Shown here: positions 1 through 62,938 of the stretch, piece after piece
Position numbering within the stretch: the first letter of the stretch is position 1
Layout: the number at the start of each line of letters is the position of its first letter
From: a virus
Virus record (IMG/VR): IMGVR_UViG_3300050130_000093
Span: 1-62,938 of that record
Length of the DNA: 62,938 nt
Strand: one strand, 5' to 3'
The notes under the pieces: model-generated
Told to the model about the DNA's origin: nothing
The model's input: the letters and a program-made list of their open reading frames with translations, nothing else
Database searches by the model: none
Program-made: the position numbers and the translations under genes

Positions 1-8
1 ATAGAAAA

Positions 9-37
9 GTCCCCGCGCCGATGACACGGCCGGGGAC
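9..37 (+). promoter_or_regulatory. Two-stem hairpin upstream of HNH gene (copy 1)
   Basis: A 7-bp stem (9-15 with 31-37), a single bulged C at 16, a 4-bp stem (17-20 with 27-30) and a 6-nt loop. The same architecture recurs at 12,058-12,086 in front of the paralogous HNH gene, with three base pairs changed on both sides. A second small hairpin (45-49 with 57-61, 7-nt loop) would hide the Shine-Dalgarno sequence AAGGAGGT. No U-tract follows, so it does not look like an intrinsic terminator. Inference: a structured leader controlling the HNH gene. Confidence 0.55.
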
Positions 38-65
38 ACGGCGACACCTAACAAGGAGGTGCAGC

Positions 66-632
66 ATGGCGAAGGGTACCTGCTCGATCGACGGTTGCGC
101 GAAGCCAGCGCGCGGCGGCCATCTTTTGTGTTCTATGCACGCGTGGCGCCTACGAGTCCACGGCGATGCGCTCTACGAGCCCCATCGGTTCACCATCGAG
201 GAGCGGCTCTGGGCGAAGGTCGACAAGAACGGGCCCGTGCCAATTGCTCGTCCCGAGCTCGGCCCGTGCTGGATCTTCGGCGGTCTTTCGGCGATCAACG
301 AAAGCTACGGCCGAATCAGCCGTGGGGGCAAGAACGGAGGGGTGCGTCTTGTTCATCGCCTCGCGTACGAACTTCTCGTTGGGCCGATCCCCGACGACCG
401 CCAGATCGACCACCTATGTCGCGTCCGACGCTGCGTCAACCCGACTCACATGGAGCCGGTCACGCAGCGCGTCAACCTACTTCGTGGTATTGGCGTCGTG
501 GCGATCAACGCGCGCAAGACGCACTGCATCTACGGTCACGCGTTCACGTCCATCAACACGTACATCACCAAGACGGGCGCCCGTCACTGCCGGTCGTGCG
601 GCCGTCGACGCGACAGGCAACGTCGGCGATGA
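66..632 (+). CDS. HNH homing-type endonuclease (HNH_3-like)
   Basis: 188 aa, start chosen at 66 because AAGGAGGT lies 5 nt upstream; the frame is open further upstream without a better start. The N-terminus carries a Cys pair motif (TCSIDGC) and the middle has the HNH core: IDHLCRVRRCVNPTHME, i.e. DH, Cys ligands and an N-x3-H finish. A C-terminal Cys/His segment (residues about 150-180) may bind another zinc. It is a close paralogue of the gene at 12,119. Free-standing phage genes of this family are usually selfish homing endonucleases; target unknown. Its stop overlaps the start of the next gene (ATGA), so it is translationally coupled to the nuclease. Confidence 0.88.
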   Translation: MAKGTCSIDGCAKPARGGHLLCSMHAWRLRVHGDALYEPHRFTIEERLWAKVDKNGPVPIARPELGPCWIFGGLSAINESYGRISRGGKNGGVRLVHRLAYELLVGPIPDDRQIDHLCRVRRCVNPTHMEPVTQRVNLLRGIGVVAINARKTHCIYGHAFTSINTYITKTGARHCRSCGRRRDRQRRR

Positions 633-1816
633 CCGACCTACTGGATCACCTTGACCTGCGGCACCTTCCGCCGCTGGAACCCATCGAGCTGCCGCCCAGA
701 CTTTCCCAGACGCTCATCAAGAACTATGAGCGATGCCAACGCAGCGGATACCTGTACGTCAAGCACCACGGCGGCCTTCCGGGTGTTCCCCTTGATCGTG
801 GCTCCGCGATGCATCTAGCGATCGCGGAATGCTTGAAAACGATGCTCGCGCAGAACGAGCCGCGCATCCCGCCCGACGTGGCAAAGACGATCCTCGAGGA
901 AGTCCTCGACCAGCACCCCGAGTGGACGATCCCGCTCGGCGAGCTCGACGCGCTCCGCCAACTGCTGTACCACTGGTCGATGGGATTCACGATCAACCCG
1001 GAGTCGGTCGTCGCAGTCGAGCGCAAGTTCGTGCTCGACCTTGAAGGACGCACGCTCTCCGGGATCCTCGACTACGCCGAGATCAACGGCCAGGTCGCGC
1101 TGATCAGGGACTGGAAGTCCACGTTTGCGCTGCCCGACGAAGCCGAGGCCAAGGCCAGTTTCCAGGGCAAGTTCTACAGCGTGCTGCTCATGTTCGGCAA
1201 CCCCGTCAACGACGACGGCTCGCTCGACCCGTGCCTCGGGGACCGCCTCACGTGGGTCGACGTTAGGGAGGCGTTCCCTCGATACTTGCGTGACGGCGAG
1301 ATCCCCACGCGCCCGACTGAAGGGGGCCTTACCCGCCTGGAGGTTGAGGAGGCGCGTCGCGACATCGCCCGGAAGGTGCGGCAGTTCGCCCAGTCCGCCA
1401 CGACCGGGGAGTGGCCGGCGATGCACGGCTCGCATTGCTCCGAGTGCGCCGCCGAGTCCGAATGCCCGCTGCCCCGGACGCTCCGCAACTTCGCCGGCGC
1501 GATCAACACGCTCGACGAAGCGCAGGAGGCCGCGATGTGGGTGGAGAAATGGCAGCCACGGATCACCGCGACACGCAAAGAGTTGAAGCTGTGGGCGAAG
1601 CAGCACGGGCCGTTCAGGTTCGGTCGTGACCGTGAGATGGCGTTCGTGGCGCAGACCGCGACGACAACAGACTGGGAGCAGCTTGAACGGGCGATCGAGG
1701 ACGCCCGCAGCTACGGCGTACCGTTCAGCGCTGACGACCATCGCAAGCGGCGGGTGAGCACACGGTTCGTCGCACGTACCATCGGACGCCCCGAAGATTC
1801 CGACAAGGAGGAGTGA
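629..1816 (+). CDS. Cas4/RecB-like PD-(D/E)XK exonuclease with Fe-S cluster
   Basis: 395 aa, start at the ATGA overlap with the HNH gene. Catalytic core visible: E131, D148 (SGILDYAE) and D161-W-K163, the GxxD...DxK arrangement of RecB-family nucleases. C36 near the N-terminus plus C270, C273 and C279 match the split four-Cys 4Fe-4S cluster of Cas4/AddB-type nucleases. Such phage nucleases act as 5'-3' exonucleases in recombination or DNA processing; no adaptation genes (Cas1/Cas2) are present. It heads the plus-strand DNA-metabolism operon and overlaps the next start. Confidence 0.85.
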   Translation: MTDLLDHLDLRHLPPLEPIELPPRLSQTLIKNYERCQRSGYLYVKHHGGLPGVPLDRGSAMHLAIAECLKTMLAQNEPRIPPDVAKTILEEVLDQHPEWTIPLGELDALRQLLYHWSMGFTINPESVVAVERKFVLDLEGRTLSGILDYAEINGQVALIRDWKSTFALPDEAEAKASFQGKFYSVLLMFGNPVNDDGSLDPCLGDRLTWVDVREAFPRYLRDGEIPTRPTEGGLTRLEVEEARRDIARKVRQFAQSATTGEWPAMHGSHCSECAAESECPLPRTLRNFAGAINTLDEAQEAAMWVEKWQPRITATRKELKLWAKQHGPFRFGRDREMAFVAQTATTTDWEQLERAIEDARSYGVPFSADDHRKRRVSTRFVARTIGRPEDSDKEE

Positions 1817-2037
1817 TGACGCAACCAAGCAGTTCCCTGCTCGAGCTCTGCATTCGCATCGAGGACGTCCGCAACCGGCTAGATGACCTCCATCTCCACG
1901 GGATGGGGGGGATCAGCGCCGACGTGAGCGAACCGCTCTACGCCGGGATCGTTCAGATTGACCACGCGCTCCGCTGCCTCAAGGGCCACATCGGCGAGGC
2001 GACCTTCAAAGAGCACAGGCACGCCAATGCTTCCTGA
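1816..2037 (+). CDS. Hypothetical protein, 73 aa
   Basis: Start at 1,816 overlaps the preceding stop (TGATG) behind an AAGGAGG site at 1,805-1,811. Mostly helical, with one Cys near the N-terminus (LELCIRIEDVRNRL) and an acidic-basic alternating helix. No recognised domain. Its end overlaps the next small zinc-ribbon gene, so it is part of the coupled operon. Confidence 0.6.
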   Translation: MTQPSSSLLELCIRIEDVRNRLDDLHLHGMGGISADVSEPLYAGIVQIDHALRCLKGHIGEATFKEHRHANAS

Positions 2038-2155
2038 TCAAAGCAACCCAACCGTCTGCGGCAAGTGCGGTGGTGTCGCCGTCATCACGTCCGTCATTCG
2101 GGCGGTCGGTGTGATCGAGTGCTCGACGTGCAAAGGAACCGGAGCGACACCATGA
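2027..2155 (+). CDS. Small zinc-ribbon protein, 42 aa
   Basis: Begins inside the end of the previous gene (11-nt overlap) and ends in an ATGA overlap with the next. Two Cys pairs, CGKCGG and CSTCKGTG, are spaced about 20 residues, as in DnaJ-like or rubredoxin-type zinc knuckles. Too short to assign a role. The longer in-frame extension upstream is antisense-like low-complexity sequence and was not used. Confidence 0.55.
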   Translation: MLPDQSNPTVCGKCGGVAVITSVIRAVGVIECSTCKGTGATP

Positions 2156-2415
2156 GCCGTCACCCACTAGACCGCCGTCGCGGCGACTACGGCTACAACA
2201 TCCGCGCGGTCTGCCGGTGCGGCCACACGGCGTATTGGCACGGCCAGCCTGGAGGCGCCCCGGACGGGTCGGGTGAGTGCGACCACTGCCCGTGTGCTCG
2301 GTTTGCCGAGGCGGCGCAGGGCATCCCGCTCGATGCGTTCGGCCCGGTGGCTGTGCGCGGCCTCGGTGATCAGCAGGACGGTCTAGCGACAGCCGAGACG
2401 GAGGAGTATCGCTAA
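2152..2415 (+). CDS. Cys-rich hypothetical protein, 87 aa
   Basis: ATGA overlap with the previous gene fixes the start. Residues 24-45 contain CRCGHTAYWH and CDHCPC, giving five Cys and two His that could form a zinc site; this arrangement is common in short actinophage proteins of unknown function. The C-terminal third is acidic and unstructured. Its stop overlaps the next ATG (TAATG). Confidence 0.6.
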   Translation: MSRHPLDRRRGDYGYNIRAVCRCGHTAYWHGQPGGAPDGSGECDHCPCARFAEAAQGIPLDAFGPVAVRGLGDQQDGLATAETEEYR

Positions 2416-2699
2416 TGGGGCAAAACGAACGTGCAGAACTGGCACCGAAAGCGGCAGAGACGCTGATCACGCTGCCATTGAGAGCCGTGGACTGGCGTGC
2501 CGAGGACGCTATTGAGCGTGACCCGCTGGGCGCGTTGGACGCTCTCGATAGGGCGTGGTTCGAGTACTGGCACGCTGCCGTGGCTGGGCTAATGAACACT
2601 GACGGGAAGCGCCAAGCACTGTGGGCGCTACGCGACGAAATGGGACTGCGACATTTAAGCCGACTGCTCGACCAGGAGAAGGGTCCTGATGGGGTCTAG
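2415..2699 (+). CDS. Hypothetical helical protein, 94 aa
   Basis: ATG overlaps the preceding TAA. Predicted mostly alpha-helical with a run of Trp/Tyr (DRAWFEYWHAAVAGL). No family recognised. The 3' end overlaps the next gene by 11 nt. Confidence 0.55.
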   Translation: MGQNERAELAPKAAETLITLPLRAVDWRAEDAIERDPLGALDALDRAWFEYWHAAVAGLMNTDGKRQALWALRDEMGLRHLSRLLDQEKGPDGV

Positions 2700-2886
2700 C
2701 GCGGGCGGAGATTGGCCGCTCACCGAGCACGAGCACACTCTGATCTTGGCTGCGAGCACACAGGTCTGGACGGGCGAGCTTCGCGCTGCCCTTGCGATGG
2801 CGGTGGAGTATCGCGGCTTCAAAGTGAGCCCATACGACTCGCCCGGCGATCTCGCGGACCTCCTTGAGCAGGTGGGGCGGCGATGA
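2689..2886 (+). CDS. Hypothetical protein, 65 aa
   Basis: Starts inside the end of the previous gene with GGAGAAGGG just upstream. One amphipathic helix region (residues 20-45). It ends in ATGA overlap with the methyltransferase gene. Function not recognisable. Confidence 0.5.
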   Translation: MGSSAGGDWPLTEHEHTLILAASTQVWTGELRAALAMAVEYRGFKVSPYDSPGDLADLLEQVGRR

Positions 2887-3425
2887 CCTACCGGACCATC
2901 GTCGTCGACCCGCCGTGGCGCGTACATCAGCCGCCCGAGTGGAACTACGGCGAGCCTGGCGGCAAGCCAAATCGGCCGGTGCCCTACCCGACGATGACGC
3001 TCGCAGAGATCGCGTGCCTACCCGTCGGCGATATGGCTGCAACCGATTCCCACCTCTACGTGTGGACAATCAACCGCTACATCGAGCAGACCTACAACAT
3101 CGCACGACTGTGGGGATTCAAGCCGTCGACCTTGTTGACGTGGTGCAAGCCACGGAAGGGACTGGGCGTCGGTGGCGCTTACGCGCTTACGACAGAGTTC
3201 ATCCTGTTCAGCCGGCGCGGAAAGGGCGCATTTGAGCGCCGCTGGGACACGTCCTGGTTCGAGTGGCCGCGCGGTGCCCACAGCGCGAAACCCGAGGCAT
3301 TCCTAGACATCGTGGAGCAGGTTTCGCCCGGCCCCTATGTCGAGTTGTTCGCTCGGCGTGCGCGGTTCGGCTGGGACTACTGGGGCGACGAGAGCCTAGG
3401 CACGGCCGAATTGGGGGTCGCATGA
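2883..3425 (+). CDS. MT-A70 family DNA N6-adenine methyltransferase
   Basis: 180 aa. The catalytic DPPW motif is at residues 9-12, right at the N-terminus as in compact phage MT-A70 enzymes. C-terminal PGPYVELFARR matches the family's conserved ELFAR SAM-binding segment. It likely methylates adenine in phage DNA, either to evade host restriction or for regulation; the sequence specificity cannot be read. No partner restriction gene is visible. Start and stop both overlap neighbours, so it belongs to the coupled operon. Confidence 0.9.
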   Translation: MTYRTIVVDPPWRVHQPPEWNYGEPGGKPNRPVPYPTMTLAEIACLPVGDMAATDSHLYVWTINRYIEQTYNIARLWGFKPSTLLTWCKPRKGLGVGGAYALTTEFILFSRRGKGAFERRWDTSWFEWPRGAHSAKPEAFLDIVEQVSPGPYVELFARRARFGWDYWGDESLGTAELGVA

Positions 3426-3469
3426 CACTGCCGCTATCGGGTGTTCCTGGCAGTCCCGACATCCGATGA
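3422..3469 (+). CDS. 15-codon coupling ORF between methyltransferase and HNH-like genes
   Basis: ATG at 3,422 overlaps the methyltransferase stop and its own TGA overlaps the next ATG at 3,466, giving ATGA at both ends. The peptide is MTLPLSGVPGSPDIR. The likely role is to carry ribosomes across a 40-nt gap rather than to make a functional peptide; this is inference from the geometry. Confidence 0.35.
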   Translation: MTLPLSGVPGSPDIR

Positions 3470-3849
3470 CGATGGAACGTAAGCCGCTGCGTCGGCGGTC
3501 GATCGACGGCCCCAGAACTCCGCACATCCAGTTTCGCGCCAAGACACCGGCCAAGATGTTCCGCTGCTACTGCGGGTGCGGCCGGCGAGCCTCTACATTC
3601 CACCATTGGATACCGGTCCGCAAGCTCCGCGAACACGTCCGGGCAATGCGCCTTCCGCTCGACGACGCGCGCAAGGAGCTCTCCCGGCTGGTCCACGATG
3701 AGCGTGGCATGAGTCCGTACGCGCTCACCTGTCACCTTGCGCGGGAGAACCACCATCCACCGTTTCAGCGCATCGAGATCCCCGACGAGACGTGGAACTT
3801 CGCAGAGGAACTCGGGCTGGTCTGGCTGCTCCAGCGTCTCTACCCCTAG
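3466..3849 (+). CDS. HNH-like zinc-binding protein, 127 aa
   Basis: Residues 33-45 contain CYCGCGRRAS followed by FHHWIP, the HH that begins an HNH fold; residues 82-95 have LTCHLARENHH, supplying the closing Cys/His pair. Length and Cys placement fit a small HNH or Zn-finger nuclease, though the central Asn is displaced, so activity is uncertain. A second in-frame ATG at 3,472 is possible. Followed by a 46-nt gap, the first break in the operon. Confidence 0.55.
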   Translation: MTMERKPLRRRSIDGPRTPHIQFRAKTPAKMFRCYCGCGRRASTFHHWIPVRKLREHVRAMRLPLDDARKELSRLVHDERGMSPYALTCHLARENHHPPFQRIEIPDETWNFAEELGLVWLLQRLYP

Positions 3850-3895
3850 TTTTCCGAAAGAGTCCGTCCGGGCAGCGTGGGAAGTTTCCGCGTAT

Positions 3896-4348
3896 ATGAC
3901 CGGCTGGACGAACCCGAGATACCGTCGCGAGCAGACCGTCTCGCCGATCCAGTCAGCAACCGGCGGCGGCGCAAGCCCATACCGGCTCGGCTACGCCTTC
4001 GAGATCTCGTGCAAGGGCATCCTCGAACGTCGCGACTGGCTCGTCATCCGCTCGCCCGCGTCGAAGAGCAAGGTCGACCTGTTCGCGATCCACGCGCTCT
4101 ACCGGCCGATGCTGGTGCAGGCCAAGCGCACCGGGATGATCGGCTCCGCCGAGTGGAACGAACTGTGGGAGATCGCCGAACGACACAACTGCCTGGCGGT
4201 CATCACCTACCGGGAAACGCCGAAGACGATCGCGTGGATGCGTTTGGACGGTCCGCGCGAGCCACGCCGCCCCGGACGACCTTGGACCCGCATAGACCCC
4301 CGCGACTGCCAGCCCGTCGCGGTCCAGACAGAGCTGCTTGCGGCATGA
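3896..4348 (+). CDS. Hjc-like Holliday junction resolvase (PD-(D/E)XK)
   Basis: 150 aa from ATG 3,896, preceded by GTGGGAAG. Features of archaeal-type Hjc resolvases: E36, the VIRSPASKSKVDLFAI block with D61, and LVQAK with K77. The usual Glu of the ExK motif is Gln75 here. Such enzymes cut four-way junctions during recombination and clear branches before packaging. It fits with the Cas4-like exonuclease upstream. Confidence 0.72.
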   Translation: MTGWTNPRYRREQTVSPIQSATGGGASPYRLGYAFEISCKGILERRDWLVIRSPASKSKVDLFAIHALYRPMLVQAKRTGMIGSAEWNELWEIAERHNCLAVITYRETPKTIAWMRLDGPREPRRPGRPWTRIDPRDCQPVAVQTELLAA

Positions 4349-4506
4349 GCACCTGCCGACACCGACGCTGCCGCTACCAAAACGGGCTGTACCAAGGCTA
4401 CTGCGGGAAGCACTGGATCATCCGCGAGTTTCCCGGCCTGCGCGCCGGTTTGCGCACCCGCATTGCGCTGTGGATCGCCCCATGGCTCGAACGGTTGGCA
4501 CCATGA
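4345..4506 (+). CDS. Small Cys/His-rich protein, 53 aa
   Basis: Starts in ATGA overlap with the resolvase. The N-terminus has CRHRRCRYQNGLYQGYCGKHW, a CxxxxC...CxxH arrangement that could hold one zinc and resembles the N-terminal knuckle of the phage's HNH proteins. The rest is a basic helix. Role unknown. Confidence 0.5.
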   Translation: MSTCRHRRCRYQNGLYQGYCGKHWIIREFPGLRAGLRTRIALWIAPWLERLAP

Positions 4507-4697
4507 TCGACGACACGTTCACGATCACCGTCGAACACGAACTCGCCGCCGGAGGCCTACCACAACGCGCTCACCACCAGGCACACAGCCCCGGCGGACT
4601 CGTCGCGATCATCGCTGCGGTCATCGAACAGCCCGGCTTCCGCAGCCTCACCGTCGATGTCGAAGCCGACGAGCAGGAACTGGCGATCGCCGCGTGA
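4503..4697 (+). CDS. Hypothetical protein, 64 aa
   Basis: ATG at 4,503 overlaps the previous TGA; an alternative start at 4,482 would add seven residues. Alternating strand-like segments (TITVEHEL, SLTVDVEADEQEL) around one helix suggest a small alpha/beta fold. No family recognised. Coupled to the next gene by TGATG. Confidence 0.5.
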   Translation: MIDDTFTITVEHELAAGGLPQRAHHQAHSPGGLVAIIAAVIEQPGFRSLTVDVEADEQELAIAA

Positions 4698-5638
4698 TGT
4701 TCACCGAAGCCGAGACGGCCACCAAGATTCGACAGCTCGCCGAAGCGAACGGCACCACGCACCCGGTCACTGTTCGTCACGTCGATCCGGCGACGCTTCG
4801 ACCGGCGACGGACACGCAAGCAGGGATCCCTGCGTCAGTGAGCCCAACCAAGCCGCTCTCGGCTGGGACCTTCTCGCCGATTCATACACGGACACCCGAG
4901 CACAAGCAGGCTGTCGCCAACCGCGAGAAGATCGTCACCTACCTCGACAGCCGCCAAGGCGAAGGCGTCCGGCTCGGCGAGATCGTCGAAGCGACCGGCG
5001 TCAACACGCACGCCTCCAAGGCCGTGCTTGCGGACCTCCACGAGAGCGGCCTGATCCGCCGCTACGGTGAACGCGCCGGCACACGCTACAGCCGCCCGCA
5101 CGCCGGCGCTGACCCCGATGTCCGGATCCGCGAACCGACCAGGAGCCGGCCGACCGCAACGATCGAGACCGACGAACGCACGCTCAAGCTCATCGTCGGC
5201 CAGCCTGGCATCCGTCACACCGCCATCATGGACGCCACCGACTGGAACAAGTCCACCGTCAGCCACGCGTGCGAGCGGCTACTCGCCGCCGGGAAGGTCC
5301 AGCGCGTCGAGGGCTGCTACTACCCGGCCGGCTACGAGGTCCCGACGGTCGTGCCCGCGCGCGTGAACCGGCCCAAGGAACGGATCGTTGCTTCGTCGCC
5401 TGTCGGGTCCCCCCAGTGGATGCGCGAACAGCTTGCCGCCGTCGCCCCAAGTCCGCCGACACCCAAGGAAGCGCCGCCATCCCCATCGGGCGTGTTGGAG
5501 ATGTTCGAGCGGCTCATCGTCAGCGAAAGGCGGCTCGCACGCGCGCTCGAGACGCTTCGGTGGGTCTCACTTGCCGCCGCCTTCCCCGACCTTGACGCCG
5601 ACGCGATCTACGACCTCATCGACGACGTGCTCACATGA
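4697..5638 (+). CDS. Double winged-helix DNA-binding protein
   Basis: 313 aa. Two winged-helix-like regions can be read: about residues 75-130 (KIVTYLDSR...LGEIVEATGVN...LHESGLIRRYG) and 160-215 (DERTLKLIVG...IMDATDWNKSTVSHACERLL). A Pro-rich linker and a helical C-terminus follow. The fold suggests a replication-initiator-like or transcription factor role, and it is the only clear DNA-binding regulator in the left operon. The target is not known. Confidence 0.65.
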   Translation: MFTEAETATKIRQLAEANGTTHPVTVRHVDPATLRPATDTQAGIPASVSPTKPLSAGTFSPIHTRTPEHKQAVANREKIVTYLDSRQGEGVRLGEIVEATGVNTHASKAVLADLHESGLIRRYGERAGTRYSRPHAGADPDVRIREPTRSRPTATIETDERTLKLIVGQPGIRHTAIMDATDWNKSTVSHACERLLAAGKVQRVEGCYYPAGYEVPTVVPARVNRPKERIVASSPVGSPQWMREQLAAVAPSPPTPKEAPPSPSGVLEMFERLIVSERRLARALETLRWVSLAAAFPDLDADAIYDLIDDVLT

Positions 5639-5874
5639 GCCCGCTTGACGACGAGGCGTTCGACAAGCTCATGCGCACCAACCACGAGCCGCGCCCCGAA
5701 CCCGAGATCGACACACCGCCCATCCCGCACACCGCGATGATGGACACGGCCCTCGAACGACTCGAAGCACGCGGCGCCCAGGTCGTCGGCGTCAGCTACG
5801 GACTGCCGATCGTCCGCTTCCCGTCCGGCAGGCGCATGACTCTCACGACGCTCGGCGCGCTGATCCCGCTTTGA
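5635..5874 (+). CDS. Hypothetical protein, 79 aa
   Basis: ATGA overlap with the winged-helix gene. Acidic N-terminus, then a beta-rich C-terminal half (VVGVSYGLPIVRFPSGRRMTL). The pattern resembles small phage proteins that sit beside replication genes, but no domain is recognised. Confidence 0.5.
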   Translation: MSPLDDEAFDKLMRTNHEPRPEPEIDTPPIPHTAMMDTALERLEARGAQVVGVSYGLPIVRFPSGRRMTLTTLGALIPL

Positions 5875-6197
5875 GCCACATGGGACGTTCCGCGCCGTTC
5901 TCTGCCACGCCACAGCCCCAGGACGCCCCAGCGCCCGCCACACAGCTCGTAGGGCTCCTACGCGCCGCACGCGCGGCCGGAGCACCATTCGGCCAGGCAT
6001 GGCGTCAAGCGCTGCCGCAGCTCACTTGGCATCACTATCCGACGACCGCCGCGCAGGAGAAGCGAGCGATTGTCTGGGCCAAGCCGTTCTTCGAGCACGC
6101 CTACTGCTATCCAGAGGCGCGTCCGAAGTGGCTACAAGCGATCCTGTCGGCTACGCAGACGAGCGACGCCGATGATCAGACGTCGTTCGCCGCTTAA
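5871..6197 (+). CDS. Hypothetical protein, 108 aa, last gene of left operon
   Basis: A TTG start at 5,871 overlaps the previous stop (TTGA); ATG at 5,880 is an alternative. Residues 25-85 form Trp/Tyr-rich helices (WRQALPQLTWHHY, RAIVWAKPFFEHAYCY). A copy of the repeated CGTTC...CGTTC motif falls at 5,885-5,901 inside this gene. Followed 6 nt later by a strong hairpin. Confidence 0.5.
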   Translation: MSHMGRSAPFSATPQPQDAPAPATQLVGLLRAARAAGAPFGQAWRQALPQLTWHHYPTTAAQEKRAIVWAKPFFEHAYCYPEARPKWLQAILSATQTSDADDQTSFAA

Positions 6198-6203
6198 CGA
6201 CTA

Positions 6204-6230
6204 ATCCCCCAGCCACTAGGACTGGGGGAT
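6204..6230. terminator. Hairpin between convergent operons
   Basis: Perfect 9-bp inverted repeat ATCCCCCAG / CTGGGGGAT with a 9-nt loop, lying between the plus-strand operon ending at 6,197 and the minus-strand gene ending at 6,298. No long T-run, but position and symmetry suit a bidirectional terminator. Confidence 0.65.
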
Positions 6231-6297
6231 CGGTCTGGATGTCACCTCGGGCGCCCATGGAGCTGGGCTATGTGCCGGTCAGGCTATCACGAATGCG

Positions 6298-6783
6298 TCA
6301 GCCGGCGATGACGAGACCACCCGACGCGGCGGGACCAGCGATGATCGTGACCGCGACCGCTGCCGGATCCGCGATCGGCGTGCTCGTCAGCGTGTCGGTC
6401 CCCAGCCCGGTCACCGAGATGTTGGCAGTGCCGAGCGCTACCGGGGTTACCGTCGCGACGAGGGGATCCGTCCCGGCACTGACCGTCGCTACCGTCGGGG
6501 TGTCTGAACTGAACACCGTTGCCGCGTCCGTGGGTGCCGTTGCCGGGTCGCCCTTGTCATCCGTGTAGGCAAGCGTTGCGGTGCCGTCCGTTGCGTCGAT
6601 GCTGAGGGTTGCTCCTGCCATGTCTGCTCCTTCGATTGTGAGGGTTGCGTGTGCTGCCGGTCCGGACTCAAGGCCAGCGACCTCAAGCTCGAGGGTGCGC
6701 ACCCGGCGCGTGAGATGCCAGAGCGCGCGGCGCAGCGAGCGGATCTGCCGCCCACAGTCGTCGTCGTGACGTTCTTCGGTCAT
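6298..6783 (-). CDS. Ig-like (Big_2-type) domain protein with possible second start
   Basis: 161 aa in the long form. Residues 1-45 are a charged coiled-coil-like segment (IRSLRRALWHLTRRVRTLELEV); residues 60-161 are a single bacterial-Ig-like domain (ATLSIDATDGTATL, SSDTPTVATVSAG, GTANISVTG). An in-frame ATG at 6,621 has GGAGCAGAC immediately upstream and would give a 107-aa protein that is only the Ig domain. Ig domains are common decorations on phage capsids and tails. It is the last gene of the minus-strand operon, downstream of the wall hydrolases. Confidence 0.6.
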   Translation of the reverse strand: MTEERHDDDCGRQIRSLRRALWHLTRRVRTLELEVAGLESGPAAHATLTIEGADMAGATLSIDATDGTATLAYTDDKGDPATAPTDAATVFSSDTPTVATVSAGTDPLVATVTPVALGTANISVTGLGTDTLTSTPIADPAAVAVTIIAGPAASGGLVIAG

Positions 6784-6797
6784 AGGTTCACACTACC

Positions 6798-7886
6798 TCA
6801 TCCGATCGGCGCCGACCAAGGCCAGTCCTGGGCTGTTAGGTGTGCCTGGACCTCCGACACATACGAGGCGTGTGCCGACGGCGACCCCGGCTCGAACCAG
6901 TCGCCGACACTGTCCCACGCATCACCCGCCGGCTGTGTCCCAACGAGCCAGTCTGACGGGCCGCCGTCATAGTAGTAGCGCAGGTAGCTCGCATACAGGT
7001 CGAGCGCGAACGCTGAGGACTCGATCCGCACATACGGGGCGCCCTGGCCGGGCAGGTTCGTGACGCCGGCCTCCCACTTGATCTGCGCAAGACTCATGCT
7101 CGTGTAGACCTGATCGCCCGTCGTCTGCTCCGCCGCCGGGTACTGCGCATACAAGGCCGGGCTGACCGACAACTCGTCACCGAGCTGGGACTGCCGCCAG
7201 TCGGACTCCTGCCGGATCTGCGCCCTGATCCAACTCGTCGGGATGCCCCACTTGTGCGACGCCCACTGAATCAGATCATCCGTCGACGGATTCGAGATCC
7301 CGTCGAGACCGTCGACGTACTGCGTCAACGGATTGAACTGCGTAGCCGAATGGAACGCCGCAAGCTCCGAAGCGGTCGGGACGTAGTCGTTCGCGGCCGT
7401 GTTCGCCGGCACAGCTTCAGTCGTCAACGTCACCTGCAGTGCGGCCTGCTGGTCGCTCATCGCGGGCTTGTATGTGCCCGGGTTGATCCACGACGTCACG
7501 TCGGTCGGCTGCGTTGGCGACAGGCCGCCGGACGACGTCGACGAGGTCGCGGTCGTTGACGTGGCCGTCGTCGACGTGGAGCTCGACGTTGTTGTCGGGC
7601 TAGTCGTCGTCGAACTCGACGTGCTCGGAGGCGGCGCCGGCGTGTAGGTCGGCGTCAGAACCGCGGTCACCTGACCAGACGGCGTATCCCACGTCACGGC
7701 TTTCGCTTGCGGGATGTGACCCGACGACCGATAGCCATTCGACGATGCGGTTATCACCACCTTCAGGGTGGACCCGTCCCCCAGCGTGTAGACGTAGCTG
7801 TGGGATGGCAGTCCTGCAGCCAATGCCCACGCCCCGAACACAGCGAGCGCTGCGGTTGCGACGAATGCGATAACAAAGCTCTTCAC
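6798..7886 (-). CDS. Secreted SLT-type lytic transglycosylase
   Basis: 362 aa, GTG start behind GAGGAGGAACC. N-terminal signal peptide (residues 1-23, hydrophobic FVIAFVATAALAVFGAW), a small beta domain, a long Ser/Thr linker (about 85-125), then a lysozyme-like domain. The catalytic Glu is E227 in IRQESDWRQ, followed by SMSLAQIKW, the counterpart of the SxGLMQI motif of soluble transglycosylase folds. Expected to cleave peptidoglycan outside the membrane. A virion-borne entry enzyme is also possible, but the signal peptide favours secretion. Confidence 0.78.
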   Translation of the reverse strand: MKSFVIAFVATAALAVFGAWALAAGLPSHSYVYTLGDGSTLKVVITASSNGYRSSGHIPQAKAVTWDTPSGQVTAVLTPTYTPAPPPSTSSSTTTSPTTTSSSTSTTATSTTATSSTSSGGLSPTQPTDVTSWINPGTYKPAMSDQQAALQVTLTTEAVPANTAANDYVPTASELAAFHSATQFNPLTQYVDGLDGISNPSTDDLIQWASHKWGIPTSWIRAQIRQESDWRQSQLGDELSVSPALYAQYPAAEQTTGDQVYTSMSLAQIKWEAGVTNLPGQGAPYVRIESSAFALDLYASYLRYYYDGGPSDWLVGTQPAGDAWDSVGDWFEPGSPSAHASYVSEVQAHLTAQDWPWSAPIG

Positions 7887-7897
7887 GGTTCCTCCTC

Positions 7898-8385
7898 TTA
7901 GGGTCCGCCACAGGCGGGTATCGAGTTCGGCCAGGCCCCCGGATCACGGGCCGACCAGTAATTGAAAGCCCGCACTTGAAGCGTCGGCGCCGCGGCAGCC
8001 GGGTCAGACGGACCCGAGACGCCCATCATCGCAAGCACACTCGCCCACGTCGAGGGCACCCACTGGAACGCCCCGTAGAACCCGTTGCCGGTGTCCTCCG
8101 TCCAAGTGTTGCCCGACTCGTGAAAGCCGACGCACTGATCGAACGGCGTGTAGCCTGGTATACCAGCGGCGGCCGTGTGCGCCTGCGGTTCATGCCTACG
8201 CCAGATCCGGCACGCATGACCGTCCGTCGGATGCCGCCTACACAACCGGCGGTTCAGAGCAATCGTGCAAGCCCGGTCCGGGCCACAGCGTCGAACGGCG
8301 GCATGGTGCGAATGAGCATCGCTGCGCGGGCCAGCCAACAAGCCCAACGTGAGCGCGACGAGTGTGAATGTGAGGCGTATCCCAT
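7898..8385 (-). pseudogene. Rpf/transglycosylase-like secreted protein with frame break at the start
   Basis: The C-terminal half has an Rpf-like catalytic block: VGFHESGNTW (Glu) followed by GNGFYGAFQWVPSTW. The only well-placed start is ATG at 8,385 with GGAGG 4 nt upstream, but its frame gives an unrelated 42-residue peptide. In the -1 frame the sequence reads as a signal peptide (GIRLTFTLVALTLGLLAG) running straight into the enzyme. One extra G in the GGG run at 8,381-8,383 would restore ATG-GGG-ATA. This is an indel, an assembly error or recoding. If TTG at 8,347 is used instead, the signal peptide is lost. Confidence 0.6.
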
Positions 8386-8478
8386 TAGACCTCCAACTCG
8401 ATTTGGTCGCCCTCTAGCGACCCGTACGATGCTGCGATCGTCTAGCCGTGACCGACGGCTGCACCGGAAGCGTAGCGC

Positions 8479-8518
8479 AAAAAACCGCGGCCACCCATGT
8501 TTCAGGATGGCCGCGGCT
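8479..8518 (-). terminator. Intrinsic terminator after the PLD-like gene
   Basis: Reading the minus strand, a CCGCGGCCA / TGGCCGCGG stem (8,485-8,493 with 8,508-8,516) is followed directly by TTTTTT (8,479-8,484). This is the clearest factor-independent terminator in the window. It ends the endolysin transcript, so the two secreted wall enzymes and the Ig protein beyond it probably have their own promoter between 8,386 and 8,478. Confidence 0.85.
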
Positions 8519-8550
8519 GAGAGGAGGAGAGTCCTCGGGAGGAAGTGTAG

Positions 8551-9087
8551 CTACGCCGGGACGGTCACCGGCGCCGGCTGTGCGGCCATCAACTGGTCGC
8601 TCGCCTCATTCGCCCACGCATAGGCGACACGGACGTTGAACGCAGCGATGATCATGTCCCGCCACGCCGGGCTGTTGAACTGCATCGCCGTGTTGACCTG
8701 CTGCCACGCCGACTCGCTCCAGTTCGTCGAACCCTCCCAGCACGCGCCCGAGCGCCCGACATAGGCCTTGGTGTGAGCAATATACGCTGGCCCCGCCGGC
8801 GACGAGCCGACCGTGACCTCGACCCCGCCAGCGACGAGCTCCTTGACAATCGTGACCTGCTCCGCATCGTCCTTCATGCACGACTCGTCGACATACATGT
8901 GCGTCGGGAAGCCGGCCTTGCTCGCGTCGAGGATCGGCTGCACCAGCTCGCGCATCGTGAACGCATAGGCGAGCAGCCACGTCTCCTCCGGGTTGACGGC
9001 CCAGTGGTTGATCGCGGCCTGCTTCGCCGCAACCGCATCCTCCGGCAGCTCCCACGCGATAACGGTCAGGCCCTCGATCGTGATCAT
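8551..9087 (-). CDS. PLD-like single-domain protein with altered HKD motif
   Basis: 178 aa, start at ATGA overlap with the peptidase gene. The C-terminal half holds HTKAYVGRSGACWEGSTNWS, which matches the PLD/Nuc pattern HxK-x4-D-x6-GSxN position for position, except that the Asp is Arg. The first half would complete one PLD fold; active enzymes dimerise or have two motifs. It could be a nuclease or phosphodiesterase working at lysis, or a catalytically altered binder. Placement beside lysis genes is unusual for a PLD-type nuclease. Confidence 0.65.
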   Translation of the reverse strand: MITIEGLTVIAWELPEDAVAAKQAAINHWAVNPEETWLLAYAFTMRELVQPILDASKAGFPTHMYVDESCMKDDAEQVTIVKELVAGGVEVTVGSSPAGPAYIAHTKAYVGRSGACWEGSTNWSESAWQQVNTAMQFNSPAWRDMIIAAFNVRVAYAWANEASDQLMAAQPAPVTVPA

Positions 9088-9965
9088 GCCGCCGCCTTCT
9101 GCTGCGCGAGCAACGTGAAGAACTCCTCGAGCTGGGATTGGTTGTACCCCTCCGCGTCCTTGCCCGTCACGCGCTTGAACTGGCCGGCGGTCACGACACC
9201 GTGCGCCTCGTCGTTCTGGTTGACATGGAACGCCTGCGTGAACGGCACGAGCCGCGTCCACGTCAACAGGCCACCCTGCGGCGCGCTCGGCTTGCCGACC
9301 ACCAGCGGACAATGACCGCCGAGCTCCGGCGACCCGGGCACATAGTCCCACGGCTTTCCCTGGCTGAACGCGTCCTCGTTCGCCTGCGTGATCACGTACC
9401 CAGGGTAGACCGCCTCGAGTAGGTAGTCGACCTCGAGCATGTGGTCCCAGTTGCCCGGCTCGATCGTCATCCACTCAAGGATCTGGTGGTTCGTCCCGGT
9501 CGTGTCGGCGAACCCGGTCTGCCACGCCTCCAGCACGCTCTGAAGGTCGGAGCCGTTGTCGTTCGCACCCGTCACCGGGTCATAGCCGGACTGCGAGCTG
9601 TACCAGCCGATCACTGTTGCGCAGGTGATCTTCGGCTGCGGCAGCCCGGTGTCGAGGGCGTCTTCGATGATCTTGTTGGCGACCGCAGCCTCCGCGCAGT
9701 CCCCGGCGCCCTGGTACGCAGCGTCGGCCTGCGGGATCGAGTTGTCGTCGCACGGCATGTTGCCGTGGCCGCCCCAGTTCTTCAGGTCGCCGCCGTGACC
9801 AAACGTCCCGGCAATCTTCACGGCCAGATTCGACGGGAGCGCACCCGACGCGACAAGACCGGGGCGAATGTCGTTCGAGTAGCTGATGCCACGATACGGC
9901 GATGCTGGCTTTTTGCCGAGGAACAGTTCCCCGAGCTCGGGATGGTGGATCGTCGGGACGGGCAT
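9084..9965 (-). CDS. Papain-fold cysteine peptidase-like protein
   Basis: 293 aa. The pattern GDCAEAAVAN places a candidate catalytic Cys at residue 90, and ELGGHCPLVVG a His at residue 218, followed by LLTWTR, which resembles the His-strand of C39/papain-like phage proteins. No signal peptide and no wall-binding repeats. It overlaps the holin start and the PLD gene stop, so it is co-translated with the lysis cassette. It might be a cytoplasmic effector, or an endopeptidase released through the holin. Confidence 0.55.
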   Translation of the reverse strand: MPVPTIHHPELGELFLGKKPASPYRGISYSNDIRPGLVASGALPSNLAVKIAGTFGHGGDLKNWGGHGNMPCDDNSIPQADAAYQGAGDCAEAAVANKIIEDALDTGLPQPKITCATVIGWYSSQSGYDPVTGANDNGSDLQSVLEAWQTGFADTTGTNHQILEWMTIEPGNWDHMLEVDYLLEAVYPGYVITQANEDAFSQGKPWDYVPGSPELGGHCPLVVGKPSAPQGGLLTWTRLVPFTQAFHVNQNDEAHGVVTAGQFKRVTGKDAEGYNQSQLEEFFTLLAQQKAAA

Positions 9966-10240
9966 CAGGAATGGACGACCGAACCGATGGCCGCACCAGA
10001 CTCAAGCGCCGAGCTGACGACCGATGCGGCGGTCTGGCGTAGGTAGATGTCGTACGCGTACACGGCGAGCGGGACAACGATCCCGGCGATGCCGACGATC
10101 ACGTTCGCGGTCGTGCCGCTGATCCACTGGAAGTTCACGATCTCGGTCACGATCGAGCCGAGCACGGACAGGATCGCCAGTGCGAGCGGCGGTACGCCGA
10201 CGCCCGGGATCACGATCGGGGATGGTGCTGGTGTAGTCAT
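9965..10240 (-). CDS. Holin-like membrane protein, two TM segments
   Basis: 91 aa. Hydrophobic segments at about residues 14-35 (GVPPLALAILSVLGSIVTEIV) and 42-62 (TANVIVGIAGIVVPLAVYAY), a short polar N-terminus and a C-terminal tail rich in Ser/Ala. This is a class II holin topology. It lies two small genes downstream of the GH25-like endolysin; its start overlaps the stop of the 58-aa membrane gene. Confidence 0.7.
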   Translation of the reverse strand: MTTPAPSPIVIPGVGVPPLALAILSVLGSIVTEIVNFQWISGTTANVIVGIAGIVVPLAVYAYDIYLRQTAASVVSSALESGAAIGSVVHS

Positions 10241-10413
10241 GCGGGACCTTTCGTTTGTGTGTCGATCCGCTTCAACGTCTGGTGCATCGTCTCAAGCTTA
10301 CGCACGTTCACCCACGCCATGACCGCGCTAGAGAGCGACCCGATCAGGGCGGCGACGGAGCTGATCGCCGCGACGGCCGCAAGCATCCAGACCGGCAGCG
10401 CGGTCGCGAGCAT
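10237..10413 (-). CDS. Small membrane protein, 58 aa, lysis cassette
   Basis: Not found by length-filtered ORF calling. One long hydrophobic stretch (residues 5-35, LAAVAAISSVAALIGSLSSAV) and a charged C-terminus (RKLETMHQTLKRID). Start ATG 10,413 lies 3 nt after the stop of the 28-aa gene and its own stop overlaps the holin start. It could be a holin partner, antiholin or pinholin component. Confidence 0.6.
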   Translation of the reverse strand: MLATALPVWMLAAVAAISSVAALIGSLSSAVMAWVNVRKLETMHQTLKRIDTQTKGPA

Positions 10414-10416
10414 GGG

Positions 10417-10503
10417 TTACTGCCCGCTGGTCAGGCCGAGCCCGAAGCCCAGCAGGCCCATCCCGGCCGAGAAGACCACGATACAGACGATCGCGAGAAT
10501 CAC
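10417..10503 (-). CDS. Tiny membrane peptide, 28 aa, lysis cassette
   Basis: GTG start overlaps the endolysin stop (GTGA). The peptide is essentially one transmembrane helix (ILAIVCIVVFSAGMGLLGF) ending in GLTSGQ. The tight coupling on both sides makes it likely to be translated. Role unknown; single-helix peptides next to holins can tune lysis timing. Confidence 0.5.
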   Translation of the reverse strand: MILAIVCIVVFSAGMGLLGFGLGLTSGQ

Positions 10504-11135
10504 GGCTTCGCCAGCTTCCACCCACCGAGACGCTCCATGAACACGTACGCCTCATCGTTGAGTTGCTTCGTCAGGGCGCCGGGATGGCCGCGAATGGTCG
10601 GCCACTCCTTGACGAACGTGTCGCCCTGCCCCTTCTGCGCCGCGGTCAGCGTCGGATACTTCGGCGGAGGCGGAGGCTTCGGCGCGAAGAAGTCATCGAG
10701 GCACGCGCTCATATCGTACGCCGACCCGTTCTGCTCGCACTGGATCGCGTCATACCCGGACGGCACGATTGCCGGCTGCCCCCAGTGCGCGACCCACGCC
10801 CGCCACGCGGCGTGCGGAATGTTCGCGGCACGCACGACGGCCAGTAGCTCCGGCATGAACGTGGCGATGCTTGCGTAGCCGCCCGGCCGATACACGCCGC
10901 GCGCGACCTGCCGAGCATGCCACGCCGGGAAGTCCTGCGGCTTCGCGTCGCCACTCTCGCAGTCCAGAATGTCGCCGTCGATGGCTGGGTGCGTCGCGAT
11001 CAGGAGATGATGCGCGTGCGGGAACCGTGCAACGAGCTGCTCGTAGTTGCCGCCCGCGCCGTAGCCCGCCACGGCCTGCGGGTTCGCCGGGATGCCGCTC
11101 CCGTCGTTGTCACAGTCATACATGAGCAGTGTCAT
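10500..11135 (-). CDS. GH25/DUF1906-like glycosidase endolysin
   Basis: 211 aa. N-terminal MYDCDNDGSG and internal ILDCESGDA give the Asp/Glu pairs expected of a GH25-type TIM barrel; AIQCEQNG near residue 140 ends the barrel. A short Pro-rich linker (about 152-160) leads to a 50-residue helical tail that could bind the wall. No signal peptide, so it would depend on the holins downstream. Shorter than standard GH25 domains, hence moderate certainty of the family. Confidence 0.65.
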   Translation of the reverse strand: MTLLMYDCDNDGSGIPANPQAVAGYGAGGNYEQLVARFPHAHHLLIATHPAIDGDILDCESGDAKPQDFPAWHARQVARGVYRPGGYASIATFMPELLAVVRAANIPHAAWRAWVAHWGQPAIVPSGYDAIQCEQNGSAYDMSACLDDFFAPKPPPPPKYPTLTAAQKGQGDTFVKEWPTIRGHPGALTKQLNDEAYVFMERLGGWKLAKP

Positions 11136-11545
11136 CGCAGCCTCACCCTCCAGATCGCAAGTTTCACGGCCACACGGTCAGCGTACTCGACCGCTGGCGT
11201 CCCCAAACCACAGTAGTCGTACAGCGCGCCCCAAAGCGAGCCCGGATGACGCCGCAACACCGCCGTCAGAAACGGGAAGTCCACCGGGACGCTGATGTCC
11301 TCGACGACCGCGCACACCACCGCCGGCTCGAGACCGAACGCGACACCCTCACGCACAAGCTCCCACCCAGCGTCGCCGAGCCAGTCCTTGACGACCGCGC
11401 GTAGCTGCCGGCGCTGCGGACTCAGCGTGAACCGTGCGGGCCGTGCCGCCAGATGCCCCGCCTCGGTGCGCGCCTCGATCTGGATGAAGCGCGACACGTT
11501 CGGCGGCGGCGGCCAATCCGGACGGTTCAACGCGATCGCTCTCAT
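11132..11545 (-). CDS. DUF1353-like phage protein
   Basis: 137 aa. The segment SVPVDFPFLTAVLRRHPG followed by LYDYCGLG...YADRVAV matches the DUF1353 pattern (D-x-A-SxP...H-x2-LYDxL...AD-x2-F). DUF1353 proteins are frequent beside phage lysis or tail genes, with unknown activity. Overlaps the endolysin start (ATGA). Confidence 0.6.
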   Translation of the reverse strand: MRAIALNRPDWPPPPNVSRFIQIEARTEAGHLAARPARFTLSPQRRQLRAVVKDWLGDAGWELVREGVAFGLEPAVVCAVVEDISVPVDFPFLTAVLRRHPGSLWGALYDYCGLGTPAVEYADRVAVKLAIWRVRLR

Positions 11546-11566
11546 GCGCCCAGCGTAGCGCCCAGG

Positions 11567-12031
11567 TCAACGCAAGACGACGATGACCGTCTGAAACTCA
11601 AGGGCCGACGTGGCGCCCGACACGTTCTTCAGCCGCACATAGGTCATGGACTGCGACGTTGTCGAGGGCGGGCCGCTCACCGGCACGCAGTACGGCTTGA
11701 TGCTGATCACGGCCGGCACCAAGCTCCACGTGCCGCCAAGATTCGCTCCCTGGAGCGTCCCGTTGATCTCGACGTCGAACGTCGTCGCGCCGGTGTTCGT
11801 CGCCACCGTCACGGTCGCCGACACGATGACGTCGGCCGGCTGCAGCGCGATACGCGAGTAGGGAGTGAACGACCCGACGGCCACAGACGCCGACACAAAC
11901 GCGTCAGTCAAAGGGATGTGCTGCCCCTGATACGACCTCGCGGCCCGCAGACTCTTGCTGATCTGCGTGTTCACCGCGAAGTCCGGGTGCACTGGCCTTG
12001 ATCGAAAGCCGATCGCAGTTGAAGCTGGCAT
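11567..12031 (-). CDS. Probable minor structural protein, 154 aa
   Basis: Beta-rich throughout, with Thr/Val-alternating strands (VIVSATVTVATNTGATTFDV, LEFQTVIVVLR), which suggests a single jelly-roll-like or Ig-like domain as found in tail tips and capsid decorations. No specific family. It is the first gene after the tail block, separated from it by the plus-strand HNH insertion. Confidence 0.5.
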   Translation of the reverse strand: MPASTAIGFRSRPVHPDFAVNTQISKSLRAARSYQGQHIPLTDAFVSASVAVGSFTPYSRIALQPADVIVSATVTVATNTGATTFDVEINGTLQGANLGGTWSLVPAVISIKPYCVPVSGPPSTTSQSMTYVRLKNVSGATSALEFQTVIVVLR

Positions 12032-12057
12032 CGAATATCCTCCGTCTCGAAGAGTGT

Positions 12058-12086
12058 GCCCTCGCGACGACGCGACGTCCGAGGGC
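12058..12086 (+). promoter_or_regulatory. Two-stem hairpin upstream of HNH gene (copy 2)
   Basis: Same fold as 9-37: 7-bp stem (12,058-12,064 with 12,080-12,086), bulged C at 12,065, 4-bp stem (12,066-12,069 with 12,076-12,079), 6-nt loop. Compared with copy 1, three pairs differ by compensatory changes (T-A to C-G, C-G to T-A, C-G to A-T). A small TCCC/GGGA hairpin (12,095-12,098 with 12,106-12,109, 7-nt loop) covers the ribosome site. No plus-strand gene lies immediately upstream, so it is not the terminator of one. Confidence 0.55.
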
Positions 12087-12118
12087 GTGACCGGTCCCTA
12101 CTGCTGGGAGGTTCCGAT

Positions 12119-12709
12119 ATGGCGAAGCGTACATGCTCGATCGAGGGGTGCGGCGGGGCCGTGTGCGGTTGGGGCTTGTGCAGTAGGCACTACGCACGTT
12201 GGCGGCGTCACGGCGATCCGCTGTATGTCCGCTACCCCATACATCTCTCCAAAGATCCCGTCGAGCGGTTCTGGTCGAAGGTCGATAAGGATGGCCCGGT
12301 GCCAGACTACGCGCCGCACCTTGGCCCATGCTGGATTTGGCTAGCCGGAACTACCAAGGGGTATGGCGTCTTCAAGATGCCTGACCGTCAGCGCCCGGCG
12401 CACCGCATCGCCTACGAACTGGTGGTCGCGCCTGTCCCGGCGGAGCTCGATCTTGACCATCTCTGCCGAGTGCGACGCTGCGTGAATCCGGCGCACGTTG
12501 AGCCCGCGACGCGGCAGGTCAATCTACTGCGGGGCGTCGGCCACCCGGCCGTCAACGCGGCGAAGACCCACTGCCCAAAGGGACACCCGTTCGATGACGC
12601 CAACACCTACCACTGGGAGGGTCATCGCCAATGTCGCGCGTGCCGCTTTGCGGCCGACAAGCGCTATCGGGACCGACTGCGCGAACGATCGCTAGAAAAA
12701 TCTTTGTGA
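12119..12709 (+). CDS. HNH homing-type endonuclease, paralogue of the gene at 66
   Basis: 196 aa, ATG at 12,119 with GGGAGG upstream. Begins MAKRTCSIEGC and carries the core LDHLCRVRRCVNPAHVEP, near-identical to the left-end copy, and a C-terminal CPKGHPF...CRACR zinc element. It is inserted against the grain of a minus-strand structural operon between two virion genes, the typical location of a selfish homing gene. It does not disrupt either flanking gene. Confidence 0.88.
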   Translation: MAKRTCSIEGCGGAVCGWGLCSRHYARWRRHGDPLYVRYPIHLSKDPVERFWSKVDKDGPVPDYAPHLGPCWIWLAGTTKGYGVFKMPDRQRPAHRIAYELVVAPVPAELDLDHLCRVRRCVNPAHVEPATRQVNLLRGVGHPAVNAAKTHCPKGHPFDDANTYHWEGHRQCRACRFAADKRYRDRLRERSLEKSL

Positions 12710-12714
12710 CGATG

Positions 12715-12723
12715 TGCTATACC
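12715..12723 (+). promoter_or_regulatory. Possible extended -10 promoter for the 53-aa membrane gene
   Basis: TGC-TATACC fits an extended -10 (TGnTATAAT-like) and lies 22 nt before the next start. No good -35 hexamer is present. Would serve the small gene at 12,746, or a read-through transcript from the HNH gene. Confidence 0.3.
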
Positions 12724-12745
12724 CGTCTCGACCAAGGAGGTCATC

Positions 12746-12907
12746 ATGCCCAAGCAGCCAGACAACGCGCTCCTGCGCGCCAGCCGCAAGCTCGACGCCG
12801 CATCGAAGGGCACCGGACAGCTCGGCTCGACGCTGCTCGCCCTCGCGTTCCTCGTCATCCTCGCCGTCATCCTCGTCCCGATCGGCCTCAAGGCGCTCGG
12901 CATCTAG
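12746..12907 (+). CDS. Small single-pass membrane protein, 53 aa
   Basis: AAGGAGG lies 5 nt before the ATG. The basic N-terminal half (LLRASRKLDAASKG) is followed by a strong transmembrane helix (TLLALAFLVILAVILVPIGL). It is the only other plus-strand gene here, travelling with the HNH gene, and its stop overlaps the convergent tail gene end by 4 nt. Unknown function; superinfection exclusion or membrane toxin-like activity is possible but unproven. Confidence 0.6.
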   Translation: MPKQPDNALLRASRKLDAASKGTGQLGSTLLALAFLVILAVILVPIGLKALGI

Positions 12908-15318
12908 TGCTTCTTCGTCTTCGAGCGGTTCGATAGCGCGTTCGCGTTGCTGCCCGGCGTGTTGAGCAGATTCTCCGGCACATTCGCCGGCGTCATCGTG
13001 GAGCTCACACGGCCGGTCGGCCCGAACGTGCGCGTCACCTGAGTCATCTGCCGCGGCGTATCGTCCTCCACGCCGATGTCCGGCAGCCACATGCGCACCC
13101 CATCACCCGGCCGGAAGTGGAACTCGCTCAGATTGCCGGTCACCGGGAACGTGTCAGCCAGACGGTCCGTCGCGCGCGGATCGCCCGTCAGGTTCTCCCA
13201 CGGCGTCTCCTGCAACGCCAACTGCGCCGACGCCCGTGCGTTCAACAGCTCCTGGTAGCTGACGTCCGACGCGTCGATCCAGCCCTGCAAGTCGAACAGG
13301 TTCGCGGCGATGTTGGCGAGCGCGAACACCTGCGACTGCAGCTGCGAGCCCTGCCCGTCACTGATCCCGGCACCGATCGCATAGACGCTCGACCACTGGT
13401 CGGTCGCGTCCGACACGTTGCTGTAGTTGATGATCGGCGACACACCGTCGGAGAGATCCGCCTGGATCAACTCGTCGGTGTCGTGGCCCTCACGAACCCG
13501 TGGACACAGGTTGCCCGGGAACAGGCCGGACTCGAGCTGCTGCGGCTCGCACGCGAACTGGTAGCCGAACGCGTTGGCAGTCTGCTGGTACATGTCGAAG
13601 TAGCTGACGCCCTGGTAGCGCTGGTCGATACAGCCGAGCGGCGAAAGGGACGTCGACGGGACCGGGATCGTGTAGTTCGGGATCGTCGCGCCGCCCGGGT
13701 CGGTCCACGTGAAGCCCGACGCGTTGAAGTAGAGCCCCGGCCCGTGCGTCCCCGTCCCGTTGGCGTACTCGATGATGATCGGATACCAGCCGCTCTCACT
13801 CACCCCGGAACCGTTCGCGAGCGCCGCGGCGTTGACCGTGAACGTCTGCGACCACGACGTCGTGAGCGTCCACTGATCGACGAGCTGCGTGCCGAACTGG
13901 GTCTTGCCGATCCACACACGAACACCGTTGGTGCCAACCCAGCCGCCGTCGGTGACCTGCATGTTGACGTTGCCCTGCGCGAGCGGCAGCCAGACCGCCC
14001 CGAAGAACTTGGCTGACCAGTTCGTCGCCGCGAACCCGGACGTGACGTGCGCCCCGGGGTACTCGCTCGTGTCGAGGATCGGCTCGATCACGTCGTACGG
14101 CGTAGGCTGACCGGACGCCGGATTGTCCTTGCCTGGCGTCAGCACCGTGTTCAGATACGCCGCGCCGCTCAAGCCGCCCGACGCAACATCGTTGTAGTAG
14201 CGGGCGTGCAGGCCGCCCGTCGGATAGGTCGCCGCGGTGCCGGGCAGCACGTAGTCGCCCTGGTCCGATCCGGCCATCAGGAACGGCTGCCACTGCTCGA
14301 ACACGAAGTCGGTGACCAGCACCGACGCGACGCTGGGCCCGATGCTGTTCGCGCACAGGAGCGCCACATACGGGACGGCAGGCCCCGACGGAGCGGGCTG
14401 ATACCCGATGAGCTGCCCGTTGACGTACGCGCGGATCCACTGGCCGTCGCACTCCACGACGACCGCAACGGGCCCCGTGAAGGCCACCACCGGGATCGTC
14501 GTCCCGACGCTGGTCCAACTGCTGTAGCCCATCGCGGCCAGCGGGGACGACGACGGGCCCGTCACGTTCACCGTCCCGCCCGGATAGAGGCCCATCGTGA
14601 AGGCGAACTGGTTGGAAGGCACGTTGTCGAGCGACACCGTGGCCGACATCGACCACTTGGTTTGCGCCGACGTGATCGCCGACGGTGAGCCGCCCAGGAC
14701 TTCCGCCGTGTCGCCGTTGCCGTTCGTGATCGTCAGCGTCAGGCCGGTGGGCCCGATCGAGTAGCTGCCGCCTGACGTGTGGTCGAAGGTCCAGATACCC
14801 GCGAGCGACGCCTCCTGGAAGGTGTCGACGAGCACCGGCACCGGCACCTCGGACGCGTGACTCATCACGTCCCGTGGCGCCTGCAGGCACTGCCAGTCGC
14901 GCTCGTACGCGCTCTTCAGGCACCAGAAGCCGTCGTGGCCGCCGATCGTGATCTTCTGGTAGTCGCTCGTGATCGACTCCACGCAGCCGTTGAACTCCAG
15001 ATAGCCGGCGCGCTTGATCTCAACCCAGTCGCCTTTGCCGGCGTTGCTGAACCGTGCGAGCCACGCCACACCGTCCGACGCCGGCTTGTTCGGCACCTGG
15101 ATCTGCCACGTCCCCGCATCACCCAACCGGGCCGTCCATGTGCCGTTCACGAGGTCCGGGCTGGCGAGCAACTCGCTGATCGGCAACTCCTCGAACGATG
15201 TGGACTGCCCCAGCACGGTCACGGTGGACGCGTTCGGGAGTGCCGCCGCATAACCGGTGCCGACCCTGATGTGACGGAGACTGTAGAGCTGCGGGTCGAG
15301 CTTCAGGATCTCAGGCAC
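12904..15318 (-). CDS. Minor tail protein with PA14-like domain
   Basis: 804 aa. Residues 1-150 are a Siphovirus tail-hub-like region; residues about 160-330 form a lectin-like sandwich (GIWTFDHTSGGSYSIG, GQWIRAYVNGQLIGY). A PA14-type domain follows at about 365-535 (GLHARYYND, VNMQVTDGGWVGTNGVRVWI, YPIIIEYANGTG), then a hub-like C-terminus. PA14 and lectin domains bind carbohydrate, so it is a strong candidate for receptor contact at the tail tip. Ends RSKTKKH; stop overlaps a convergent plus-strand gene. Confidence 0.72.
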   Translation of the reverse strand: MPEILKLDPQLYSLRHIRVGTGYAAALPNASTVTVLGQSTSFEELPISELLASPDLVNGTWTARLGDAGTWQIQVPNKPASDGVAWLARFSNAGKGDWVEIKRAGYLEFNGCVESITSDYQKITIGGHDGFWCLKSAYERDWQCLQAPRDVMSHASEVPVPVLVDTFQEASLAGIWTFDHTSGGSYSIGPTGLTLTITNGNGDTAEVLGGSPSAITSAQTKWSMSATVSLDNVPSNQFAFTMGLYPGGTVNVTGPSSSPLAAMGYSSWTSVGTTIPVVAFTGPVAVVVECDGQWIRAYVNGQLIGYQPAPSGPAVPYVALLCANSIGPSVASVLVTDFVFEQWQPFLMAGSDQGDYVLPGTAATYPTGGLHARYYNDVASGGLSGAAYLNTVLTPGKDNPASGQPTPYDVIEPILDTSEYPGAHVTSGFAATNWSAKFFGAVWLPLAQGNVNMQVTDGGWVGTNGVRVWIGKTQFGTQLVDQWTLTTSWSQTFTVNAAALANGSGVSESGWYPIIIEYANGTGTHGPGLYFNASGFTWTDPGGATIPNYTIPVPSTSLSPLGCIDQRYQGVSYFDMYQQTANAFGYQFACEPQQLESGLFPGNLCPRVREGHDTDELIQADLSDGVSPIINYSNVSDATDQWSSVYAIGAGISDGQGSQLQSQVFALANIAANLFDLQGWIDASDVSYQELLNARASAQLALQETPWENLTGDPRATDRLADTFPVTGNLSEFHFRPGDGVRMWLPDIGVEDDTPRQMTQVTRTFGPTGRVSSTMTPANVPENLLNTPGSNANALSNRSKTKKH

Positions 15319-17287
15319 GCGACACGATCCCGCCGATCACCTGGCTGTTGTAGAGCGCCGACTGGCCCAGATCCTGCGTGCCCGCCGGGGCGTATCCGCG
15401 GGAGTTTGCGGAGCGCAGGTAGGCTTCGATACGGTCCACGTAGATCGTGCCGGAGCCGGTGCTGATCCATGCCCGTATCGCCAGCGTACCCGACGAGTTG
15501 ATGTCGCCCAAGTCGAGCCACACATACGACGTCGACGTTGTGGTCGTCGCCGACCCCAAGGTGAGGCCGGTGGCCGCCAGCACGCTGCCGGTGCCCGCGC
15601 TGACGCGCACCCGCGCGAACACCCGGAACACTCCGGCCGCCGTGTCCGGCCAGCCTGTTTGGGTCACATGGGTCGCTTGCGACGTCCGCGTCGCCGTCGC
15701 CGCGTAGGCGCCGGATGCCGTCGCGTCCGCCGTGCTCGACGTGCCGGAGGCGAGCGTCATGTTCTCACACTCCATGACCTGGTGTGCAAACACCGGCGAG
15801 AACCCGAGGTGCGCCGACACGTAGCCCGTGGACTGGCTCTGAATCATCAACGTGTTGCGGTTAGAACCGTAGGCGTTGGTGTTGGCGGAGAGCCAACCGG
15901 CGGTGCTGCCCACCAGCACCGCGACGCTGATCTGCCCGCCGGCCGCCAGACCGCCCGACCCAGGCGCGGCGGAGCGCAGGAACCCGGCCCCGTTGTCCGA
16001 GGAGTTAGCGTTGAAGAGGGTGACACCGGAGAACAGTCCCGTGTGGCCCGTGCCAAGCGCCGTTGAATCATTTACGCCCGCGCCGCCCACCAAGCAGAAC
16101 GCACTGTCGTCAGCGTCTACCGCGGCTGGCGTGATCACGATGCTGGCTCCATCCTGGTTTCCGGGCGACAGGAGCGCCGGGTACACCTCGAACCTTGGAC
16201 CCGACCAGCCGCGCTGCAGTGTGATGAAGATGATCTCGCGCGACGTCGCATCGCCGGCGGCGGTCATCACGCACTTCATCACGGCCCGCTCCGGCGTGTA
16301 CTCCTCAAGCCCGGCGCTCTGCAAGACGCTCTCCGGATATTGGGTGACACCGTAGCCACCGCGGAGGATCCAAACCTTGCACTGCTCCACCCAAGCGCTA
16401 CCCGACCATGTGTCGATCCGCCATCCTGGCGTGTTCGTCGCGTCATAGCGCACTCGGCACTGGCCGTTCTCCAGCACCGGCGTGTCCGGGTTCGCCGTCT
16501 CCGACGTCGGCCAATACCACGGCCAGTCCGGACCCCACACCTGCTGCCAGTTCGCCTCCGTCGTCGACGTGTTCGCGCCCAACCGGTCATAGGCGATCAC
16601 GCCGCCGTTGAACTGGTTGGTCTCCGGCTGCTCGTAGCTGCAGACCGTCAGGTTCGCCTGGCCTGTGATCACGACCGGGGCGGTCCCGTCGAAGCCGGTG
16701 CTCAGCGCGTTCCCGGTGACCGCCGCGTAGCTCGAGCTGTTGACGATGTCGACGACGCCCGGCGGAAGATACGTGACCGCCAACGGCGTCAGCGCGGAGA
16801 AGTCGGTGGAGTAGACGCGCTGCAGATAGTCGCGCGCGTTTGTGCCCCCCAGGTAGGACAGCATCATGATCTGCGCCGCCCGACGGTGCGTCCGCCGAGC
16901 ACCCGCCTTGCGCCACACCACGTTCATCACCTGGAACCAGCCCGTCGCCAAACCGGCCTGCCCCTGCCCGTCCGTGAGCTGCCCCATGTCCGGCACGTAC
17001 CAGCCGCTCTGCTCCGGATCGGCCACCCACACCATGTAGAGCCCGGCCAGCTTGTACGGGCTGTTGTTCAGCAGCGAGCGCAACTGGCGACGGACCGTCA
17101 GGTTCTGCGCCAACGTGGACAGCACACCACCCGCGTTCGGGCCGTACGTCGGGATCGAGATCGCGTGACGCAACGCCTGCCGCGGCGCCGGCACCGGCGT
17201 GCCGCCGAAGTCCGCGACCGGATCGCCGAGCTGCTCAAAGAACTGGATCGGATCGTCCAGCGCCAGACCTTCAATCGTCAAGCCCAT
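15311..17287 (-). CDS. Minor tail protein (distal tail / baseplate), 658 aa
   Basis: Immediately follows the tape measure gene with no gap and overlaps the next tail gene by 8 nt. The N-terminal 200 residues look like a distal-tail protein (APRQALRHAISIPTYGPN, GWYVPDMGQL). The C-terminal third (about 500-620) is a carbohydrate-binding-module-like sandwich (MECENMTLASGTSSTADATA, VRVSAGTGSVLA). Position and size fit Dit plus an added binding domain. Confidence 0.68.
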   Translation of the reverse strand: MGLTIEGLALDDPIQFFEQLGDPVADFGGTPVPAPRQALRHAISIPTYGPNAGGVLSTLAQNLTVRRQLRSLLNNSPYKLAGLYMVWVADPEQSGWYVPDMGQLTDGQGQAGLATGWFQVMNVVWRKAGARRTHRRAAQIMMLSYLGGTNARDYLQRVYSTDFSALTPLAVTYLPPGVVDIVNSSSYAAVTGNALSTGFDGTAPVVITGQANLTVCSYEQPETNQFNGGVIAYDRLGANTSTTEANWQQVWGPDWPWYWPTSETANPDTPVLENGQCRVRYDATNTPGWRIDTWSGSAWVEQCKVWILRGGYGVTQYPESVLQSAGLEEYTPERAVMKCVMTAAGDATSREIIFITLQRGWSGPRFEVYPALLSPGNQDGASIVITPAAVDADDSAFCLVGGAGVNDSTALGTGHTGLFSGVTLFNANSSDNGAGFLRSAAPGSGGLAAGGQISVAVLVGSTAGWLSANTNAYGSNRNTLMIQSQSTGYVSAHLGFSPVFAHQVMECENMTLASGTSSTADATASGAYAATATRTSQATHVTQTGWPDTAAGVFRVFARVRVSAGTGSVLAATGLTLGSATTTTSTSYVWLDLGDINSSGTLAIRAWISTGSGTIYVDRIEAYLRSANSRGYAPAGTQDLGQSALYNSQVIGGIVSRA

Positions 17288-20200
17288 TTACATCCCCACC
17301 CCGATGTGTGTCGTGTCGGTGCTCGACGGTGTCGTGCCCGCAAGATAGGTCATCCCCGAAGTGTCGCCCGGAACCGTGAACGAAACCTGGCCGCCGAACG
17401 TTGAGACGACCGCCGAGTTCTGGATCGTCGCGCCGGTCAACGTGTTCGTCGCCGTCGTCTGCGTGGTGATCGCCGCGATCAGCCCCGCCAGCGTGGAGAG
17501 CAGATTGTCGACGCTCGAAACGGCCGTCAGCGTGTCCGACGGGCTCAACTGGCCATTGACGCCGGAGAGCGCCGTGAAGTCGCTGCCGAGCGCGCTGTTG
17601 TTGCCGCCGAACAGGTTCGCCCACTGCCCGTACTGGCCCTGCGAGATGCCGCCCGGGGTGCTCATCGCGCTGACGATCGGCCCGAGCAGACTCCCGAGAC
17701 CGCTGCCCGCATTCCCCGCGCCGACGAGCGACGACTCCTGCCCGTACTGGCCCTGAATGAACGTCTGAAGATCAGCGTTGGCCTGCGCGATCTGCGGCCC
17801 CGTCAGACCTCCCTGCTGACTCGACAGCGCCTGCAACGCCGTCATGCTCGTCCCAGCCCCAGTCGCGAGACTATCCGCGGCGGTGACGAGCGTCCCCGTG
17901 TTCGACGACGCAGTCTCAAGGCCCTGCTCGATCGTCTGGAAGCTCGTCACGAACGCCGTGTACACGGCCTGCTGGTACGCCTCCTGCAACCCAGCGACAT
18001 CGACGTTGGCGGACAGCAGCGCATTGCTGACGGTCTGGATGTCGGTCTTCGTCGAATCGATCAGCGCGTCGTTGCGCTTCTTCAACGGCAGCTTCATCTG
18101 CGCGGTCAGGATCGACTGGTCCTGCGTCCCCTCCTTCGTCAACTGCGCCATGTAGGTGCCGTAGGCGCTGATCTGCGCCTGCAGGTACTGCGGGTCGGTC
18201 TGGGAGGTCAGCAGCGGCTGCGGTGCCGCAGTGACCTTCGCGAAGCTGATCGCGCCCTTCTTCGTGACCGTCGCCTTCGCGGTCGGCGACAGCCCGAGCT
18301 GCTGATCGCTAATCGACAACTGCTCCTGCAGGTTGATGTTCGACAGGTTCGCCTGGAAGTTCGTCGTCACGTCCTTGCCGTACTGGGCGATCACCGACTG
18401 CGTGTCCTTCGTCAGCGACGTCACTAGGGCCGTGTCGTTCTTCGCGCGCGCGGCCGAGATCAGCGACTTCAACGTACCGATCGCGGTCTGATCAGCGCCG
18501 GCGGCACCGTAGCCGGAGTTCGCCTGCACCGCCGAGACGACGTTCGCGCCGGCGGTCTTGATCACCGACTCGTAGTCCTTCAGGATCGAGTTGATCAGCG
18601 CCTGGTTGCCGTTCGTGCGCGCGTCCGACAGCTGCGACGTCAGCGACTTCATCCCGGCCGAAGTCGACATCTGGCCGGTCGAGACCTGCGCCACCGTCGA
18701 GGCACCCTGCGCCTTCGCGGCACGGATGACCTCTGTCCCGAGGCCTGCCATCGAGATCGCGGTCCCGCTCGTCAGGTTCGTCTGGTCGGTCGTCAGCGCC
18801 GTCGCCGATGTTGGCATCCCGATCGTGCCGCCCTGGTTCAACGCGTTCGACGGCGAGTCCCACGCGGCCTGCAGCGCCTTGTACGCCGCCGCGGTCATCA
18901 TCTGGACGGTGCCGGTCTGCCAGTTGAAATGGCTCGACACGGCCGCCGGCTTCGCGGGGTTCTCGGCCGGGATCGTCGGCTTGCCGCCACCGCCCGTCGT
19001 CTTGGAGGGCTTGTAGATGTTCGTCTCGCCGCCGACGCTACTCGGCGGGGTCGTCTTAATGCCCGGAGCCGCCACACCGAACTGGGGAGAGCTGGCCCAC
19101 GGCGTGCTCGTGTCGTTGCCGAAAGCGTTGGGCCCGAGATTGTGTACGGCCTGCTCGACCGCGGCCACGTTCCCGGTCTTCAGCGCCGCAATAACGCCCG
19201 GCCCGTACGTCTGGAAGTAGGCGAGCTCCCCTTGGATGCCAGCCGTCGGCGAGCCATAGTTCTCGGCCGGGGTGCCGTCGAACTTGCCCGTGCCCACGAG
19301 CGGTCCACTGACATTCAGCGGATTGTAGGCGGCCTGCGTGCCGAACGGTCCCTCGTGTGTTTGGAAGTCTTCAAGCGCAGTAACGGCGCCCGTGCTCGAC
19401 TTGACGCCCATGGCCGCGAGCAGGGCGTTGGCCCACGCAGCCGACGACGCGAACGAGTGCCGCTTGACCCCCTTGACCGCTGGGGTCGGCGACGTGTTGA
19501 ACACATTCCCGCTCAAGTTGCCCGACGTGACCGGGTTGACGGTCACGTTGACCGCGATCTGCGTCTTGATCTGGTCGAGCGCTTGGTTGATCTGCGACAC
19601 GCCGTACTTCACCGACAGCGTCCCGTCGGCCATCTCCGACGTGATCTTCGACACCATCGACTCGAACGCCGAACCAAGATTCGACTTGGCCTGCGGGAAC
19701 TGCATCAGCGCCGCGATCGCCGCGCTCCCCTTCTGCACCGACACCTGACCGTCAGCCATCTTCGTGCCGATCGACTGGACCAGGGTCGCGAAGTCCGTTG
19801 CCACGTTCGTCTGGGTCAGCGACGCTTTGCCGGACAGCTCGTCGAACGCGACCGTCACCGGAGCCGTCGCCGCCGCCAGCTTCTGCAGATCCGCGAGCTG
19901 CGTCCCGCCCACCAGGCCGGTCCCCTTGAACTTCAGGATCGCGTCGTGCAGCGCCTCCATTTTCGTCGGGTCCGGCGCCGCAGACAGCTGCTGGAAGTCC
20001 TTGACGAGCTGCTGGATCGCTTGGCTCGGACTCGAGCCGCCGGACAAGCTCTGCGCCGCCCCAAACAGAGCGCCCACCCCAGCCCCAGCCAGCGTCCCCA
20101 CGCCCGGGATGATCGAACCGATGCCCGCACCGTACGCGGCATCCGTGCCGACCGACGACACGACCTTCCCGGTGCCGCCGCCGATTATGCTGCCGACCAT

Positions 20201-22411
20201 CTGCGCAGCCATCGACCCGCCGATCGCGATCATGCCGCCCTTCATCGCGCTGCCGATCACACCCGGCAACGCACCCTTCAACGACGCAACCAGACCGACA
20301 CCAACGGCCGACTCCTCCGCAGCAGGTAGCAGGCTCGCCGCCGCGCCAGCCGAAGCCACCGACGACGTCTCGGCGGTCGCGGCGCTCACGCCCGCCGGCA
20401 GGATCACACCGCCAGCAGTCCGCGTCTCCCCCGCAATGCCGCCCTCAGCCGCCACGGTCTCAGCCTCAGCCGTATCCGCCGCGGCGCCACCGACGATCCC
20501 GCCAGCCATCTGTACCGCAATCGGGTTCGTGATCGACCCCGGCATCGCCGGACCACGGACCCCGTACATCATCCCGGCCAGACTCGAACTACTACCGGCC
20601 GCCACACCACCGACCTCGCTCGCCGCGCCACCGCCGCCGCCGAGCGCCCGGCCACCCAGACCGCTCAGCAGCGACCCGATCCGCAGGAGCTTCGACGTGA
20701 TGAGCAGCAGCGGCCCGACCACGATGCCGATCCCCACCAGCGCGCTGACCGCATCCTTCACCGGACCCGGCATGTTCGAGAACGCCTTCGCGATGCCCTC
20801 AACGCCGCTCGTGATGTCGTGCAGCACCGGCAGCGCGATCGGCCCGAGATCCTCGCCGATCGCCACACCGGCCGCCTCAATCCCGGCCTTCAGGTGCTGC
20901 AACTGGCCCGACTGCGTCTTGTCCCACGCCTGAACCGACTGGTTCAACTGGTCAACCGCAGTCTTGCCAACCGGGATCGTCTTGTACAGCCCCGCCAGCT
21001 CCGGAATGTTCTGCAGCAACGGCAGGGCACCCTGCGCCCCGCGCGCGCCACCGAAGATGTTCAGGATCGACTGGGACTGCATCACCTTCGAGCCCGAGCC
21101 GCTCGTGATCATCTCGTAGTACTTCGCCATGTCCGCCGTGTACGTCGTGCCAGCCGTCCCGGCCTTGCGCAGCGACTCGGCGTACTGGTCGATCGCGGCC
21201 TGCTGCTGCTTCAGCGTCAGCGTCTGCCCCGGCGGGAACGTGTCGTTGAGATGGCTCTTCAGATCCCGCAGCGCGACGAGCAGCCCGTCCGGCTTCGTCA
21301 TGTCCTGCGCGAGCTGCGTCTGGCTCAACCCGATCGAGCCGAGCGCCCCGATCGCCGTCGCTGACGGCCGCTCGAGCTCGGTGAACGCGAACCGCAAAGC
21401 AGTCGTAGCCTGCGACGCAGCGAGCCCGTGGGAGGTCAACACGTCGACCGCCGCACCAACGTCCGGCAGCGTCAGGCCGATCGACTTGGCGACCGGCACG
21501 ATCTTGCCGAGGTTCGTGACCAAGTCCTGGAGGTGCAGGTTGCCGTGACCGACGATCGCGACCAGGTCAGCCATCGCCCCGGTCGCCCCACCGGCGATCG
21601 TCGGGAAGTTCTTCAACGTCGTCGACAGCGCGTTGCCGACGTCGTCGAGGTTCGCGCCGCTGATGTTCGCGCCCTCAGCCGCCGCCTTCACCACGTCAAG
21701 CGCCTTGCCTGCCGGGATCCCGACCGACGCGATGTGGTACAGCGCCAGCGCCAGCGCGTCAGGTGTCTGCGCCAGCGACGGCGACAGCTTCACGACCGCC
21801 GTGGAAAGCTGATCGACCGCCTTCTGCGAGTACCCAGCCTGCGTGTGCAGCTGCTCCATCAGCCCGGAGAACTTCGACGACGCGTACAGGCTCGCCCCAC
21901 CAACGGCCAGCAGCGGCACGCTCAACGCCGTCAGCGCCGACCCCCACTGCTTCGTGTTGCTCGACGCCGTGCTCAGCTTCCCCGACAGATCCGTCAGGAC
22001 GTTCGAGTGGCCCTTCGACGCATCCGAGGCAACCTTCGAGCTCGCGCCCAACGTCCCATGGGAACGCGAAAGCGCCCCGGCCGAAGCCAGGGCGCCAATC
22101 TGTGACTCATCGAGCTTCGCGGTCCCCGCCGCCGCCGCAGTCGTCGAATCAGCAACAGCCTTCTGGGAGTCCGCGAGCTTCGTCGAAGCGGCCGCAGCAT
22201 CCGTCGCGCTCCCGGCGGCCCCCTTCTGCGCCGTCTCCAGCTTCCCGAGCGACGCGGTGGCGGCGTCCGTGGACTTTGCGACGCCCGCCATCGCGGACTG
22301 CGCTGTCTTGTCGAGCGCCAGGAACTGATCCTGCACCGCGCGCAACACGGGCGACGCCGTGTCGATCGCCTCTACGAGGTAACTGAGGATCTGCGAGCCG
22401 TCTCCGAGCAA
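17288..22411 (-). CDS. Tail tape measure protein with embedded lysozyme-like domain
   Basis: 1,707 aa, TTG start with AAAGGAG upstream; the length implies a tail of roughly 250 nm by the usual proportionality. Coiled-coil N-terminus (residues 1-170), a TP901-type core, several hydrophobic segments (around 570-600 and 720-760) and repetitive amphipathic helices. Residues about 985-1,120 resemble the tail-lysozyme inserts of actinophage tape measures: a NALLAAMGVK helix, AAYNPLNVSGPL, then YGSPTAGIQGELAYFQTYGPG. This would degrade wall during DNA entry. Confidence 0.9.
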   Translation of the reverse strand: MLGDGSQILSYLVEAIDTASPVLRAVQDQFLALDKTAQSAMAGVAKSTDAATASLGKLETAQKGAAGSATDAAAASTKLADSQKAVADSTTAAAAGTAKLDESQIGALASAGALSRSHGTLGASSKVASDASKGHSNVLTDLSGKLSTASSNTKQWGSALTALSVPLLAVGGASLYASSKFSGLMEQLHTQAGYSQKAVDQLSTAVVKLSPSLAQTPDALALALYHIASVGIPAGKALDVVKAAAEGANISGANLDDVGNALSTTLKNFPTIAGGATGAMADLVAIVGHGNLHLQDLVTNLGKIVPVAKSIGLTLPDVGAAVDVLTSHGLAASQATTALRFAFTELERPSATAIGALGSIGLSQTQLAQDMTKPDGLLVALRDLKSHLNDTFPPGQTLTLKQQQAAIDQYAESLRKAGTAGTTYTADMAKYYEMITSGSGSKVMQSQSILNIFGGARGAQGALPLLQNIPELAGLYKTIPVGKTAVDQLNQSVQAWDKTQSGQLQHLKAGIEAAGVAIGEDLGPIALPVLHDITSGVEGIAKAFSNMPGPVKDAVSALVGIGIVVGPLLLITSKLLRIGSLLSGLGGRALGGGGGAASEVGGVAAGSSSSLAGMMYGVRGPAMPGSITNPIAVQMAGGIVGGAAADTAEAETVAAEGGIAGETRTAGGVILPAGVSAATAETSSVASAGAAASLLPAAEESAVGVGLVASLKGALPGVIGSAMKGGMIAIGGSMAAQMVGSIIGGGTGKVVSSVGTDAAYGAGIGSIIPGVGTLAGAGVGALFGAAQSLSGGSSPSQAIQQLVKDFQQLSAAPDPTKMEALHDAILKFKGTGLVGGTQLADLQKLAAATAPVTVAFDELSGKASLTQTNVATDFATLVQSIGTKMADGQVSVQKGSAAIAALMQFPQAKSNLGSAFESMVSKITSEMADGTLSVKYGVSQINQALDQIKTQIAVNVTVNPVTSGNLSGNVFNTSPTPAVKGVKRHSFASSAAWANALLAAMGVKSSTGAVTALEDFQTHEGPFGTQAAYNPLNVSGPLVGTGKFDGTPAENYGSPTAGIQGELAYFQTYGPGVIAALKTGNVAAVEQAVHNLGPNAFGNDTSTPWASSPQFGVAAPGIKTTPPSSVGGETNIYKPSKTTGGGGKPTIPAENPAKPAAVSSHFNWQTGTVQMMTAAAYKALQAAWDSPSNALNQGGTIGMPTSATALTTDQTNLTSGTAISMAGLGTEVIRAAKAQGASTVAQVSTGQMSTSAGMKSLTSQLSDARTNGNQALINSILKDYESVIKTAGANVVSAVQANSGYGAAGADQTAIGTLKSLISAARAKNDTALVTSLTKDTQSVIAQYGKDVTTNFQANLSNINLQEQLSISDQQLGLSPTAKATVTKKGAISFAKVTAAPQPLLTSQTDPQYLQAQISAYGTYMAQLTKEGTQDQSILTAQMKLPLKKRNDALIDSTKTDIQTVSNALLSANVDVAGLQEAYQQAVYTAFVTSFQTIEQGLETASSNTGTLVTAADSLATGAGTSMTALQALSSQQGGLTGPQIAQANADLQTFIQGQYGQESSLVGAGNAGSGLGSLLGPIVSAMSTPGGISQGQYGQWANLFGGNNSALGSDFTALSGVNGQLSPSDTLTAVSSVDNLLSTLAGLIAAITTQTTATNTLTGATIQNSAVVSTFGGQVSFTVPGDTSGMTYLAGTTPSSTDTTHIGVGM

Positions 22412-22449
22412 GGTCGGCGGCTCCTTTCCCTAGGGGGACGGCGGCGCTA

Positions 22450-23147
22450 TCAGCCGCGACGGGACTGCAACTGGCTGAGCATCTGCTGGACGCCGCTCTC
22501 CTGCGACTGCCCCTCGTGCTCGCCCTTCGCGAACGCCAAGAAAATCTCGACGTTCGCCGCGTTCATCTCGTGCAACTCGTTCTGAGTGCACTGCAGCCGG
22601 TTCATCAACTGCCAGTCCTGCCACAGCGGGACGAGCAGACTGCGCTCGTCATCCGACAGCTTCGACAGGTTTACGCCGACCGTGCCCGCGTACCGCGCGA
22701 ACTTGACGGCTTGGGTGACGAATCCCCTTTTTTTTCGTAGCTCCGCACACCGCGGCCGATCGCGTCCATCACGCACGCATCCAGCCAATCCCAAACCGGC
22801 AGACGCAGCTCGTCGAACACGTCAGCCCTCGGCTGGCCCGGCCCGAACGACCAGCCCTCCGCCAGATGCAGAAACTGCTTACGCTTGGAGTCCATCGGCG
22901 AGCCCTCACCGAGCTCCGCGTTCGTGATCGCCGTGATGTCGCGCCGCGAGATCGGGATCCGCAACGTCACCCAGACCTCCGTCGCCTCCGCCGCAGCCAT
23001 CTCGTACTTCTCGACGAACGTCGCGGTGACCCACTTCTGCTTCGCCTGACCGTTCTCGTCGACCCCGTCAGGTATCAGCCGTGACGTCGCCGGCTCCTGG
23101 TCGGAGTAGCGGTAGGTGTGCGTCTCGTGCGTCGCGAGGTAGTCCAT
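22450..23147 (-). CDS. Tail assembly chaperone, -1 frameshift product (gpGT-like)
   Basis: A slip at 22,728-22,734 joins the 158-aa frame to the -1 frame, giving about 232 aa ending at 22,450. The extension contains FARYAGTVGVNLSKLS and WQDWQLMNRLQCTQNEL, typical of the T-domain that binds the tape measure. The -1 frame lacks a well-placed start of its own, its apparent start lying upstream of the slip in antisense-looking sequence. Placement directly upstream of the tape measure gene is universal for these chaperones. Confidence 0.82.
22671..23147 (-). CDS. Tail assembly chaperone, zero-frame product (gpG-like)
   Basis: 158 aa. Mixed alpha/beta N-terminus (THTYRYSDQEPATSRLI), then a helical domain. 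The C-terminal 18 residues after the slip site (GDSSPKPSSSRGTRARSA) are low-complexity, as expected for the terminated short form. Located between the tail tube and tape measure genes. Non-virion chaperone by analogy with lambda G. Confidence 0.85.
   Translation of the reverse strand: MDYLATHETHTYRYSDQEPATSRLIPDGVDENGQAKQKWVTATFVEKYEMAAAEATEVWVTLRIPISRRDITAITNAELGEGSPMDSKRKQFLHLAEGWSFGPGQPRADVFDELRLPVWDWLDACVMDAIGRGVRSYEKKGDSSPKPSSSRGTRARSA
22724..22736 (-). other. Programmed -1 frameshift site (A8 G4)
   Basis: On the minus strand the codons GAA-AAA-AAA-GGG contain the heptamer A-AAA-AAA, an optimal X-XXY-YYZ slippery site, followed by a G-run. Slipping one base back gives AAA-AAA-AGG-GGA and opens the downstream frame. 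It is the only run of eight A on the minus strand within these genes. Confidence 0.82.
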
Positions 23148-23180
23148 GAGCGAAACGCTACCGGAACCGCAAAGCGGGCG

Positions 23181-24257
23181 TCAATACTGGCCCGCCTCGT
23201 CATTTATCCAGACGCTTGAAAGCTCGTTCGAGCCCGCCAACGTGACGCTCCACTGGATGTTCTGCTGGATCACGTCCGACGCCGACTGCAACACGTAGTT
23301 GCCCATCGCCCGCGTCCCCGGGATCGTGAACGACACCGAGTACGGGATCGCCGTCGCCGGAATGTTGCTCGCCGACGTGAACGTGAACACGAAACCAGTC
23401 GTCTTCGTCCCGTTGATCCAGTCCGTGTAGACCGTCGTATCCAGGAAGTCCAGCAACGTCGTCAACGTCACCTCACGCAACGTCGGCACCAGCCGGGACG
23501 CATACAGCTTGCCGTTCGAGCTGAACACGCGCTGCACCTGATTGTTCAGCATCAGCGTCAGATCCAGCAGCTGCGTGTTCGCGAGCGACTTGTACGTCAC
23601 GGACAGCAGGCTGAAGTCGAACGGCTCGATCGTCGCGAAGTACGTCGGGTTCGCGTTCGACGGCACCCCCGGCGTCGCTGGCGTCAGCTCACGCTGACCG
23701 ATCAGAGACGCCTGCGCCGTCACGATCGACTGGTTCGTCGCCTTGATCTGGAACTGGTTGACGAGACACCCGGCCGCCTGACGGGCCAGCGTCTGCTCGC
23801 CCGGGATCACATCCGAGTCCTCCTCGAACGAGAGCGACGGCAGCTGCGCCTGCGGCGTCAGCGAATGCGTCGCCGCACCACCGCTCGAGCTGTAGTTGTC
23901 CGACCCGTTGCCGAACGCCGCAGCACACAGCCGCGACCACACATCCGGCAGCAGTTCCCCGGCCACGACGAAGTCCAGCTCGTAGCCGGTCACGACATCG
24001 ACGACCTGCGACCGTGTCGCGCGTGACTGCGCCGGCCGCGTGACCTTCTGGTTGCCGGTGAACGTCGACTTGCCCGGCACGAAAGACGTCGGCGTCACGA
24101 ACGTGCCGAACGCCGCCTCCTTGCTGAACCCAATTACGCGTTCACTTTCGATGCTCGCTCCGGCGATGGTCCGAGGCGCGTCCGGATCACGCAGGGTGGG
24201 CGTCCCGTCGCGGTCGTAACGCCGCCCCCTCGGGAGCATGATGGTGGCTGCAGACAC
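23181..24257 (-). CDS. Major tail tube protein
   Basis: 358 aa, GTG start with AAGGAGG 8 nt upstream. Beta-rich with a phage tube fold layout: paired tube halves around residues 60-190 and 230-350 (VVDVVTGYELDFVVAGEL, TTVYTDWINGTKTTGFVFTF). Longer than many siphovirus tube proteins, so a duplicated or decorated form is likely. Its place between the structural cluster and the tail chaperones supports the call. Confidence 0.75.
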   Translation of the reverse strand: MSAATIMLPRGRRYDRDGTPTLRDPDAPRTIAGASIESERVIGFSKEAAFGTFVTPTSFVPGKSTFTGNQKVTRPAQSRATRSQVVDVVTGYELDFVVAGELLPDVWSRLCAAAFGNGSDNYSSSGGAATHSLTPQAQLPSLSFEEDSDVIPGEQTLARQAAGCLVNQFQIKATNQSIVTAQASLIGQRELTPATPGVPSNANPTYFATIEPFDFSLLSVTYKSLANTQLLDLTLMLNNQVQRVFSSNGKLYASRLVPTLREVTLTTLLDFLDTTVYTDWINGTKTTGFVFTFTSASNIPATAIPYSVSFTIPGTRAMGNYVLQSASDVIQQNIQWSVTLAGSNELSSVWINDEAGQY

Positions 24258-24260
24258 GGC

Positions 24261-24488
24261 TTACGCCTCCTTCCCGGCGTCATCGCCGGAGTCGTCGCCG
24301 GTATCGCCGGCACCCTTGGACTTGTCCTCGCGCTTCTTCGTGACCCGCTCCCACTCCGGATGTCCGGCGAACAGCCCGGACGGATCATCGATGTCGTACT
24401 CCTCGCCGACGGTGACCTCGCCGAGAAACGGGTTCGTGAACGTGCCCGAACCGATGCCCTCGGGCCCGCGATATCTGTAGCGCGGCAT
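24261..24488 (-). CDS. Small acidic-tailed structural-region protein, 75 aa
   Basis: Start has AAAGGAG upstream. N-terminal PRYRYRGPEGIGSG and EEYDIDDPSG suggest a small beta fold; the C-terminus is charged (KKREDKSKG, DDSGDDAGKEA). Similar short proteins lie directly upstream of tail tube genes in many siphoviruses, with unknown role. Ends 3 nt before the tube start. Confidence 0.55.
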   Translation of the reverse strand: MPRYRYRGPEGIGSGTFTNPFLGEVTVGEEYDIDDPSGLFAGHPEWERVTKKREDKSKGAGDTGDDSGDDAGKEA

Positions 24489-24514
24489 GGGCCGCTCCTT
24501 TCGGTTTGTGTGAG

Positions 24515-24531
24515 CTGTTCTCCGCCGTTCT
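24515..24531 (+). repeat. Repeated CYGTTC-N4-SCGTTCT motif, copy in 204-nt gene-free gap
   Basis: Two GTTC units spaced 10 bp. On the minus strand it lies about 13 nt before the AAAGGAG of the 75-aa gene. The gap 24,489-24,692 also holds a 10-bp palindrome ACAACGTTGT (24,611-24,620) and no convincing ORF. Other copies at 5,885, 29,280, 43,815, 56,195 and 60,385. Confidence 0.45.
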
Positions 24532-24692
24532 GCGGGGAGAGGACAGACGGTTGCGGGGGAAGGTCGGCCCTGGGGTGCCCGGAGGCTTGAGACTGGACTG
24601 GCCCTCCCTTACAACGTTGTTACGATCGGCATCATCGGCGCCTGGGGGAATCCTTCCCGTGTCAAGTGGTGCTTCTCGCCAAACACGGCAGT

Positions 24693-25274
24693 TCAGACGA
24701 TCATCAGGATTTGCGCCGCACCTGTCGCGGCGGCCCAGACCGCTACGGCCGTACCCGTGAAACTGTAGGCGCTCAGGCCGGTCGCGCTCAGGCTGACTGC
24801 GCCTACAGCGCTACCCGTGCACGCGAACGCCGCTGTGCCGGTTGCGCCCAGGCTGACCAGCCCCGCGGCCGAGCCTGTGAACGTGTACGCACCCGAACCG
24901 AACGCGGGAACGGTAACAGCACCCGGGGCTGCACCACTGAAACTGTAGACGCCTACACCGGTTGCGGGCAACGCCCAGCCGGCGACTGCACTGCCACTGA
25001 ACGAGTACGCCCCCGAGGCCGTTGCAGATACCGTAATCGACCCGGTCGCCGTACCCAGGAAAGTGAACGCACCCGCACCTGCGGCCGTGTAGACGCTGCC
25101 GACAGCTCCGTTAGCGGCACCCAGGAACGTGAACGCACCGGACGCGGTTGCGGGGAGTGTTACCGCTCCGGCCGCCGCCCCGGTGAACGAGTAGCTACCG
25201 GTGCCGGTCGCGGTGAAGGTTGACCTGGACGGAAAGAACGTTTGGAGCAGGTGGCGCGTAGTCGGCGCCGGCAT
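24693..25274 (-). CDS. Repeat protein of about eight 20-residue beta repeats
   Basis: 193 aa built from tandem imperfect units such as ATGVGVYSFSGAAPGAVTVP and ATASGAYSFSGSAVAGWALP, each with a Ser/Gly-Ala-Tyr/Phe-Ser/Thr-Phe core. After a basic 18-residue N-terminus, the repeat fills the rest of the protein. The pattern suggests a beta-solenoid or elongated fibre-like rod. Located among tail and minor structural genes, so a virion appendage is the likeliest role; no catalytic signature. Confidence 0.6.
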   Translation of the reverse strand: MPAPTTRHLLQTFFPSRSTFTATGTGSYSFTGAAAGAVTLPATASGAFTFLGAANGAVGSVYTAAGAGAFTFLGTATGSITVSATASGAYSFSGSAVAGWALPATGVGVYSFSGAAPGAVTVPAFGSGAYTFTGSAAGLVSLGATGTAAFACTGSAVGAVSLSATGLSAYSFTGTAVAVWAAATGAAQILMIV

Positions 25275-25322
25275 CTCAGAACCCCGAGCGCGTCAGCCGG
25301 CGGCAGTTAGTTCCCCATGGCA

Positions 25323-25865
25323 TCAGAAACCACTTGCCGTGTTGGTGATTCCGATCAGCGGCCACGCGGTCTTGGCGAACGCCGCGAACGACGCCGGCGA
25401 CGGCAGTGGGAACGCCGAAGCCTGCATCAGCGCCCCAGGCAGCCGGCCCGTAATCGCCGTCACCGTCCCGCCGACCAGCCGGTTCGCGGTCGTGTCGCTG
25501 TGATTGAACCCAAGCAGATACGCGCCGGGCGACAGGAGAAGCGGGGTTGAAAGCGTCACGTACTGGACGGTTGAGCTGCCCGTCCCGACGGTGCTCCCCG
25601 CGGACCAGAGATTCGCGCCGCCGGGCGTGAAGATGCCGATGTCGCTGTTGCCGCCCGCAGCCGACCCGTTGACCCAGAACGCGCGCTCGACGGTGTACGT
25701 CCACGGGATGAACAGCGGAATGAAGATCGCTTGGTTCGCCGTGTCCCATGCCATGCCCGCAGGGATGACGCCCAATCCTCCGAGCATCTTCACGTCGTTC
25801 GCGCCACACCACCGCATATAGGAGTTGATGAACGGCGGTACCGCCGCGTTACGCGGATAGTCCAT
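25323..25865 (-). CDS. Structural protein, paralogue A (180 aa)
   Basis: Start chosen at 25,865 because it overlaps the previous stop (ATGA); upstream in-frame sequence is antisense-like. Beta-sandwich pattern: RAFWVNGSAAGGNSDIGIF, LLLSPGAYLLGFNHSD and a conserved ASAFPLPSPASF near the end. It shares these blocks with the 189-aa product upstream. Probably a virion surface or fibre domain. Confidence 0.6.
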   Translation of the reverse strand: MDYPRNAAVPPFINSYMRWCGANDVKMLGGLGVIPAGMAWDTANQAIFIPLFIPWTYTVERAFWVNGSAAGGNSDIGIFTPGGANLWSAGSTVGTGSSTVQYVTLSTPLLLSPGAYLLGFNHSDTTANRLVGGTVTAITGRLPGALMQASAFPLPSPASFAAFAKTAWPLIGITNTASGF

Positions 25866-26434
25866 CAGAACACCGGGTTTCCAGCCAGGCAGACCGCTGG
25901 CGCGAGCGTGCTGAGCGAATTGGTTGCCGGGGTGGCATAGGTCAACGTGGAGGGAAGCGGGAACGCCGACGCCATTGAGCCCATCCCCGCGAGCCGGCCG
26001 ATTGCGCCACCCGCGTTGCTGGACAGCGCCGCTGCGCGCAACGTGCCCGTCCCGTTGTCCATAGCCACCGCCAGGTTGTACACCCCCGGGTCGAGCCACA
26101 CTGGCGTGACGGTGGGCGCCTGCGCCGCGTTCGTTCCAGACTGCGCAGTCGACCCGAGGCTTGTGATCTTCGCGAGCTCGCCCGTGTAGATGCCCACGTC
26201 AATGTTGCCGGAGACAGTCGCGCCGTTGTACCACATGAATCCCTCGACGAGGAATGCCTTGCGAACCAAGACGGGTATCCATAGTGCGGCGTTCGCGGTC
26301 GGCCACACCGTCGAAACCACGGACACCGTGCCCGTGACGAACAACGTATCGGGGATCGGCGAGCCTCCCGAAAGAAAGCCCGCGACCCCAAGCGCACACG
26401 CCGGGTCGAAAAGGTCCTCCGGCCAGTCGCCCAT
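25865..26434 (-). CDS. Structural protein, paralogue B (189 aa)
   Basis: Matches the downstream 180-aa protein in order: KAFLVEGFMWYNG...GNIDVGIYTG, VWLDPGVYNLAVAMD, and MASAFPLPSTLTY. The phage thus carries two tandem copies of one fold, probably after gene duplication. Coupled to neighbours on both sides by ATGA overlaps. Confidence 0.6.
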   Translation of the reverse strand: MGDWPEDLFDPACALGVAGFLSGGSPIPDTLFVTGTVSVVSTVWPTANAALWIPVLVRKAFLVEGFMWYNGATVSGNIDVGIYTGELAKITSLGSTAQSGTNAAQAPTVTPVWLDPGVYNLAVAMDNGTGTLRAAALSSNAGGAIGRLAGMGSMASAFPLPSTLTYATPATNSLSTLAPAVCLAGNPVF

Positions 26435-26784
26435 CAGTACTGCAACACCTTATAGGGGAACGCGCGAGCGGTCCCCGCGGTCTGCTTTAGCGTGCAGGTG
26501 ATCGCACCGGTATCGGAGATGTCATTCGCGATCGGGACACTGATCTTAATCAGATCATTCGCCGCCTGCGCATCCGTGTACTGCTGAAAGTACGCGACGC
26601 GCGTGGTGCCGCCCGTCAGGATCATCTGGTAGATGCGTAGTTGCAACACGTCCCCGGCAGCCATGTTGACCGTGTCGACATGGAAGCTGAACACCCCGGC
26701 ACTGGAGGACTGGAACAGTGTGGCTTCGGTCCCGACGGTCGGCGTTTCGGTGCCGTTCGCGGCTGCGGTCGGCGACTCGGCCAT
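26434..26784 (-). CDS. Hypothetical structural-region protein, 116 aa
   Basis: Beta-rich (GVFSFHVDTVNMAAGDVLQL, ITCTLKQTAGTARAF). Such short beta proteins accompany tail-fibre cassettes. No family recognised. Start follows the TAA of the neighbouring gene with a weak ribosome site. Confidence 0.5.
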   Translation of the reverse strand: MAESPTAAANGTETPTVGTEATLFQSSSAGVFSFHVDTVNMAAGDVLQLRIYQMILTGGTTRVAYFQQYTDAQAANDLIKISVPIANDISDTGAITCTLKQTAGTARAFPYKVLQY

Positions 26785-26785
26785 G

Positions 26786-27169
26786 TTAGCTCACCGCGAG
26801 TGTCACGGCACCCGACGCGAACGACACCGTAGCGCCCGCTGGGATCGACCCGGACAGCCCCGTCGTCGTGCCGCCCGCCTCGTACGTGGGGCCCGTGCTA
26901 GCAGACCAGATACCGAAGTACGGGCACCCGCTAGACTCCAACGGCATTCCCGTGAATGACTGGGCCGCATCAGTACCCGCTGAAGCCTGCGAGCCTCCGG
27001 AGGGTGTGCCGAACGTGATCGCCTGGCGTGCATATGAGCCGCCCGTGATCTCGTTCGCCCCCGTCGTGCCCGGCGAGCCGGAGTGCAGCGACAGGTAGTA
27101 GACGGTGGTCGGCACACATGGCGCCGCTGTCAACATCGCGTTTGCGTTCGCGGTGGTAAGGTCGGCCAT
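26786..27169 (-). CDS. Tail-fibre-cassette protein, 127 aa
   Basis: Residues 20-60 (TVYYLSLHSGSPGTTGANEI, GGSYARQAITFGTPSGG) match a well-known small phage protein found beside tail fibre genes in actinophages and Streptomyces prophages. GGAGGCTGATC precedes the ATG. It probably forms a small beta domain that attaches to or folds a fibre. Confidence 0.7.
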   Translation of the reverse strand: MADLTTANANAMLTAAPCVPTTVYYLSLHSGSPGTTGANEITGGSYARQAITFGTPSGGSQASAGTDAAQSFTGMPLESSGCPYFGIWSASTGPTYEAGGTTTGLSGSIPAGATVSFASGAVTLAVS

Positions 27170-27316
27170 GATCAGCCTCCGGTAAAGTAGACGACACCGC
27201 TAACGGTGCCCGAGGTTACATGCAGAAACAGCCCTGTACTGACTAGCACGACATGGTCGCACACGGGCAGGATGAAGTGTGGTACGGCCCGAACGGTCTA
27301 CTGACGAGCTAACGCT
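27170..27316. other. Gap with possible 25-codon minus-strand fragment
   Basis: Between the minus-strand 127-aa gene and the plus-strand LamG remnant. An open minus frame ending at 27,172 (start GTG 27,249 at best) ends in a protein-like TSGTVSGVVYFTGG, but lacks a ribosome site. Likely the tail end of a gene cut off when the plus-strand segment arrived. Confidence 0.3.
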
Positions 27317-27562
27317 GTGAGCAGCGCATACGATGCGGTCGTCCTTGGCGACTCCGCCATCGTACTACTGGCCGTGTTCGGCAGCGTCCGGTTCGTCGCT
27401 GGCGGACAGTGCGGACAGCCTGGCTCTCGCGTTCACGGGCACATCAACCGGGTCGCTCGATCAGATCTCTGGTGGGGGTTGGCTCCGGTTCGGCCAGCGG
27501 GGCGTGCGGCGTCGAAGGCTGAGGCTGCGTTGACCGACAACGAATCCACCACAGAGGAGTAG
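27317..27562 (+). pseudogene. Frame-broken LamG-like (lectin) gene remnant
   Basis: The first frame reads MSSAYDAVVLGDS; continuing in the +1 frame from about 27,351 gives PSYYWPCSAASGSSLADSADS and LALAFTGTSTG, the usual start of LamG/concanavalin-like domains on phage fibres. The original frame resumes protein-like sequence at the end (ALTDNESTTEE). At least one, probably two, frameshifts have occurred. Opposite in orientation to the surrounding virion genes. Confidence 0.55.
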
Positions 27563-27567
27563 ACGCA

Positions 27568-28107
27568 ATGGCCGCAGGCACAGTCACAACCGACCTCAAC
27601 GTCTACCGCTCCTATCCGCTCACCGCGGCACGCAAGGTGTGTTTCACCGCAGGCACCACAGACCTGGCATTGATCCCGGCCGGGCAGATCAAATACCTGC
27701 TTGGTTGGCGTATCAGTGAGACCGCCGGCGCAACCGCAGCCTGTGTGCTGCAGGACAGCGTCGAGACTATCGCGGATGTGAACGTCGACAACTTCGGGCT
27801 CATCACCCTGTTCGGCCAGGAAATGCAGGCATGTCAGTGCTCCTATTGGGTCGTTTCGAGGATCAGCGTCACGGTCAGCCCGTCAGCACTCGACGGAGAC
27901 GACAGCACAATCGCGAACACGTCGCCGTCCGCCACGCTCGGAGGCGTCCCGGCCGACGTATGGGTCACCGAGCTTGTGCAACTCAATGCGCTCATGCTGC
28001 TAACCGCCGATCCGTTCTGGTTTAGCGCGACGGTCACGGTTCCTACCCGGCAGACATACCGGACGCCAATCACCTTTACCGTGACACCCGAATCAACGGA
28101 TGCGTAG
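27568..28107 (+). CDS. Beta-sandwich receptor-binding-module protein with antisense 3' part
   Basis: AGAGGAG precedes the ATG. Residues 1-90 look real (TTDLALIPAGQIKYLLGWRI, ETAGATAACVLQDS), a jelly-roll motif common in phage tail or capsid accessory proteins. From about 27,843 the frame is antisense to the 3' end of the minus-strand fibre gene, and the encoded 88 residues are probably fortuitous. The module seems to have lost its own end during insertion. May be non-functional. Confidence 0.45.
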   Translation: MAAGTVTTDLNVYRSYPLTAARKVCFTAGTTDLALIPAGQIKYLLGWRISETAGATAACVLQDSVETIADVNVDNFGLITLFGQEMQACQCSYWVVSRISVTVSPSALDGDDSTIANTSPSATLGGVPADVWVTELVQLNALMLLTADPFWFSATVTVPTRQTYRTPITFTVTPESTDA

Positions 28108-29252
28108 AACGGCGGGATGTAGTTCGTGGCACCAGACGCGACCGCGAGCGTGCCGCTGATCGACCACGTGTAGGTGTTCGTGAAGTTTGGGAGGGCGGTT
28201 ACCACCGAAGACGGCAGAGCAGCAGCAACGTCGGAGGAGTTGAGCACGACCGCGCCCGTACGAGTGTTGAAGCTCGAGACGCCCCCGCCGCCACCCCCAC
28301 CGCCTTGGTCGTACCCGCTGACCGTATGCCAAACGCTACCGTCGGACGCCGGCGTCGCAGACATCGGGAACGTCAACGCCAGAGCCGACAAGCCGTCGAT
28401 CGTCTCGATCGGCGTCGCCGCCAGCAACGGCTGGATGCTCACCGCGTTGCCGGTCCCCCCGTCCGCGGAGCACTTGACCGTGAACTGGTAGTTCGCGAAC
28501 TGCGTGGCGTTCGGCAGGTAGACGGTGATCGGGCCAGCGGTCGTGTCGCACATGATCAGCTCGTTCGCCGAGGTGATCTGGTACGGCGAGTTCGCCGCGG
28601 TGATCGTGACCAGCGGGCCCGACGGCGCACCTGACGGCGGTGGCGTCCAGCCGTTCACGGCCTGCCAGAAGTTCGGATACTGCGCGAGCAGATAGACCGC
28701 GACCGCGACCTGCGGGTTGATCACCTGCTCCGGCACGACGTTGATCGTCTGCTGCACGCCGCCGGCGACGATCGTGACGGAGTACGGGTTCGTCGTGCCG
28801 ATGTACTGCACGAACGCCGCGGACGGTGCTGACGGGTTGAGGCCCACGTTGCCGTAGCCGAGGATGCCGACCTTCTCGTCATCGCCCAGCCGTGGAACGG
28901 CTGCGGCAACCGGCGCCGACGGCAGTTGGAGCTCTGCCTTGCGTCCCTGCGGGACGACGGGCACCCCGCCGTGCGCGTGCGGACGCGCCGCCGATACCGC
29001 CCTCGACTCATGGACGACCTCGCGCGCCACGGTCGCAGGCGCCGCGACGGACGCCTTCTTGGCCCGTGCGCGAGTCACGTTCGCTGGCCGCGACGCGGTC
29101 GCGCGGTCGGTCTTGGTCTTGGTTGCCTTCGCCGGCGCCACGCCCCGGGCATGCGGGCGTCTCGCTGACGATGCCGCCGACTCGCGGACAACTTCGACCT
29201 CGCGCGGCAACGCGGGCGCAACGTCCACAGGGATCGGCTTCGGACGCTTCAA
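27843..29252 (-). CDS. Tail-fibre-like structural protein, 469 aa
   Basis: TTG start at 29,252 has AAGGAGG 7 nt upstream. Residues 1-110 are basic and Ala/Arg-rich with two copies of a PHA(R/H)G block. Residues 190-300 hold ITSANELIMCDTTAGPITVYL, then an eight-Gly linker and SFNTRTGAVVLNSSDVAAAL, a phrase typical of phage fibre necks. The C-terminal 150 residues form a beta domain (VADGDVFAIVLSSPSSADGL). Its 3' end overlaps the plus-strand gene by 265 nt. Confidence 0.65.
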   Translation of the reverse strand: MKRPKPIPVDVAPALPREVEVVRESAASSARRPHARGVAPAKATKTKTDRATASRPANVTRARAKKASVAAPATVAREVVHESRAVSAARPHAHGGVPVVPQGRKAELQLPSAPVAAAVPRLGDDEKVGILGYGNVGLNPSAPSAAFVQYIGTTNPYSVTIVAGGVQQTINVVPEQVINPQVAVAVYLLAQYPNFWQAVNGWTPPPSGAPSGPLVTITAANSPYQITSANELIMCDTTAGPITVYLPNATQFANYQFTVKCSADGGTGNAVSIQPLLAATPIETIDGLSALALTFPMSATPASDGSVWHTVSGYDQGGGGGGGGVSSFNTRTGAVVLNSSDVAAALPSSVVTALPNFTNTYTWSISGTLAVASGATNYIPPFYASVDSGVTVKVIGVRYVCRVGTVTVALNQNGSAVSSMSALSCTSSVTHTSAGTPPSVADGDVFAIVLSSPSSADGLTVTLILETTQ

Positions 29253-29279
29253 CGCAACGCCTCCTTTGGCAGCTACAGG

Positions 29280-29296
29280 CCGTTCCCCGCCGTTCT
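29280..29296 (+). repeat. Repeated CCGTTC-N4-CCGTTCT motif, copy upstream of fibre gene
   Basis: Lies 28 nt before the TTG start of the fibre-like gene and about 12 nt before its AAGGAGG, the same geometry as the copy at 24,515. Also forms CCGTTC...GAACGG (29,280-29,302). Confidence 0.45.
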
Positions 29297-29328
29297 GAAC
29301 GGAGGGACCAACGCAATTGAGGAAAGGG

Positions 29329-29895
29329 TCAGTCAGACCGCGGCTGGCGTCTCTGCGCCTGCACGGTGATCCGCAGACCCCGGTACATCGCACCCTGCAC
29401 GTTCAACAGAACCGGACGCCACTCGCCGACCCGTGTCGTCGCGGCGGACCCCGCGATCACGATGTTCTCGCGCATCACGATCTTGACCTGCTCCACAAGC
29501 TGAATCGTCAGCCGCCACGACGGCTGCTCTTTGTACGGCGGCACCGACCCGAGCTGCGCCGGATTCACCGGACTGTTCGCCGGCGGGTTCGCCTGCACCG
29601 GGTTCTCGTAAGCGTGCTTCGCGAACGCGATCGTCAACGCCACCGTATCCTGCCAGTCATCCAGACCGCCCACACCGCCGGTCGACAGACCGCCCCGGCC
29701 ACCATTCGCGGTCATCCACGGGATCTGCGAGTTCAGCAAGCTCACGTACCCGAACGGCACCGCGGTCGGCGTCCCCATCCCGACGTCGCCGAGGATCCAC
29801 TGCACGCCGCTCGTGGCCGGACTCGACGCAAGCAGGTACGCGAGGACGTCGAGCATCTCCTCCGACGTGTACGTGCCGGACAGCTTCAACGCCAT
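29329..29895 (-). CDS. Probable tail terminator / tail completion protein
   Basis: 188 aa. N-terminal EMLDVLAYLLASSPATSG and C-terminal alternating strands (WRPVLLNVQGAMYRGLRITV) give the alpha/beta arrangement of tail terminator proteins. It sits next to a gpS-like completion gene in the usual neck-to-tail order. The similarity is general, not motif-based. Confidence 0.5.
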   Translation of the reverse strand: MALKLSGTYTSEEMLDVLAYLLASSPATSGVQWILGDVGMGTPTAVPFGYVSLLNSQIPWMTANGGRGGLSTGGVGGLDDWQDTVALTIAFAKHAYENPVQANPPANSPVNPAQLGSVPPYKEQPSWRLTIQLVEQVKIVMRENIVIAGSAATTRVGEWRPVLLNVQGAMYRGLRITVQAQRRQPRSD

Positions 29896-29896
29896 C

Positions 29897-30397
29897 TCAG
29901 ACCCCTCGCAGCGCCGTCATCAGGATCTCACCGATCTCGACCACGAGCTCTTCCGGCGGCGGCCAGATCGGACGCGGCGGGATATGCCACTTGCCGCGTC
30001 CCGGGAACGCCCCACCGTCACCGGCGCCCTGCGAGAGCACCTGCGGGATCTGGTAGCCGTCCTCCTCCCAGTTGATCGCGAGCACGACCGCATGATCGGT
30101 CGGCAGCACCATCGAGGAGTACGGCCCCGTCGGGGACGTCGCTGACTCGTAAAGGTCGCCCATCTCAAACAGCACACGATCCGGCTGCACCGCACCGCCA
30201 GCCGTCTTGCGTGCGACCGTCGAGTCCGCGAGCGGCGCCCACTGGCCATTGCCGCGCGAGTCGAACCGCTCGCGTGTCGCCGCATACACGACCTCCGCGG
30301 CAGCCTCAAGCTGCGGGCGCATGTCGCGCAACGCCGCGATCCGCCGGTCCAAGCCAAGCTGGATCTGCGTGAAGCCCATCGACGTGACCTTGATCAT
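29897..30397 (-). CDS. Phage virion morphogenesis protein (gpS / tail completion family)
   Basis: 166 aa. The block ERFDSRGNGQWAPLADSTVA followed by DRVLFEMGDLYES is characteristic of the Phage_tail_S family (RF...G..W.PL...T...K...L..TG.L..S). These proteins complete the head-tail joining region. Overlaps the upstream neck gene by ATGA. Confidence 0.75.
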   Translation of the reverse strand: MIKVTSMGFTQIQLGLDRRIAALRDMRPQLEAAAEVVYAATRERFDSRGNGQWAPLADSTVARKTAGGAVQPDRVLFEMGDLYESATSPTGPYSSMVLPTDHAVVLAINWEEDGYQIPQVLSQGAGDGGAFPGRGKWHIPPRPIWPPPEELVVEIGEILMTALRGV

Positions 30398-30729
30398 TCG
30401 CGCTCCGTCACGTAGTAGGACACCTGCCGGAAGCCGGTCCTGAAATCACGCTTGCCGTTCACGACGTAGCGGTAGACCTGCGCCTGCCCGGCCGTGTTGA
30501 CGTAGCTGCCGTAGCGCACCTCGTCCTCACGCAGAAGCGTCAGCCAGCGCGGCGCCCACAACACATGCGTGGCCTCAAGCGCGTACGCCTGCCGCTGGTC
30601 AAGGTCGCTGACCGGCACGACCTCGAACGCGAGGTCCGGCATGATCAGCGCGTAGCTGGAGCCAAGCTGCGACGGCGACGCCTGCACGACGCGCCACAGC
30701 TGCCCGCGACGGGTCAGCACTACCGACAT
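30394..30729 (-). CDS. Neck (head-tail stopper-like) protein, 111 aa
   Basis: Start at 30,729 (MSVVLTRRGQLWRVV). A compact beta protein (ALIMPDLAFEVVPVSDL, GKRDFRTGFRQVSYYV) of the length expected for stoppers. The ribosome site is poor, because the plus-strand HNH gene begins 16 nt upstream on the other strand; the insertion appears to have cut away the original leader. Confidence 0.55.
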   Translation of the reverse strand: MSVVLTRRGQLWRVVQASPSQLGSSYALIMPDLAFEVVPVSDLDQRQAYALEATHVLWAPRWLTLLREDEVRYGSYVNTAGQAQVYRYVVNGKRDFRTGFRQVSYYVTERE

Positions 30730-30744
30730 GAGGTGTACCGTACA

Positions 30745-31431
30745 ATGGGAATCATGGACGCTCACCGCTTCTGGTCGAAGGTGCGTATTGGCGGTCCCGA
30801 CGAGTGTTGGCCGTGGACCGGCGCCAACGACGGCAGGCACGGATACGGCCGCGTCCGGCGATCGTCAGGCCGCGGATGTGTCGCGGCTCATCGCATGGCT
30901 TGGGAACTTACGAACGGCCCGATCCCGGAAGACACGAGCACCTATCACGGCGTCTGCGTCCTGCATCGTTGCGACAACCCGCCGTGCTGCAACCCCACGC
31001 ACCTGTATCTCGGCGGACCCAGCGAAAACGCGCAGGACGCCGTCGATCGCGGCAGACTCGTCGCGCCACACGGCGAAACTCATTGGTGGGCGACACTCAA
31101 CGAGGCCCAGGTGCTTGAGGTTCGACGCCGCTACGCAGCTGGCGAGAACCAGTACGTTCTTGCCGAAGCCTTTGGTGTGCAACAGCCAGCCATCTCGCGC
31201 ATCGTGCGCGGGGAGCGCTGGACCCGGAGCGGCGGCGTGCGCATCGCTGGGCGCCGTCGTCCAGCCCGCGGAGAACAAAGCTCGCTCGCCAAGCTCACCG
31301 AAGCCCAAGTGCGACAGATTCGATCACGTGCCGCCTCTGGCGAGACCGGCAGGGCTCTCGCTGCCGAGTTCGGGATCACGCAGGGCGCGGCGTCAAAGAT
31401 TATCCGTCGCGCTACTTGGGCTCACGTCTGA
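30745..31431 (+). CDS. HNH endonuclease with two tandem C-terminal HTH modules
   Basis: Start at 30,745 (GAGGTG 9 nt upstream) or 30,754; 228 or 225 aa. N-terminal HNH core: HRFWSKV, CWPWTG, VLHRCDNPPCCNPTHLYLG. The C-terminus has two similar helix-turn-helix units, LNEAQVLEVRRRYAAGENQY...QPAISRIVRGERW and LTEAQVRQIRSRAASGETGR...GAASKIIRRATW, a nuclease-associated modular DNA-binding arrangement. TACAAT at 30,741-30,746 could be a -10 box for a leaderless message from 30,754. Convergent with, and overlapping, the methyltransferase gene by 20 nt. Confidence 0.82.
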   Translation: MGIMDAHRFWSKVRIGGPDECWPWTGANDGRHGYGRVRRSSGRGCVAAHRMAWELTNGPIPEDTSTYHGVCVLHRCDNPPCCNPTHLYLGGPSENAQDAVDRGRLVAPHGETHWWATLNEAQVLEVRRRYAAGENQYVLAEAFGVQQPAISRIVRGERWTRSGGVRIAGRRRPARGEQSSLAKLTEAQVRQIRSRAASGETGRALAAEFGITQGAASKIIRRATWAHV

Positions 31432-31906
31432 CGGCCACTGCGGTGAGACCATCGCCCGCATGCGATGACTCCACACTCACGGCTTGTAGCCCAGCGCGCT
31501 CAAGCACCGTAGCGAAGGTGGAGCGGGTGAAAAACGCGAAGTGCGCGTTGCCCTCATAGTCCTGCGAGCCGGCGAGCAGCTCCACCGTCGAATCCCAGTC
31601 GCGCACTCCTGCGTGGTAGTTGGCGACCTGGCCCAGCACGTCCGGGACCACTATCTCAAGGCGCCCGTCATCCGCAAGGACACGGCCCCACTCACGAAGC
31701 ACCGCCGTGGTCTCGTGCCAAGGGAAGTGTTCGAGCAGGTTGCTCGCGAACACCACGTCGAAGCTGTGATTCGGGTACGGCAGCTTGCGCGCGTCACCCA
31801 GGACGTAAGAACATCCCGTTCGTCCCGACCAGTCGATCGCGTCGAACTGCTCGAAGTCGGTGCGCTGCGGATGCGGGCCGCCGCCAATCTCCAAACCCCG
31901 GCTCAC
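31412..31906 (-). CDS. Class I SAM-dependent methyltransferase
   Basis: 164 aa. Motif I is at the extreme N-terminus (LEIGGGPHPQ), motif II is SFDVVFASNLLEHFPWHET and motif post II is GRVLADDGRLEIVVPD. The fold is a minimal Methyltransf_11 domain. Its stop lies inside the convergent HNH gene end, and its start overlaps a glycosyltransferase stop. It likely methylates a sugar or the modified virion protein rather than DNA; the substrate is not readable. Confidence 0.75.
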   Translation of the reverse strand: MSRGLEIGGGPHPQRTDFEQFDAIDWSGRTGCSYVLGDARKLPYPNHSFDVVFASNLLEHFPWHETTAVLREWGRVLADDGRLEIVVPDVLGQVANYHAGVRDWDSTVELLAGSQDYEGNAHFAFFTRSTFATVLERAGLQAVSVESSHAGDGLTAVAVRREPK

Positions 31907-32805
31907 GCGAGCGCCTCACGGTAGCGCTGCACATGCAAATCCACGACACGCTCAACCGACGCGAAGCCCATCAGTGGCGAGTCGGCAAGCAGGTTCCGCA
32001 GCGTGCGCTCCAACTCATCCTCGTCACGCACCTTCCACAAGTTGCCGGTGCTCTCCAACTCAGCAAACCAAGACGTGTCGTTCACGACGACCGGACGGCG
32101 TGTCGCTATCGCTGTGCGCGCCGCCTGCGACGACCCGGCCATCCCGTTCTCATCGTAGAACAGCACGATCGCATCGGCGCCCCTCAGCCAGTCGTGCAGC
32201 TCACGCCACGGCTTCCACGCCTGACCGCCCAACGCCTGCTCCGACGTCGCGAAGCTCTCGAACACCCAGCCGTTGCGGTCGCAGATCGGGGCGATCACGT
32301 CCTCGCGCGTGCGGCCCAAACCGAACGTCCTGACGATCGCCGGCAACTTGCGGATCGGGAACGGGATGACCTCCGGGCTGCCGGGCCCAACACCGGCGCG
32401 GTGCGTGAACGCGTGAGTGAAGTCGTAGTGGCGCAGCGACGGCGGATTACAGGAATCGTGGTAGGTCACGAACACGGGACCGTCGAAGCGTGCCATCAGC
32501 TCGTGCAGCCGATCGAGCTGGAAAAGCACATTCTCGAATTGGACGTGGATCAGGTCCAGGCCGAGGTCGAGGATCGTCTCCACGTCGAGCGCCCGGTGGC
32601 CGTAGCGGTTCCAGAGCTCCACGTCGAAGCACCGCACCACGTCGAGCTCGACATCGTCCTCTCCGGTCTCGCGCTCGTCGTAGTTGCGCGACCCGAGCAC
32701 GACCAGCTCGACGTCGTCACGTGCCGCGAATCCCTCGGCAAGCGTCCGGCTCATCTGCGCGATCCCGCACTGCGTCGTCCAGCTCGTGAGCAGCCCGACT
32801 CGCAT
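31903..32805 (-). CDS. GT-B fold glycosyltransferase (GT4-like)
   Basis: 300 aa. N-terminal Rossmann start MRVGLLTSWTTQCGIAQMSR and LDLIHVQFENVLFQLDRL; the donor half includes GADAIVLFYDENGMAGSSQA...AIATRRPVVVND, where a GxxGSSxA loop replaces the usual E-x7-E. It would transfer a sugar from a nucleotide-activated donor. Second of a six-gene modification cassette placed among neck genes. Confidence 0.72.
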   Translation of the reverse strand: MRVGLLTSWTTQCGIAQMSRTLAEGFAARDDVELVVLGSRNYDERETGEDDVELDVVRCFDVELWNRYGHRALDVETILDLGLDLIHVQFENVLFQLDRLHELMARFDGPVFVTYHDSCNPPSLRHYDFTHAFTHRAGVGPGSPEVIPFPIRKLPAIVRTFGLGRTREDVIAPICDRNGWVFESFATSEQALGGQAWKPWRELHDWLRGADAIVLFYDENGMAGSSQAARTAIATRRPVVVNDTSWFAELESTGNLWKVRDEDELERTLRNLLADSPLMGFASVERVVDLHVQRYREALA

Positions 32806-33417
32806 CTAGACCAGCGCGAACTTGTCGGTCTCCGCGCGCGTTCCCCACTTCTTCTCGTACGCGTCGAGATCGGCCACGCAGTCGGCTTGGAACTCATCGC
32901 GGATGTCCTGACGGCCCATCGTCGCCGACAACTCATGGATCAGCGGTGTCGGGATCGCCACACGCCGCGCCGGGATCCGCGCATTGACCAGCCGCTTCGC
33001 CAGGTCGATGTCGGAGCACCACAGCGAGAACCGCGAGTCGTACGGGCCGTGTGCGCGCGCCCACTCCGCATCGAACACGACGCACCAGCCGACGATGCAC
33101 TGAAGGCCGTCCGTGCTCGACTGGTCCGGGAAGACGACCGGCGACCACGCGCTGACTGCCGCGAGCAACGGGTCAAGCCACCCCGCCGTCACCTCAACGT
33201 CATCGTTGAGTCCGACGAGGTACTTGCCGGCGCCGGCCATCAGCGCCCGGTTCATCCGCAACGTGTAGTCCCGCACCCGGCTCCCCGACTCGACGATCAC
33301 GACCTCGTAGTCGATGTGCGACGTGTGCTCGTACAGCGACCTGAGCAACGTGCGCAGACGGTCGTGGCCGTCGAGCGACACCACGCAGATCGAGACGAGC
33401 GGCGGATCGTGCGTCAT
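32806..33417 (-). CDS. GT2-family glycosyltransferase
   Basis: 203 aa. PLVSICVVSLDGHDRLRTLL opens the GT-A fold and YLVGLNDDVEV supplies the metal-binding DD. FSLWCSDIDLAKRLV resembles the ED-acceptor motif. Start at 33,417 overlaps the next stop (ATGA). Short but with both halves of a GT-A domain. Confidence 0.75.
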   Translation of the reverse strand: MTHDPPLVSICVVSLDGHDRLRTLLRSLYEHTSHIDYEVVIVESGSRVRDYTLRMNRALMAGAGKYLVGLNDDVEVTAGWLDPLLAAVSAWSPVVFPDQSSTDGLQCIVGWCVVFDAEWARAHGPYDSRFSLWCSDIDLAKRLVNARIPARRVAIPTPLIHELSATMGRQDIRDEFQADCVADLDAYEKKWGTRAETDKFALV

Positions 33418-34763
33418 ACCGGCGGCTCCCGGGTGCCCCACTTCGTGAAGTAGTAGTCGGCGTTCGCGCGAGCGTCCGCGTCGGTGTCGCGCTTGCTGCG
33501 CGTCCCCATTCCGACGTGATAGACCAGCGACCGCGGCGTCGTCACCACGCGCCAGCCAGCGTTGATCAGGCGACGGTTCATGTCCCAGTCCTCGTATCCG
33601 CCGATCCCGAGGTAGCCCTCGTCGAAGAGCCCGATCTCGTCGAGCGCGAGACGCCGGATCAGGTAGCACTGCTCGTGGCCATCGATCATCGTCGCTGGCA
33701 GCGGGTCGCGCGTGTTCGCCGAGCACACCTTGCCGACCTTCGGCCAGCACCGCAGCTCGGTCAGCAGACCGTTCAGCCACTCCGGGTCATCGAAAAGCAT
33801 GTCTGGATGGATCCAGCCGATGTAGTCGAAGCTGCGCTCACGGAAGTGGGAGAAGCCCTCGTTCAGCGACTCACACAGCGACTGCTCGTCGCCGTTGTAG
33901 CAGAACCACAACTCGGCATGATCGCCGACCGTCTCATGGAACGTGTTGAGCGCCTCGCCGCGGACCGGCGGATCGTCGTGGTGCAGGATCATCACAAACC
34001 CGACCGTCGGCGGATCCCACGGCCGCTCCCCAGCAAGCTCATGCGGACAGAACGGCACATCCTTGAGCGCCTCAGCCGCGACCTCGGGCCACTCCATCTC
34101 CAGCCGCCTCGCCACGCTCACGCGGTCGCTGATGATCGTGTCCGGGTTCTGGCCGTCGTAGTGGCGGAAGTCACCGACGAGGTCCGCGTAGAACTTCCAG
34201 CGGTCGAACACCGCGCGCTGCCCGCGAATGTAGCTCGCGTGGAACCAGCGGTACGGCGCGACGACCGGATTGGTGCGCGTCGTCAGCAGCGTCTCGTGCA
34301 CCTTGCCGATCCACTGCGTGCCGGCGCCCAGCTTGTAGATCACCTCACGCGGAAAGACCGCCTGAACCGCGTCCTGGTAGACCACGAAGTGCATGAACTC
34401 GGCCGTGATCGAGTCGGCGCCCTGGGCTAGAAGCTCGTGGACGATGCCCGCGAACTCCGGGGCGTGGATGTCGTCGGCGTCGAGCCAGAGCACGAACGGG
34501 TGCGAGTTGGTGTGGTCGATCATCGCGAGCGCCTGGTTGCGCGCCTCCGCGAAGCTGAAACCGTCCGGCCCCTGCTTGTACTCGGCGTAGCGCAGCTTGC
34601 TCGACGGCACCGTCGCGAACACCTTCTCGCGGTTCTCGCGGCCACCCGGCGTGTCCGGATGCGTGTTGACACACGCCACCGAGTCAACCCACGACACAGA
34701 CTCCAGGGCGGCTTCAAGGAAGGGCTCGCAGAACTGACCGACGAGTAGCTGCGCGGTGATCAT
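33414..34763 (-). CDS. Fused two-domain glycosyltransferase (GT2-GT2)
   Basis: 449 aa. The N-terminal GT-A domain has FVLWLDADDIH with D95-A-D97 and a helical insert. From about residue 255 a second GT-A-like domain begins (TVGFVMILHHDDP), with YIGWIHPDMLFDDPEW as its acidic motif and GYEDWDMNRRLINAGW as an ED-like acceptor site. The C-terminal part aligns with the adjacent 203-aa enzyme (GxxGxEDWDxxxR versus CSDIDLAKRL). One protein may thus add two sugars, or one domain may only bind. Confidence 0.75.
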   Translation of the reverse strand: MITAQLLVGQFCEPFLEAALESVSWVDSVACVNTHPDTPGGRENREKVFATVPSSKLRYAEYKQGPDGFSFAEARNQALAMIDHTNSHPFVLWLDADDIHAPEFAGIVHELLAQGADSITAEFMHFVVYQDAVQAVFPREVIYKLGAGTQWIGKVHETLLTTRTNPVVAPYRWFHASYIRGQRAVFDRWKFYADLVGDFRHYDGQNPDTIISDRVSVARRLEMEWPEVAAEALKDVPFCPHELAGERPWDPPTVGFVMILHHDDPPVRGEALNTFHETVGDHAELWFCYNGDEQSLCESLNEGFSHFRERSFDYIGWIHPDMLFDDPEWLNGLLTELRCWPKVGKVCSANTRDPLPATMIDGHEQCYLIRRLALDEIGLFDEGYLGIGGYEDWDMNRRLINAGWRVVTTPRSLVYHVGMGTRSKRDTDADARANADYYFTKWGTREPPV

Positions 34764-35002
34764 CGACCCGGCCGCTCATCCGTCACGCCCAACATCACCG
34801 GCGGCGTCCCTTCGCCCCAGACCATCAGCTCGATGTTGTCGCCAGCCGCGATCGCCGCACGCTCCTTCTTCGACGGCTCCCACACCGAACGGACGATCGG
34901 CTTGCCGTTCTCCTCAAGCTGCTCGCACCAAAGATCGCTATCTTCAGTGCCTCCCGGCAGCCGGAACACGAAGTTGCTCGACGGTGTCCTACGCGGCTTC
35001 AC
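34760..35002 (-). CDS. Small protein within glycosylation cassette, 80 aa
   Basis: GTG at 35,002 overlaps the upstream stop (GTGA). Beta-rich with NFVFRLPGGTEDSDLWCEQL and IELMVWGEGTPPVML. Conserved-looking small protein of unknown role, not a glycosyltransferase. It could be a structural protein (acceptor?) or a stray neck gene stranded in the cassette. Confidence 0.5.
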   Translation of the reverse strand: MKPRRTPSSNFVFRLPGGTEDSDLWCEQLEENGKPIVRSVWEPSKKERAAIAAGDNIELMVWGEGTPPVMLGVTDERPGR

Positions 35003-36087
35003 TTCGACGCCTTCTCCCACAGCTCGCTGATCGCCGCCAACCACTTGCTCGCACATCGCGGCCACGACCAACGATCCATTGCGATCGCCGCACGCGTGCC
35101 CATCGCGCCGTTGGCAGTCCGGTCGCTCGCGGCCTTGCGCATCGCAGCCCGCAGCTCGCTGACGGAAGGAACACAAAAGCTGCCGATCGGCTGTCTGCCC
35201 GCGACGCCGGCGCTGTAGCTCGAGCACTCCAACGGCGCCGGCTCAAGCCCGTCGATCCCCGTCACGTAGCAGTGATCCGGATCCGCGAGCTCGTGCAGTC
35301 CGCCCCAGTCCGTCAAGATCACCGGCGTCCCGCAGGCCATTGCTTCCCGTGGCGTGAGCCCCGACGCCTCGCCGCGGCTGCATGCGATGAAGCAGTCCGC
35401 GTCCCGGTAGGTCTGGCGCATCTGATCGCGCGTGTAGTCCTGGTCGATCACGCTGATCCGCGGATCGTCAACCGACTCACCGCCGGTGTCCAAGTGGCCG
35501 TTGCGGGTCTTCAACCACAGCCGGACCGGCTCGTCACGATCGAACTCCTCACGGAACGCGCGGATCGCGTACTCGACGCCCTTGCGGTAGTGCAGCAGCC
35601 CGGCCATCAGGAACCAGAACTCGGCGCCGTAGCCCTTCTCGCGCTCCGGCGTGTAGAAGGCGGTGTCGACGCCGAGCGGCGCCACCTTGATCGGCACCTT
35701 CACGCCGCCCCGCTCGAACGCGTCGGCGCAGTGCTGCGACGGCACGATCAGCCCGTCCGTCGCGTTGCACGGCCCGACCCAGAACGGCGGGATCGCGTCG
35801 GTCTCGAACATCGTCATGCCGACCGTCACCTTCGAGCGGAACTCCGGCCTGGTGAACGCGAACGGCAGGAAGTAGACGACGCTCAACGGCCGCTCCGCGA
35901 CCTCGCTGGTGGGCTTCTGCAAGGCGAGGAACTCGGGGCTTGAGTGCTCGGGCTGGTTCCAGTCGTGCACGACGAATGCGACGTCGGCGCCAAGGTCACG
36001 GGCGGCGAGCACAAGCTGCTCCGCCGAGTGGCCGTATCCGTCAGCGCCAGCGAGCGGGCCGACGAGCGTGAACGGCGGAAGCCTCAC
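34999..36087 (-). CDS. GT4-family glycosyltransferase
   Basis: 362 aa, GTG start at 36,087 in GTGA overlap. Signature blocks: LAGADGYGHSAEQLVLAA (acceptor side), PLGVDTAFYTPE, LMAGLLHYRKGVEYAIRAF and CSRGEASGLTPREAMACGTP (the E-x7-E donor motif). A full-length GT-B retaining enzyme. Same operon as the GT2 genes, so several different linkages may be built. Confidence 0.85.
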   Translation of the reverse strand: MRLPPFTLVGPLAGADGYGHSAEQLVLAARDLGADVAFVVHDWNQPEHSSPEFLALQKPTSEVAERPLSVVYFLPFAFTRPEFRSKVTVGMTMFETDAIPPFWVGPCNATDGLIVPSQHCADAFERGGVKVPIKVAPLGVDTAFYTPEREKGYGAEFWFLMAGLLHYRKGVEYAIRAFREEFDRDEPVRLWLKTRNGHLDTGGESVDDPRISVIDQDYTRDQMRQTYRDADCFIACSRGEASGLTPREAMACGTPVILTDWGGLHELADPDHCYVTGIDGLEPAPLECSSYSAGVAGRQPIGSFCVPSVSELRAAMRKAASDRTANGAMGTRAAIAMDRWSWPRCASKWLAAISELWEKASK

Positions 36088-36821
36088 TCGACCATCCCCA
36101 TCGTCCCGAGCATCTCCGGCTCCATCACGTGCGGCGCGTACAGCCCCGTCAGCCACGCCGTCTTGAAGCCGTGAAAGTCCAGCGACTGCGCGAAGCCGGC
36201 ATCCTCGCCCGTCTCGTGGTACGCGTACGCGCAGTCCTCGGCGACCCAGCGCGGCATCATCACCGCCGCCATCGGAATGTCCACCTCAAGCACGCCGCCG
36301 TTCTCGTGCTCCACCTGCTCGAAGGTCGCGCGCTCCCACGCCCTCGTCTCCGAGCGATCGTAGGTGCGCCAGAACCCGGCGTTGTAGCAGCGCGACTCCG
36401 GACCCAGCTTGTGCAGGTAGGTCAACGGCGACGCGACCGGCAGGTAGTGCAGAGCGTCCAGCAGTTGCTCGATCGACGTCGGGTCGGTCAGGAACACGTC
36501 GGTGTCGAGCGAGAAGAACACGTCGGCGTCCATGCGCAGCGCGTGGCGCAGCAGCGTGTTGCGGTGCTTGGCGAGCTGCGTGAACGCGAGCGCCCGGTCC
36601 TCATTGCGGCGGCCGCGCGGGATGAACGGCTCCGCCGCGAACTCGATGTACACCTCCGCCTCCTGCTGCTTGCGCTCAAGGAGATCGAGCGTTCCGTCGG
36701 CGCTCTCGCTGTAGACGAACGCGAACGCGTCGGGCTTCACCGTCTGACGCTCCAAGCAGTCCAGCCACTTCGGGAGCGCCCAAGCCCTCTCGGCCACCGG
36801 CGCTCCGACCACGAGCCTCAC
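36084..36821 (-). CDS. GT-A fold glycosyltransferase
   Basis: 245 aa, GTG start at 36,821 in GTGA overlap. RLVVGAPVAERAWALPKWLD is the opening strand and FFSLDTDVFLTDP holds the DxD (D-T-D). Resembles GT2 or GT_92-like enzymes that act on proteins or glycans. First enzyme of the cassette in transcription order. Confidence 0.72.
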   Translation of the reverse strand: MRLVVGAPVAERAWALPKWLDCLERQTVKPDAFAFVYSESADGTLDLLERKQQEAEVYIEFAAEPFIPRGRRNEDRALAFTQLAKHRNTLLRHALRMDADVFFSLDTDVFLTDPTSIEQLLDALHYLPVASPLTYLHKLGPESRCYNAGFWRTYDRSETRAWERATFEQVEHENGGVLEVDIPMAAVMMPRWVAEDCAYAYHETGEDAGFAQSLDFHGFKTAWLTGLYAPHVMEPEMLGTMGMVE

Positions 36822-37279
36822 TGCGCCGCGAGAACGAAGCCAGCGCCGTTGCAGCCCGCGCACGGCTCGCCGGGCTTCTCGGGCGTCTCGCCGCGCCCGT
36901 TGCACGTCGCGCAAAGCTCGCGGTCGACCTCGACGGGCTCGCCCATCATCTCGGCGATCTGCTCGTCCGACGGTGAGTCCTGCTCGTCTACGGGCACCCC
37001 AGCTTCAAGCTTGTCGAGCATCGCCAGCACGCTCGTCGCGAACCGCCGCAGCGACGGCAGATCCCAAGGCACCGAAACCTCCTCGGTGGGTGGCAACGGC
37101 GCGGGCGGATACTGCAGCACCATCTCCAAGCCGTTGTTGATCGCCGGCTCGAACAGGATGTTCACGTGCGGATAGCGCCTGCGCGGCGCGGACCTGCGCG
37201 GCTGCGCCGGCTGCGCCGCCATCGCTGCGGCAATCTCGTCCGGACGCGGCATCCGCGGCCCACCCGAGTTCCTGCTCAT
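36818..37279 (-). CDS. Zinc-knuckle protein with DnaJ-like CxxCxGxG repeats
   Basis: 153 aa from ATG 37,279 (37,297 is an alternative). The Pro/Arg-rich N-terminus (PAQPRRSAPRRRYPH) is followed by a helical middle and ends in CATCNGRGE...CAGCNGAGF, one zinc-binding pair as in DnaJ. The same motif occurs in the capsid protease of this phage, suggesting a shared origin or partner. It may be an assembly factor. Confidence 0.55.
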   Translation of the reverse strand: MSRNSGGPRMPRPDEIAAAMAAQPAQPRRSAPRRRYPHVNILFEPAINNGLEMVLQYPPAPLPPTEEVSVPWDLPSLRRFATSVLAMLDKLEAGVPVDEQDSPSDEQIAEMMGEPVEVDRELCATCNGRGETPEKPGEPCAGCNGAGFVLAAQ

Positions 37280-37325
37280 GCCACGTCCACTACCCATGCC
37301 GCGAACGCTACAGCCGCCGCAAAGC

Positions 37326-37520
37326 TCACTTGCGATCCAGCGTGATCTGGAACGCCACGACCAGCCGCATCGCCTGCGCATCCGTGAATCCGGCGGCCGT
37401 CAAGCACGCGTAGTAGCGGCGGAACACGATCGCCCGATTCTGAAACTCGCCGACCTGCGCCGCGATGATCTCCTCGGAACTCTGGATCGGCTCCTCCGCC
37501 GGACGGTCGTCCTCATCCAT
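37326..37520 (-). CDS. Helical neck-region protein, 64 aa
   Basis: Start at 37,520 overlaps the connector stop. Acidic N-terminus then two helices (IIAAQVGEFQNRAIVFRRYY, MRLVVAFQITL). Size and location suit a small connector or helix-bundle cofactor. No family recognised. Confidence 0.5.
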   Translation of the reverse strand: MDEDDRPAEEPIQSSEEIIAAQVGEFQNRAIVFRRYYACLTAAGFTDAQAMRLVVAFQITLDRK

Positions 37521-38239
37521 CAGCGCTGCGGCGTCCAGTCCCGTGCGCCCACACCCGACACGCTCACGTTCGTCGGGTCCAGCTTCTCCGGGCCGCGCGA
37601 CCAGTAATCCGACCGCTGCTGGCACGCCTTCGCCTCAAGCTGCGTCGCCTCCGCCAGATACGCCTTCGTCAACGCCCCAAGGTCGATGTCCGCGTCGCCG
37701 CCCTTCACCGCCCCCAACGTCATCAGACGTGCGAGCGCCCGCAACGCGATCGACGACGCGTAGCTGATCAGCGCCGGATTCAAGCCGTCAGGGACGTTCG
37801 TGACCGACTGGTACTCGCGCAGCCACTGGCGCGACTGATCGACGAACGTGTCGATGTCCGGATCGTTGAAGAACTGCCAGCCGTAGCTGATCTTCAGCGA
37901 CGCGACCGGAGCGACCGGCAGCACGAAGTTGCCGTTCTGATCCACATCCTGCACGGGCGCTGTCGGCGTCCACGCATCGACGTAGGCCACCAGCGTGCCC
38001 GGGATCGCGTTGACCGTGACGTACTGCTCGAGCGGCACGTTCTGAAAGCGAAGCTGAAACCGGGTCTGCGCCGGCGTCGCCTGCTGCACGATCTGGTCGG
38101 AGAGATCCTCGAGACGGACGATCTCGAACGGCACCGGCGTCGCGTCGAGCTCCGGCACGCCGTCACGGATCTGCTTGCGCACCTGGTAGCGCGCGGTCTG
38201 AACGGTCGGGTTCTGGCTGCCCGGCGACCAGACGGTCAC
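37520..38239 (-). CDS. Probable head-tail connector protein, 239 aa
   Basis: N-terminal TVWSPGSQNPTVQTARYQVR and a beta segment, then IDTFVDQSRQWLREYQSVT and ISYASSIALRALARLMTLG as helices. The general order (capsid, small proteins, this, neck proteins) supports a head completion role. The fold cannot be fixed from sequence alone. Confidence 0.5.
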   Translation of the reverse strand: MTVWSPGSQNPTVQTARYQVRKQIRDGVPELDATPVPFEIVRLEDLSDQIVQQATPAQTRFQLRFQNVPLEQYVTVNAIPGTLVAYVDAWTPTAPVQDVDQNGNFVLPVAPVASLKISYGWQFFNDPDIDTFVDQSRQWLREYQSVTNVPDGLNPALISYASSIALRALARLMTLGAVKGGDADIDLGALTKAYLAEATQLEAKACQQRSDYWSRGPEKLDPTNVSVSGVGARDWTPQR

Positions 38240-38241
38240 GG

Positions 38242-38409
38242 CTACTCCCTACCGGCCAACGCAAGACACTGCGGACACACGTCCGGACCGTCCGACGGCG
38301 TGCCAGCAGGCAGCACGTTCGATCCAGTCGCGCCGCACAGCGCCTTCAGTTTCGTGTTGCCGACCACGTTGTCTCGGTCGTCCACGACCACGTCGGCGAG
38401 ATGGCGCAT
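38242..38409 (-). CDS. Small zinc-binding protein, 55 aa
   Basis: Ends CGATGSNVLP...VCPQCLALAG, a Cys pair CPQC plus an upstream LCG, in the pattern of short actinophage virion-region proteins. Begins MRHLADVVVDDRDNVVGN, 3 nt after the previous stop. Too short for length-filtered ORF calling. Confidence 0.55.
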   Translation of the reverse strand: MRHLADVVVDDRDNVVGNTKLKALCGATGSNVLPAGTPSDGPDVCPQCLALAGRE

Positions 38410-38411
38410 CC

Positions 38412-38780
38412 CTAGTCCTTTCGCACCGGTGGCCGCGGCGCCGCGTCCGCATCCACGGTCCCCGCAAACGCGGCAACGTCGAACGCGTCCTTCACGACCA
38501 CGTACCGCCAGCCACGCCCGGCGCACCACGCAGCCTTCGCCTCACGCTCATACGGCTCGCCGGCCTCGCGCTCCAAGTCGACCGCGACCTTCGGGTCGGC
38601 CATGAAATAGAACCGCGACACACGCAACCGCAGCGGGTAGCCGACCGCGTTCTGCGACAACCCCAGCGTGTGGTGGTGGCTGAACGCGTCCGACCCGATC
38701 GCCGTGCTCAACACGTCCTGGCCCGCATACCGTGGACCCGGCTCCAGCAGTTCGTCAAGATCAGGCTGAATCATGTTCAC
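38412..38780 (-). CDS. Hypothetical protein, 122 aa
   Basis: GTG at 38,780 overlaps the previous stop (GTGA) with GGGGAGA upstream, preferred over ATG 38,774. Contains SRFYFMADPKVAVDLERE and WCAGRGWRYVVVKDAFDVAA, which read as small alpha/beta. Between capsid-region genes; a head-associated role is plausible. Confidence 0.5.
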   Translation of the reverse strand: MNMIQPDLDELLEPGPRYAGQDVLSTAIGSDAFSHHHTLGLSQNAVGYPLRLRVSRFYFMADPKVAVDLEREAGEPYEREAKAAWCAGRGWRYVVVKDAFDVAAFAGTVDADAAPRPPVRKD

Positions 38781-39157
38781 GGCGTTATTCTCCCCGTTCC
38801 GAGCGGTGCGACCTTCCCGTAATCCTGGCCCTGATGGTCGGGTGACGCGCGCAGTTTGCTGATCGCCCCACGGTACTTGACGAGCAAAGCGTTCAACGCA
38901 CCGTGCTGCGCGGCGCTGATGTTGCCAGCCGTCAGGTCCGTAAGGATCTGACGCACGATGTCGTTCTCCAAGTTGCTCGACCCGGTCATGTGCTGCTCTT
39001 TCAACACCGCATACAGGTCGCGGGCATCCGTCAACGTCTGGGCGTCCGTAAACGACACCGACCGGCCATCCGGCAGTTGGTAGCTGCCCTCCCGCAAACG
39101 CCGAATCGCGTCTGCGGGCAGCCGGATTGCCGACTTGATCTGGGTCTCGCTGAGCAT
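38777..39157 (-). CDS. Capsid-region helical protein, 126 aa
   Basis: Start at 39,157 with GGAGACC upstream. Mostly helical (IKSAIRLPADAIRRLREGSY, AAQHGALNALLVKYRGAISK). Separated from the major capsid gene by the HNH-AP2 insertion. Might be a head-tail joining protein; uncertain. Confidence 0.5.
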   Translation of the reverse strand: MLSETQIKSAIRLPADAIRRLREGSYQLPDGRSVSFTDAQTLTDARDLYAVLKEQHMTGSSNLENDIVRQILTDLTAGNISAAQHGALNALLVKYRGAISKLRASPDHQGQDYGKVAPLGTGRITP

Positions 39158-39245
39158 CCAGGGTCTCCGTTCTTTGCGCGGGCGCGCGTCGCATCTCAGG
39201 TTTACGGCGCGCGCCCCACACAGACGGCCTCGACAGGCCGACGCC

Positions 39246-40145
39246 TTAATCTTTGTCCATCTCGCTGAACGGCATGTGCTCGCGCCGCCAGCGCACCACG
39301 CACTCGTGCGCCTCGTCCTCCGTCGGGAACCGCAACTGCACCGTCCACGGCATCTCACCGTACTGCTTGTTGAAGGTCACGCCACGGTACTGCGAACTAC
39401 GCGTCCGCTCGCCATCTTTGTTCCGGCGAAGTTGAAGCTTGTGCCGATTCTGGCCGTTCTCCGCCACGGTGACCAAGCGCAGATTCGCCTTCCGGTTGTC
39501 AAGCGAGTCGCCGTTGATGTGATCCACCACGAGGGGGTTCGTATGATCAACCGCCATCACTTCGCGGTGCATCTGGACCATGCGGTAGCCGCCGTCGGGC
39601 TGAGGATCGCGGCGCACAGCCGTCACGCCGCCCTTCTTGTTGATCGGACTCCACGCAAACGGCAGCAGCCGCTCGTAATCCTCAGCATCAACCCGCGCCC
39701 AGAAGATTTGGGAGGGTGGCCCGCTTCGCCGCGGCCGGTTGCCTCCCACCATGATGCACGGGCCGTCGGGCTTCGCGGTTGACTGGGTAATCGGCGGCGC
39801 GGGTGGATTCTTCGGTTCGTAGATCCGCAGATTCGCCCGACGGTTATCGAGCCGGTTGCCGTTGATGTGCTCAACCGTCCGGTGATCGTCCTGCTGCAGC
39901 CCAAGGATCTCGCGGTGCATCGTGATTGTGCGCCTACGGCCAGCGAGATCGACACCGCGAATCGCAATGGGCACCTTCCGCGCCCCCGACTGCCCGATCG
40001 ACCAGTTGTAGCGGTCCAGATCCTCCCAGTCCTGCGCGTCTACGAGCACCTGCGCGGTGGGCGTGTTGTTTTGGTGGCCACCGATCGTGAGCCAGCGACA
40101 GATAGGTGTTGACATGCCGGGAAGTTTACCAGCCCTTCCCGGCAT
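39246..40145 (-). CDS. Tandem HNH endonuclease with AP2 DNA-binding domain
   Basis: 299 aa from ATG 40,145 (289 aa from 40,115). Two HNH-like halves: residues about 25-110 with RTVEHINGNRLDNRRANLRI, and 150-230 with LVVDHINGDSLDNRKANLRL, then an AP2-like domain (SSQYRGVTFNKQYGEMPWTV). A typical homing endonuclease with DNA-binding tail, but with the nuclease unit duplicated; the first copy retains EHINGN and may be active too. Sits directly downstream of the major capsid gene. Confidence 0.82.
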   Translation of the reverse strand: MPGRAGKLPGMSTPICRWLTIGGHQNNTPTAQVLVDAQDWEDLDRYNWSIGQSGARKVPIAIRGVDLAGRRRTITMHREILGLQQDDHRTVEHINGNRLDNRRANLRIYEPKNPPAPPITQSTAKPDGPCIMVGGNRPRRSGPPSQIFWARVDAEDYERLLPFAWSPINKKGGVTAVRRDPQPDGGYRMVQMHREVMAVDHTNPLVVDHINGDSLDNRKANLRLVTVAENGQNRHKLQLRRNKDGERTRSSQYRGVTFNKQYGEMPWTVQLRFPTEDEAHECVVRWRREHMPFSEMDKD

Positions 40146-40147
40146 GT
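40112..40147 (-). terminator. 13-bp perfect hairpin downstream of capsid gene / over HNH start
   Basis: ACATGCCGGGAAG (40,112-40,124) and its exact complement (40,135-40,147) flank a 10-nt loop. It begins 22 nt after the capsid stop and covers both candidate ATGs of the HNH gene. No T-run. Could end the capsid message, shield the HNH start, or both. Confidence 0.6.
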
Positions 40148-40169
40148 GCAAACCTGCCGCTGCCGTTAA

Positions 40170-41294
40170 TCAGTTAAGCCTGTACGAAAACCTTCCATCC
40201 AGAACCGCGACATTAAACCTGCGCCTGACGCGATACCGGTACTGGTCAACCTCGAACGCCGTGCCGCCCGTCGGAGCCTCCTGCATGATCTCCAACGCGT
40301 CACGGTCCTGGAACACCGTCGCCTTCCCGGCCTGCAGCAGAAACACCGCGCCATGCGACCCGTCCAACCCCGGACCCGTCAGGCCCGGTCCGCCCTGCGT
40401 GCTCGTCGCACCCGGGAGGAAACGGCTGATCTTCGGCGCGTACTCGCCCTGCAACGGGTTGACGGTCATCGTCCACCCAGTCCCACCGGACGATGCGGTC
40501 CCGGCATTCTGGCCCGATGAACCCGGCACCGACGGCTGCAGCGTGCTGTTCAGCAGCTTCAGCACGTTGAACTTGTCCGCCGGCGAAACCAGAACGGTGT
40601 CTGGCATCACCAGCAGGAAGTTGCCGAGCGGGTCGAGCATGTTCTGCAATGCGATGTCCGCCGCCTCGAGCCCCGGCTGCGACAACTGCCCCGGCGAAGC
40701 CGGCTGGTTGCCGATCGTCGTCGAATACGCCGACGCACCCGTAATCGGATCCTTCGCGTTGATGATCGCGCTCATCACGTTGAGCTCCTCGACGTACCTC
40801 ATCATCTCGCCGAGATTCCCCGCCCTTTGCGCGATCTGGCCGGTCTGGTCGTCGTCGAACAACTCGCGCTCGAACGTGATCATCCGGCCGAACTTGCGGT
40901 TGCGCACATGCACGTCAATACCGAGGATCCGGCTGTCAGGGAACGGGTCCGACGGCAGCATCTCGAGCGGCAGCTCGCTGTTGTACAGCGGGGCGTACAG
41001 CTCCTCAGCCTTCGTCGAGCTGACGCTCGTGACGAGATCCTGGTAGACGGTCGGGACTGCCTGGTACGCGTCGAACATGAACGTCGACACGCCGGCGCGC
41101 AGCAACTGGCCCATCGCGGAGGCTGACGTCGCCTCGCGCATCTTCACGCATGCTTCGCGCAGACCGTTGATGCTGAACGACGGGTCATACCAGTCGATGT
41201 CCGCCGGGTCGAAACCCGACGCCTTGATTGCACTTTGGCGGGCGGCCTCGCGCATCTTCTCGGTCCGCTTCGCCTGGATTTCACGGAGATGCAT
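40170..41294 (-). CDS. Major capsid protein (HK97-like)
   Basis: 374 aa. N-terminal helix MHLREIQAKRTEKMREAARQ; E-loop and P-domain-like segments (FMFDAYQAVPTVYQDLVTSV, MITFERELFDDDQTGQIAQR), an A-domain with ISRFLPG and a C-terminal FEVDQYRYRVRRRFNVAVLD. Location after protease, scaffold and decoration genes and before connectors is decisive. A long Ser/Gly segment (about 260-280) may be an insertion loop. Confidence 0.85.
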   Translation of the reverse strand: MHLREIQAKRTEKMREAARQSAIKASGFDPADIDWYDPSFSINGLREACVKMREATSASAMGQLLRAGVSTFMFDAYQAVPTVYQDLVTSVSSTKAEELYAPLYNSELPLEMLPSDPFPDSRILGIDVHVRNRKFGRMITFERELFDDDQTGQIAQRAGNLGEMMRYVEELNVMSAIINAKDPITGASAYSTTIGNQPASPGQLSQPGLEAADIALQNMLDPLGNFLLVMPDTVLVSPADKFNVLKLLNSTLQPSVPGSSGQNAGTASSGGTGWTMTVNPLQGEYAPKISRFLPGATSTQGGPGLTGPGLDGSHGAVFLLQAGKATVFQDRDALEIMQEAPTGGTAFEVDQYRYRVRRRFNVAVLDGRFSYRLN

Positions 41295-41318
41295 CTTTCT
41301 TCTCCTTATCTTGGCGGC

Positions 41319-41867
41319 CTAGAAGACGCCGATATTCGGGAACTTGGCCTCAAGCCACACTTCGACTCGCTGCCCGGTCCCGGCCAGAAGTTCAGGCGTC
41401 GGCGTACCGCCCGCCGCCCCCGACGGTGAGGTTGGTGTCGGCGTCAACACGAACCCGACACGGTTCGCTGCGGTGGCCCCAACGAGCGTCACGGTCTGCG
41501 CGGTCGCCCCGACCGTCACCGGCGTGAAGTTGTTGTAGAACTCGCCAGCAGTGCAGTACAGCCACACCGACCCGGCGCGAATCACTTTCAGGCCGGGCAG
41601 GTACTCGCTCGACGCGTTTGACGGCTCAGCCGGGTAGATGTTCGGATCATTCGACCCGGCCGCCACGCCGCAGAAACCTGCGGTGTAGTACGGCGCCGTC
41701 CCGGCCACGGCAACCGACGTGCTCGCGGTGAGCGGCTTCAACGTGCCGTTCACGCCATCCCAGTAGACCAGGTCGCCCAGGTTGATGGTCTGGTCCGTCG
41801 TCACATCGACGCTGTGCGGAAACAGGCTGAAAAACGTCCGCGCACTCGGATTCTGTCCAGTAGTCAT
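41319..41867 (-). CDS. Capsid decoration-like protein, 182 aa
   Basis: Beta-rich protein between scaffold and capsid genes, the usual place of lambda gpD or SHP-type decoration proteins. Contains TINLGDLVYWDGVNGTLKPL and VIRAGSVWLYCTAGEFYNNF, consistent with a small beta-tulip. C-terminal PTPTSPSGAAGGTPTPELL is a linker. Function inferred from order. Confidence 0.62.
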   Translation of the reverse strand: MTTGQNPSARTFFSLFPHSVDVTTDQTINLGDLVYWDGVNGTLKPLTASTSVAVAGTAPYYTAGFCGVAAGSNDPNIYPAEPSNASSEYLPGLKVIRAGSVWLYCTAGEFYNNFTPVTVGATAQTVTLVGATAANRVGFVLTPTPTSPSGAAGGTPTPELLAGTGQRVEVWLEAKFPNIGVF

Positions 41868-41895
41868 GCTTGCTCCTATCTGAGCCCGGGGCCGC

Positions 41896-43653
41896 CTAAG
41901 CGGCAGCCAGCTCCTTGGTCGGCACCCCGGCCTCGCGAAGCACGCTCAGACCACGCTCGCCGTCATCCGACGGCCTACGGCCCGGCACACCCTCGACGCC
42001 CTCATACGCGGCAACCGCACGCTCACGCACACGCTTCTCGCGGTCAATCGTCTGCTTCACGAACTGCTCGATCGCATCCGACTCGCGCAGCCCACGCACC
42101 TTCACCTCATCGAGGAACCACGGTGCGTCCTCCTCACCAACCTCGTTCTCCTTGAGAACCCGCAGCGTGTCCCACGTCGCCGCCGTCTCCTGGTTCAGAC
42201 GCTGCGACTCGCGGAGCTGCTCACGCAACTGCTCGTTGTCCTTCGCCGCCTCCACCTTCGCCGACTCACGGAGCTGCGCGATCAGCGCGGGCTGAGCTTC
42301 AGCCAGCCCATCGACCGTCAACGGTTCCGACTCGATCTCTGCGGCCGCGAGCTCGTCCAGCTCAGTGAGCGCCGCGGTCTTCTTCTCATCCGTATCGGCC
42401 TCACGCACACGCTCGGCCGCTTCACGGAGCTTCGGCTGCAGCTCGCTGAGCTTCATCCGATCCCTCTTTCTGTCGCTGGTTTCGCGAAGCGCACGACGCG
42501 TCCGCGCGCTCTCCATTAGCCGGCGCACAAACTCGCCGCCAGCCCCTGCGTTCGTAACGATGTCCCCAGACGTGGGGTGAATCTCCGACACCATCCGCCC
42601 GTAGCTCCCGTCCGGCCGGTCGCCGAAGGAGCCGGCCGACGCGCCGTACAGCGAAATGCCGCACAGTGGCTTCGGCCCACGATGCGACGCGGCAGCCTCT
42701 GCCAACGTCTGCACCCAGTCGTACCCGGCACCCTTGATCGGCACCAGGATCGCCGTGGCTGTCGCCTTCCCGTCGGACTCGGCGAACTTGACGTCGGCGT
42801 AGGTGCCGACGATCTCCTTCACGTTGCGCTCAGGCAGCGTGTCCTCCTCGTCCAGCGGCGGATGGTTCGCATACGCCTGCATCCCATCCGCGCGCTTCGA
42901 GTCGACCAGATCCTTGACCGACTCGCGGGTGTACCAGTTGTTGTCCTCCGTGTTTCCGCGCCCCTCACGGATCAGCACCACCGCGTAGCCTTCACGGCCG
43001 TCCGTGGTCTTGACGACAGACAGCGGCGTGTCCTGGCGGTCCAACGCCACGCTGGTGCCTTCGCGCAGCCGGTCGAGCTGCGAGCCGAGCGCGTCGATCT
43101 GCAACCGCAGCGACGCGTCGCCGGCGGACTCCTTCAACTGCGGGTACTTCGCATACACCGCGGCCTTGACGGTCGCCTCCTCCGGCTTGCCGCTCGAGCG
43201 GGCGAGCGCGTTGCGCGCATGGGCGATGTCCGGGATCGGGTAGCTGCCCGAGTCGGGCGCCTTGGACGGGATTGCGAAGTTGCTTTTCGGGATGCGCTTG
43301 CGCGCCGCCGTCGACAGAACCGCTTCGCGAACCGCCGTCCACCCCGCACCATCACACGTTGAGCACGGCGTCCCGTCGGCGTTCAGGCCGTTGTCGCAAT
43401 CCGGGCAGTCGTCAACCTCGACCGAGTTGCTGTCGTCCAGGCCCTCGGCGCCCTCAACCTCGGCACGGTCGGTGTCCGCAGCCATGCTGGCCTCACGGAC
43501 GTGGCCGCTGCCGTTGCAGTCCGGGCAGTCGCGGTTGCCGTCCATGATCTTGCCGGACCCGTCGCACGTCGGACACTCCTTCGTCCCGCGCTCGAGCGTG
43601 CCGGACGCGGATGCCGCCGACGCCTCGCGGAGACGGCCGAACTTGAGACCCAA
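41896..43653 (-). CDS. Prohead protease-scaffold fusion with DnaJ-like zinc knuckles
   Basis: 585 aa; TTG 43,653 has GGAGGTGG upstream and is preferred over GTG 43,668. N-terminal 100 residues hold two Cys-pair sets, CPTCDGSGK...CPDCNGSGH and CPDCDNG...CSTCDGAGW. The protease core has QAYANHPPL (His) and CGISLYGASAG (Ser), then PTSGDIVTNAG as the closing motif. A scaffold-like helical C-terminus follows. An internal ATG at 42,456 behind AAGAGGG would give a 186-aa scaffold alone, as in lambda C/Nu3. Zinc knuckles at the head of a protease are unusual. Confidence 0.78.
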   Translation of the reverse strand: MGLKFGRLREASAASASGTLERGTKECPTCDGSGKIMDGNRDCPDCNGSGHVREASMAADTDRAEVEGAEGLDDSNSVEVDDCPDCDNGLNADGTPCSTCDGAGWTAVREAVLSTAARKRIPKSNFAIPSKAPDSGSYPIPDIAHARNALARSSGKPEEATVKAAVYAKYPQLKESAGDASLRLQIDALGSQLDRLREGTSVALDRQDTPLSVVKTTDGREGYAVVLIREGRGNTEDNNWYTRESVKDLVDSKRADGMQAYANHPPLDEEDTLPERNVKEIVGTYADVKFAESDGKATATAILVPIKGAGYDWVQTLAEAAASHRGPKPLCGISLYGASAGSFGDRPDGSYGRMVSEIHPTSGDIVTNAGAGGEFVRRLMESARTRRALRETSDRKRDRMKLSELQPKLREAAERVREADTDEKKTAALTELDELAAAEIESEPLTVDGLAEAQPALIAQLRESAKVEAAKDNEQLREQLRESQRLNQETAATWDTLRVLKENEVGEEDAPWFLDEVKVRGLRESDAIEQFVKQTIDREKRVRERAVAAYEGVEGVPGRRPSDDGERGLSVLREAGVPTKELAAA

Positions 43654-43770
43654 TGCAACCACCTCCACGGTGATCGAAGGAACAGGGAACGCGCGCTATG
43701 CTTCGGCGCGTCGGGTAAGGCGTGTCGAGCCCGTTAGACGCAGATGATTCGCTGCGATCCACGCCATGAG

Positions 43771-43799
43771 CCGGCGGCCTCAGTCCTTGGAGCCGCCGG
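43771..43799. terminator. 8-bp GC hairpin in the gene-free stretch before the protease gene
   Basis: CCGGCGGC / GCCGCCGG with a 13-nt loop, in the 177-nt gap 43,669-43,845. No T-run. The gap also holds a copy of the repeated motif at 43,815-43,831 and would have to contain any promoter for the head operon; none with clear hexamers is visible. Confidence 0.45.
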
Positions 43800-43814
43800 T
43801 TCTGCTTCTGCCAG

Positions 43815-43831
43815 CCGTTCCCCGGCGTTCT
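43815..43831 (+). repeat. Repeated CCGTTC-N4-GCGTTCT motif
   Basis: One of six copies; here 15 nt beyond the end of the 203-aa gene and 16 nt from the neighbouring hairpin. Confidence 0.45.
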
Positions 43832-43845
43832 GCCGAGAGGTGTGG

Positions 43846-44457
43846 CTAGCGGCGGCGGTGGCGGTCGGGCGTGTCGTCCGTGAACGTCAGATCGACGTAG
43901 CGCAGGCCACGCGCGAAGATCCCGTCGACCGTCAGAAACCTAGGGTCGACCACGTTGATGTCACAGTGCCGGTCGATCGCATGGAACAGCTCCTCGATCG
44001 CGTCAGCGATGTTGTCCTGCGACGCCCACTCCTGCACCCGTTTCATGCGCGCCAACAGCCACGCCATCTCGCGGCCACCCATCTCCGACCCGACGGTGAT
44101 GCGCTCCGACACGACCTCCAACGCCCGTGCCGACCCGACCGCCGTGCGCAGCCGCCTACGCTCCGGCGGCATCTCGATCATCACCGTCATGCCGTACGGC
44201 TTGCGCACCGTCACCAGTTGGAGGCGGCCGACATCCGACGGCTCACGGATCGCGTACTTCTCGCAGAACAAGTCGATGCCGTGCAGCAGCAGTTTCGCCG
44301 CATACGCATACGACGCCAGGCCGCCGCGTTGCGCGTCGACCCGGGCGGCCAACCTCGGCCTTGAGCGGTTCAGCTCGCCGAGCGCGTTCGCGACCTCGTA
44401 GCCGATCAGGGTGCTGCCGGCGTGCTCAGGCATCCGTGCGTCCAAGTCGTCGCTCAT
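43846..44457 (-). CDS. Hypothetical head-region protein, 203 aa
   Basis: Mixed helix/strand (STLIGYEVANALGELNRSRP, LVTVRKPYGMTVMIEMP, EELFHAIDRHCDINVVDP). Between the MuF-like region and protease genes. No family recognised. Its start lies inside the end of the 66-aa gene, a 32-nt overlap. Confidence 0.5.
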   Translation of the reverse strand: MSDDLDARMPEHAGSTLIGYEVANALGELNRSRPRLAARVDAQRGGLASYAYAAKLLLHGIDLFCEKYAIREPSDVGRLQLVTVRKPYGMTVMIEMPPERRRLRTAVGSARALEVVSERITVGSEMGGREMAWLLARMKRVQEWASQDNIADAIEELFHAIDRHCDINVVDPRFLTVDGIFARGLRYVDLTFTDDTPDRHRRR

Positions 44458-44626
44458 GCACCGCGCGCAACGCGGTCTCTGCGACGAGCAACTGCTCTAC
44501 GGCGACCGTCAGGACGTCCTGCTGCTCGGCAACGTAGATGCGCTGCAGCCGCACGGTCTCGCGCAGCTCGCGAACGACCTTCTCCTGCTTGGTGAGATCA
44601 CGGACATCCTTCGGCTGCGCCATCAC
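44426..44626 (-). CDS. Coiled-coil protein, 66 aa
   Basis: Continuous heptads: KEQ..VVRELRETVRLQRIYV and AVEQLLVAETALRAVHERR. GTG 44,626 or ATG 44,623 may start it. Overlaps the next gene by 32 nt. Possibly a small scaffold or oligomerisation partner. Confidence 0.5.
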   Translation of the reverse strand: MMAQPKDVRDLTKQEKVVRELRETVRLQRIYVAEQQDVLTVAVEQLLVAETALRAVHERRLGRTDA

Positions 44627-44633
44627 TCAGGTG

Positions 44634-45062
44634 CTACTCGTCGTCTTGGTCCGGCTGTGCAGCGAACTCGGCGGCAGCCCTAAACTCGCCGGGCTCGGGG
44701 TTCGCCGGCGCTTCGCCAGCGAGACGCAGCTCGATCGCGCGCGTCGCCAGCTTCGTCGCCAACGGCCCGATCACCATCGCCGAGTTCAAGTCGCGGTCCG
44801 CACGCTCAGCAATCTTCTTCGCCTGCGCAGCAACGGTCGCCTTATCCACATACGGCAGGCCGGCGACACCCTGCAACCCACAGATGTAGGAGGCGAGCTG
44901 CATCGTCTGATGCGTCACCCTGACGTCACAGTCGCGCAGCACCCGCTCGCAGTACAGCTCCATCGGATGCTTCCCACGCGGATGCGCCGCCGTGATCGAC
45001 TTCGCGTCCACGATGCCTTCCAGGCCGGCCGCTCCGCCGGTCTCCGCCACTGATGCCTCCAC
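44634..45062 (-). CDS. Hypothetical helical protein, 142 aa
   Basis: GTG start with AGGAGGACTGTC upstream. Segments YCERVLRDCDVRVTHQTMQL and AAQAKKIAERADRDLNSAM are helical, and the tail is acidic (PDQDDE). Part of the head-morphogenesis group; role unknown. Confidence 0.5.
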   Translation of the reverse strand: MEASVAETGGAAGLEGIVDAKSITAAHPRGKHPMELYCERVLRDCDVRVTHQTMQLASYICGLQGVAGLPYVDKATVAAQAKKIAERADRDLNSAMVIGPLATKLATRAIELRLAGEAPANPEPGEFRAAAEFAAQPDQDDE

Positions 45063-45110
45063 GACAGTCCTCCTAAGCTAGTTTCGTCAAAGCATCCCTG
45101 ACGCGCAAAG

Positions 45111-45461
45111 TCACGCCCAGTAGATGCACCCCTCATACGACCCGGCCGTCACGAACTGCAGGTAGATCGAGCCGCCACCGGTCAGCGCGTAGCCCTGGTC
45201 CGCAAGAAACCCAAGCGAGTCCCCACCCGCAACGAACTGGCCGCCACCGCACACCAGCCCCGCCTTCGGCCCGGTGACAACACTCCCATCCCAGATCCGG
45301 AAGTGACCGGCCGCGGCAACCGACGATGTGATCCACCAGCCCAGCAGTTCCCGGGCGTTCGAGACGACGACGCCGGAGACGTTTGCGTTGATCGGCAGCG
45401 CGTACACCTTCGACTGCGCAGCGAGCACCGCACCGAAACGGCGAGGCTTCCAAAGTCCCAT
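45111..45461 (-). CDS. Hypothetical structural protein, 116 aa
   Basis: Start ATG 45,461 with GGGAGG 4 nt upstream, preferred over the upstream in-frame start. Beta-rich and Gly-rich (AAGHFRIWDGSVVTG, LVCGGGQFVAGGDSLGFL), ending in aromatic GSYEGCIYWA. Reads as a small jelly-roll of the kind used as a decoration or fibre tip. Confidence 0.5.
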   Translation of the reverse strand: MGLWKPRRFGAVLAAQSKVYALPINANVSGVVVSNARELLGWWITSSVAAAGHFRIWDGSVVTGPKAGLVCGGGQFVAGGDSLGFLADQGYALTGGGSIYLQFVTAGSYEGCIYWA

Positions 45462-45471
45462 CGGTCCTCCC

Positions 45472-46233
45472 TTAGCTGAGTAGCGCCGCATCGGGCATCA
45501 GGCCGGTCAACGCCTGCGCCCGCGTGTTCAAAATCTGATCGACGGCCGACTGCTGCGCGTCCGTGAACGGATACGACTGGTAGGCATCGGTCGAAGGCAT
45601 CGTCGCTGCCACATCAAACGAGCACCTGCAACCGACGTTGCAGTCCGTGTCGCCCGCACCTGGCGTGGTTGGCCACTCCGACAGCGGCATCGGGTCCATC
45701 GACCCCAGTGCGTCGCAGCTCTCACACACCTTGTCGTCGCCCTCATTGTCCCACTCCAACAGGTCGCCGCCAGTGTCAGCCGCCTCCGCGAAACCAGCCT
45801 GCTCGCCAGCCCATGCGGCACTCTCACCGCCAGTCAGCCGCCACGAGTTGTCTCCGGCCCACTGCGCGACCGCGGCGTTCATCGCATCGATCGGCGAACT
45901 CGCGGCAGCAATCTGCTCAGCCGTCGGTGAAAGCGTCGAAAGCTGCGCGACCATGTGGTTCACGCCGTTCAACGCTGGCGCGACAGCTATCGCACGCCGG
46001 TAGGCGTCAGCCGCGGTCGGTGCGACGTACTGCCGCAGCCTTCGTGACGCGAGCAGCGCCGCACCAGTCAGCGACGCTTCGTCACGGTCACGGTTGCTCT
46101 CAGCGTCCGGGTCGTAGGGCCGGTCGGCTGGCTGGTAGTTTTCGACGCCACGCAGCCAGCCTTGGTTGTAGGTGGCGACGATCAGCGTTTTCTGCCGGGC
46201 AGCAAACGCGTTGAGCGCCGCGGGGTGGAGCAT
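45472..46233 (-). CDS. Phage head morphogenesis protein, MuF-like
   Basis: 253 aa. The C-terminal part has VCESCDALGSMDPMPLSEWP and CNVGCRCSFDV, the Cys-rich HxxCRC-type ending of MuF proteins. The N-terminal 150 residues are helical and Ala-rich. MuF proteins join portal vertices and act in procapsid assembly; in some phages they carry toxin domains, but none is visible here. Located beyond a membrane-protein cluster from portal. Confidence 0.7.
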   Translation of the reverse strand: MLHPAALNAFAARQKTLIVATYNQGWLRGVENYQPADRPYDPDAESNRDRDEASLTGAALLASRRLRQYVAPTAADAYRRAIAVAPALNGVNHMVAQLSTLSPTAEQIAAASSPIDAMNAAVAQWAGDNSWRLTGGESAAWAGEQAGFAEAADTGGDLLEWDNEGDDKVCESCDALGSMDPMPLSEWPTTPGAGDTDCNVGCRCSFDVAATMPSTDAYQSYPFTDAQQSAVDQILNTRAQALTGLMPDAALLS

Positions 46234-46237
46234 CGCG

Positions 46238-46306
46238 TCAGAGGAGCTTGACGATGACGACGATCAGGATCACCACGATGAGGAATCCGACGATGCCGTA
46301 CCCCAT
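46238..46306 (-). CDS. 22-aa single-helix membrane peptide
   Basis: MGYGIVGFLIVVILIVVIVKLL is nearly all membrane helix. ATG at 46,306 lies 1 nt after the previous stop; stop at 46,238 is 4 nt from the MuF start. Overlooked by any 60-aa length filter. Coupling and composition favour translation, but no biochemical role can be named. Confidence 0.5.
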   Translation of the reverse strand: MGYGIVGFLIVVILIVVIVKLL

Positions 46307-46307
46307 G

Positions 46308-46487
46308 TCAGCCGGCCGGCCGGTTCACGGCGACGACGTAGCCGCCGGCGAGCAGGTCGACGATGAAGAACGTGAACGCGAGCACGAACCAGAACAGTGC
46401 CGGGACGTTCAGGAACTGGGTGGGTACGGCGAGGCAGACGAGCGCGATGATGCATGCCGCGAGCGCCAGCCAGATGAACAGTCTCAT
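46308..46487 (-). CDS. 59-aa two-helix membrane protein
   Basis: Two hydrophobic segments, FIWLALAACIIALVCLAV and ALFWFVLAFTFFIVDLLAGG. ATG overlaps the previous stop (ATGA), with AAAGG upstream. A holin-sized product, yet located among head genes. Function unknown. Confidence 0.55.
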   Translation of the reverse strand: MRLFIWLALAACIIALVCLAVPTQFLNVPALFWFVLAFTFFIVDLLAGGYVVAVNRPAG

Positions 46488-46864
46488 TTCGGGCCTTTCG
46501 ATTGGGATGCGGCGTCATGTTTGGCGTGCAACAGGTCGAGCGAAGCCTTCAACGCGTCCAGCTTGTCGGCGTGCTCCGCGTGACGTTGCTCGTGCTCGGC
46601 GAGTTTCGCGTGCAACGGTGCGATCTTCCGGTCGACGAACCGGTGCAGTCGGCGCTCGGTTGGCGGCCAGAGCAGCACTCCGAACGGTGTCACGACCTCG
46701 ACGATGATGATGCTGGCCAGGATGTTCGGCGCGATGTGCGAATTGTCGAACGGGATGAAGTCCGTGTGCAGGTGCGTGTGAAACACCACGATCTCGGCGA
46801 CGATCGCCAGGACGTAGGCGGCCGCAGCCCACTTCTGCCAAGTGGGGACCGGCTTATCTTCCAT
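46484..46864 (-). CDS. 126-aa membrane-anchored coiled-coil protein
   Basis: Hydrophobic segments WAAAAYVLAIVAEIVVF and ILASIIIVEVVTPFGVLLW, then a long amphipathic coiled coil (RFVDRKIAPLHAKLAEHEQR...LDALKASLDLLHAKHD). Overlaps the next stop by ATGA. Could span the membrane and oligomerise. Confidence 0.6.
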   Translation of the reverse strand: MEDKPVPTWQKWAAAAYVLAIVAEIVVFHTHLHTDFIPFDNSHIAPNILASIIIVEVVTPFGVLLWPPTERRLHRFVDRKIAPLHAKLAEHEQRHAEHADKLDALKASLDLLHAKHDAASQSKGPK

Positions 46865-46944
46865 TAGCGTCTCCGGCCGAGCCGCAGCAGGCCACCCCAA
46901 TACGCCAGCACGATCAGGCCCATGAGTATCCAGCCGGCGGTCAT
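46864..46944 (-). CDS. 26-aa membrane peptide
   Basis: MTAGWILMGLIVLAYWGG then a basic end (LLRLGRRR). Start overlaps the previous stop (ATGA) and its TAA shares a base with the next ATG (TAATG). Part of the five-gene membrane run. Confidence 0.5.
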   Translation of the reverse strand: MTAGWILMGLIVLAYWGGLLRLGRRR

Positions 46945-47279
46945 CCGAGACGGGTGATGAGTTCCAGGAGGCCGCCCGCACCAGCAAGAGACCCGGCCAC
47001 AGCCGCACCGGCGGCGAGGATGATCTGCCAGTGCGTCCAACTGCGCGCCTCGCTCTCTTTCAACGTCTTCGCGACCGCGTCCGTGCCGACCTTCGCCTCC
47101 TTCAACTCCTCAACTTCAGTGTTGAGGATGCCAATGCTGCCGTTCTGCCTCACCACCGTGTCGGCGAGATGGTCGATCCGGCCACCAAGCCGATCCTCAA
47201 CGGCCTGCAGCTCGACGGTGTGCAGATGCGCCGCGGCCGTGATGCGTTCCGCCAACTGGGCGTTAGTGATCGGCGCCAT
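46941..47279 (-). CDS. XhlA-like coiled-coil/membrane protein, 112 aa
   Basis: N-terminal coiled coil (HTVELQAVEDRLGGRIDHLA, VEELKEAKV) and a C-terminal helix (IILAAGAAVAGSLAGAGGLL). This layout, coiled coil plus one TM, is that of haemolysin XhlA-type proteins that cooperate with holins. Its ATG lies inside the end of portal (17-nt overlap). First gene of the membrane run in transcription order. Confidence 0.55.
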   Translation of the reverse strand: MAPITNAQLAERITAAAHLHTVELQAVEDRLGGRIDHLADTVVRQNGSIGILNTEVEELKEAKVGTDAVAKTLKESEARSWTHWQIILAAGAAVAGSLAGAGGLLELITRLG

Positions 47280-49443
47280 TCAGCTCTCCGGGCTCGTTGT
47301 CACGGACAAGATCCTGCAGATGACGCGCCGACTGGCGCCGATACTCCTCGGCAGCCGCAAGGAACGCCGGATCGTCCGGACGTTTGCGTGTCTCACGCAG
47401 CCTGCGCACTTCGCCTGCGAGCTCGGCGAGAACACTCGCGAGCATGTCGTCTGACTGGCGGATCGCCCTGGCACCCGCCGCGCCCGCAGGATTCGCCTTC
47501 GCCGGGAAACCACCGCGCGTCGGCGGACCCGCCGGCGTCGGCGCAGGGCGCCCGGGAACAGCCGGCTGTGTCGGCTGACCAGTCAACGGCGACCCCGGAC
47601 CCGGCTGGCCGCCCCCGGGCGGAACAGCCCCAGGCAAACCAACGAGCACACCCATCGGATCGTCCTCCTGCGCCGGAACCTTCGACGGATCAAGCTTGGC
47701 CGCCTGACGGTTCGTCGCAATGATCAACGTGCGCCGCCCGGTCCCCTGCTTCGGCTTCTGCGCCGGCTCACCGGTGACCGGGTTCGACACGCCGTCCGGG
47801 TCGTCCTCCATCTCAACATCCTCAAACTCGCCGTCGATCAGCTTCTGCTCCGCGTCGAAGTCGTAGTTCGCGATCCCCATCACCACCGCCGCCCTACTCC
47901 CCGCCGTCCGCTTGCTCAAATACTGGTTGGCCTCCGCGAAGCTCAAGTTCTGCAACGTCTGGGTCGCGTCCTCCGTCGCGATCGGCGGGAACGTGATGTC
48001 GATCGTCGCATCCACAATCGACGCAGAATCCATCACCCGGTCGCCCATGTCACCGAGAACCTGGCCAATGAACGCCTGACGGTCCTGCAACCGTTTCGCC
48101 ACCGGCTCCGTCGCAACCAGCGCATTCGCCGCCGTTCCGCCACGGAAAATCTGGATCACATAGTCGACCGGCACCCCAGGCCCGGCGCACACCATGTTCG
48201 CAAGCTCAATGAACGTCGGATCGACGTTGCTCCCCGACGTCTGGCGTTCCGGCGCGACCGCCGACAGCGAAGACGCACCGGTATGCGCAAACACCGTCCC
48301 CGGCCTCGGCGGCTGACCGTTCGGGAACAGCAGGTTCCGCACCAGCGACACGTCGGCCGCGTTGCCCTCCACGACAAGATCCCACGCCACCCTGGCCTGC
48401 ATGTCCGCCATCGTCACCTTCGACGTCAGGTAGTGCCGCAACCGTTCGATCCAACTCAGCGACGGGTACAGGTCCGACCTGCCACGGCGCTCGCTCGAGC
48501 TGACATTCAGCCGGTAGTGGTCAACCGACTGCGGCAGGATCTGGCGGATCACAAACTTCGTTAGCTGACCGCTCTTCGTCGGCCCGTACGGCGACGGCGC
48601 CATCCCGGCAGGCAGCGACCCTTGCGGCGCGTAAAGCTGGTATGGCGTCTGGTACTGCTGGTGGTACGCGTACACCGTCTCGAAGTCTTCGGGGTCGGTG
48701 AGGATGTCGTAGATCGACGCCGGATCGAGCGAGCGGACCGTCAACTTCGCAGGCTGGTAGGGGAAGTAGCGCAGAAACAGCTCGCCCAGGATGCATGCGT
48801 CCCGGCAAATCTCGTCCAGCCGGCTGTCCATCCGGTTGCGCTTCCAAAACTCGTCCCACGCCTGCTGCGCCTGAACATGCGACTGGCCGTTCGTCTTCTT
48901 CCACGCCACCACCACACCCTTGCCGAGCACGAACTCCTGCTGCAACTGGACGGCCCGCCACGTCAACGGATCGTGGTTGTACGCCTCGAACGCCTTCGCG
49001 CTCATGGCGAAGTAGTCCTGCCAGTACAGCTGTCTCGTGACCGGCCCTGGCAGCAGCGGGATCCACTGCGGATTGCTGCCATACGCGCCGAGCTGGTCGT
49101 AGCCCAACGCGAAACCGTCGCCCCACGACTCACGCAGCCGCTTCGGAAACCGTGCGACACGCCTGTCGAGCGCCTCCCGTGAACGGAAAAACTGGCGTTT
49201 GCTTTCCCTGATTACCATCCGGCCGCCAGACTCCGCGGCCTTCACGAACACCAGATGCGCCTCGATCTGATCGCCGGGGCCCGGCAGCCGGTCCGGACAC
49301 TCACCGGGCCGCAAATCCAGGCTCCAGTCGCCCGGGAACAGCGGCGGCGCATCCACCCTGAACGCCGACGCATGCTGCTCATGCAGCTCACCAAGCGCCC
49401 GTGCCTGCTCCGCGTCGATATGCCCGTTGCCGTTTACGCCCAC
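47263..49443 (-). CDS. Portal protein
   Basis: 726 aa. Core features: WRAVQLQQEFVLGKGVVVAW, the wing region (LTVRSLDPASIYDILTDPED), QTSGSNVDPTFIELAN, and a long helix DGEFEDVEMEDD before a Pro/Gly-rich C-terminus (from about residue 585: PGAVPPGGGQPGPGSPLTG). Longer than average portals because of this disordered tail. Follows TerL by a 10-nt overlap, the standard order. Confidence 0.88.
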   Translation of the reverse strand: MGVNGNGHIDAEQARALGELHEQHASAFRVDAPPLFPGDWSLDLRPGECPDRLPGPGDQIEAHLVFVKAAESGGRMVIRESKRQFFRSREALDRRVARFPKRLRESWGDGFALGYDQLGAYGSNPQWIPLLPGPVTRQLYWQDYFAMSAKAFEAYNHDPLTWRAVQLQQEFVLGKGVVVAWKKTNGQSHVQAQQAWDEFWKRNRMDSRLDEICRDACILGELFLRYFPYQPAKLTVRSLDPASIYDILTDPEDFETVYAYHQQYQTPYQLYAPQGSLPAGMAPSPYGPTKSGQLTKFVIRQILPQSVDHYRLNVSSSERRGRSDLYPSLSWIERLRHYLTSKVTMADMQARVAWDLVVEGNAADVSLVRNLLFPNGQPPRPGTVFAHTGASSLSAVAPERQTSGSNVDPTFIELANMVCAGPGVPVDYVIQIFRGGTAANALVATEPVAKRLQDRQAFIGQVLGDMGDRVMDSASIVDATIDITFPPIATEDATQTLQNLSFAEANQYLSKRTAGSRAAVVMGIANYDFDAEQKLIDGEFEDVEMEDDPDGVSNPVTGEPAQKPKQGTGRRTLIIATNRQAAKLDPSKVPAQEDDPMGVLVGLPGAVPPGGGQPGPGSPLTGQPTQPAVPGRPAPTPAGPPTRGGFPAKANPAGAAGARAIRQSDDMLASVLAELAGEVRRLRETRKRPDDPAFLAAAEEYRRQSARHLQDLVRDNEPGELNGADH

Positions 49444-50969
49444 GGAAGCACCACAGGCGCAACCGCAACCGCACCAACGCCACCCGTCGGCGGAAAGATG
49501 TTGATCAAGGCGTACCCAAGGCTGTCGAGGCTGTGATCATTGATCCCGTCCTTCTTGTAGGTGTCCTTCACGACGCCACCAACCGCGTAGCTGTCCCACT
49601 GCGCCTGCTCGAACGCCTGCGCAAGCCGCGGACACTCCGAACAGTTCACCAACAGCCGACGGTTCTCAAGCAGATACTGCATCTGGCCCACCCGGTCAGA
49701 CGGCCCGACGCGCGCGAACTTGCCGCGACGATCCACCGCCACCGGAATACCAACGTCCTCGAGGATCCGCACGTCAGGGATTGTCGTCTGCGGATCGCGC
49801 GCACCCCCCGCAGGATCAACGCCGCTGCGCACCAGCATCGTCGTCAACCCAAGCTCACCGTCGCGGCGCAGGATCTCCGCAGCAAACGTCGGCGTCGGCC
49901 GCTGCTCCAACACCAACTCCGAGAACACCACGACCACACCGCCGGGACGGACCTCCATCCAGTAGCAGACCGCCGTGTTGATCCCGAAGTCGATGCCGCG
50001 CCACACCGGGTCACGCTGCTCCGGATGGACGCCCTCCATCGTCGGCGACCGAATGTAGCCAATGTGATGCGTCGACCGGCTGAAGTAGTCCGCGAACGGC
50101 GAGTCGCCAGCCAGCTGAAACGCTTCGGCCGGCGTGCTCGGATACTCCTGGCGAAACGCCCGATCGTTGCCGAGCTCGCGGCGCTTCGCGTCATGCCACG
50201 CCGCGTCACGCTCCGGATGCGCGTCCCGCGGAAAGAACAACGGCACATACGGCGAATCGTTCGGGCCCTCCACATGGTCCGGCGACAGTTTCCCCTCACA
50301 CGCCTGCCACATCCGGTGGAACGTGTTGCCAAACCCGCGCGCCGTCGAAATCCCGAGCAGCTTGCCGCCCGGACCGATCGTCGGCGCAACCGCCGTCATC
50401 AGCGTCTCAATGTTCAGGATCTTCGAAATCTCCTGCACGATCACGAGCTGCGTCGTAAACCCAGTCCCCGCATCAGACGTCGACGGCAAGCTCATGATCC
50501 GCGACTTCATCCCAGGAAACTCAACGTTGTTCTTCGAGTCAGGCTTTGTCCGGTCCCGCCGCAGCTGCGGCGGCAGGCGGTCGTGCATCACCTTGATCCG
50601 CCGGATCTCCTCCTCAGCCTCCCGCTGGGTGTAGCTGAAGATCAGCACCGTCTGACCCGTATTGAACGTGCACAACCACAACGCATACACGTCCGCCAGC
50701 CAACTCAAACCAAGCTGCCGCGCCTTCAACACCAGCACCCGGTCGTACTTGTCGAACGCCCGCAACGCCTCAACCTGAAACGGCCACAACTGAAACCGGC
50801 GAGGCGGCCCGCCACGATCCGACTCGATCCAGCAGAACCGGCTACAAAACACAGCCGGATCCAACGCCGCCGCCTCCACAACCGCCCGCGGAACCGCACG
50901 ACCCGATTGAACGCCATCCGCCGACACCACGGCAGGCAGCCAGTCCGTCTGCGTTTGCATCGCGCTCAT
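49434..50969 (-). CDS. terL: Terminase large subunit
   Basis: 511 aa. ATPase: Walker A KARQLGLS at 82-89 and coupling segment LGISTARGFGNTFHRMW. The Walker B position reads LVIVQEIS, with Gln at the usual Asp. Nuclease: GIDFGINTAV (first Asp), GVDPAGG, and DGINDHSLDSLGYAL (last acidic/His). Motor for packaging DNA into the procapsid. Divergent from the plus-strand cassette, which lies between it and the small subunit. Confidence 0.9.
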   Translation of the reverse strand: MSAMQTQTDWLPAVVSADGVQSGRAVPRAVVEAAALDPAVFCSRFCWIESDRGGPPRRFQLWPFQVEALRAFDKYDRVLVLKARQLGLSWLADVYALWLCTFNTGQTVLIFSYTQREAEEEIRRIKVMHDRLPPQLRRDRTKPDSKNNVEFPGMKSRIMSLPSTSDAGTGFTTQLVIVQEISKILNIETLMTAVAPTIGPGGKLLGISTARGFGNTFHRMWQACEGKLSPDHVEGPNDSPYVPLFFPRDAHPERDAAWHDAKRRELGNDRAFRQEYPSTPAEAFQLAGDSPFADYFSRSTHHIGYIRSPTMEGVHPEQRDPVWRGIDFGINTAVCYWMEVRPGGVVVVFSELVLEQRPTPTFAAEILRRDGELGLTTMLVRSGVDPAGGARDPQTTIPDVRILEDVGIPVAVDRRGKFARVGPSDRVGQMQYLLENRRLLVNCSECPRLAQAFEQAQWDSYAVGGVVKDTYKKDGINDHSLDSLGYALINIFPPTGGVGAVAVAPVVLPWA

Positions 50970-51011
50970 CGGTCACATCCCTTCGTCGCACCTGCTAGGG
51001 TGCGCTACCTA

Positions 51012-51293
51012 ATGCGACAAGTCAACCTGCGTCTTGACGACGCACTCTACGAACAGATCGAAACCGCCCGAGGCGACGTGCCACGCAACAAGTGGCTCAC
51101 CCGAGCAGCCGAAGCGCAGGTCGCCATCGGATCCCGACTACACAAGGAGCTCAAACGCGATGACGACGGGCTTCTTGCGAAACGCCAGGAGGAGGAGACC
51201 GATGGAACCGAACGAGCGGTTGCTGACGTACATCAACGAAGCGCTAAACAACGGACCGTTCGTCCCCGCGGAGGAAGCCGAGAGGATCATTGA
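51012..51293 (+). CDS. Ribbon-helix-helix protein, first gene of the inserted cassette
   Basis: 93 aa. Residues 3-40 (QVNLRLDDALYEQIETARGD, PRNKWLTRAAEAQVAIG) are an RHH DNA-binding domain, a close relative of the minus-strand protein at 53,399. The rest is basic and possibly out of phase with function. No ribosome site; likely leaderless or poorly expressed. It overlaps the next gene by 92 nt. Confidence 0.6.
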   Translation: MRQVNLRLDDALYEQIETARGDVPRNKWLTRAAEAQVAIGSRLHKELKRDDDGLLAKRQEEETDGTERAVADVHQRSAKQRTVRPRGGSREDH

Positions 51294-51723
51294 CCGCTGG
51301 ACTACTGAAGATCCCGCGACCCTCCACGCTTGGTACAGGCAGCAGCGTGTCGCCTTCGTACGGCGAGCCCTGCAAGACGCGCTAGACAAATGCCGGCCGA
51401 CGGTCTGCAGCGGCAGCGCCAAGCGTAGGTTCATAGATGCCGCCGAGACGCCGGGACCTTCCGTACTGGTCCGCTGGCGGTGCAAGGTCGATGACGAAGG
51501 CACCCAGCTCTCGATCGGTGCAATGCACGCCAAAGACCACAACTTCGTGGCGGCGGCTCGCGGCGATCAGGCGCACGCACTGGCGATGGTCGCAGCCTTC
51601 CACCGGGCAGTCGCATCCAGAATCGCCAACAAACGCACCGACCAAGTCTTCGATGCCGAAACACTCTTGGCGCTCTACAAGAGCATCAACAGCAGCGAAC
51701 CGAAGGAACTACAAGCCGCCTGA
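51202..51723 (+). CDS. Hypothetical protein, 173 aa
   Basis: ATG 51,202 with AGGAGG upstream; ATG 51,160 (AAGGAGC) is an alternative. Helical N-terminus (NERLLTYINEALNNGPFVPA), a middle domain with VLVRWRCKVDDEGTQLSIGA and a helical end. No family recognised. Expressed with the RHH gene. Confidence 0.5.
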   Translation: MEPNERLLTYINEALNNGPFVPAEEAERIIDRWTTEDPATLHAWYRQQRVAFVRRALQDALDKCRPTVCSGSAKRRFIDAAETPGPSVLVRWRCKVDDEGTQLSIGAMHAKDHNFVAAARGDQAHALAMVAAFHRAVASRIANKRTDQVFDAETLLALYKSINSSEPKELQAA

Positions 51724-51990
51724 CAACGCTACGCCGCACTCGCCATCGCTGCCCTCACGACAACGCCTCCCGCGCCTCGCCACCCCCGGCCTCGCGAAGC
51801 CACCCCGGCCCCCACGACTCCCCTCTCCGCGCCAAGCCAGCACAACCCCTACGACTCCCCTTCCCAACGCACGCCCCGCCCTCTCTTCTCGCCGCACACG
51901 ACCACGCTGCTCGCCGCGCCACAGCTCGACGACCGTACCGGACCAGCGCACCTCGGCCCAGTCCACACGACAACCCGAAAGGACACGACG
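51724..51990. other. 267-nt pyrimidine-rich gap with a gene fragment and repeats
   Basis: No start-to-stop gene on either strand with a ribosome site. On the minus strand it encodes VRWSGTVVE, matching the zinc protein at 60,169, so it is probably an eroded fragment. It also has two copies of ACGACTCCCCT about 40 nt apart. The end supplies the GAAAGGACACGACG leader of the next gene. Confidence 0.55.
51924..51952. repeat. 29-bp direct repeat, copy 1
   Basis: Identical over 29 nt to 60,291-60,319, inside the 133-aa zinc protein gene. Marks where a fragment of that gene was copied or where recombination joined the cassette. Confidence 0.7.
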
Positions 51991-52713
51991 ATGCCCACCA
52001 GCGTCTTCGCCGCATACGAACAACAGCACTACCCCTACCGGTTCGCCGGCACGCTCCACCTCAACTCAATCGCTGGCGGCGTACCACGCGACCCCGCCGT
52101 CCTCGAAGGACACCTGAAGCGCAAGACCGCCGAACCGGATGACCTGATCCGACAGGAGATCGCAAACGTCATGGCCGAACGCGCCCTCCGGGGCGAAGCA
52201 GACGGCGACATTGCCGTCGCTATCGAAGACGCCATCGGAGAGGTTGCCGTCACGAAGGGCCTCGTCGGCTTCCGCACCGACCCGGAACACGGCCTCTGGA
52301 TCCGCAGCGCACAACTCAAAGCCTGTATTCGCGAAGCAGGAAGCATCGCCGCTGCCGCCGGCAAGATCAAGCAGGCCGGCTGGGGACTCAACTCCGCCCA
52401 GCGCGGACTCCTCAAATGGCTCGCCGAACACGTCTTCGTCGTCGACGACCGCCTCTACCTCGGCGTCACCGAACCCACCTACACCGAGCAGTCGTTCATC
52501 CACAAGATGACACCGAAGGGACCGACATCGGCGATCCAATACACCGAAGTCGTCGAAAACGCCAAACTCGACTTCACGGTCGAAACGGACTGGGAGTTCC
52601 CCGAAGCCGACTGGGCCGCGATCTGGCTGACCGCCGAACAGAACGGTCTCGGCGCGTCCCGAAAGATGGGCTACGGCACGTTCACAGTCACGAAATGGGA
52701 ACGTCTTGGCTGA
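51991..52713 (+). CDS. RAMP-like conserved phage protein, 240 aa
   Basis: GAAAGGACACGACG precedes the ATG. N-terminal LNSIAGGVPRDPAVLEGHLK, middle RSAQLKACIREAGSIAAAAG and LYLGVTEPTYTEQ, and a C-terminal Gly-rich loop (residues 219-229, G-L-G-x2-R-x2-G-x-G) followed by TFTVTKWER. The final motif is like the glycine loop of RAMP-superfamily RNA-binding proteins such as Cas5/Cas6/Cas7. Similar phage proteins exist with no known function; no other Cas genes are near, so an RNA-binding or CRISPR-interfering role is only a hypothesis. Confidence 0.6.
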   Translation: MPTSVFAAYEQQHYPYRFAGTLHLNSIAGGVPRDPAVLEGHLKRKTAEPDDLIRQEIANVMAERALRGEADGDIAVAIEDAIGEVAVTKGLVGFRTDPEHGLWIRSAQLKACIREAGSIAAAAGKIKQAGWGLNSAQRGLLKWLAEHVFVVDDRLYLGVTEPTYTEQSFIHKMTPKGPTSAIQYTEVVENAKLDFTVETDWEFPEADWAAIWLTAEQNGLGASRKMGYGTFTVTKWERLG

Positions 52714-52927
52714 CTGGCCCGTCGAACAACCCACCGAACCCTGCCGCGACTGCGGAATCAACCCCCGCATGCCAATGTGGCGCACATGCCTGACGTGCTG
52801 GAAGAAGAACAGGAGACAAGCCGATGCGAACACCCCACCAGACCTACCAAGACCTCCGCCACGAACTCCACCAACTCCAACAACGCCGCTGGATCCGCCG
52901 CAACATGATGCAAACCGGCACCCATAA
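52706..52927 (+). CDS. Small zinc-ribbon protein, 73 aa
   Basis: TTG start inside the end of the RAMP-like gene. CRDCGINPRMPMWRTCLTCW holds two CxxC pairs. The second half is Pro-rich and shares its DNA with the next gene in another frame, so only the first 40 residues may matter. Confidence 0.5.
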   Translation: MADWPVEQPTEPCRDCGINPRMPMWRTCLTCWKKNRRQADANTPPDLPRPPPRTPPTPTTPLDPPQHDANRHP

Positions 52928-53219
52928 CGACGGCACCCCAATCTACGGACCCCGACGCCCCCTCAGCCGCCGCGAACTACGCAAAGTCAAAAAAGCCGTC
53001 ATCGAAGACCTAAAACACCAGGCCCGCGCCACCCAAACCGAATACGCAATCCACCGCCGCAGCAACCCAGCAGCCCCCGAACACCCCCACGACTACTGCT
53101 ACCCCGGCCGACAAAACGCCATCGACCGAGCAAACCACCACAACAACAGCCCCCACTACGAAGGCACCGACTGGGAACCCATCCAACGCGCCCTCCCAGC
53201 CTGGCACCCCGTCAACTAA
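52824..53219 (+). CDS. Hypothetical basic protein, 131 aa
   Basis: AGGAGACAAGCCG precedes the ATG. Very basic N-terminal helix (QRRWIRRNMM, RPLSRRELRKVKKAVIEDLK), then His/Asn-rich sequence. Could bind nucleic acid. Uses many CAC/AAC/CCC codons and is richer in A/C than the neighbours, which fits the recently acquired cassette. Confidence 0.5.
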   Translation: MRTPHQTYQDLRHELHQLQQRRWIRRNMMQTGTHNDGTPIYGPRRPLSRRELRKVKKAVIEDLKHQARATQTEYAIHRRSNPAAPEHPHDYCYPGRQNAIDRANHHNNSPHYEGTDWEPIQRALPAWHPVN

Positions 53220-53398
53220 CGAACACCCTTTTTTTTCTTCCCGAAAAAAACCCGGGAGAAGTCTGAGGGCCCGTGCCGCGGTTTTGCCGTCCGTGTGGGT
53301 TTGCCGGGAAGTAGCGCCGTCGGCCCTCCGCCCCGCGCCATCCCCGACTGTCCGAGCTGTGCAGCTGCCCCGCCGCGCGATCGTTCTTGGCAGTCGGC
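53220..53398. other. 179-nt gap with hairpin, no gene
   Basis: Contains an eight-T run at 53,230-53,237 and CTTCCCG...CGGGAGAAG with a 7-A loop. Between the convergent cassette end and the minus-strand RHH gene. The T-run lies before, not after, the plus-strand hairpin, so it is not a canonical terminator on that strand. Confidence 0.4.
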
Positions 53399-53710
53399 TT
53401 AGCTTCGACACCACGAGCACTTGCAGCCAGGCTGATGATGCTGCGCCGGCCGCGGAACCGCGCTCGCTGGTCTCACCGCTCCGGACGCACGGATCTCCTC
53501 GAGACTGGCCGGAGTCCTGGTAGCCGGACGGATAGCGGTCGATCGAGCCGGCGCAGGCTGTGAGCTCGTGACGGGCGCCGAGTGACCTAGCGCCCGCTCC
53601 ACCGCGGCAGTGATCCACGCGTTCCGAGTCAACTCGCCTCGAGCTGCGTCGACGCGCTGCAGCAGCACTAGATCGAGCCTGAACGTCACCTGAAGCTTGC
53701 TGGTCGCCAT
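53399..53710 (-). CDS. Ribbon-helix-helix repressor-like protein
   Basis: 103 aa from ATG 53,710. RHH core at residues 6-42 (LQVTFRLDLVLLQRVDAARG, LTRNAWITAAVERALG). Long Pro/Ala linker and a Cys-rich C-terminus (GCKCSWC) that may bind metal. Three GTGRTATCAC palindromes lie 9-63 nt upstream, the classic arrangement for an autoregulated RHH factor. No Shine-Dalgarno sequence is clear. Confidence 0.72.
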   Translation of the reverse strand: MATSKLQVTFRLDLVLLQRVDAARGELTRNAWITAAVERALGHSAPVTSSQPAPARSTAIRPATRTPASLEEIRASGAVRPASAVPRPAQHHQPGCKCSWCRS

Positions 53711-53718
53711 CACCCGCA

Positions 53719-53773
53719 AGTGATATCACCCGCGCCTAACAAAGTGGTATCACCACGACCGAGTGATATCACC
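53719..53773. promoter_or_regulatory. Triple palindromic operator of the RHH gene
   Basis: AGTGATATCACC (53,719-53,730), AGTGGTATCACC (53,743-53,754) and AGTGATATCACC (53,762-53,773). Cores are 10-bp perfect palindromes in two copies and one mismatch in the middle one. TATATA at 53,776-53,781 may be the -10 of the minus-strand promoter, next to the distal copy. No further copies seen elsewhere in the window. Confidence 0.75.
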
Positions 53774-53785
53774 GCGTATATACGT

Positions 53786-54349
53786 CTACGCCGCTTCGCT
53801 GCCCTCCACAACCTCATCCGACCCCGCGGCCAGCAGCTTCGCCGCCATCTCAATCCTCAGCGCCGGCGGTATCTTCGCCGGCTCAACACCGCCAGTGACC
53901 TCCAGCCGATGATCGACAGCACCGAACATCTCAACCTGACGCTTGTTGCTCCAGCGATCCGGCGCACGATTCGTCAACACGAACTTGAGCGCATCAACAT
54001 CACCACGATCGATCGCCTGCTTATACAACGACGACTCGACCGCATCAACCAACGCACACTCAGCGTCAAAGCACGCCTGGCGAAACGCCCGATCACGCGC
54101 CTTCCACCGATAGAACGTCGTGGTCGTGATCCCTGCCGCATTGCACGCCGCGACGATCGAACACCGCTTCGACATCAGCAGCTCCACAGCCCGCGGCATC
54201 CACGACCGCCCAAACGCCACGACCTCACCATCGACCTCATAACCACCATAGTCACCCGCGGGCGAACCAACCACAAGCGACCCTGATCGCCCGTCATCGC
54301 CTTGTTCGTGGCCGACTGGTGTTGTGGTCGTTGTGTCTGTGGTGGCCAT
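53786..54349 (-). CDS. terS: Terminase small subunit
   Basis: 187 aa, start at ATG 54,349 with GGAGACC upstream. Residues 60-85 (SIVAACNAAGITTTTFYRWK) form the DNA-binding HTH, then helices LVDAVESSLYKQAIDRGDVD and KFVLTNRAPDRWSNKRQ that suit the oligomerisation domain of phage small terminases. Separated from TerL by the plus-strand cassette and RHH gene. A hairpin (54,416-54,421 with 54,432-54,437) lies upstream. Confidence 0.8.
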   Translation of the reverse strand: MATTDTTTTTPVGHEQGDDGRSGSLVVGSPAGDYGGYEVDGEVVAFGRSWMPRAVELLMSKRCSIVAACNAAGITTTTFYRWKARDRAFRQACFDAECALVDAVESSLYKQAIDRGDVDALKFVLTNRAPDRWSNKRQVEMFGAVDHRLEVTGGVEPAKIPPALRIEMAAKLLAAGSDEVVEGSEAA

Positions 54350-54539
54350 CGTTTGTGGTCTCCGTGGCTGGGTTTGGTTCTGGGTGGTTCGGTGACGGTC
54401 GGTCTGGAACGACGAACGCCGCCCCTGCGGACGGCGTCGGATGTCGTTTGGCCTTGTGCTGCGGGCGATTCTGAAGAAAGGTCTAGCCGCTGCGTCAGAG
54501 GGTAGCACTTCGGAAAACGGAACGCCAGACGTGCCGCTG

Positions 54540-54758
54540 TTACGGATCCTGAACGGTTCGGCTGTCCTTGACGATTCCGTGGAGTCGTGCCCTAGACAAC
54601 CCTGTCGCGGTCGCCAACTGTTGATATGTGGCGCCTTGTTTGACGAGCTCCGCGAAATACGCGTTTCGAACGGTCCGTTTCGCTTCGTAGAGCGCGAACG
54701 CTTCGCGCTGATCGTCTTCGACGCGTTGCGCCTCGTCTAGCTGTTCTGGAGTGATCAT
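54540..54758 (-). CDS. Small HTH protein, 72 aa
   Basis: Start ATG 54,758 overlaps the previous stop. YQQLATATGLSRARLHGIVK is a helix-turn-helix; the N-terminal half is a long acidic helix. A regulatory or DNA-binding protein of the early region. Upstream of terminase genes. Confidence 0.6.
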   Translation of the reverse strand: MITPEQLDEAQRVEDDQREAFALYEAKRTVRNAYFAELVKQGATYQQLATATGLSRARLHGIVKDSRTVQDP

Positions 54759-54949
54759 CAGTCCCACCGCCTTACGATTGCCGCGTACTCGCGCTCAAGG
54801 ACACGGCGCGTGTCTAGGATCGCTCCGAGACTCGCGCCGGAAACGTCGAGCGTCGTTTCGAGGTGGCGCAGCTCGGCAAGTGCCCGGTCGATGTGGCCGG
54901 ACACCTCCATATCACGCCGATGGTCGCGGCTCATTTGGTCGTCTTCCAT
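54758..54949 (-). CDS. Hypothetical helical protein, 63 aa
   Basis: One long helix (HIDRALAELRHLETTLDVSG...RRVLEREYAAIVRRWD). In the coupled early cluster. No family recognised. Confidence 0.5.
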   Translation of the reverse strand: MEDDQMSRDHRRDMEVSGHIDRALAELRHLETTLDVSGASLGAILDTRRVLEREYAAIVRRWD

Positions 54950-54961
54950 GGTTCGTCCTTT

Positions 54962-55324
54962 CTAGTCGTTGGTTGCGCAATCCTCGAGCGACCGCAGAAA
55001 CGTGTCGGATGGTGGCGTGTAGCGGAACGGTCCGCCTGTCGAACGTGACCGTCCCTGCCGTGCTGCTTCGCGCTCAAGCGCCCGGTCGTCGATCGAGACC
55101 GCGGCGCCGGCAAGCTGGAGCGCGTGACGGATCCTCCTGCGCTTGTGATGCAGGAAGTGCGTCAACGCGAATCCGCCGGCGATGATGTCCGCCCACATTC
55201 CCAGACGGTCTAGCGGGATCCCTGCAGGTTTGACACTGTTCAGACCGGACGCTGCGCCGGCAGTCGCTAGAGCGATCGCTGAGGCTTCGACACGGCGCAG
55301 CACGTGGATCTTCGGCAACTTCAT
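54962..55324 (-). CDS. Hypothetical protein, 120 aa
   Basis: ATG 55,324 overlaps the previous stop (ATGA). Helical, partly hydrophobic (ASAIALATAGAASGLNSV, WADIIAGGFALTHFLHHKRR), with a basic C-terminus. May contact membrane or nucleic acid; cannot be decided. Confidence 0.5.
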   Translation of the reverse strand: MKLPKIHVLRRVEASAIALATAGAASGLNSVKPAGIPLDRLGMWADIIAGGFALTHFLHHKRRRIRHALQLAGAAVSIDDRALEREAARQGRSRSTGGPFRYTPPSDTFLRSLEDCATND

Positions 55325-55803
55325 CGCGGCACCGCAACGCAATCCGCATCGGCGACGTAGTACGGATCGACGGCCGCTAGAAAGTCGCCATGCCAGCGGG
55401 CGCAGCATTCCGTGACGTACTCAAGCGACACGGGGCCGCCGATCTTCGCGAGTCCAGTGCGCATCGCGGGCGAAACGACTGCGAGCGTTGACCATTCGCA
55501 GTCTTCCTCACCGATCCACACTTCTACGGCGCCGGGTGCTTCGTCGACGCGTTGATAGCGCTCGCTCGTGATGATCCTGCGGCCGATCTTCGCTACGTAG
55601 CCTGTATGACCTGTGCGGCGTGCCGCTTCGATCGTTTCGGGCCGTAGTCCGAGCTCGTCGACGATCGCGACGCATCCGCCGTGACCTGGCGTGCTGAACC
55701 AGTAGATACCGGGTGCGATCTTCGTTTGCGACTGAACCGGGCTGCCCCAAAGATCGGCGGCCATCTGTCGCGCAAGCGCGCTAGGTGTCGTTCCGTTCGT
55801 CAT
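55321..55803 (-). CDS. Conserved hypothetical (DUF7007-like), leaderless or SD start
   Basis: 160 aa from ATG 55,803 behind AAGGACAGACA. ATG 55,836 is in frame and sits 6 nt after the -10 hexamer of a strong promoter, so a leaderless 171-aa form is possible. Contains IYWFSTPGHGGCVAIVDEL, similar to DUF7007-type phage proteins, and GEEDCEWSTLAVV. First gene of its minus-strand early cluster, which runs toward terminase. Confidence 0.6.
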   Translation of the reverse strand: MTNGTTPSALARQMAADLWGSPVQSQTKIAPGIYWFSTPGHGGCVAIVDELGLRPETIEAARRTGHTGYVAKIGRRIITSERYQRVDEAPGAVEVWIGEEDCEWSTLAVVSPAMRTGLAKIGGPVSLEYVTECCARWHGDFLAAVDPYYVADADCVAVPR

Positions 55804-55842
55804 TGTCTGTCCTTGGTTCGTTGGTTGAGACTGCATGCTGCA

Positions 55843-55871
55843 AGCATCCTCCGCGCCGCCCGCTTTGTCAA
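55843..55871 (-). promoter_or_regulatory. Divergent early promoter, minus arm
   Basis: Minus-strand -35 TTGACA (55,866-55,871), 17-bp spacer, -10 GATGCT (55,843-55,848). ACGCGTTC lies 4 bp before the CCC that precedes the -35. The first ATG (55,836) is at the expected +1. Confidence 0.8.
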
Positions 55872-55934
55872 GGGTCCGGAACGCGTCTTAACAATCCAGT
55901 GGCGCAGTCATTCATTAGAACGCGTTCGTCGCCC

Positions 55935-55963
55935 TTGACAAAACATCAGCCGCAGGGGATACT
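55935..55963 (+). promoter_or_regulatory. Divergent early promoter, plus arm
   Basis: -35 TTGACA (55,935-55,940), 17-bp spacer, -10 GATACT (55,958-55,963). Mirrors the minus arm, including ACGCGTTC plus 4 bp plus CCCTTGACA. A GAACGCGTTC palindrome at 55,919-55,928 is a candidate operator. The first ATG is 7 nt after the -10. Confidence 0.82.
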
Positions 55964-55970
55964 CGCGCAT

Positions 55971-56006
55971 ATGAAGTTCAAACCCAATCCAAGGACACGC
56001 CGATGA
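55971..56006 (+). CDS. 11-aa leader peptide ORF
   Basis: MKFKPNPRTRR, starting at the predicted transcription start and ending in ATGA overlap with the zinc protein. The sequence parallels the first codons of the minus-strand gene. Probably a leaderless entry ORF that feeds ribosomes into the next gene. Confidence 0.45.
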   Translation: MKFKPNPRTRR

Positions 56007-56179
56007 CATCTCACGATCGACACCTAGAGCCCGACGACGTCTGCGAGCGCTGCGGCGCGCCGTTTCGTTTCGCACGCTGCCCGTACTGCGCCGACGAGCG
56101 AGCTGAGCGAGACGCCGACACGAAGCTGTCCGACCCGGACTTTGACCGCGTGACGCTGCGCTACCGGGACGAGCTGTGA
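56003..56179 (+). CDS. Zinc-ribbon protein, 58 aa
   Basis: AAGGACACGCCG precedes the ATG. CERCGAPFRFARCPYC is a two-pair zinc ribbon, followed by an acidic tail. The only gene on the plus side of the divergent promoter before a long gene-free stretch, so its transcript would run into 56,180-56,761. Role unknown. Confidence 0.6.
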   Translation: MTSHDRHLEPDDVCERCGAPFRFARCPYCADERAERDADTKLSDPDFDRVTLRYRDEL

Positions 56180-56194
56180 ATCTCCACGCCTGAG

Positions 56195-56211
56195 CCGTTC
56201 CGCACCGTTCT
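56195..56211 (+). repeat. Repeated CCGTTC-N4-CCGTTCT motif
   Basis: Shares its 5' extension CGCCTGAG with the copy at 60,385. Sixteen nt beyond the zinc gene's stop. Confidence 0.45.
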
Positions 56212-56614
56212 CACGGCGTCGCGCACGGACCGAAGGGCAGCGTTCAGCCTAGACGTCTGAAAGGTCGGACGGCGGTCCTGACGCACCCCGAAACGCTAAC
56301 GGCCTCCGGTCAGGCTGGAGTCCGACAACCACCCTGCCGCGCGTGTTGGCCGATGATGAGTCGACCGTGAGTGTCACCCGCCGTCCGAATCTAGATTCTA
56401 GACGCCAAAACCTGGGTGGATGGTACGGACGTCGCGAGAATTCGCCAACCGGCCCGGCAATTTCGGCCGCGCGACGATTCCCGGCCAACATCGCCAGAGC
56501 TCATCCCAGGATTCCCTTGGGGTGGTCCCCCTCAAGGACGGGCGTCACCGGCCGCTGGGTGAACGAAAAGCTGGGTGGACCGAATGGCTTTCTCGGCATT
56601 GCCAAAACCGGCCC

Positions 56615-56651
56615 AGCGCTAGCGCGTGTTTAGCGCTTAGCGCTCAGCGCT
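56615..56651. repeat. Four AGCGCT iterons
   Basis: Copies begin at 56,615, 56,632, 56,639 and 56,646, with an AGCGCG near-copy at 56,621. Palindromic hexamers at 7-bp period, so they do not lie on one face of the helix. Confidence 0.6.
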
Positions 56652-56761
56652 GACCAAATCAGGAGATCCCCCCCTCCTTTCCCCTCACGCCCACAGTCGA
56701 TCCCACAGACGCTCAGTCGCCCGCCACACAATCACGAACACCGCCGCCTCGGCCAGTTTGG

Positions 56762-58027
56762 TCAGACAACCGCGCATCGCTTCGCCGCCTTTCTCGCCGC
56801 CTCCATCATCTCCGCCGGACTGCGCCCGACGAACTCGCCCCAACCATCATCCGGCAGACCGCAGAACACGGCCAAGCGGTCCGCCTGCTCCGCGTCCAAC
56901 ATCGAGAACTCCTCGGTCACGTCAACACGCCCGGGACGCAGTAGAGCCGTGTCGAGCGCGTCACGGTCGTTCGTGGTGAGCACCGTCACCAGGCCGTGCG
57001 GCGTCCAGACGCCATCGAGCGCGTTCAGCATCGCCGCAAGCGACGCCTTCGGTGAGTCATCGTCGCGGTCCACCGCGGCGTGGTACACGTCGGCGTCCTC
57101 GATCAACAGGATGCTGCGCGAACGGATCTGCCCCACGAGATTCATCAGGTCGGCGTCGCGCTCGAGATCGCCGAGCGGCAGGTAGTGCACCGGCAGGTCG
57201 AAGTGGTTCGCGAGCGCCCGGGCGACACTCGTCTTGCCGGTGCCTGGCGGTCCGTGGAACAGGTAGCCGCGATGCCACGGCTGCGACAACCTGGCGTAGT
57301 CAGCCTCGGACGCGATGAAGCCACCAAGGTCGTCAACGAGCCGCTCAAGCTGCCCAGCCCTCAGCACGACACTGGCGAGCGCGCGCGGCGGCAGATCATC
57401 CCGGCGCGACCAGTCACCACCCCACCGTGACGGCATCAGCAACGACGGCTGCTTCTTGGTCGCGTAGACCTGAACAGCCAGCTGTTCCAGCATCGAAACC
57501 ACGGCGTCACGGCCAGCCGGCGTCTTGGCCGTGAACTTGATCGACTCCATGAGGCGCCGCCAGTTCGGCGGTAGGTGCTCGCGGCCGCCCGGTAAGTCCT
57601 CGCGCTCAACCTGGACGTCGATCTTGTGGCCGTCGAGCGAAACCGTCTGCGTGCGACTGCCGTCGTAGCGCAAACGCACTCGTCTCGCCGGCTCCTCCGG
57701 CTCATCCACATCCCCGACCGCCAGCAGCCGGCCGAACCCGCTGTTCTCGGATGTCGTGTCGGCGATCATCGCCTTGCGTGTCTCGGCCGGGATCCGCTCA
57801 AGCACCCACTCGTGCAGTGCCGGGTAGAGCTCATCGCTGCCAGCGACGGCGATCGTGAAGTCCTCCTTCTGACGCTTTTCCGCGAGCCACTTCCACGCCG
57901 GTGCCCCGAGCTGCACCGCCGCCACAACCGCGAGCGCTCGCTGGCCGTGCTTACCACCGTAGCGCTCAACGATTGGCCACAGCGACCCAGGCGCAGCCGC
58001 CGCCTTCAACTCACCGGCCGTGTTCAC
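56762..58027 (-). CDS. BCS1-like AAA+ ATPase
   Basis: 421 aa, GTG start with AAGGAGAAGTC upstream. Residues 200-260 contain the BCS1-type pre-AAA segment (KKQPSLLMPSRWGG) and HRGYLFHGPPGTGKT with Walker A at 259-266; Walker B is SILLIEDADVY; LNALDGVWTPHGL and N353 (sensor 1) follow; the Arg finger is in RPGR. The first 200 residues lack the membrane anchor of eukaryotic BCS1. Likely a protein-remodelling motor; targets unknown. Forms an operon with the coiled-coil protein upstream. Confidence 0.85.
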   Translation of the reverse strand: MNTAGELKAAAAPGSLWPIVERYGGKHGQRALAVVAAVQLGAPAWKWLAEKRQKEDFTIAVAGSDELYPALHEWVLERIPAETRKAMIADTTSENSGFGRLLAVGDVDEPEEPARRVRLRYDGSRTQTVSLDGHKIDVQVEREDLPGGREHLPPNWRRLMESIKFTAKTPAGRDAVVSMLEQLAVQVYATKKQPSLLMPSRWGGDWSRRDDLPPRALASVVLRAGQLERLVDDLGGFIASEADYARLSQPWHRGYLFHGPPGTGKTSVARALANHFDLPVHYLPLGDLERDADLMNLVGQIRSRSILLIEDADVYHAAVDRDDDSPKASLAAMLNALDGVWTPHGLVTVLTTNDRDALDTALLRPGRVDVTEEFSMLDAEQADRLAVFCGLPDDGWGEFVGRSPAEMMEAARKAAKRCAVV

Positions 58028-58785
58028 GACTTCTCCTTCAACTCGTTGCCGTCACTGCGCCGCTGACCAAGCCTGTCCCGAGCATTCTCGATCGTCCGCG
58101 GCGAACCCAAGCTCGGATCCAACGTGCTCACCACATGGCTCGCGACGCCCCGCCATCTCGCCAACCGCTGGTCACGCGCCTCCAACGTCTGCTGCTGACG
58201 CTCACTCGAAGCGGGCCGTCTCTCAGCCGTATCAACCTCATCCTCAAGCCGTTCAAGGAACTGGCCAATCACATACCGGTAGCGAGCGGCCAACGAAAGC
58301 TCCTTCGCGTCGACGGCGTCGTGACGGACGTTCAACGCCTTCGGTGGCGGGCTACTCGACGGCTTCGACCGTGTCGCGACAGCCACCGCACCAGCAGGCA
58401 CCGTCGTCAACAGCTCCGCCCGATTCAACGCCTCGTCGAGCCGCTGGCCCAACGTCATCCGCAACCGTCTCGCACGCTCCGTCGCCGCCGCCTGCTCGAG
58501 CACTTCGTCGTGACGCTCACGATTCTCGGTCGCAAGATCATCCAACTCACGGCGTTGGTCGCGCTCGAGGATCCCGGCGCTCAACCGTCGGTAGCGACGC
58601 TCCAAACGTTGCAACTCAAGTCGCGGATCGTCGGCACCAGCCAACTGCTTCTTGATGTCCGAGCGTGCCCGGTTGAGCCCGACCGCGACGGCCGTGATTC
58701 TCGCCTCGCGCTCCCAGAACAGCGAATCGTCGCCGGATGGGTCGCCGAACGCTGCGGCGAGTCGCTTCTCGATATCGTCAGCCAC
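58024..58785 (-). CDS. Coiled-coil partner of the AAA+ ATPase
   Basis: 253 aa from GTG 58,785. Charged helices throughout (ARSDIKKQLAGADDPRLELQ, RHDEVLEQAAATERARRLRM) with a Pro/Ser linker about residue 165. Overlaps the ATPase start (GTGA). Inferred adaptor or substrate-binding partner; no domain recognised. Confidence 0.58.
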   Translation of the reverse strand: MADDIEKRLAAAFGDPSGDDSLFWEREARITAVAVGLNRARSDIKKQLAGADDPRLELQRLERRYRRLSAGILERDQRRELDDLATENRERHDEVLEQAAATERARRLRMTLGQRLDEALNRAELLTTVPAGAVAVATRSKPSSSPPPKALNVRHDAVDAKELSLAARYRYVIGQFLERLEDEVDTAERRPASSERQQQTLEARDQRLARWRGVASHVVSTLDPSLGSPRTIENARDRLGQRRSDGNELKEKS

Positions 58786-58795
58786 ACGGCTGAGT

Positions 58796-59014
58796 CTAGA
58801 AGCGGGTCGAAGCCCGCAGGGCCAGACCCGTGCAAACGTCTCGCCCTTCCACCAGCCGATGAATCTGCAACTCGTGGGCGCCAAGCCTATCGGCCTGCCG
58901 ACGTCTGGCAGCCGTGCGAACTTCGGTCAGGCCGAAACGCTCGCAGGCCATGATCGACCGTCCGTAGGCGACAGCGACCCGTGCCAACACCGCATCAAGC
59001 TCCCGGTCGGTCAT
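58796..59014 (-). CDS. Hypothetical protein, 72 aa
   Basis: Start overlaps the previous stop. Short helix-rich sequence (ELDAVLARVAVAYGRSIMAC, AHELQIHRLVEGRDVCTGLA). No family recognised. Ends 10 nt before the coiled-coil gene. Confidence 0.5.
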   Translation of the reverse strand: MTDRELDAVLARVAVAYGRSIMACERFGLTEVRTAARRRQADRLGAHELQIHRLVEGRDVCTGLALRASTRF

Positions 59015-59262
59015 GTCTCGTCGAGCACCTCCCGTACGGTGATCCACGACCCAGCCGACTCACCGCACTCAGGACAGAACGTCGCGGTCCACGGCTGCTC
59101 CCAGCCCTCTTGGTAGTTCTCCTGCACGTTGGGACGGTTGCCGACGTAGCCGCAGTCGTAGCAGGACACGACCTCAAAAACTCGTGGTTCGCGCGGTTGC
59201 GCCTGCTCAGTCATCTGCCAGGAACACCCGGAAGCGGCTGGACGTTCGCTTTGCCCCATCAT
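59011..59262 (-). CDS. Zinc-ribbon protein, 83 aa
   Basis: Start at 59,262 overlaps the previous stop; ATG 59,214 would give 67 aa. CYDCGYVG...FCPECGESAG are the Cys pairs of a zinc ribbon, with a Trp-rich loop between. Common type of small actinophage protein. Confidence 0.55.
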   Translation of the reverse strand: MMGQSERPAASGCSWQMTEQAQPREPRVFEVVSCYDCGYVGNRPNVQENYQEGWEQPWTATFCPECGESAGSWITVREVLDET

Positions 59263-59462
59263 CAGGCGTCGCTCGCGTCCTCCCAATTGCGCTGCCTGTG
59301 AAGGTCGCACAGGCCGTTGGCGCCCTTTTTGTGCGAGCGCGGGCGTTCGCACCAACACGACGCGCCACGGTCCCGATTCGGACGCTGGGCGTTCGACCGC
59401 TGGTTGTAGGCGCGCGTAGCGTCGGGATGATCGCGCTTGTACTGGGCGCCGGTGCCGCTCAT
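59262..59462 (-). CDS. HNH/zinc-like small protein, 66 aa
   Basis: GGAGGCGCT precedes the ATG. Contains SCWCERPRSHKKG...GLCDLHRQRNWED, a Cys-Cys-Cys-His set resembling zinc fingers of transposon or HNH families. Basic N-terminus. Function unknown. Confidence 0.5.
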   Translation of the reverse strand: MSGTGAQYKRDHPDATRAYNQRSNAQRPNRDRGASCWCERPRSHKKGANGLCDLHRQRNWEDASDA

Positions 59463-59716
59463 AGCGCCTCCAACCATGCGCGCGCCTCGGCTTCGTTCTC
59501 GCGGGACACCCACGCGGCCAGCGTGATCGGGTCTTGTGGGTGATTCCACGCGCGGTTCGGCGACACCATCCACGGCTCAATGCCGGGCCTAGGGACGTGC
59601 GTGTCGTTGATCGTCCAGGTGCGCTCCTCTGAGAGCATCCCGTCGAAGTTGAGCACCACCCGCAGCAGCGGTCGTCTTATAGGTCCAGCGCTATGCCCCA
59701 CGTCAGTCATGGTCAT
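59459..59716 (-). CDS. Hypothetical protein, 85 aa
   Basis: Beta segment LRVVLNFDGMLSEERTWTIN, then a helical end. Overlaps both neighbours. No family recognised. Confidence 0.5.
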   Translation of the reverse strand: MTMTDVGHSAGPIRRPLLRVVLNFDGMLSEERTWTINDTHVPRPGIEPWMVSPNRAWNHPQDPITLAAWVSRENEAEARAWLEAL

Positions 59717-59915
59717 CGCTCCATCCCATGACGTTCAGGAGCTTGCGATCAACGCGGGACTCGTCGCCGTTGTCGAGGGTCACGATCCACCAACCGGAGA
59801 ACGGCGGGTACTCGCTCGTCACGACGCCAGCCTGTCCGGCATTCGGATGATCGCCGTAGATCAGCACGCGCAGACCGATCAAATCGGCGTCTCCGTCTCT
59901 CACGCTAAGCCCCAT
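59703..59915 (-). CDS. Hypothetical SH3-like beta protein, 70 aa
   Basis: GLRVLIYGDHPNAGQAGVV and GWWIVTLDNGDESRVDRKLL form alternating strands like KOW/SH3 or Tudor-type small barrels. Overlaps neighbours. Binding role possible. Confidence 0.5.
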   Translation of the reverse strand: MGLSVRDGDADLIGLRVLIYGDHPNAGQAGVVTSEYPPFSGWWIVTLDNGDESRVDRKLLNVMGWSDDHD

Positions 59916-60172
59916 CAGCAGTCCTCCCAGGCGGTCACGGTGCGACGCTGGACGCGGACTCGCGCATTAGGATCGTGCGAGAGGTCTGGGAGCACGCGAG
60001 CGTTTCCTTCTGGGGTCGGGTAGCCGATCAGGCGCGAGCCGCCCGTGAACTCCACGAGACGACGGAACTCGATGCCACCGTCCTGCCAAATCTCGCGCTC
60101 CCAAGCGATGCGCTCAGCCTCGCGCAGCGGCTCAAGTGCTCTGTCGTTACGCCCCATGTTCGGCTGTCTCAT
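59915..60172 (-). CDS. Hypothetical protein, 85 aa
   Basis: Helix then strands (LEPLREAERIAWEREIWQDG, GYPTPEGNARVLPDL). Coupled to its neighbours by overlaps. No family recognised. Confidence 0.5.
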   Translation of the reverse strand: MRQPNMGRNDRALEPLREAERIAWEREIWQDGGIEFRRLVEFTGGSRLIGYPTPEGNARVLPDLSHDPNARVRVQRRTVTAWEDC

Positions 60173-60570
60173 GCGGCTTTCCTTTCAGTGTCGAGCTGTT
60201 CGTCGGTTGGTGATGGGCCGAGCTTTGCGGCCCGGACAGGACCCCTCAACTCATTCGCACGTTCCCGCGCCTCACGACGCCTATCGAACCGCTCGACGAC
60301 CGTACCGGACCAGCGCACCACAACCCAGTCGCCATCGACACGCGCCACCGTGAACGGCAACCTCGGTCGAAGACGCCGCCTGAGCCGTTCCGCAGCGTTC
60401 TGCGAGCCTCGCAGCGCACCTGGATGGTTGAGTAGCCACTGACGTTTCCGACAAGCCTGGTCGCAGTACAGACGGCTCGCAGCGGCATCGGCGGGTAGCG
60501 GCTTGCGACAGCGAACGTAGCCGCAGGTCCGCGTGGTGGTTCCGCGATGCAGCAGATCAAGCAGTCCCAT
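60169..60570 (-). CDS. FCS-type zinc-finger protein, 133 aa
   Basis: ATG 60,570. CGYVRCRKPLPADAAASRLY then CDQACRKRQW is a treble-clef-like zinc finger common in phage proteins. The second half (WVVVRWSGTVVERFDRRREA) is a basic helix with a strand. An eroded copy of this latter part lies at about 51,900 on the minus strand. Also contains a copy of the repeated motif at 60,385. Confidence 0.62.
   Translation of the reverse strand: MGLLDLLHRGTTTRTCGYVRCRKPLPADAAASRLYCDQACRKRQWLLNHPGALRGSQNAAERLRRRLRPRLPFTVARVDGDWVVVRWSGTVVERFDRRREARERANELRGPVRAAKLGPSPTDEQLDTERKAA
60291..60319. repeat. 29-bp direct repeat, copy 2
   Basis: Identical to 51,924-51,952. Codes for the RWSGTVVE block of the zinc-finger protein. 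Confidence 0.7.
60385..60401 (+). repeat. Repeated CCGTTC-N4-GCGTTCT motif
   Basis: Inside the zinc-finger gene; shares its flank with the copy at 56,195. Confidence 0.45.
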
Positions 60571-60767
60571 GGCACCGCGCACACTACACCAGCCGAACGA
60601 CAGCAACGAAGGAAGAAACGGTCGGTTGGGGGTGGTTAGGGTGTGGTTCGCGCGCGCGTGCGATGTCGCAAACGTGGGTGTGGCTGGACGGGGCTCGCGC
60701 CCGTGGGCTGGCTTTCGACATGTGCTCTCACAGCCGACTGAACGGCGGAGCATCGATGGCCCCGTCG

Positions 60768-61097
60768 CTATGTCGTGGTGCGCCGCGCTTTCCCGGTTAG
60801 GGCTTTGCGGGTGCTGCGGTTCCACGGCCGCACACACATCGGCGTGCCGGTCGCGGCAAGTTGTCGTGCTTGCGCTAGGTCGGAGCGGGCTTTCTCGCGC
60901 TCGGCGCGCAGTGTGACGCGAACGAGCGATGCGATGCCGCTGGCGTTAGCGCATCCGGGTCCGTAGCCGTTCTTGCGAGCCCTGGCTGACTTGAGATGCC
61001 CGTCGCAGCGGACGCAACGGTGGAACTCCCACTCGTCGGCGGCCCACCAGATGACATAGTTGCCAACCCACTTGGGTGCGGAGTTGCGGTCCGACAC
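60768..61097 (-). CDS. DUF6011-like zinc protein, 109 aa
   Basis: GTG at 61,097 taken as start; TTG 61,109 is an alternative. HRCVRCDGHLKSARARKNGYGPGC gives the CxxC and PxC of DUF6011-like knuckles (C-x2-C...GxGPxC). The N-terminus is Trp-rich and the end is basic. A 197-nt gap separates it from the next gene downstream. Confidence 0.55.
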   Translation of the reverse strand: MSDRNSAPKWVGNYVIWWAADEWEFHRCVRCDGHLKSARARKNGYGPGCANASGIASLVRVTLRAEREKARSDLAQARQLAATGTPMCVRPWNRSTRKALTGKARRTTT

Positions 61098-61156
61098 CGC
61101 TCTATGCAATCATCGAGTTGGGATTAAGCACCCGCCCAGCATACACGCTGGCCGAC

Positions 61157-61190
61157 CGACCCGTCATTTGCCGAAAGGCTCGGCGGGTCG
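61157..61190. terminator. Stem-loop downstream of the 173-aa gene
   Basis: CGACCCG (61,157-61,163) with CGGGTCG (61,184-61,190) and an inner GCCGA-AAGGC-TCGGC hairpin. Located just after the minus-strand stop at 61,199. No T-run, so moderate. Confidence 0.5.
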
Positions 61191-61198
61191 TTTCGGTT

Positions 61199-61720
61199 CT
61201 ACAGGTCCAGCGACTGCTGCGGAGTCTTCGGGGTCGGCTTCGCCTCGTCGGCGTCGAGCACGGCCTGAACGTGCGACGGAACGCGCGATAGGAAGTCCTC
61301 GAACCGTCCCGCGGTCGAGAAGATGCGCTCCCACTCGTCGAAATGCTTGACCCGGCCGTTGCGCTGCGTCACCGAGTAGTGGTCGAACGCGCAACCGGCG
61401 ATCGCTCCCTTACACCGCAGCTGCCCGTACTTCTTCAGGTACGGCAGCACGTCCCAGAACCTCGACGCCGTCCACTCCGCGCGCGGGTGGTTCGTCACGT
61501 CCTTCCAGTACAGGAATAGTTCGATCGCGACCGGCCACAGTTTGTGCTCCTGGGCTTCGCGTTCCTTGTCGCGCGCGAGCTCGGCGTACCTGAGCCGCCA
61601 TGTCCTGACGTCCCGGTGTGCGCCGGCCAGTTCGTCTTGAAGGTTGCGGATCGTTGCGGCGGCGTCGAGGATCTCTTCGCCGTTGCTGGTGACTACGCGT
61701 AGTAGCGGCGACTCGCTCAC
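61199..61720 (-). CDS. Hypothetical protein, 173 aa
   Basis: N-terminal coiled coil (TIRNLQDELAGAHRDVRTW), then an alpha/beta section WPVAIELFLYWKDVTNHPRA and FWDVLPYLKKYGQLRCKGAI, likely a DNA-handling or helicase-loader-like fold. Found in other actinophages, to my recollection, without assigned role. Overlaps the upstream gene by 4 nt. Confidence 0.55.
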   Translation of the reverse strand: MSESPLLRVVTSNGEEILDAAATIRNLQDELAGAHRDVRTWRLRYAELARDKEREAQEHKLWPVAIELFLYWKDVTNHPRAEWTASRFWDVLPYLKKYGQLRCKGAIAGCAFDHYSVTQRNGRVKHFDEWERIFSTAGRFEDFLSRVPSHVQAVLDADEAKPTPKTPQQSLDL

Positions 61721-61962
61721 GCGACAGGCTGCCGTGACGCCAGATACCGATCACGCATCGAGTTGTGCTCCAGATCCCGACAGCCACACTCGACGATCTG
61801 CCGCTCCCCAACCCAGTCCGTTCGTGTCGCGAGCGCCGTGATCTCCACATCGAACACACGCTTTGAGACCGGCCGCTCGACCGTCACGAACACGAACCCC
61901 GCGTCGCCGCAAGCACGGCACCGGACGCGATCGTTGGTTGTCTGCGCGACGGGCTTTCCCAT
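61717..61962 (-). CDS. Zinc-ribbon protein, 81 aa
   Basis: ATG 61,962 with AAGGGGAATC upstream. CRACGDAGFVFVTVER and ECGCRDLEHN supply four Cys. Similar in layout to zinc proteins elsewhere in the genome. Role unknown. Confidence 0.55.
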   Translation of the reverse strand: MGKPVAQTTNDRVRCRACGDAGFVFVTVERPVSKRVFDVEITALATRTDWVGERQIVECGCRDLEHNSMRDRYLASRQPVA

Positions 61963-62085
61963 GATTCCCCTTCGTTTCGCGTGACGTGCAGGACAGGCGT
62001 CGGACCCTAGCACCAACCGGGCGGAGCCGCTATCCTTCCGTCCCGCGTCGGTTTCGGCCTCCCATGGCCTTCCCGCCGGCGCAGC

Positions 62086-62113
62086 ACAGTGGCCCCTCGA
62101 GCGGGGCCACTGT
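62086..62113. terminator. 11-bp perfect hairpin in gene-free stretch 61,963-62,218
   Basis: ACAGTGGCCCC / GGGGCCACTGT around a 6-nt loop. With the next hairpin it marks the boundary between two minus-strand genes; no T-run. Confidence 0.55.
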
Positions 62114-62127
62114 CATGTCCGTAGACA

Positions 62128-62161
62128 ACAACGCCGCCACGGCGGACCGCAACGGCGTTGT
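62128..62161. terminator. 9-bp perfect hairpin, second of the pair
   Basis: ACAACGCCG / CGGCGTTGT (62,128-62,136 with 62,153-62,161), loop 16 nt. The loop itself contains a near-palindrome CCGCC...GGCGG. Two strong hairpins within 76 nt, in a 256-nt region without genes. Confidence 0.55.
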
Positions 62162-62218
62162 CGGGGAGGAGAGGAACAGGCCGAAGCCTGCGCTCGCAGC
62201 ATAGACGGCGATCCGGCG

Positions 62219-62578
62219 CTAGTCGGTGACGATCCGCGGCGGCGCGATCATCCTCGCCTTGTGGCGTCTTTCGCACGACACGACCTGGCTCGTCTGACGG
62301 TCGATCTCGTCGACGAACGCGATCTCGTCGATCCGCAGAACTAGCTCGACCCGGACGACCTCGCCCTTCTCGAACTGGCCGGCAACATCGACCCGTCCTC
62401 CGACGATTCGCAGCGACGCGCCGGTCGGCTTCTTCGCCGAGCTGCCCAGCGCGAAGCTGAGCTGACCGTTGCCCTGCATCACGAACTCCTGAACCTCCGG
62501 CGTCTCGTCTTCGGGAACCTCCGGATGTACTGCGCCGTTCTGCGTCTCGCTCTCCGGCGGCGCCAGCGCGGTCGCCAT
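62219..62578 (-). CDS. Conserved actinophage protein, 119 aa
   Basis: AAAGGAGCGTC precedes the ATG. The segment SLRIVGGRVDVAGQFEKGEV and LVLRIDEIAFVDEIDRQTSQ...CERRHKARM matches a conserved actinobacteriophage protein of unknown function, with an Ig/OB-like beta core. Transcription diverges here from the plus-strand gene at 62,705. Confidence 0.6.
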   Translation of the reverse strand: MATALAPPESETQNGAVHPEVPEDETPEVQEFVMQGNGQLSFALGSSAKKPTGASLRIVGGRVDVAGQFEKGEVVRVELVLRIDEIAFVDEIDRQTSQVVSCERRHKARMIAPPRIVTD

Positions 62579-62632
62579 GACGCTCCTTTCGGTCGGTTTG
62601 ATCGAAGCGTACCGCTGCCCCGAAAAGAAATC

Positions 62633-62661
62633 TTGCGAACGTCCGCTCGACGCGCTATGTT
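62633..62661 (+). promoter_or_regulatory. Promoter of the right-end plus-strand gene
   Basis: -35 TTGCGA (62,633-62,638), 17-bp spacer, -10 TATGTT (62,656-62,661), 43 nt before the start at 62,705. Less close to consensus than the 55.9-kb pair. Confidence 0.6.
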
Positions 62662-62704
62662 GCCCGAGTCAGTCGAGTGGCTGGCATTCATGAAAGGGAA
62701 AGGC

Positions 62705-62938
62705 ATGGGAAACATCGGCGATGACTACTCGGTGTCTGTAGGCGAAGCGATAGGGCGACTCGCGGTCGTTGAGGATTACGATCCCGGCGACGGTCCGAAG
62801 CCCTGTGTCCACGCGATCGTGGAGACGGCGTTCGGGATGTTGGGCGCGCATTGGAGCGTCGAGAAGGCGCGGCAACTCATGGAGGAGTGCGGTGTTGCGA
62901 CCTCCGGACCGAGTGCGTCGGCGATGGGGCACGGCCTC
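62705..62938 (+). CDS. Partial hypothetical protein, truncated by window end
   Basis: ATG 62,705 with AAAGG upstream; ATG 62,690 is in frame too. Open for 78 codons to the last base. MGNIGDDYSVSVGEAIGRL and a helix FGMLGAHWSVEKARQLMEEC. No family recognised from this fragment. It starts a plus-strand transcription unit that continues outside the window. Confidence 0.6.
   Translation, partial: MGNIGDDYSVSVGEAIGRLAVVEDYDPGDGPKPCVHAIVETAFGMLGAHWSVEKARQLMEECGVATSGPSASAMGHGL

Follow-up and report, generated by a model that had tools for sequence, protein, structure and literature searches.

The window analyzed here is the whole stretch of DNA, a 62,938-bp virus record in which the structural genes lie on the minus strand and two genes diverge at 55.9 kb. 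Read outward from the point of divergence, both arms carry, in the same order, ACGCGTTC, a 4-bp gap, CCCTTGACA, a 17-bp spacer, GATRCT, 6 or 7 nt, an ATG, CCAAGGACA and a second start in ATGAC, and the mirrored region formed by the two arms spans 55,781–56,027. On the left arm (minus strand), ACGCGTTC at 55,879–55,886 is the left copy of a candidate operator half, and its palindrome is imperfect (AGACGCGTTC). It is followed after 4 bp by CCCTTGACA, i.e., CCC plus the −35 hexamer TTGACA (55,866–55,874), and 17 bp later by the −10 hexamer GATGCT (55,843–55,848). The first ATG (55,834–55,836), the predicted +1, is located 6 nt past the −10, and the Shine–Dalgarno-like (SD) site CCAAGGACA (55,808–55,816) leads to a second, in-frame start codon at 55,801–55,803. 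The gene opened in this way (55,321–55,836) encodes a DUF7007 protein of 171 aa from the first ATG or 160 aa from the SD-led ATG at 55,803; mirror alignment places the left copy of a downstream block, CGACACCTAG, at 55,781–55,790. On the right arm (plus strand), GAACGCGTTC, a perfect 10-bp palindrome and candidate operator at 55,918–55,927, includes ACGCGTTC at 55,920–55,927, with CCCTTGACA (again CCC plus TTGACA) 4 bp further at 55,932–55,940 and the −10 hexamer GATACT after 17 bp at 55,958–55,963. The ATG at 55,971, 7 nt past the −10, begins an 11-aa leader ORF (MKFKPNPRTRR, 55,971–56,006), CCAAGGACA is found at 55,989–55,997, and the TGA of the leader overlaps the next ATG, at 56,003. This second start opens a 58-aa zinc-ribbon-like protein with a CxxC-x8-CxxC pattern (56,003–56,179), and the right copy of CGACACCTAG was aligned at 56,018–56,027. 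Every element and spacing that a preliminary description had claimed for the two arms is present at its position. About 580 bp devoid of convincing genes (56,180–56,760) separate the zinc gene from a convergent AAA ATPase gene; this stretch has overlapping AGCGCT repeats at 56,615–56,655 and no significant fold.

The spaced hexamer pair TTGACA-N16..18-GATRCT occurs only at these two sites in 62.9 kb, against 0.02 expected; the left arm also fits TTGACA-N17-GATRCT, and the divergent pair is the sole strong sigma-70-like promoter region between 53 and 63 kb. A third CGACACCTA is located near the left end of the window, at 42–50, immediately preceding ACAAGGAGGT. The left protein matches Pfam PF22653 (DUF7007) with E=7.5e-9; as the match begins at residue 28, the domain cannot decide between the two left starts, and the 11-residue extension lies outside it and displays no GC3 bias (0.45). 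The zinc-ribbon-like ORF has a coding-like GC content by codon position (0.72/0.48/0.79), and its match to Pfam DZR (E=0.0017) is below the cut-off.

In single-sequence scans of viral contigs, neither the DUF7007 protein nor the zinc protein nor TerL had a relative; the DUF7007 protein and the capsid candidate had none among annotated phages, and the DUF7007 protein none among plasmids. An alignment search with TerL returned relatives at 28–36% only. The methyltransferase of the window is 46% identical to those of Gordonia phages and its AAA ATPase 46% to one from an Actinomycetes MAG; a related AAA ATPase is also encoded at L229, an Actinomycetes locus, in whose genome neither a DUF7007 match nor a relative of TerL turned up. 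The host of the phage is probably actinobacterial, a weak assignment based on such sequence matches. Among the structural genes, a minus-strand gene run at 31,400–36,900 is sugar-transfer/methyltransferase-like, as judged by N-terminal sequence only. The combination ACGCGTTC-N4-CCCTTGACA was absent from the viral contigs scanned, so this pairing of operator and promoter has been seen in this phage only, and loci with the same promoter architecture have almost no other proteins in common with the window.

To assess the mirror similarity, the two 125-nt arms were aligned locally and compared with dinucleotide shuffles and with windows of the same geometry across the genome. The arms score 32; the mean of 5,000 shuffles was 8.4 and their maximum 18, a maximum shared by the 8,860 same-geometry windows. 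A cross-phage null was also built, in which the arms of 90 divergent promoter pairs from phage loci were cross-paired between different phages of similar GC and pairings scoring 40 or more were taken out as homologues; the remaining 4,962 pairings gave a mean of 8.8, a 99.9th percentile of 17 and a maximum of 19. A shared promoter consensus is thus insufficient to account for the score of 32, and the mirror is specific to this locus. It also extends further than first noted, since CGACACCTAG recurs past the second ATG on both arms. Its offset from the first base of that ATG differs by 2 nt between the left arm (13 nt) and the right (15 nt), a shift out of codon register that favours copied DNA over shared protein. 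With the functional elements held fixed, the similarity between elements exceeded that of shuffled sequence (p=0.006). Most of it came from the CGACACCTAG block (p=0.0001), and p rose to 0.10 without that block. The two arms match in sequence and spacing and are homologous, and the claim that they are mirror images of one module is borne out both by the alignment score and by similarity beyond the functional signals, carried mainly by CGACACCTAG.

The arms probably arose by inverted duplication, with later divergence outside the functional sites. It is unlikely that the mirror is instead convergent, one regulator and the same RNA polymerase having selected matching signals on both sides. Such a history would fit the clustering of matches in the functional elements and the non-significant remaining segments, as well as the mirrored pair of another phage, L271, in which the mirror is restricted to the operator and −35 (37 bp). 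It does not readily explain a shared CGACACCTAG block whose codon frame past the second ATG differs between the arms, the total inter-element similarity, or an order and spacing of ACGCGTTC and CCCTTGACA that is the same on both arms and missing from the viral collection; nor do arms taken from different phages approach the observed score. With some 125 bp of inverted symmetry in each arm and the gene-poor stretch directly to the right, the region could also be taken for a long inverted repeat acting mainly as an origin, recombination or packaging site, with the promoters secondary. This is very improbable, given that the longest exact tracts are only about 8–12 bp, that promoter and translation signals account for nearly all shared tracts, and that the adjoining non-coding stretch lacks a strong fold (z=−1.2) and any Rfam match. 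On the latter two grounds, the DNA-element reading was rejected together with that of a non-coding RNA.

The preliminary description had further proposed that shared operator-like palindromes place both arms under joint control. What holds is that ACGCGTTC, the only candidate operator common to the two arms, sits at the same offset on each. Palindromes are not significantly more numerous here than expected by chance (2 vs 0.8, p=0.2), ACGCGT is the only one common to both arms, and the full GAACGCGTTC palindrome is found on the right side only. Copies of ACGCGTTC are enriched in the window (15 vs 6.4), an excess not counted as operator evidence because most of them are inside genes, away from starts. 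Joint control by a common regulator acting at ACGCGTTC is therefore a weakly supported suggestion. A 75-aa HTH protein (54,540–54,767; phrog_686, E=4e-5), encoded on the strand of the left gene and downstream of it, is a possible candidate for the regulator of the pair.

Each arm combines an AUG near the predicted 5′ end of its transcript with an SD-led start downstream. The −10 hexamer is placed 6 nt (left) and 7 nt (right) before the first ATG, within the 6–8 nt expected of such starts. No SD site precedes the first ATG on either arm; CCAAGGACA, with its AAGGA, precedes the second at a suitable spacing of 6–7 nt. The two ATGs are 33 nt apart and in frame on the left, and 32 nt apart on the right, where a small ORF ends on the RTGA-type overlap ATGA (56,003–56,006). 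Folding of the leader RNA revealed no structure. The in-frame extension on the left and the 11-aa leader with its ATGA overlap on the right, as described earlier, are thus real as sequence. As the base after the second ATG is A in both arms, a 1-nt change in length is enough to make an ATGA-coupled leader out of an in-frame extension; the overlap follows automatically from the difference between the arms and is not independent evidence of designed coupling.

We propose that the divergent pair represents early promoters of the sigma-70/sigma-A type in an uncultured phage that is probably actinobacterial. The pair would have originated by inverted duplication of one module of about 115–125 bp comprising candidate operator, −35 and −10, 5′-proximal ATG, SD site, second ATG and first codons. 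Each transcript would most likely start at the AUG or within 1–2 nt of it, which would allow two readings, leaderless initiation at the 5′ AUG or SD-led initiation about 33 nt on. The in-frame starts of the left arm would yield the DUF7007 protein with or without the 11-residue extension. On the right, the 1-nt difference in length would produce the 11-aa leader ending on ATGA, and possibly translational coupling to the zinc-ribbon-like gene. Taken as a whole, this dual-start reading of a duplicated divergent early promoter pair, with 5′ ends at or near AUG and both leaderless and SD-led translation, is assigned a probability of about 0.58.

Its leaderless part was evaluated by scanning IMG/VR for CTTGACA-N17-GATACT-N6/7-ATG, counting distinct sites among the matches listed. 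Among these, the ATG was at N6 in 45 and at N7 in 22 of at least 67 distinct sites (p=0.007); it opened an ORF of 40 codons or more at 40/45 N6 sites vs 10/22 N7 sites (Fisher p=0.0003). In a sample of 70 IMG/VR promoters chosen without reference to an ATG, offset 6 was the commonest single ATG offset among the matches listed (5/70), two of the five ATGs being apparently inside genes. The N6 excess together with the long ORFs indicates that a minority of promoters in this class genuinely have the leaderless placement. Five other loci (L093, L097, L098, L099 and L106) resemble the left arm in having an in-frame 5′ ATG and, 27–42 nt on, a second ATG or GTG led by a purine-rich SD site. The earlier suggestion of leaderless starts is accordingly upheld as a recurring configuration of the promoter class in other phages, and is tempered by the well-spaced SD start on each arm and by the less favoured N7 on the right, where the RNA may begin with U or A ahead of the AUG. 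Leaderless starts at this locus are plausible.

Given good SD starts on both arms, translation may begin mainly at the second ATGs, and the fact that these SD starts make leaderless use unnecessary counts against the best explanation. An ordinary leadered pair would then result, with duplicated arms translated only from the ATGs at 55,803 and 56,003 and the near-+1 ATGs incidental, inherited from one ancestor. The well-placed AAGGA sites agree with this, as do the lack of codon bias in the leader and the unselected IMG/VR sample, in which, among the matches listed, most promoters have no offset-6 ATG and many have SD-led ATGs at 22–38 nt; moreover, because the arms are homologous, their two 5′ ATGs amount to one observation. 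We nevertheless consider it somewhat unlikely, in view of the N6 excess with long ORFs seen collection-wide among the matches listed for the same promoter class, the five loci whose 5′ ATG and SD-led start share a frame, and the ability of actinobacteria and E. coli to translate 5′-terminal AUGs despite an SD start behind them (PMC4633059, PMC4965119).

Further mirrored divergent pairs were identified in at least three unrelated phages, namely L274 (score 23), L165/L220/L224 (23–25) and L271 (19), compared with the cross-phage maximum of 19. The best parallel is L274 (IMG/VR 3300029319_000079, 2335–3555), which resembles the present pair in its mirrored divergent promoters, its ATGs near the −10 on both arms (N6 on each) and a short leader beside an SD-led gene. 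It belongs to an unrelated GC-poor phage and differs in sequence and downstream gene: one arm opens a 47-aa ORF; on the other, a 25-aa leader stops 1 nt short of an ArdC-like anti-restriction gene with an SD-led start. In GC-rich L271 (4580–5372), the mirrored operator/−35 block is TTGACAACTGTCACGAC; GATACT is followed after 6 nt by the start of the plus-side gene, clearly of HTH regulator type, and the minus-side gene is weakly HTH-like. The mirrored arms of L165 (700–1040; also L220 and L224) are about 125 nt long and have ordinary SD leaders. Separately, GC-poor L244, L254, L262, L275, L278, L295 and L301 share CTTGACATACC(G/T)TG-C(A/G)AATATG(G/A)GATACT-N6-ATG directly opening genes, which looks like a family of leaderless promoters. 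L260 has three near-identical promoters (2602, 3425 and 5642), each with an N6 ATG that opens a 3-codon ORF within a TGACAC..GTGTCA palindrome, followed by SD-led starts.

In actinobacterial hosts, leaderless initiation has been documented well; in their phages it has, to our knowledge, rarely been examined. A broader conjecture, which we regard as rather improbable, is that mirrored dual-start pairs are a recurrent phage control device: inverse copying of one module would place two opposite early genes under shared regulation, their translation could be leaderless or SD-led, and isoforms or leader coupling could shift with the state of the ribosomes during infection. If the dual-start reading holds, phages of such hosts would make wide use of an early promoter of the form TTGACA-N17-GATACT-N6-ATG. 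The start of the gene next to it could then be misassigned by gene callers, and short leader peptides with coupling to early genes would escape annotation. The mirrored pair would also illustrate a one-step origin of a divergent regulatory region via inverted duplication.

Several known systems share parts of this arrangement. In mycobacteria, some annotated genes are extended by upstream leaderless RTG starts, and an RTGA tetramer couples some leaderless small ORFs to the start that follows (Shell et al. 2015, PMC4633059). The RTG at +1 behind the −10, the same-frame extension (left) and the RTGA-overlapping small ORF (right) are comparable; those cases are host genes for which 5′-end maps and ribosome footprints are available and which form no mirrored duplicate pair, whereas the starts described here are predicted. 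In E. coli, mRNAs with a 5′-terminal AUG and an SD-led gene work both ways (Beck et al. 2016, PMC4965119), so that one mRNA serves as leaderless (5′ uORF) and SD-led, as would the transcripts predicted here; the host is different and single genes are involved, not a divergent mirrored pair. In the telomere phage PY54, divergent cI and cro were both found by RACE to be transcribed as leaderless mRNAs (PMC4488713), which parallels the prediction for the two divergent phage genes here. The PY54 genes form a repressor/Cro switch, for which the portion of that report considered here describes neither mirrored promoter modules nor second SD starts, in contrast to the DUF7007 and zinc-ribbon-like genes of the window. 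The divergent Prep/PR promoters of mycobacteriophage BPs are likewise from an actinophage and have palindromic operators, which are candidates only in our case; the BPs repressor is known, its operators are placed asymmetrically, and leaderless initiation is unmentioned (PMC4557955). Cluster K SAS/ESAS elements are likewise repeated actinophage DNA associated with translation starts and have imperfect inverted repeats close by, but they occur as 11–19 dispersed 13-bp copies rather than two mirrored copies that include the promoter (PMC3203893). We found no description in the open-licence papers searched of a mirrored copy with both kinds of start on each side; the components are known already, and it is this combination that is unusual.
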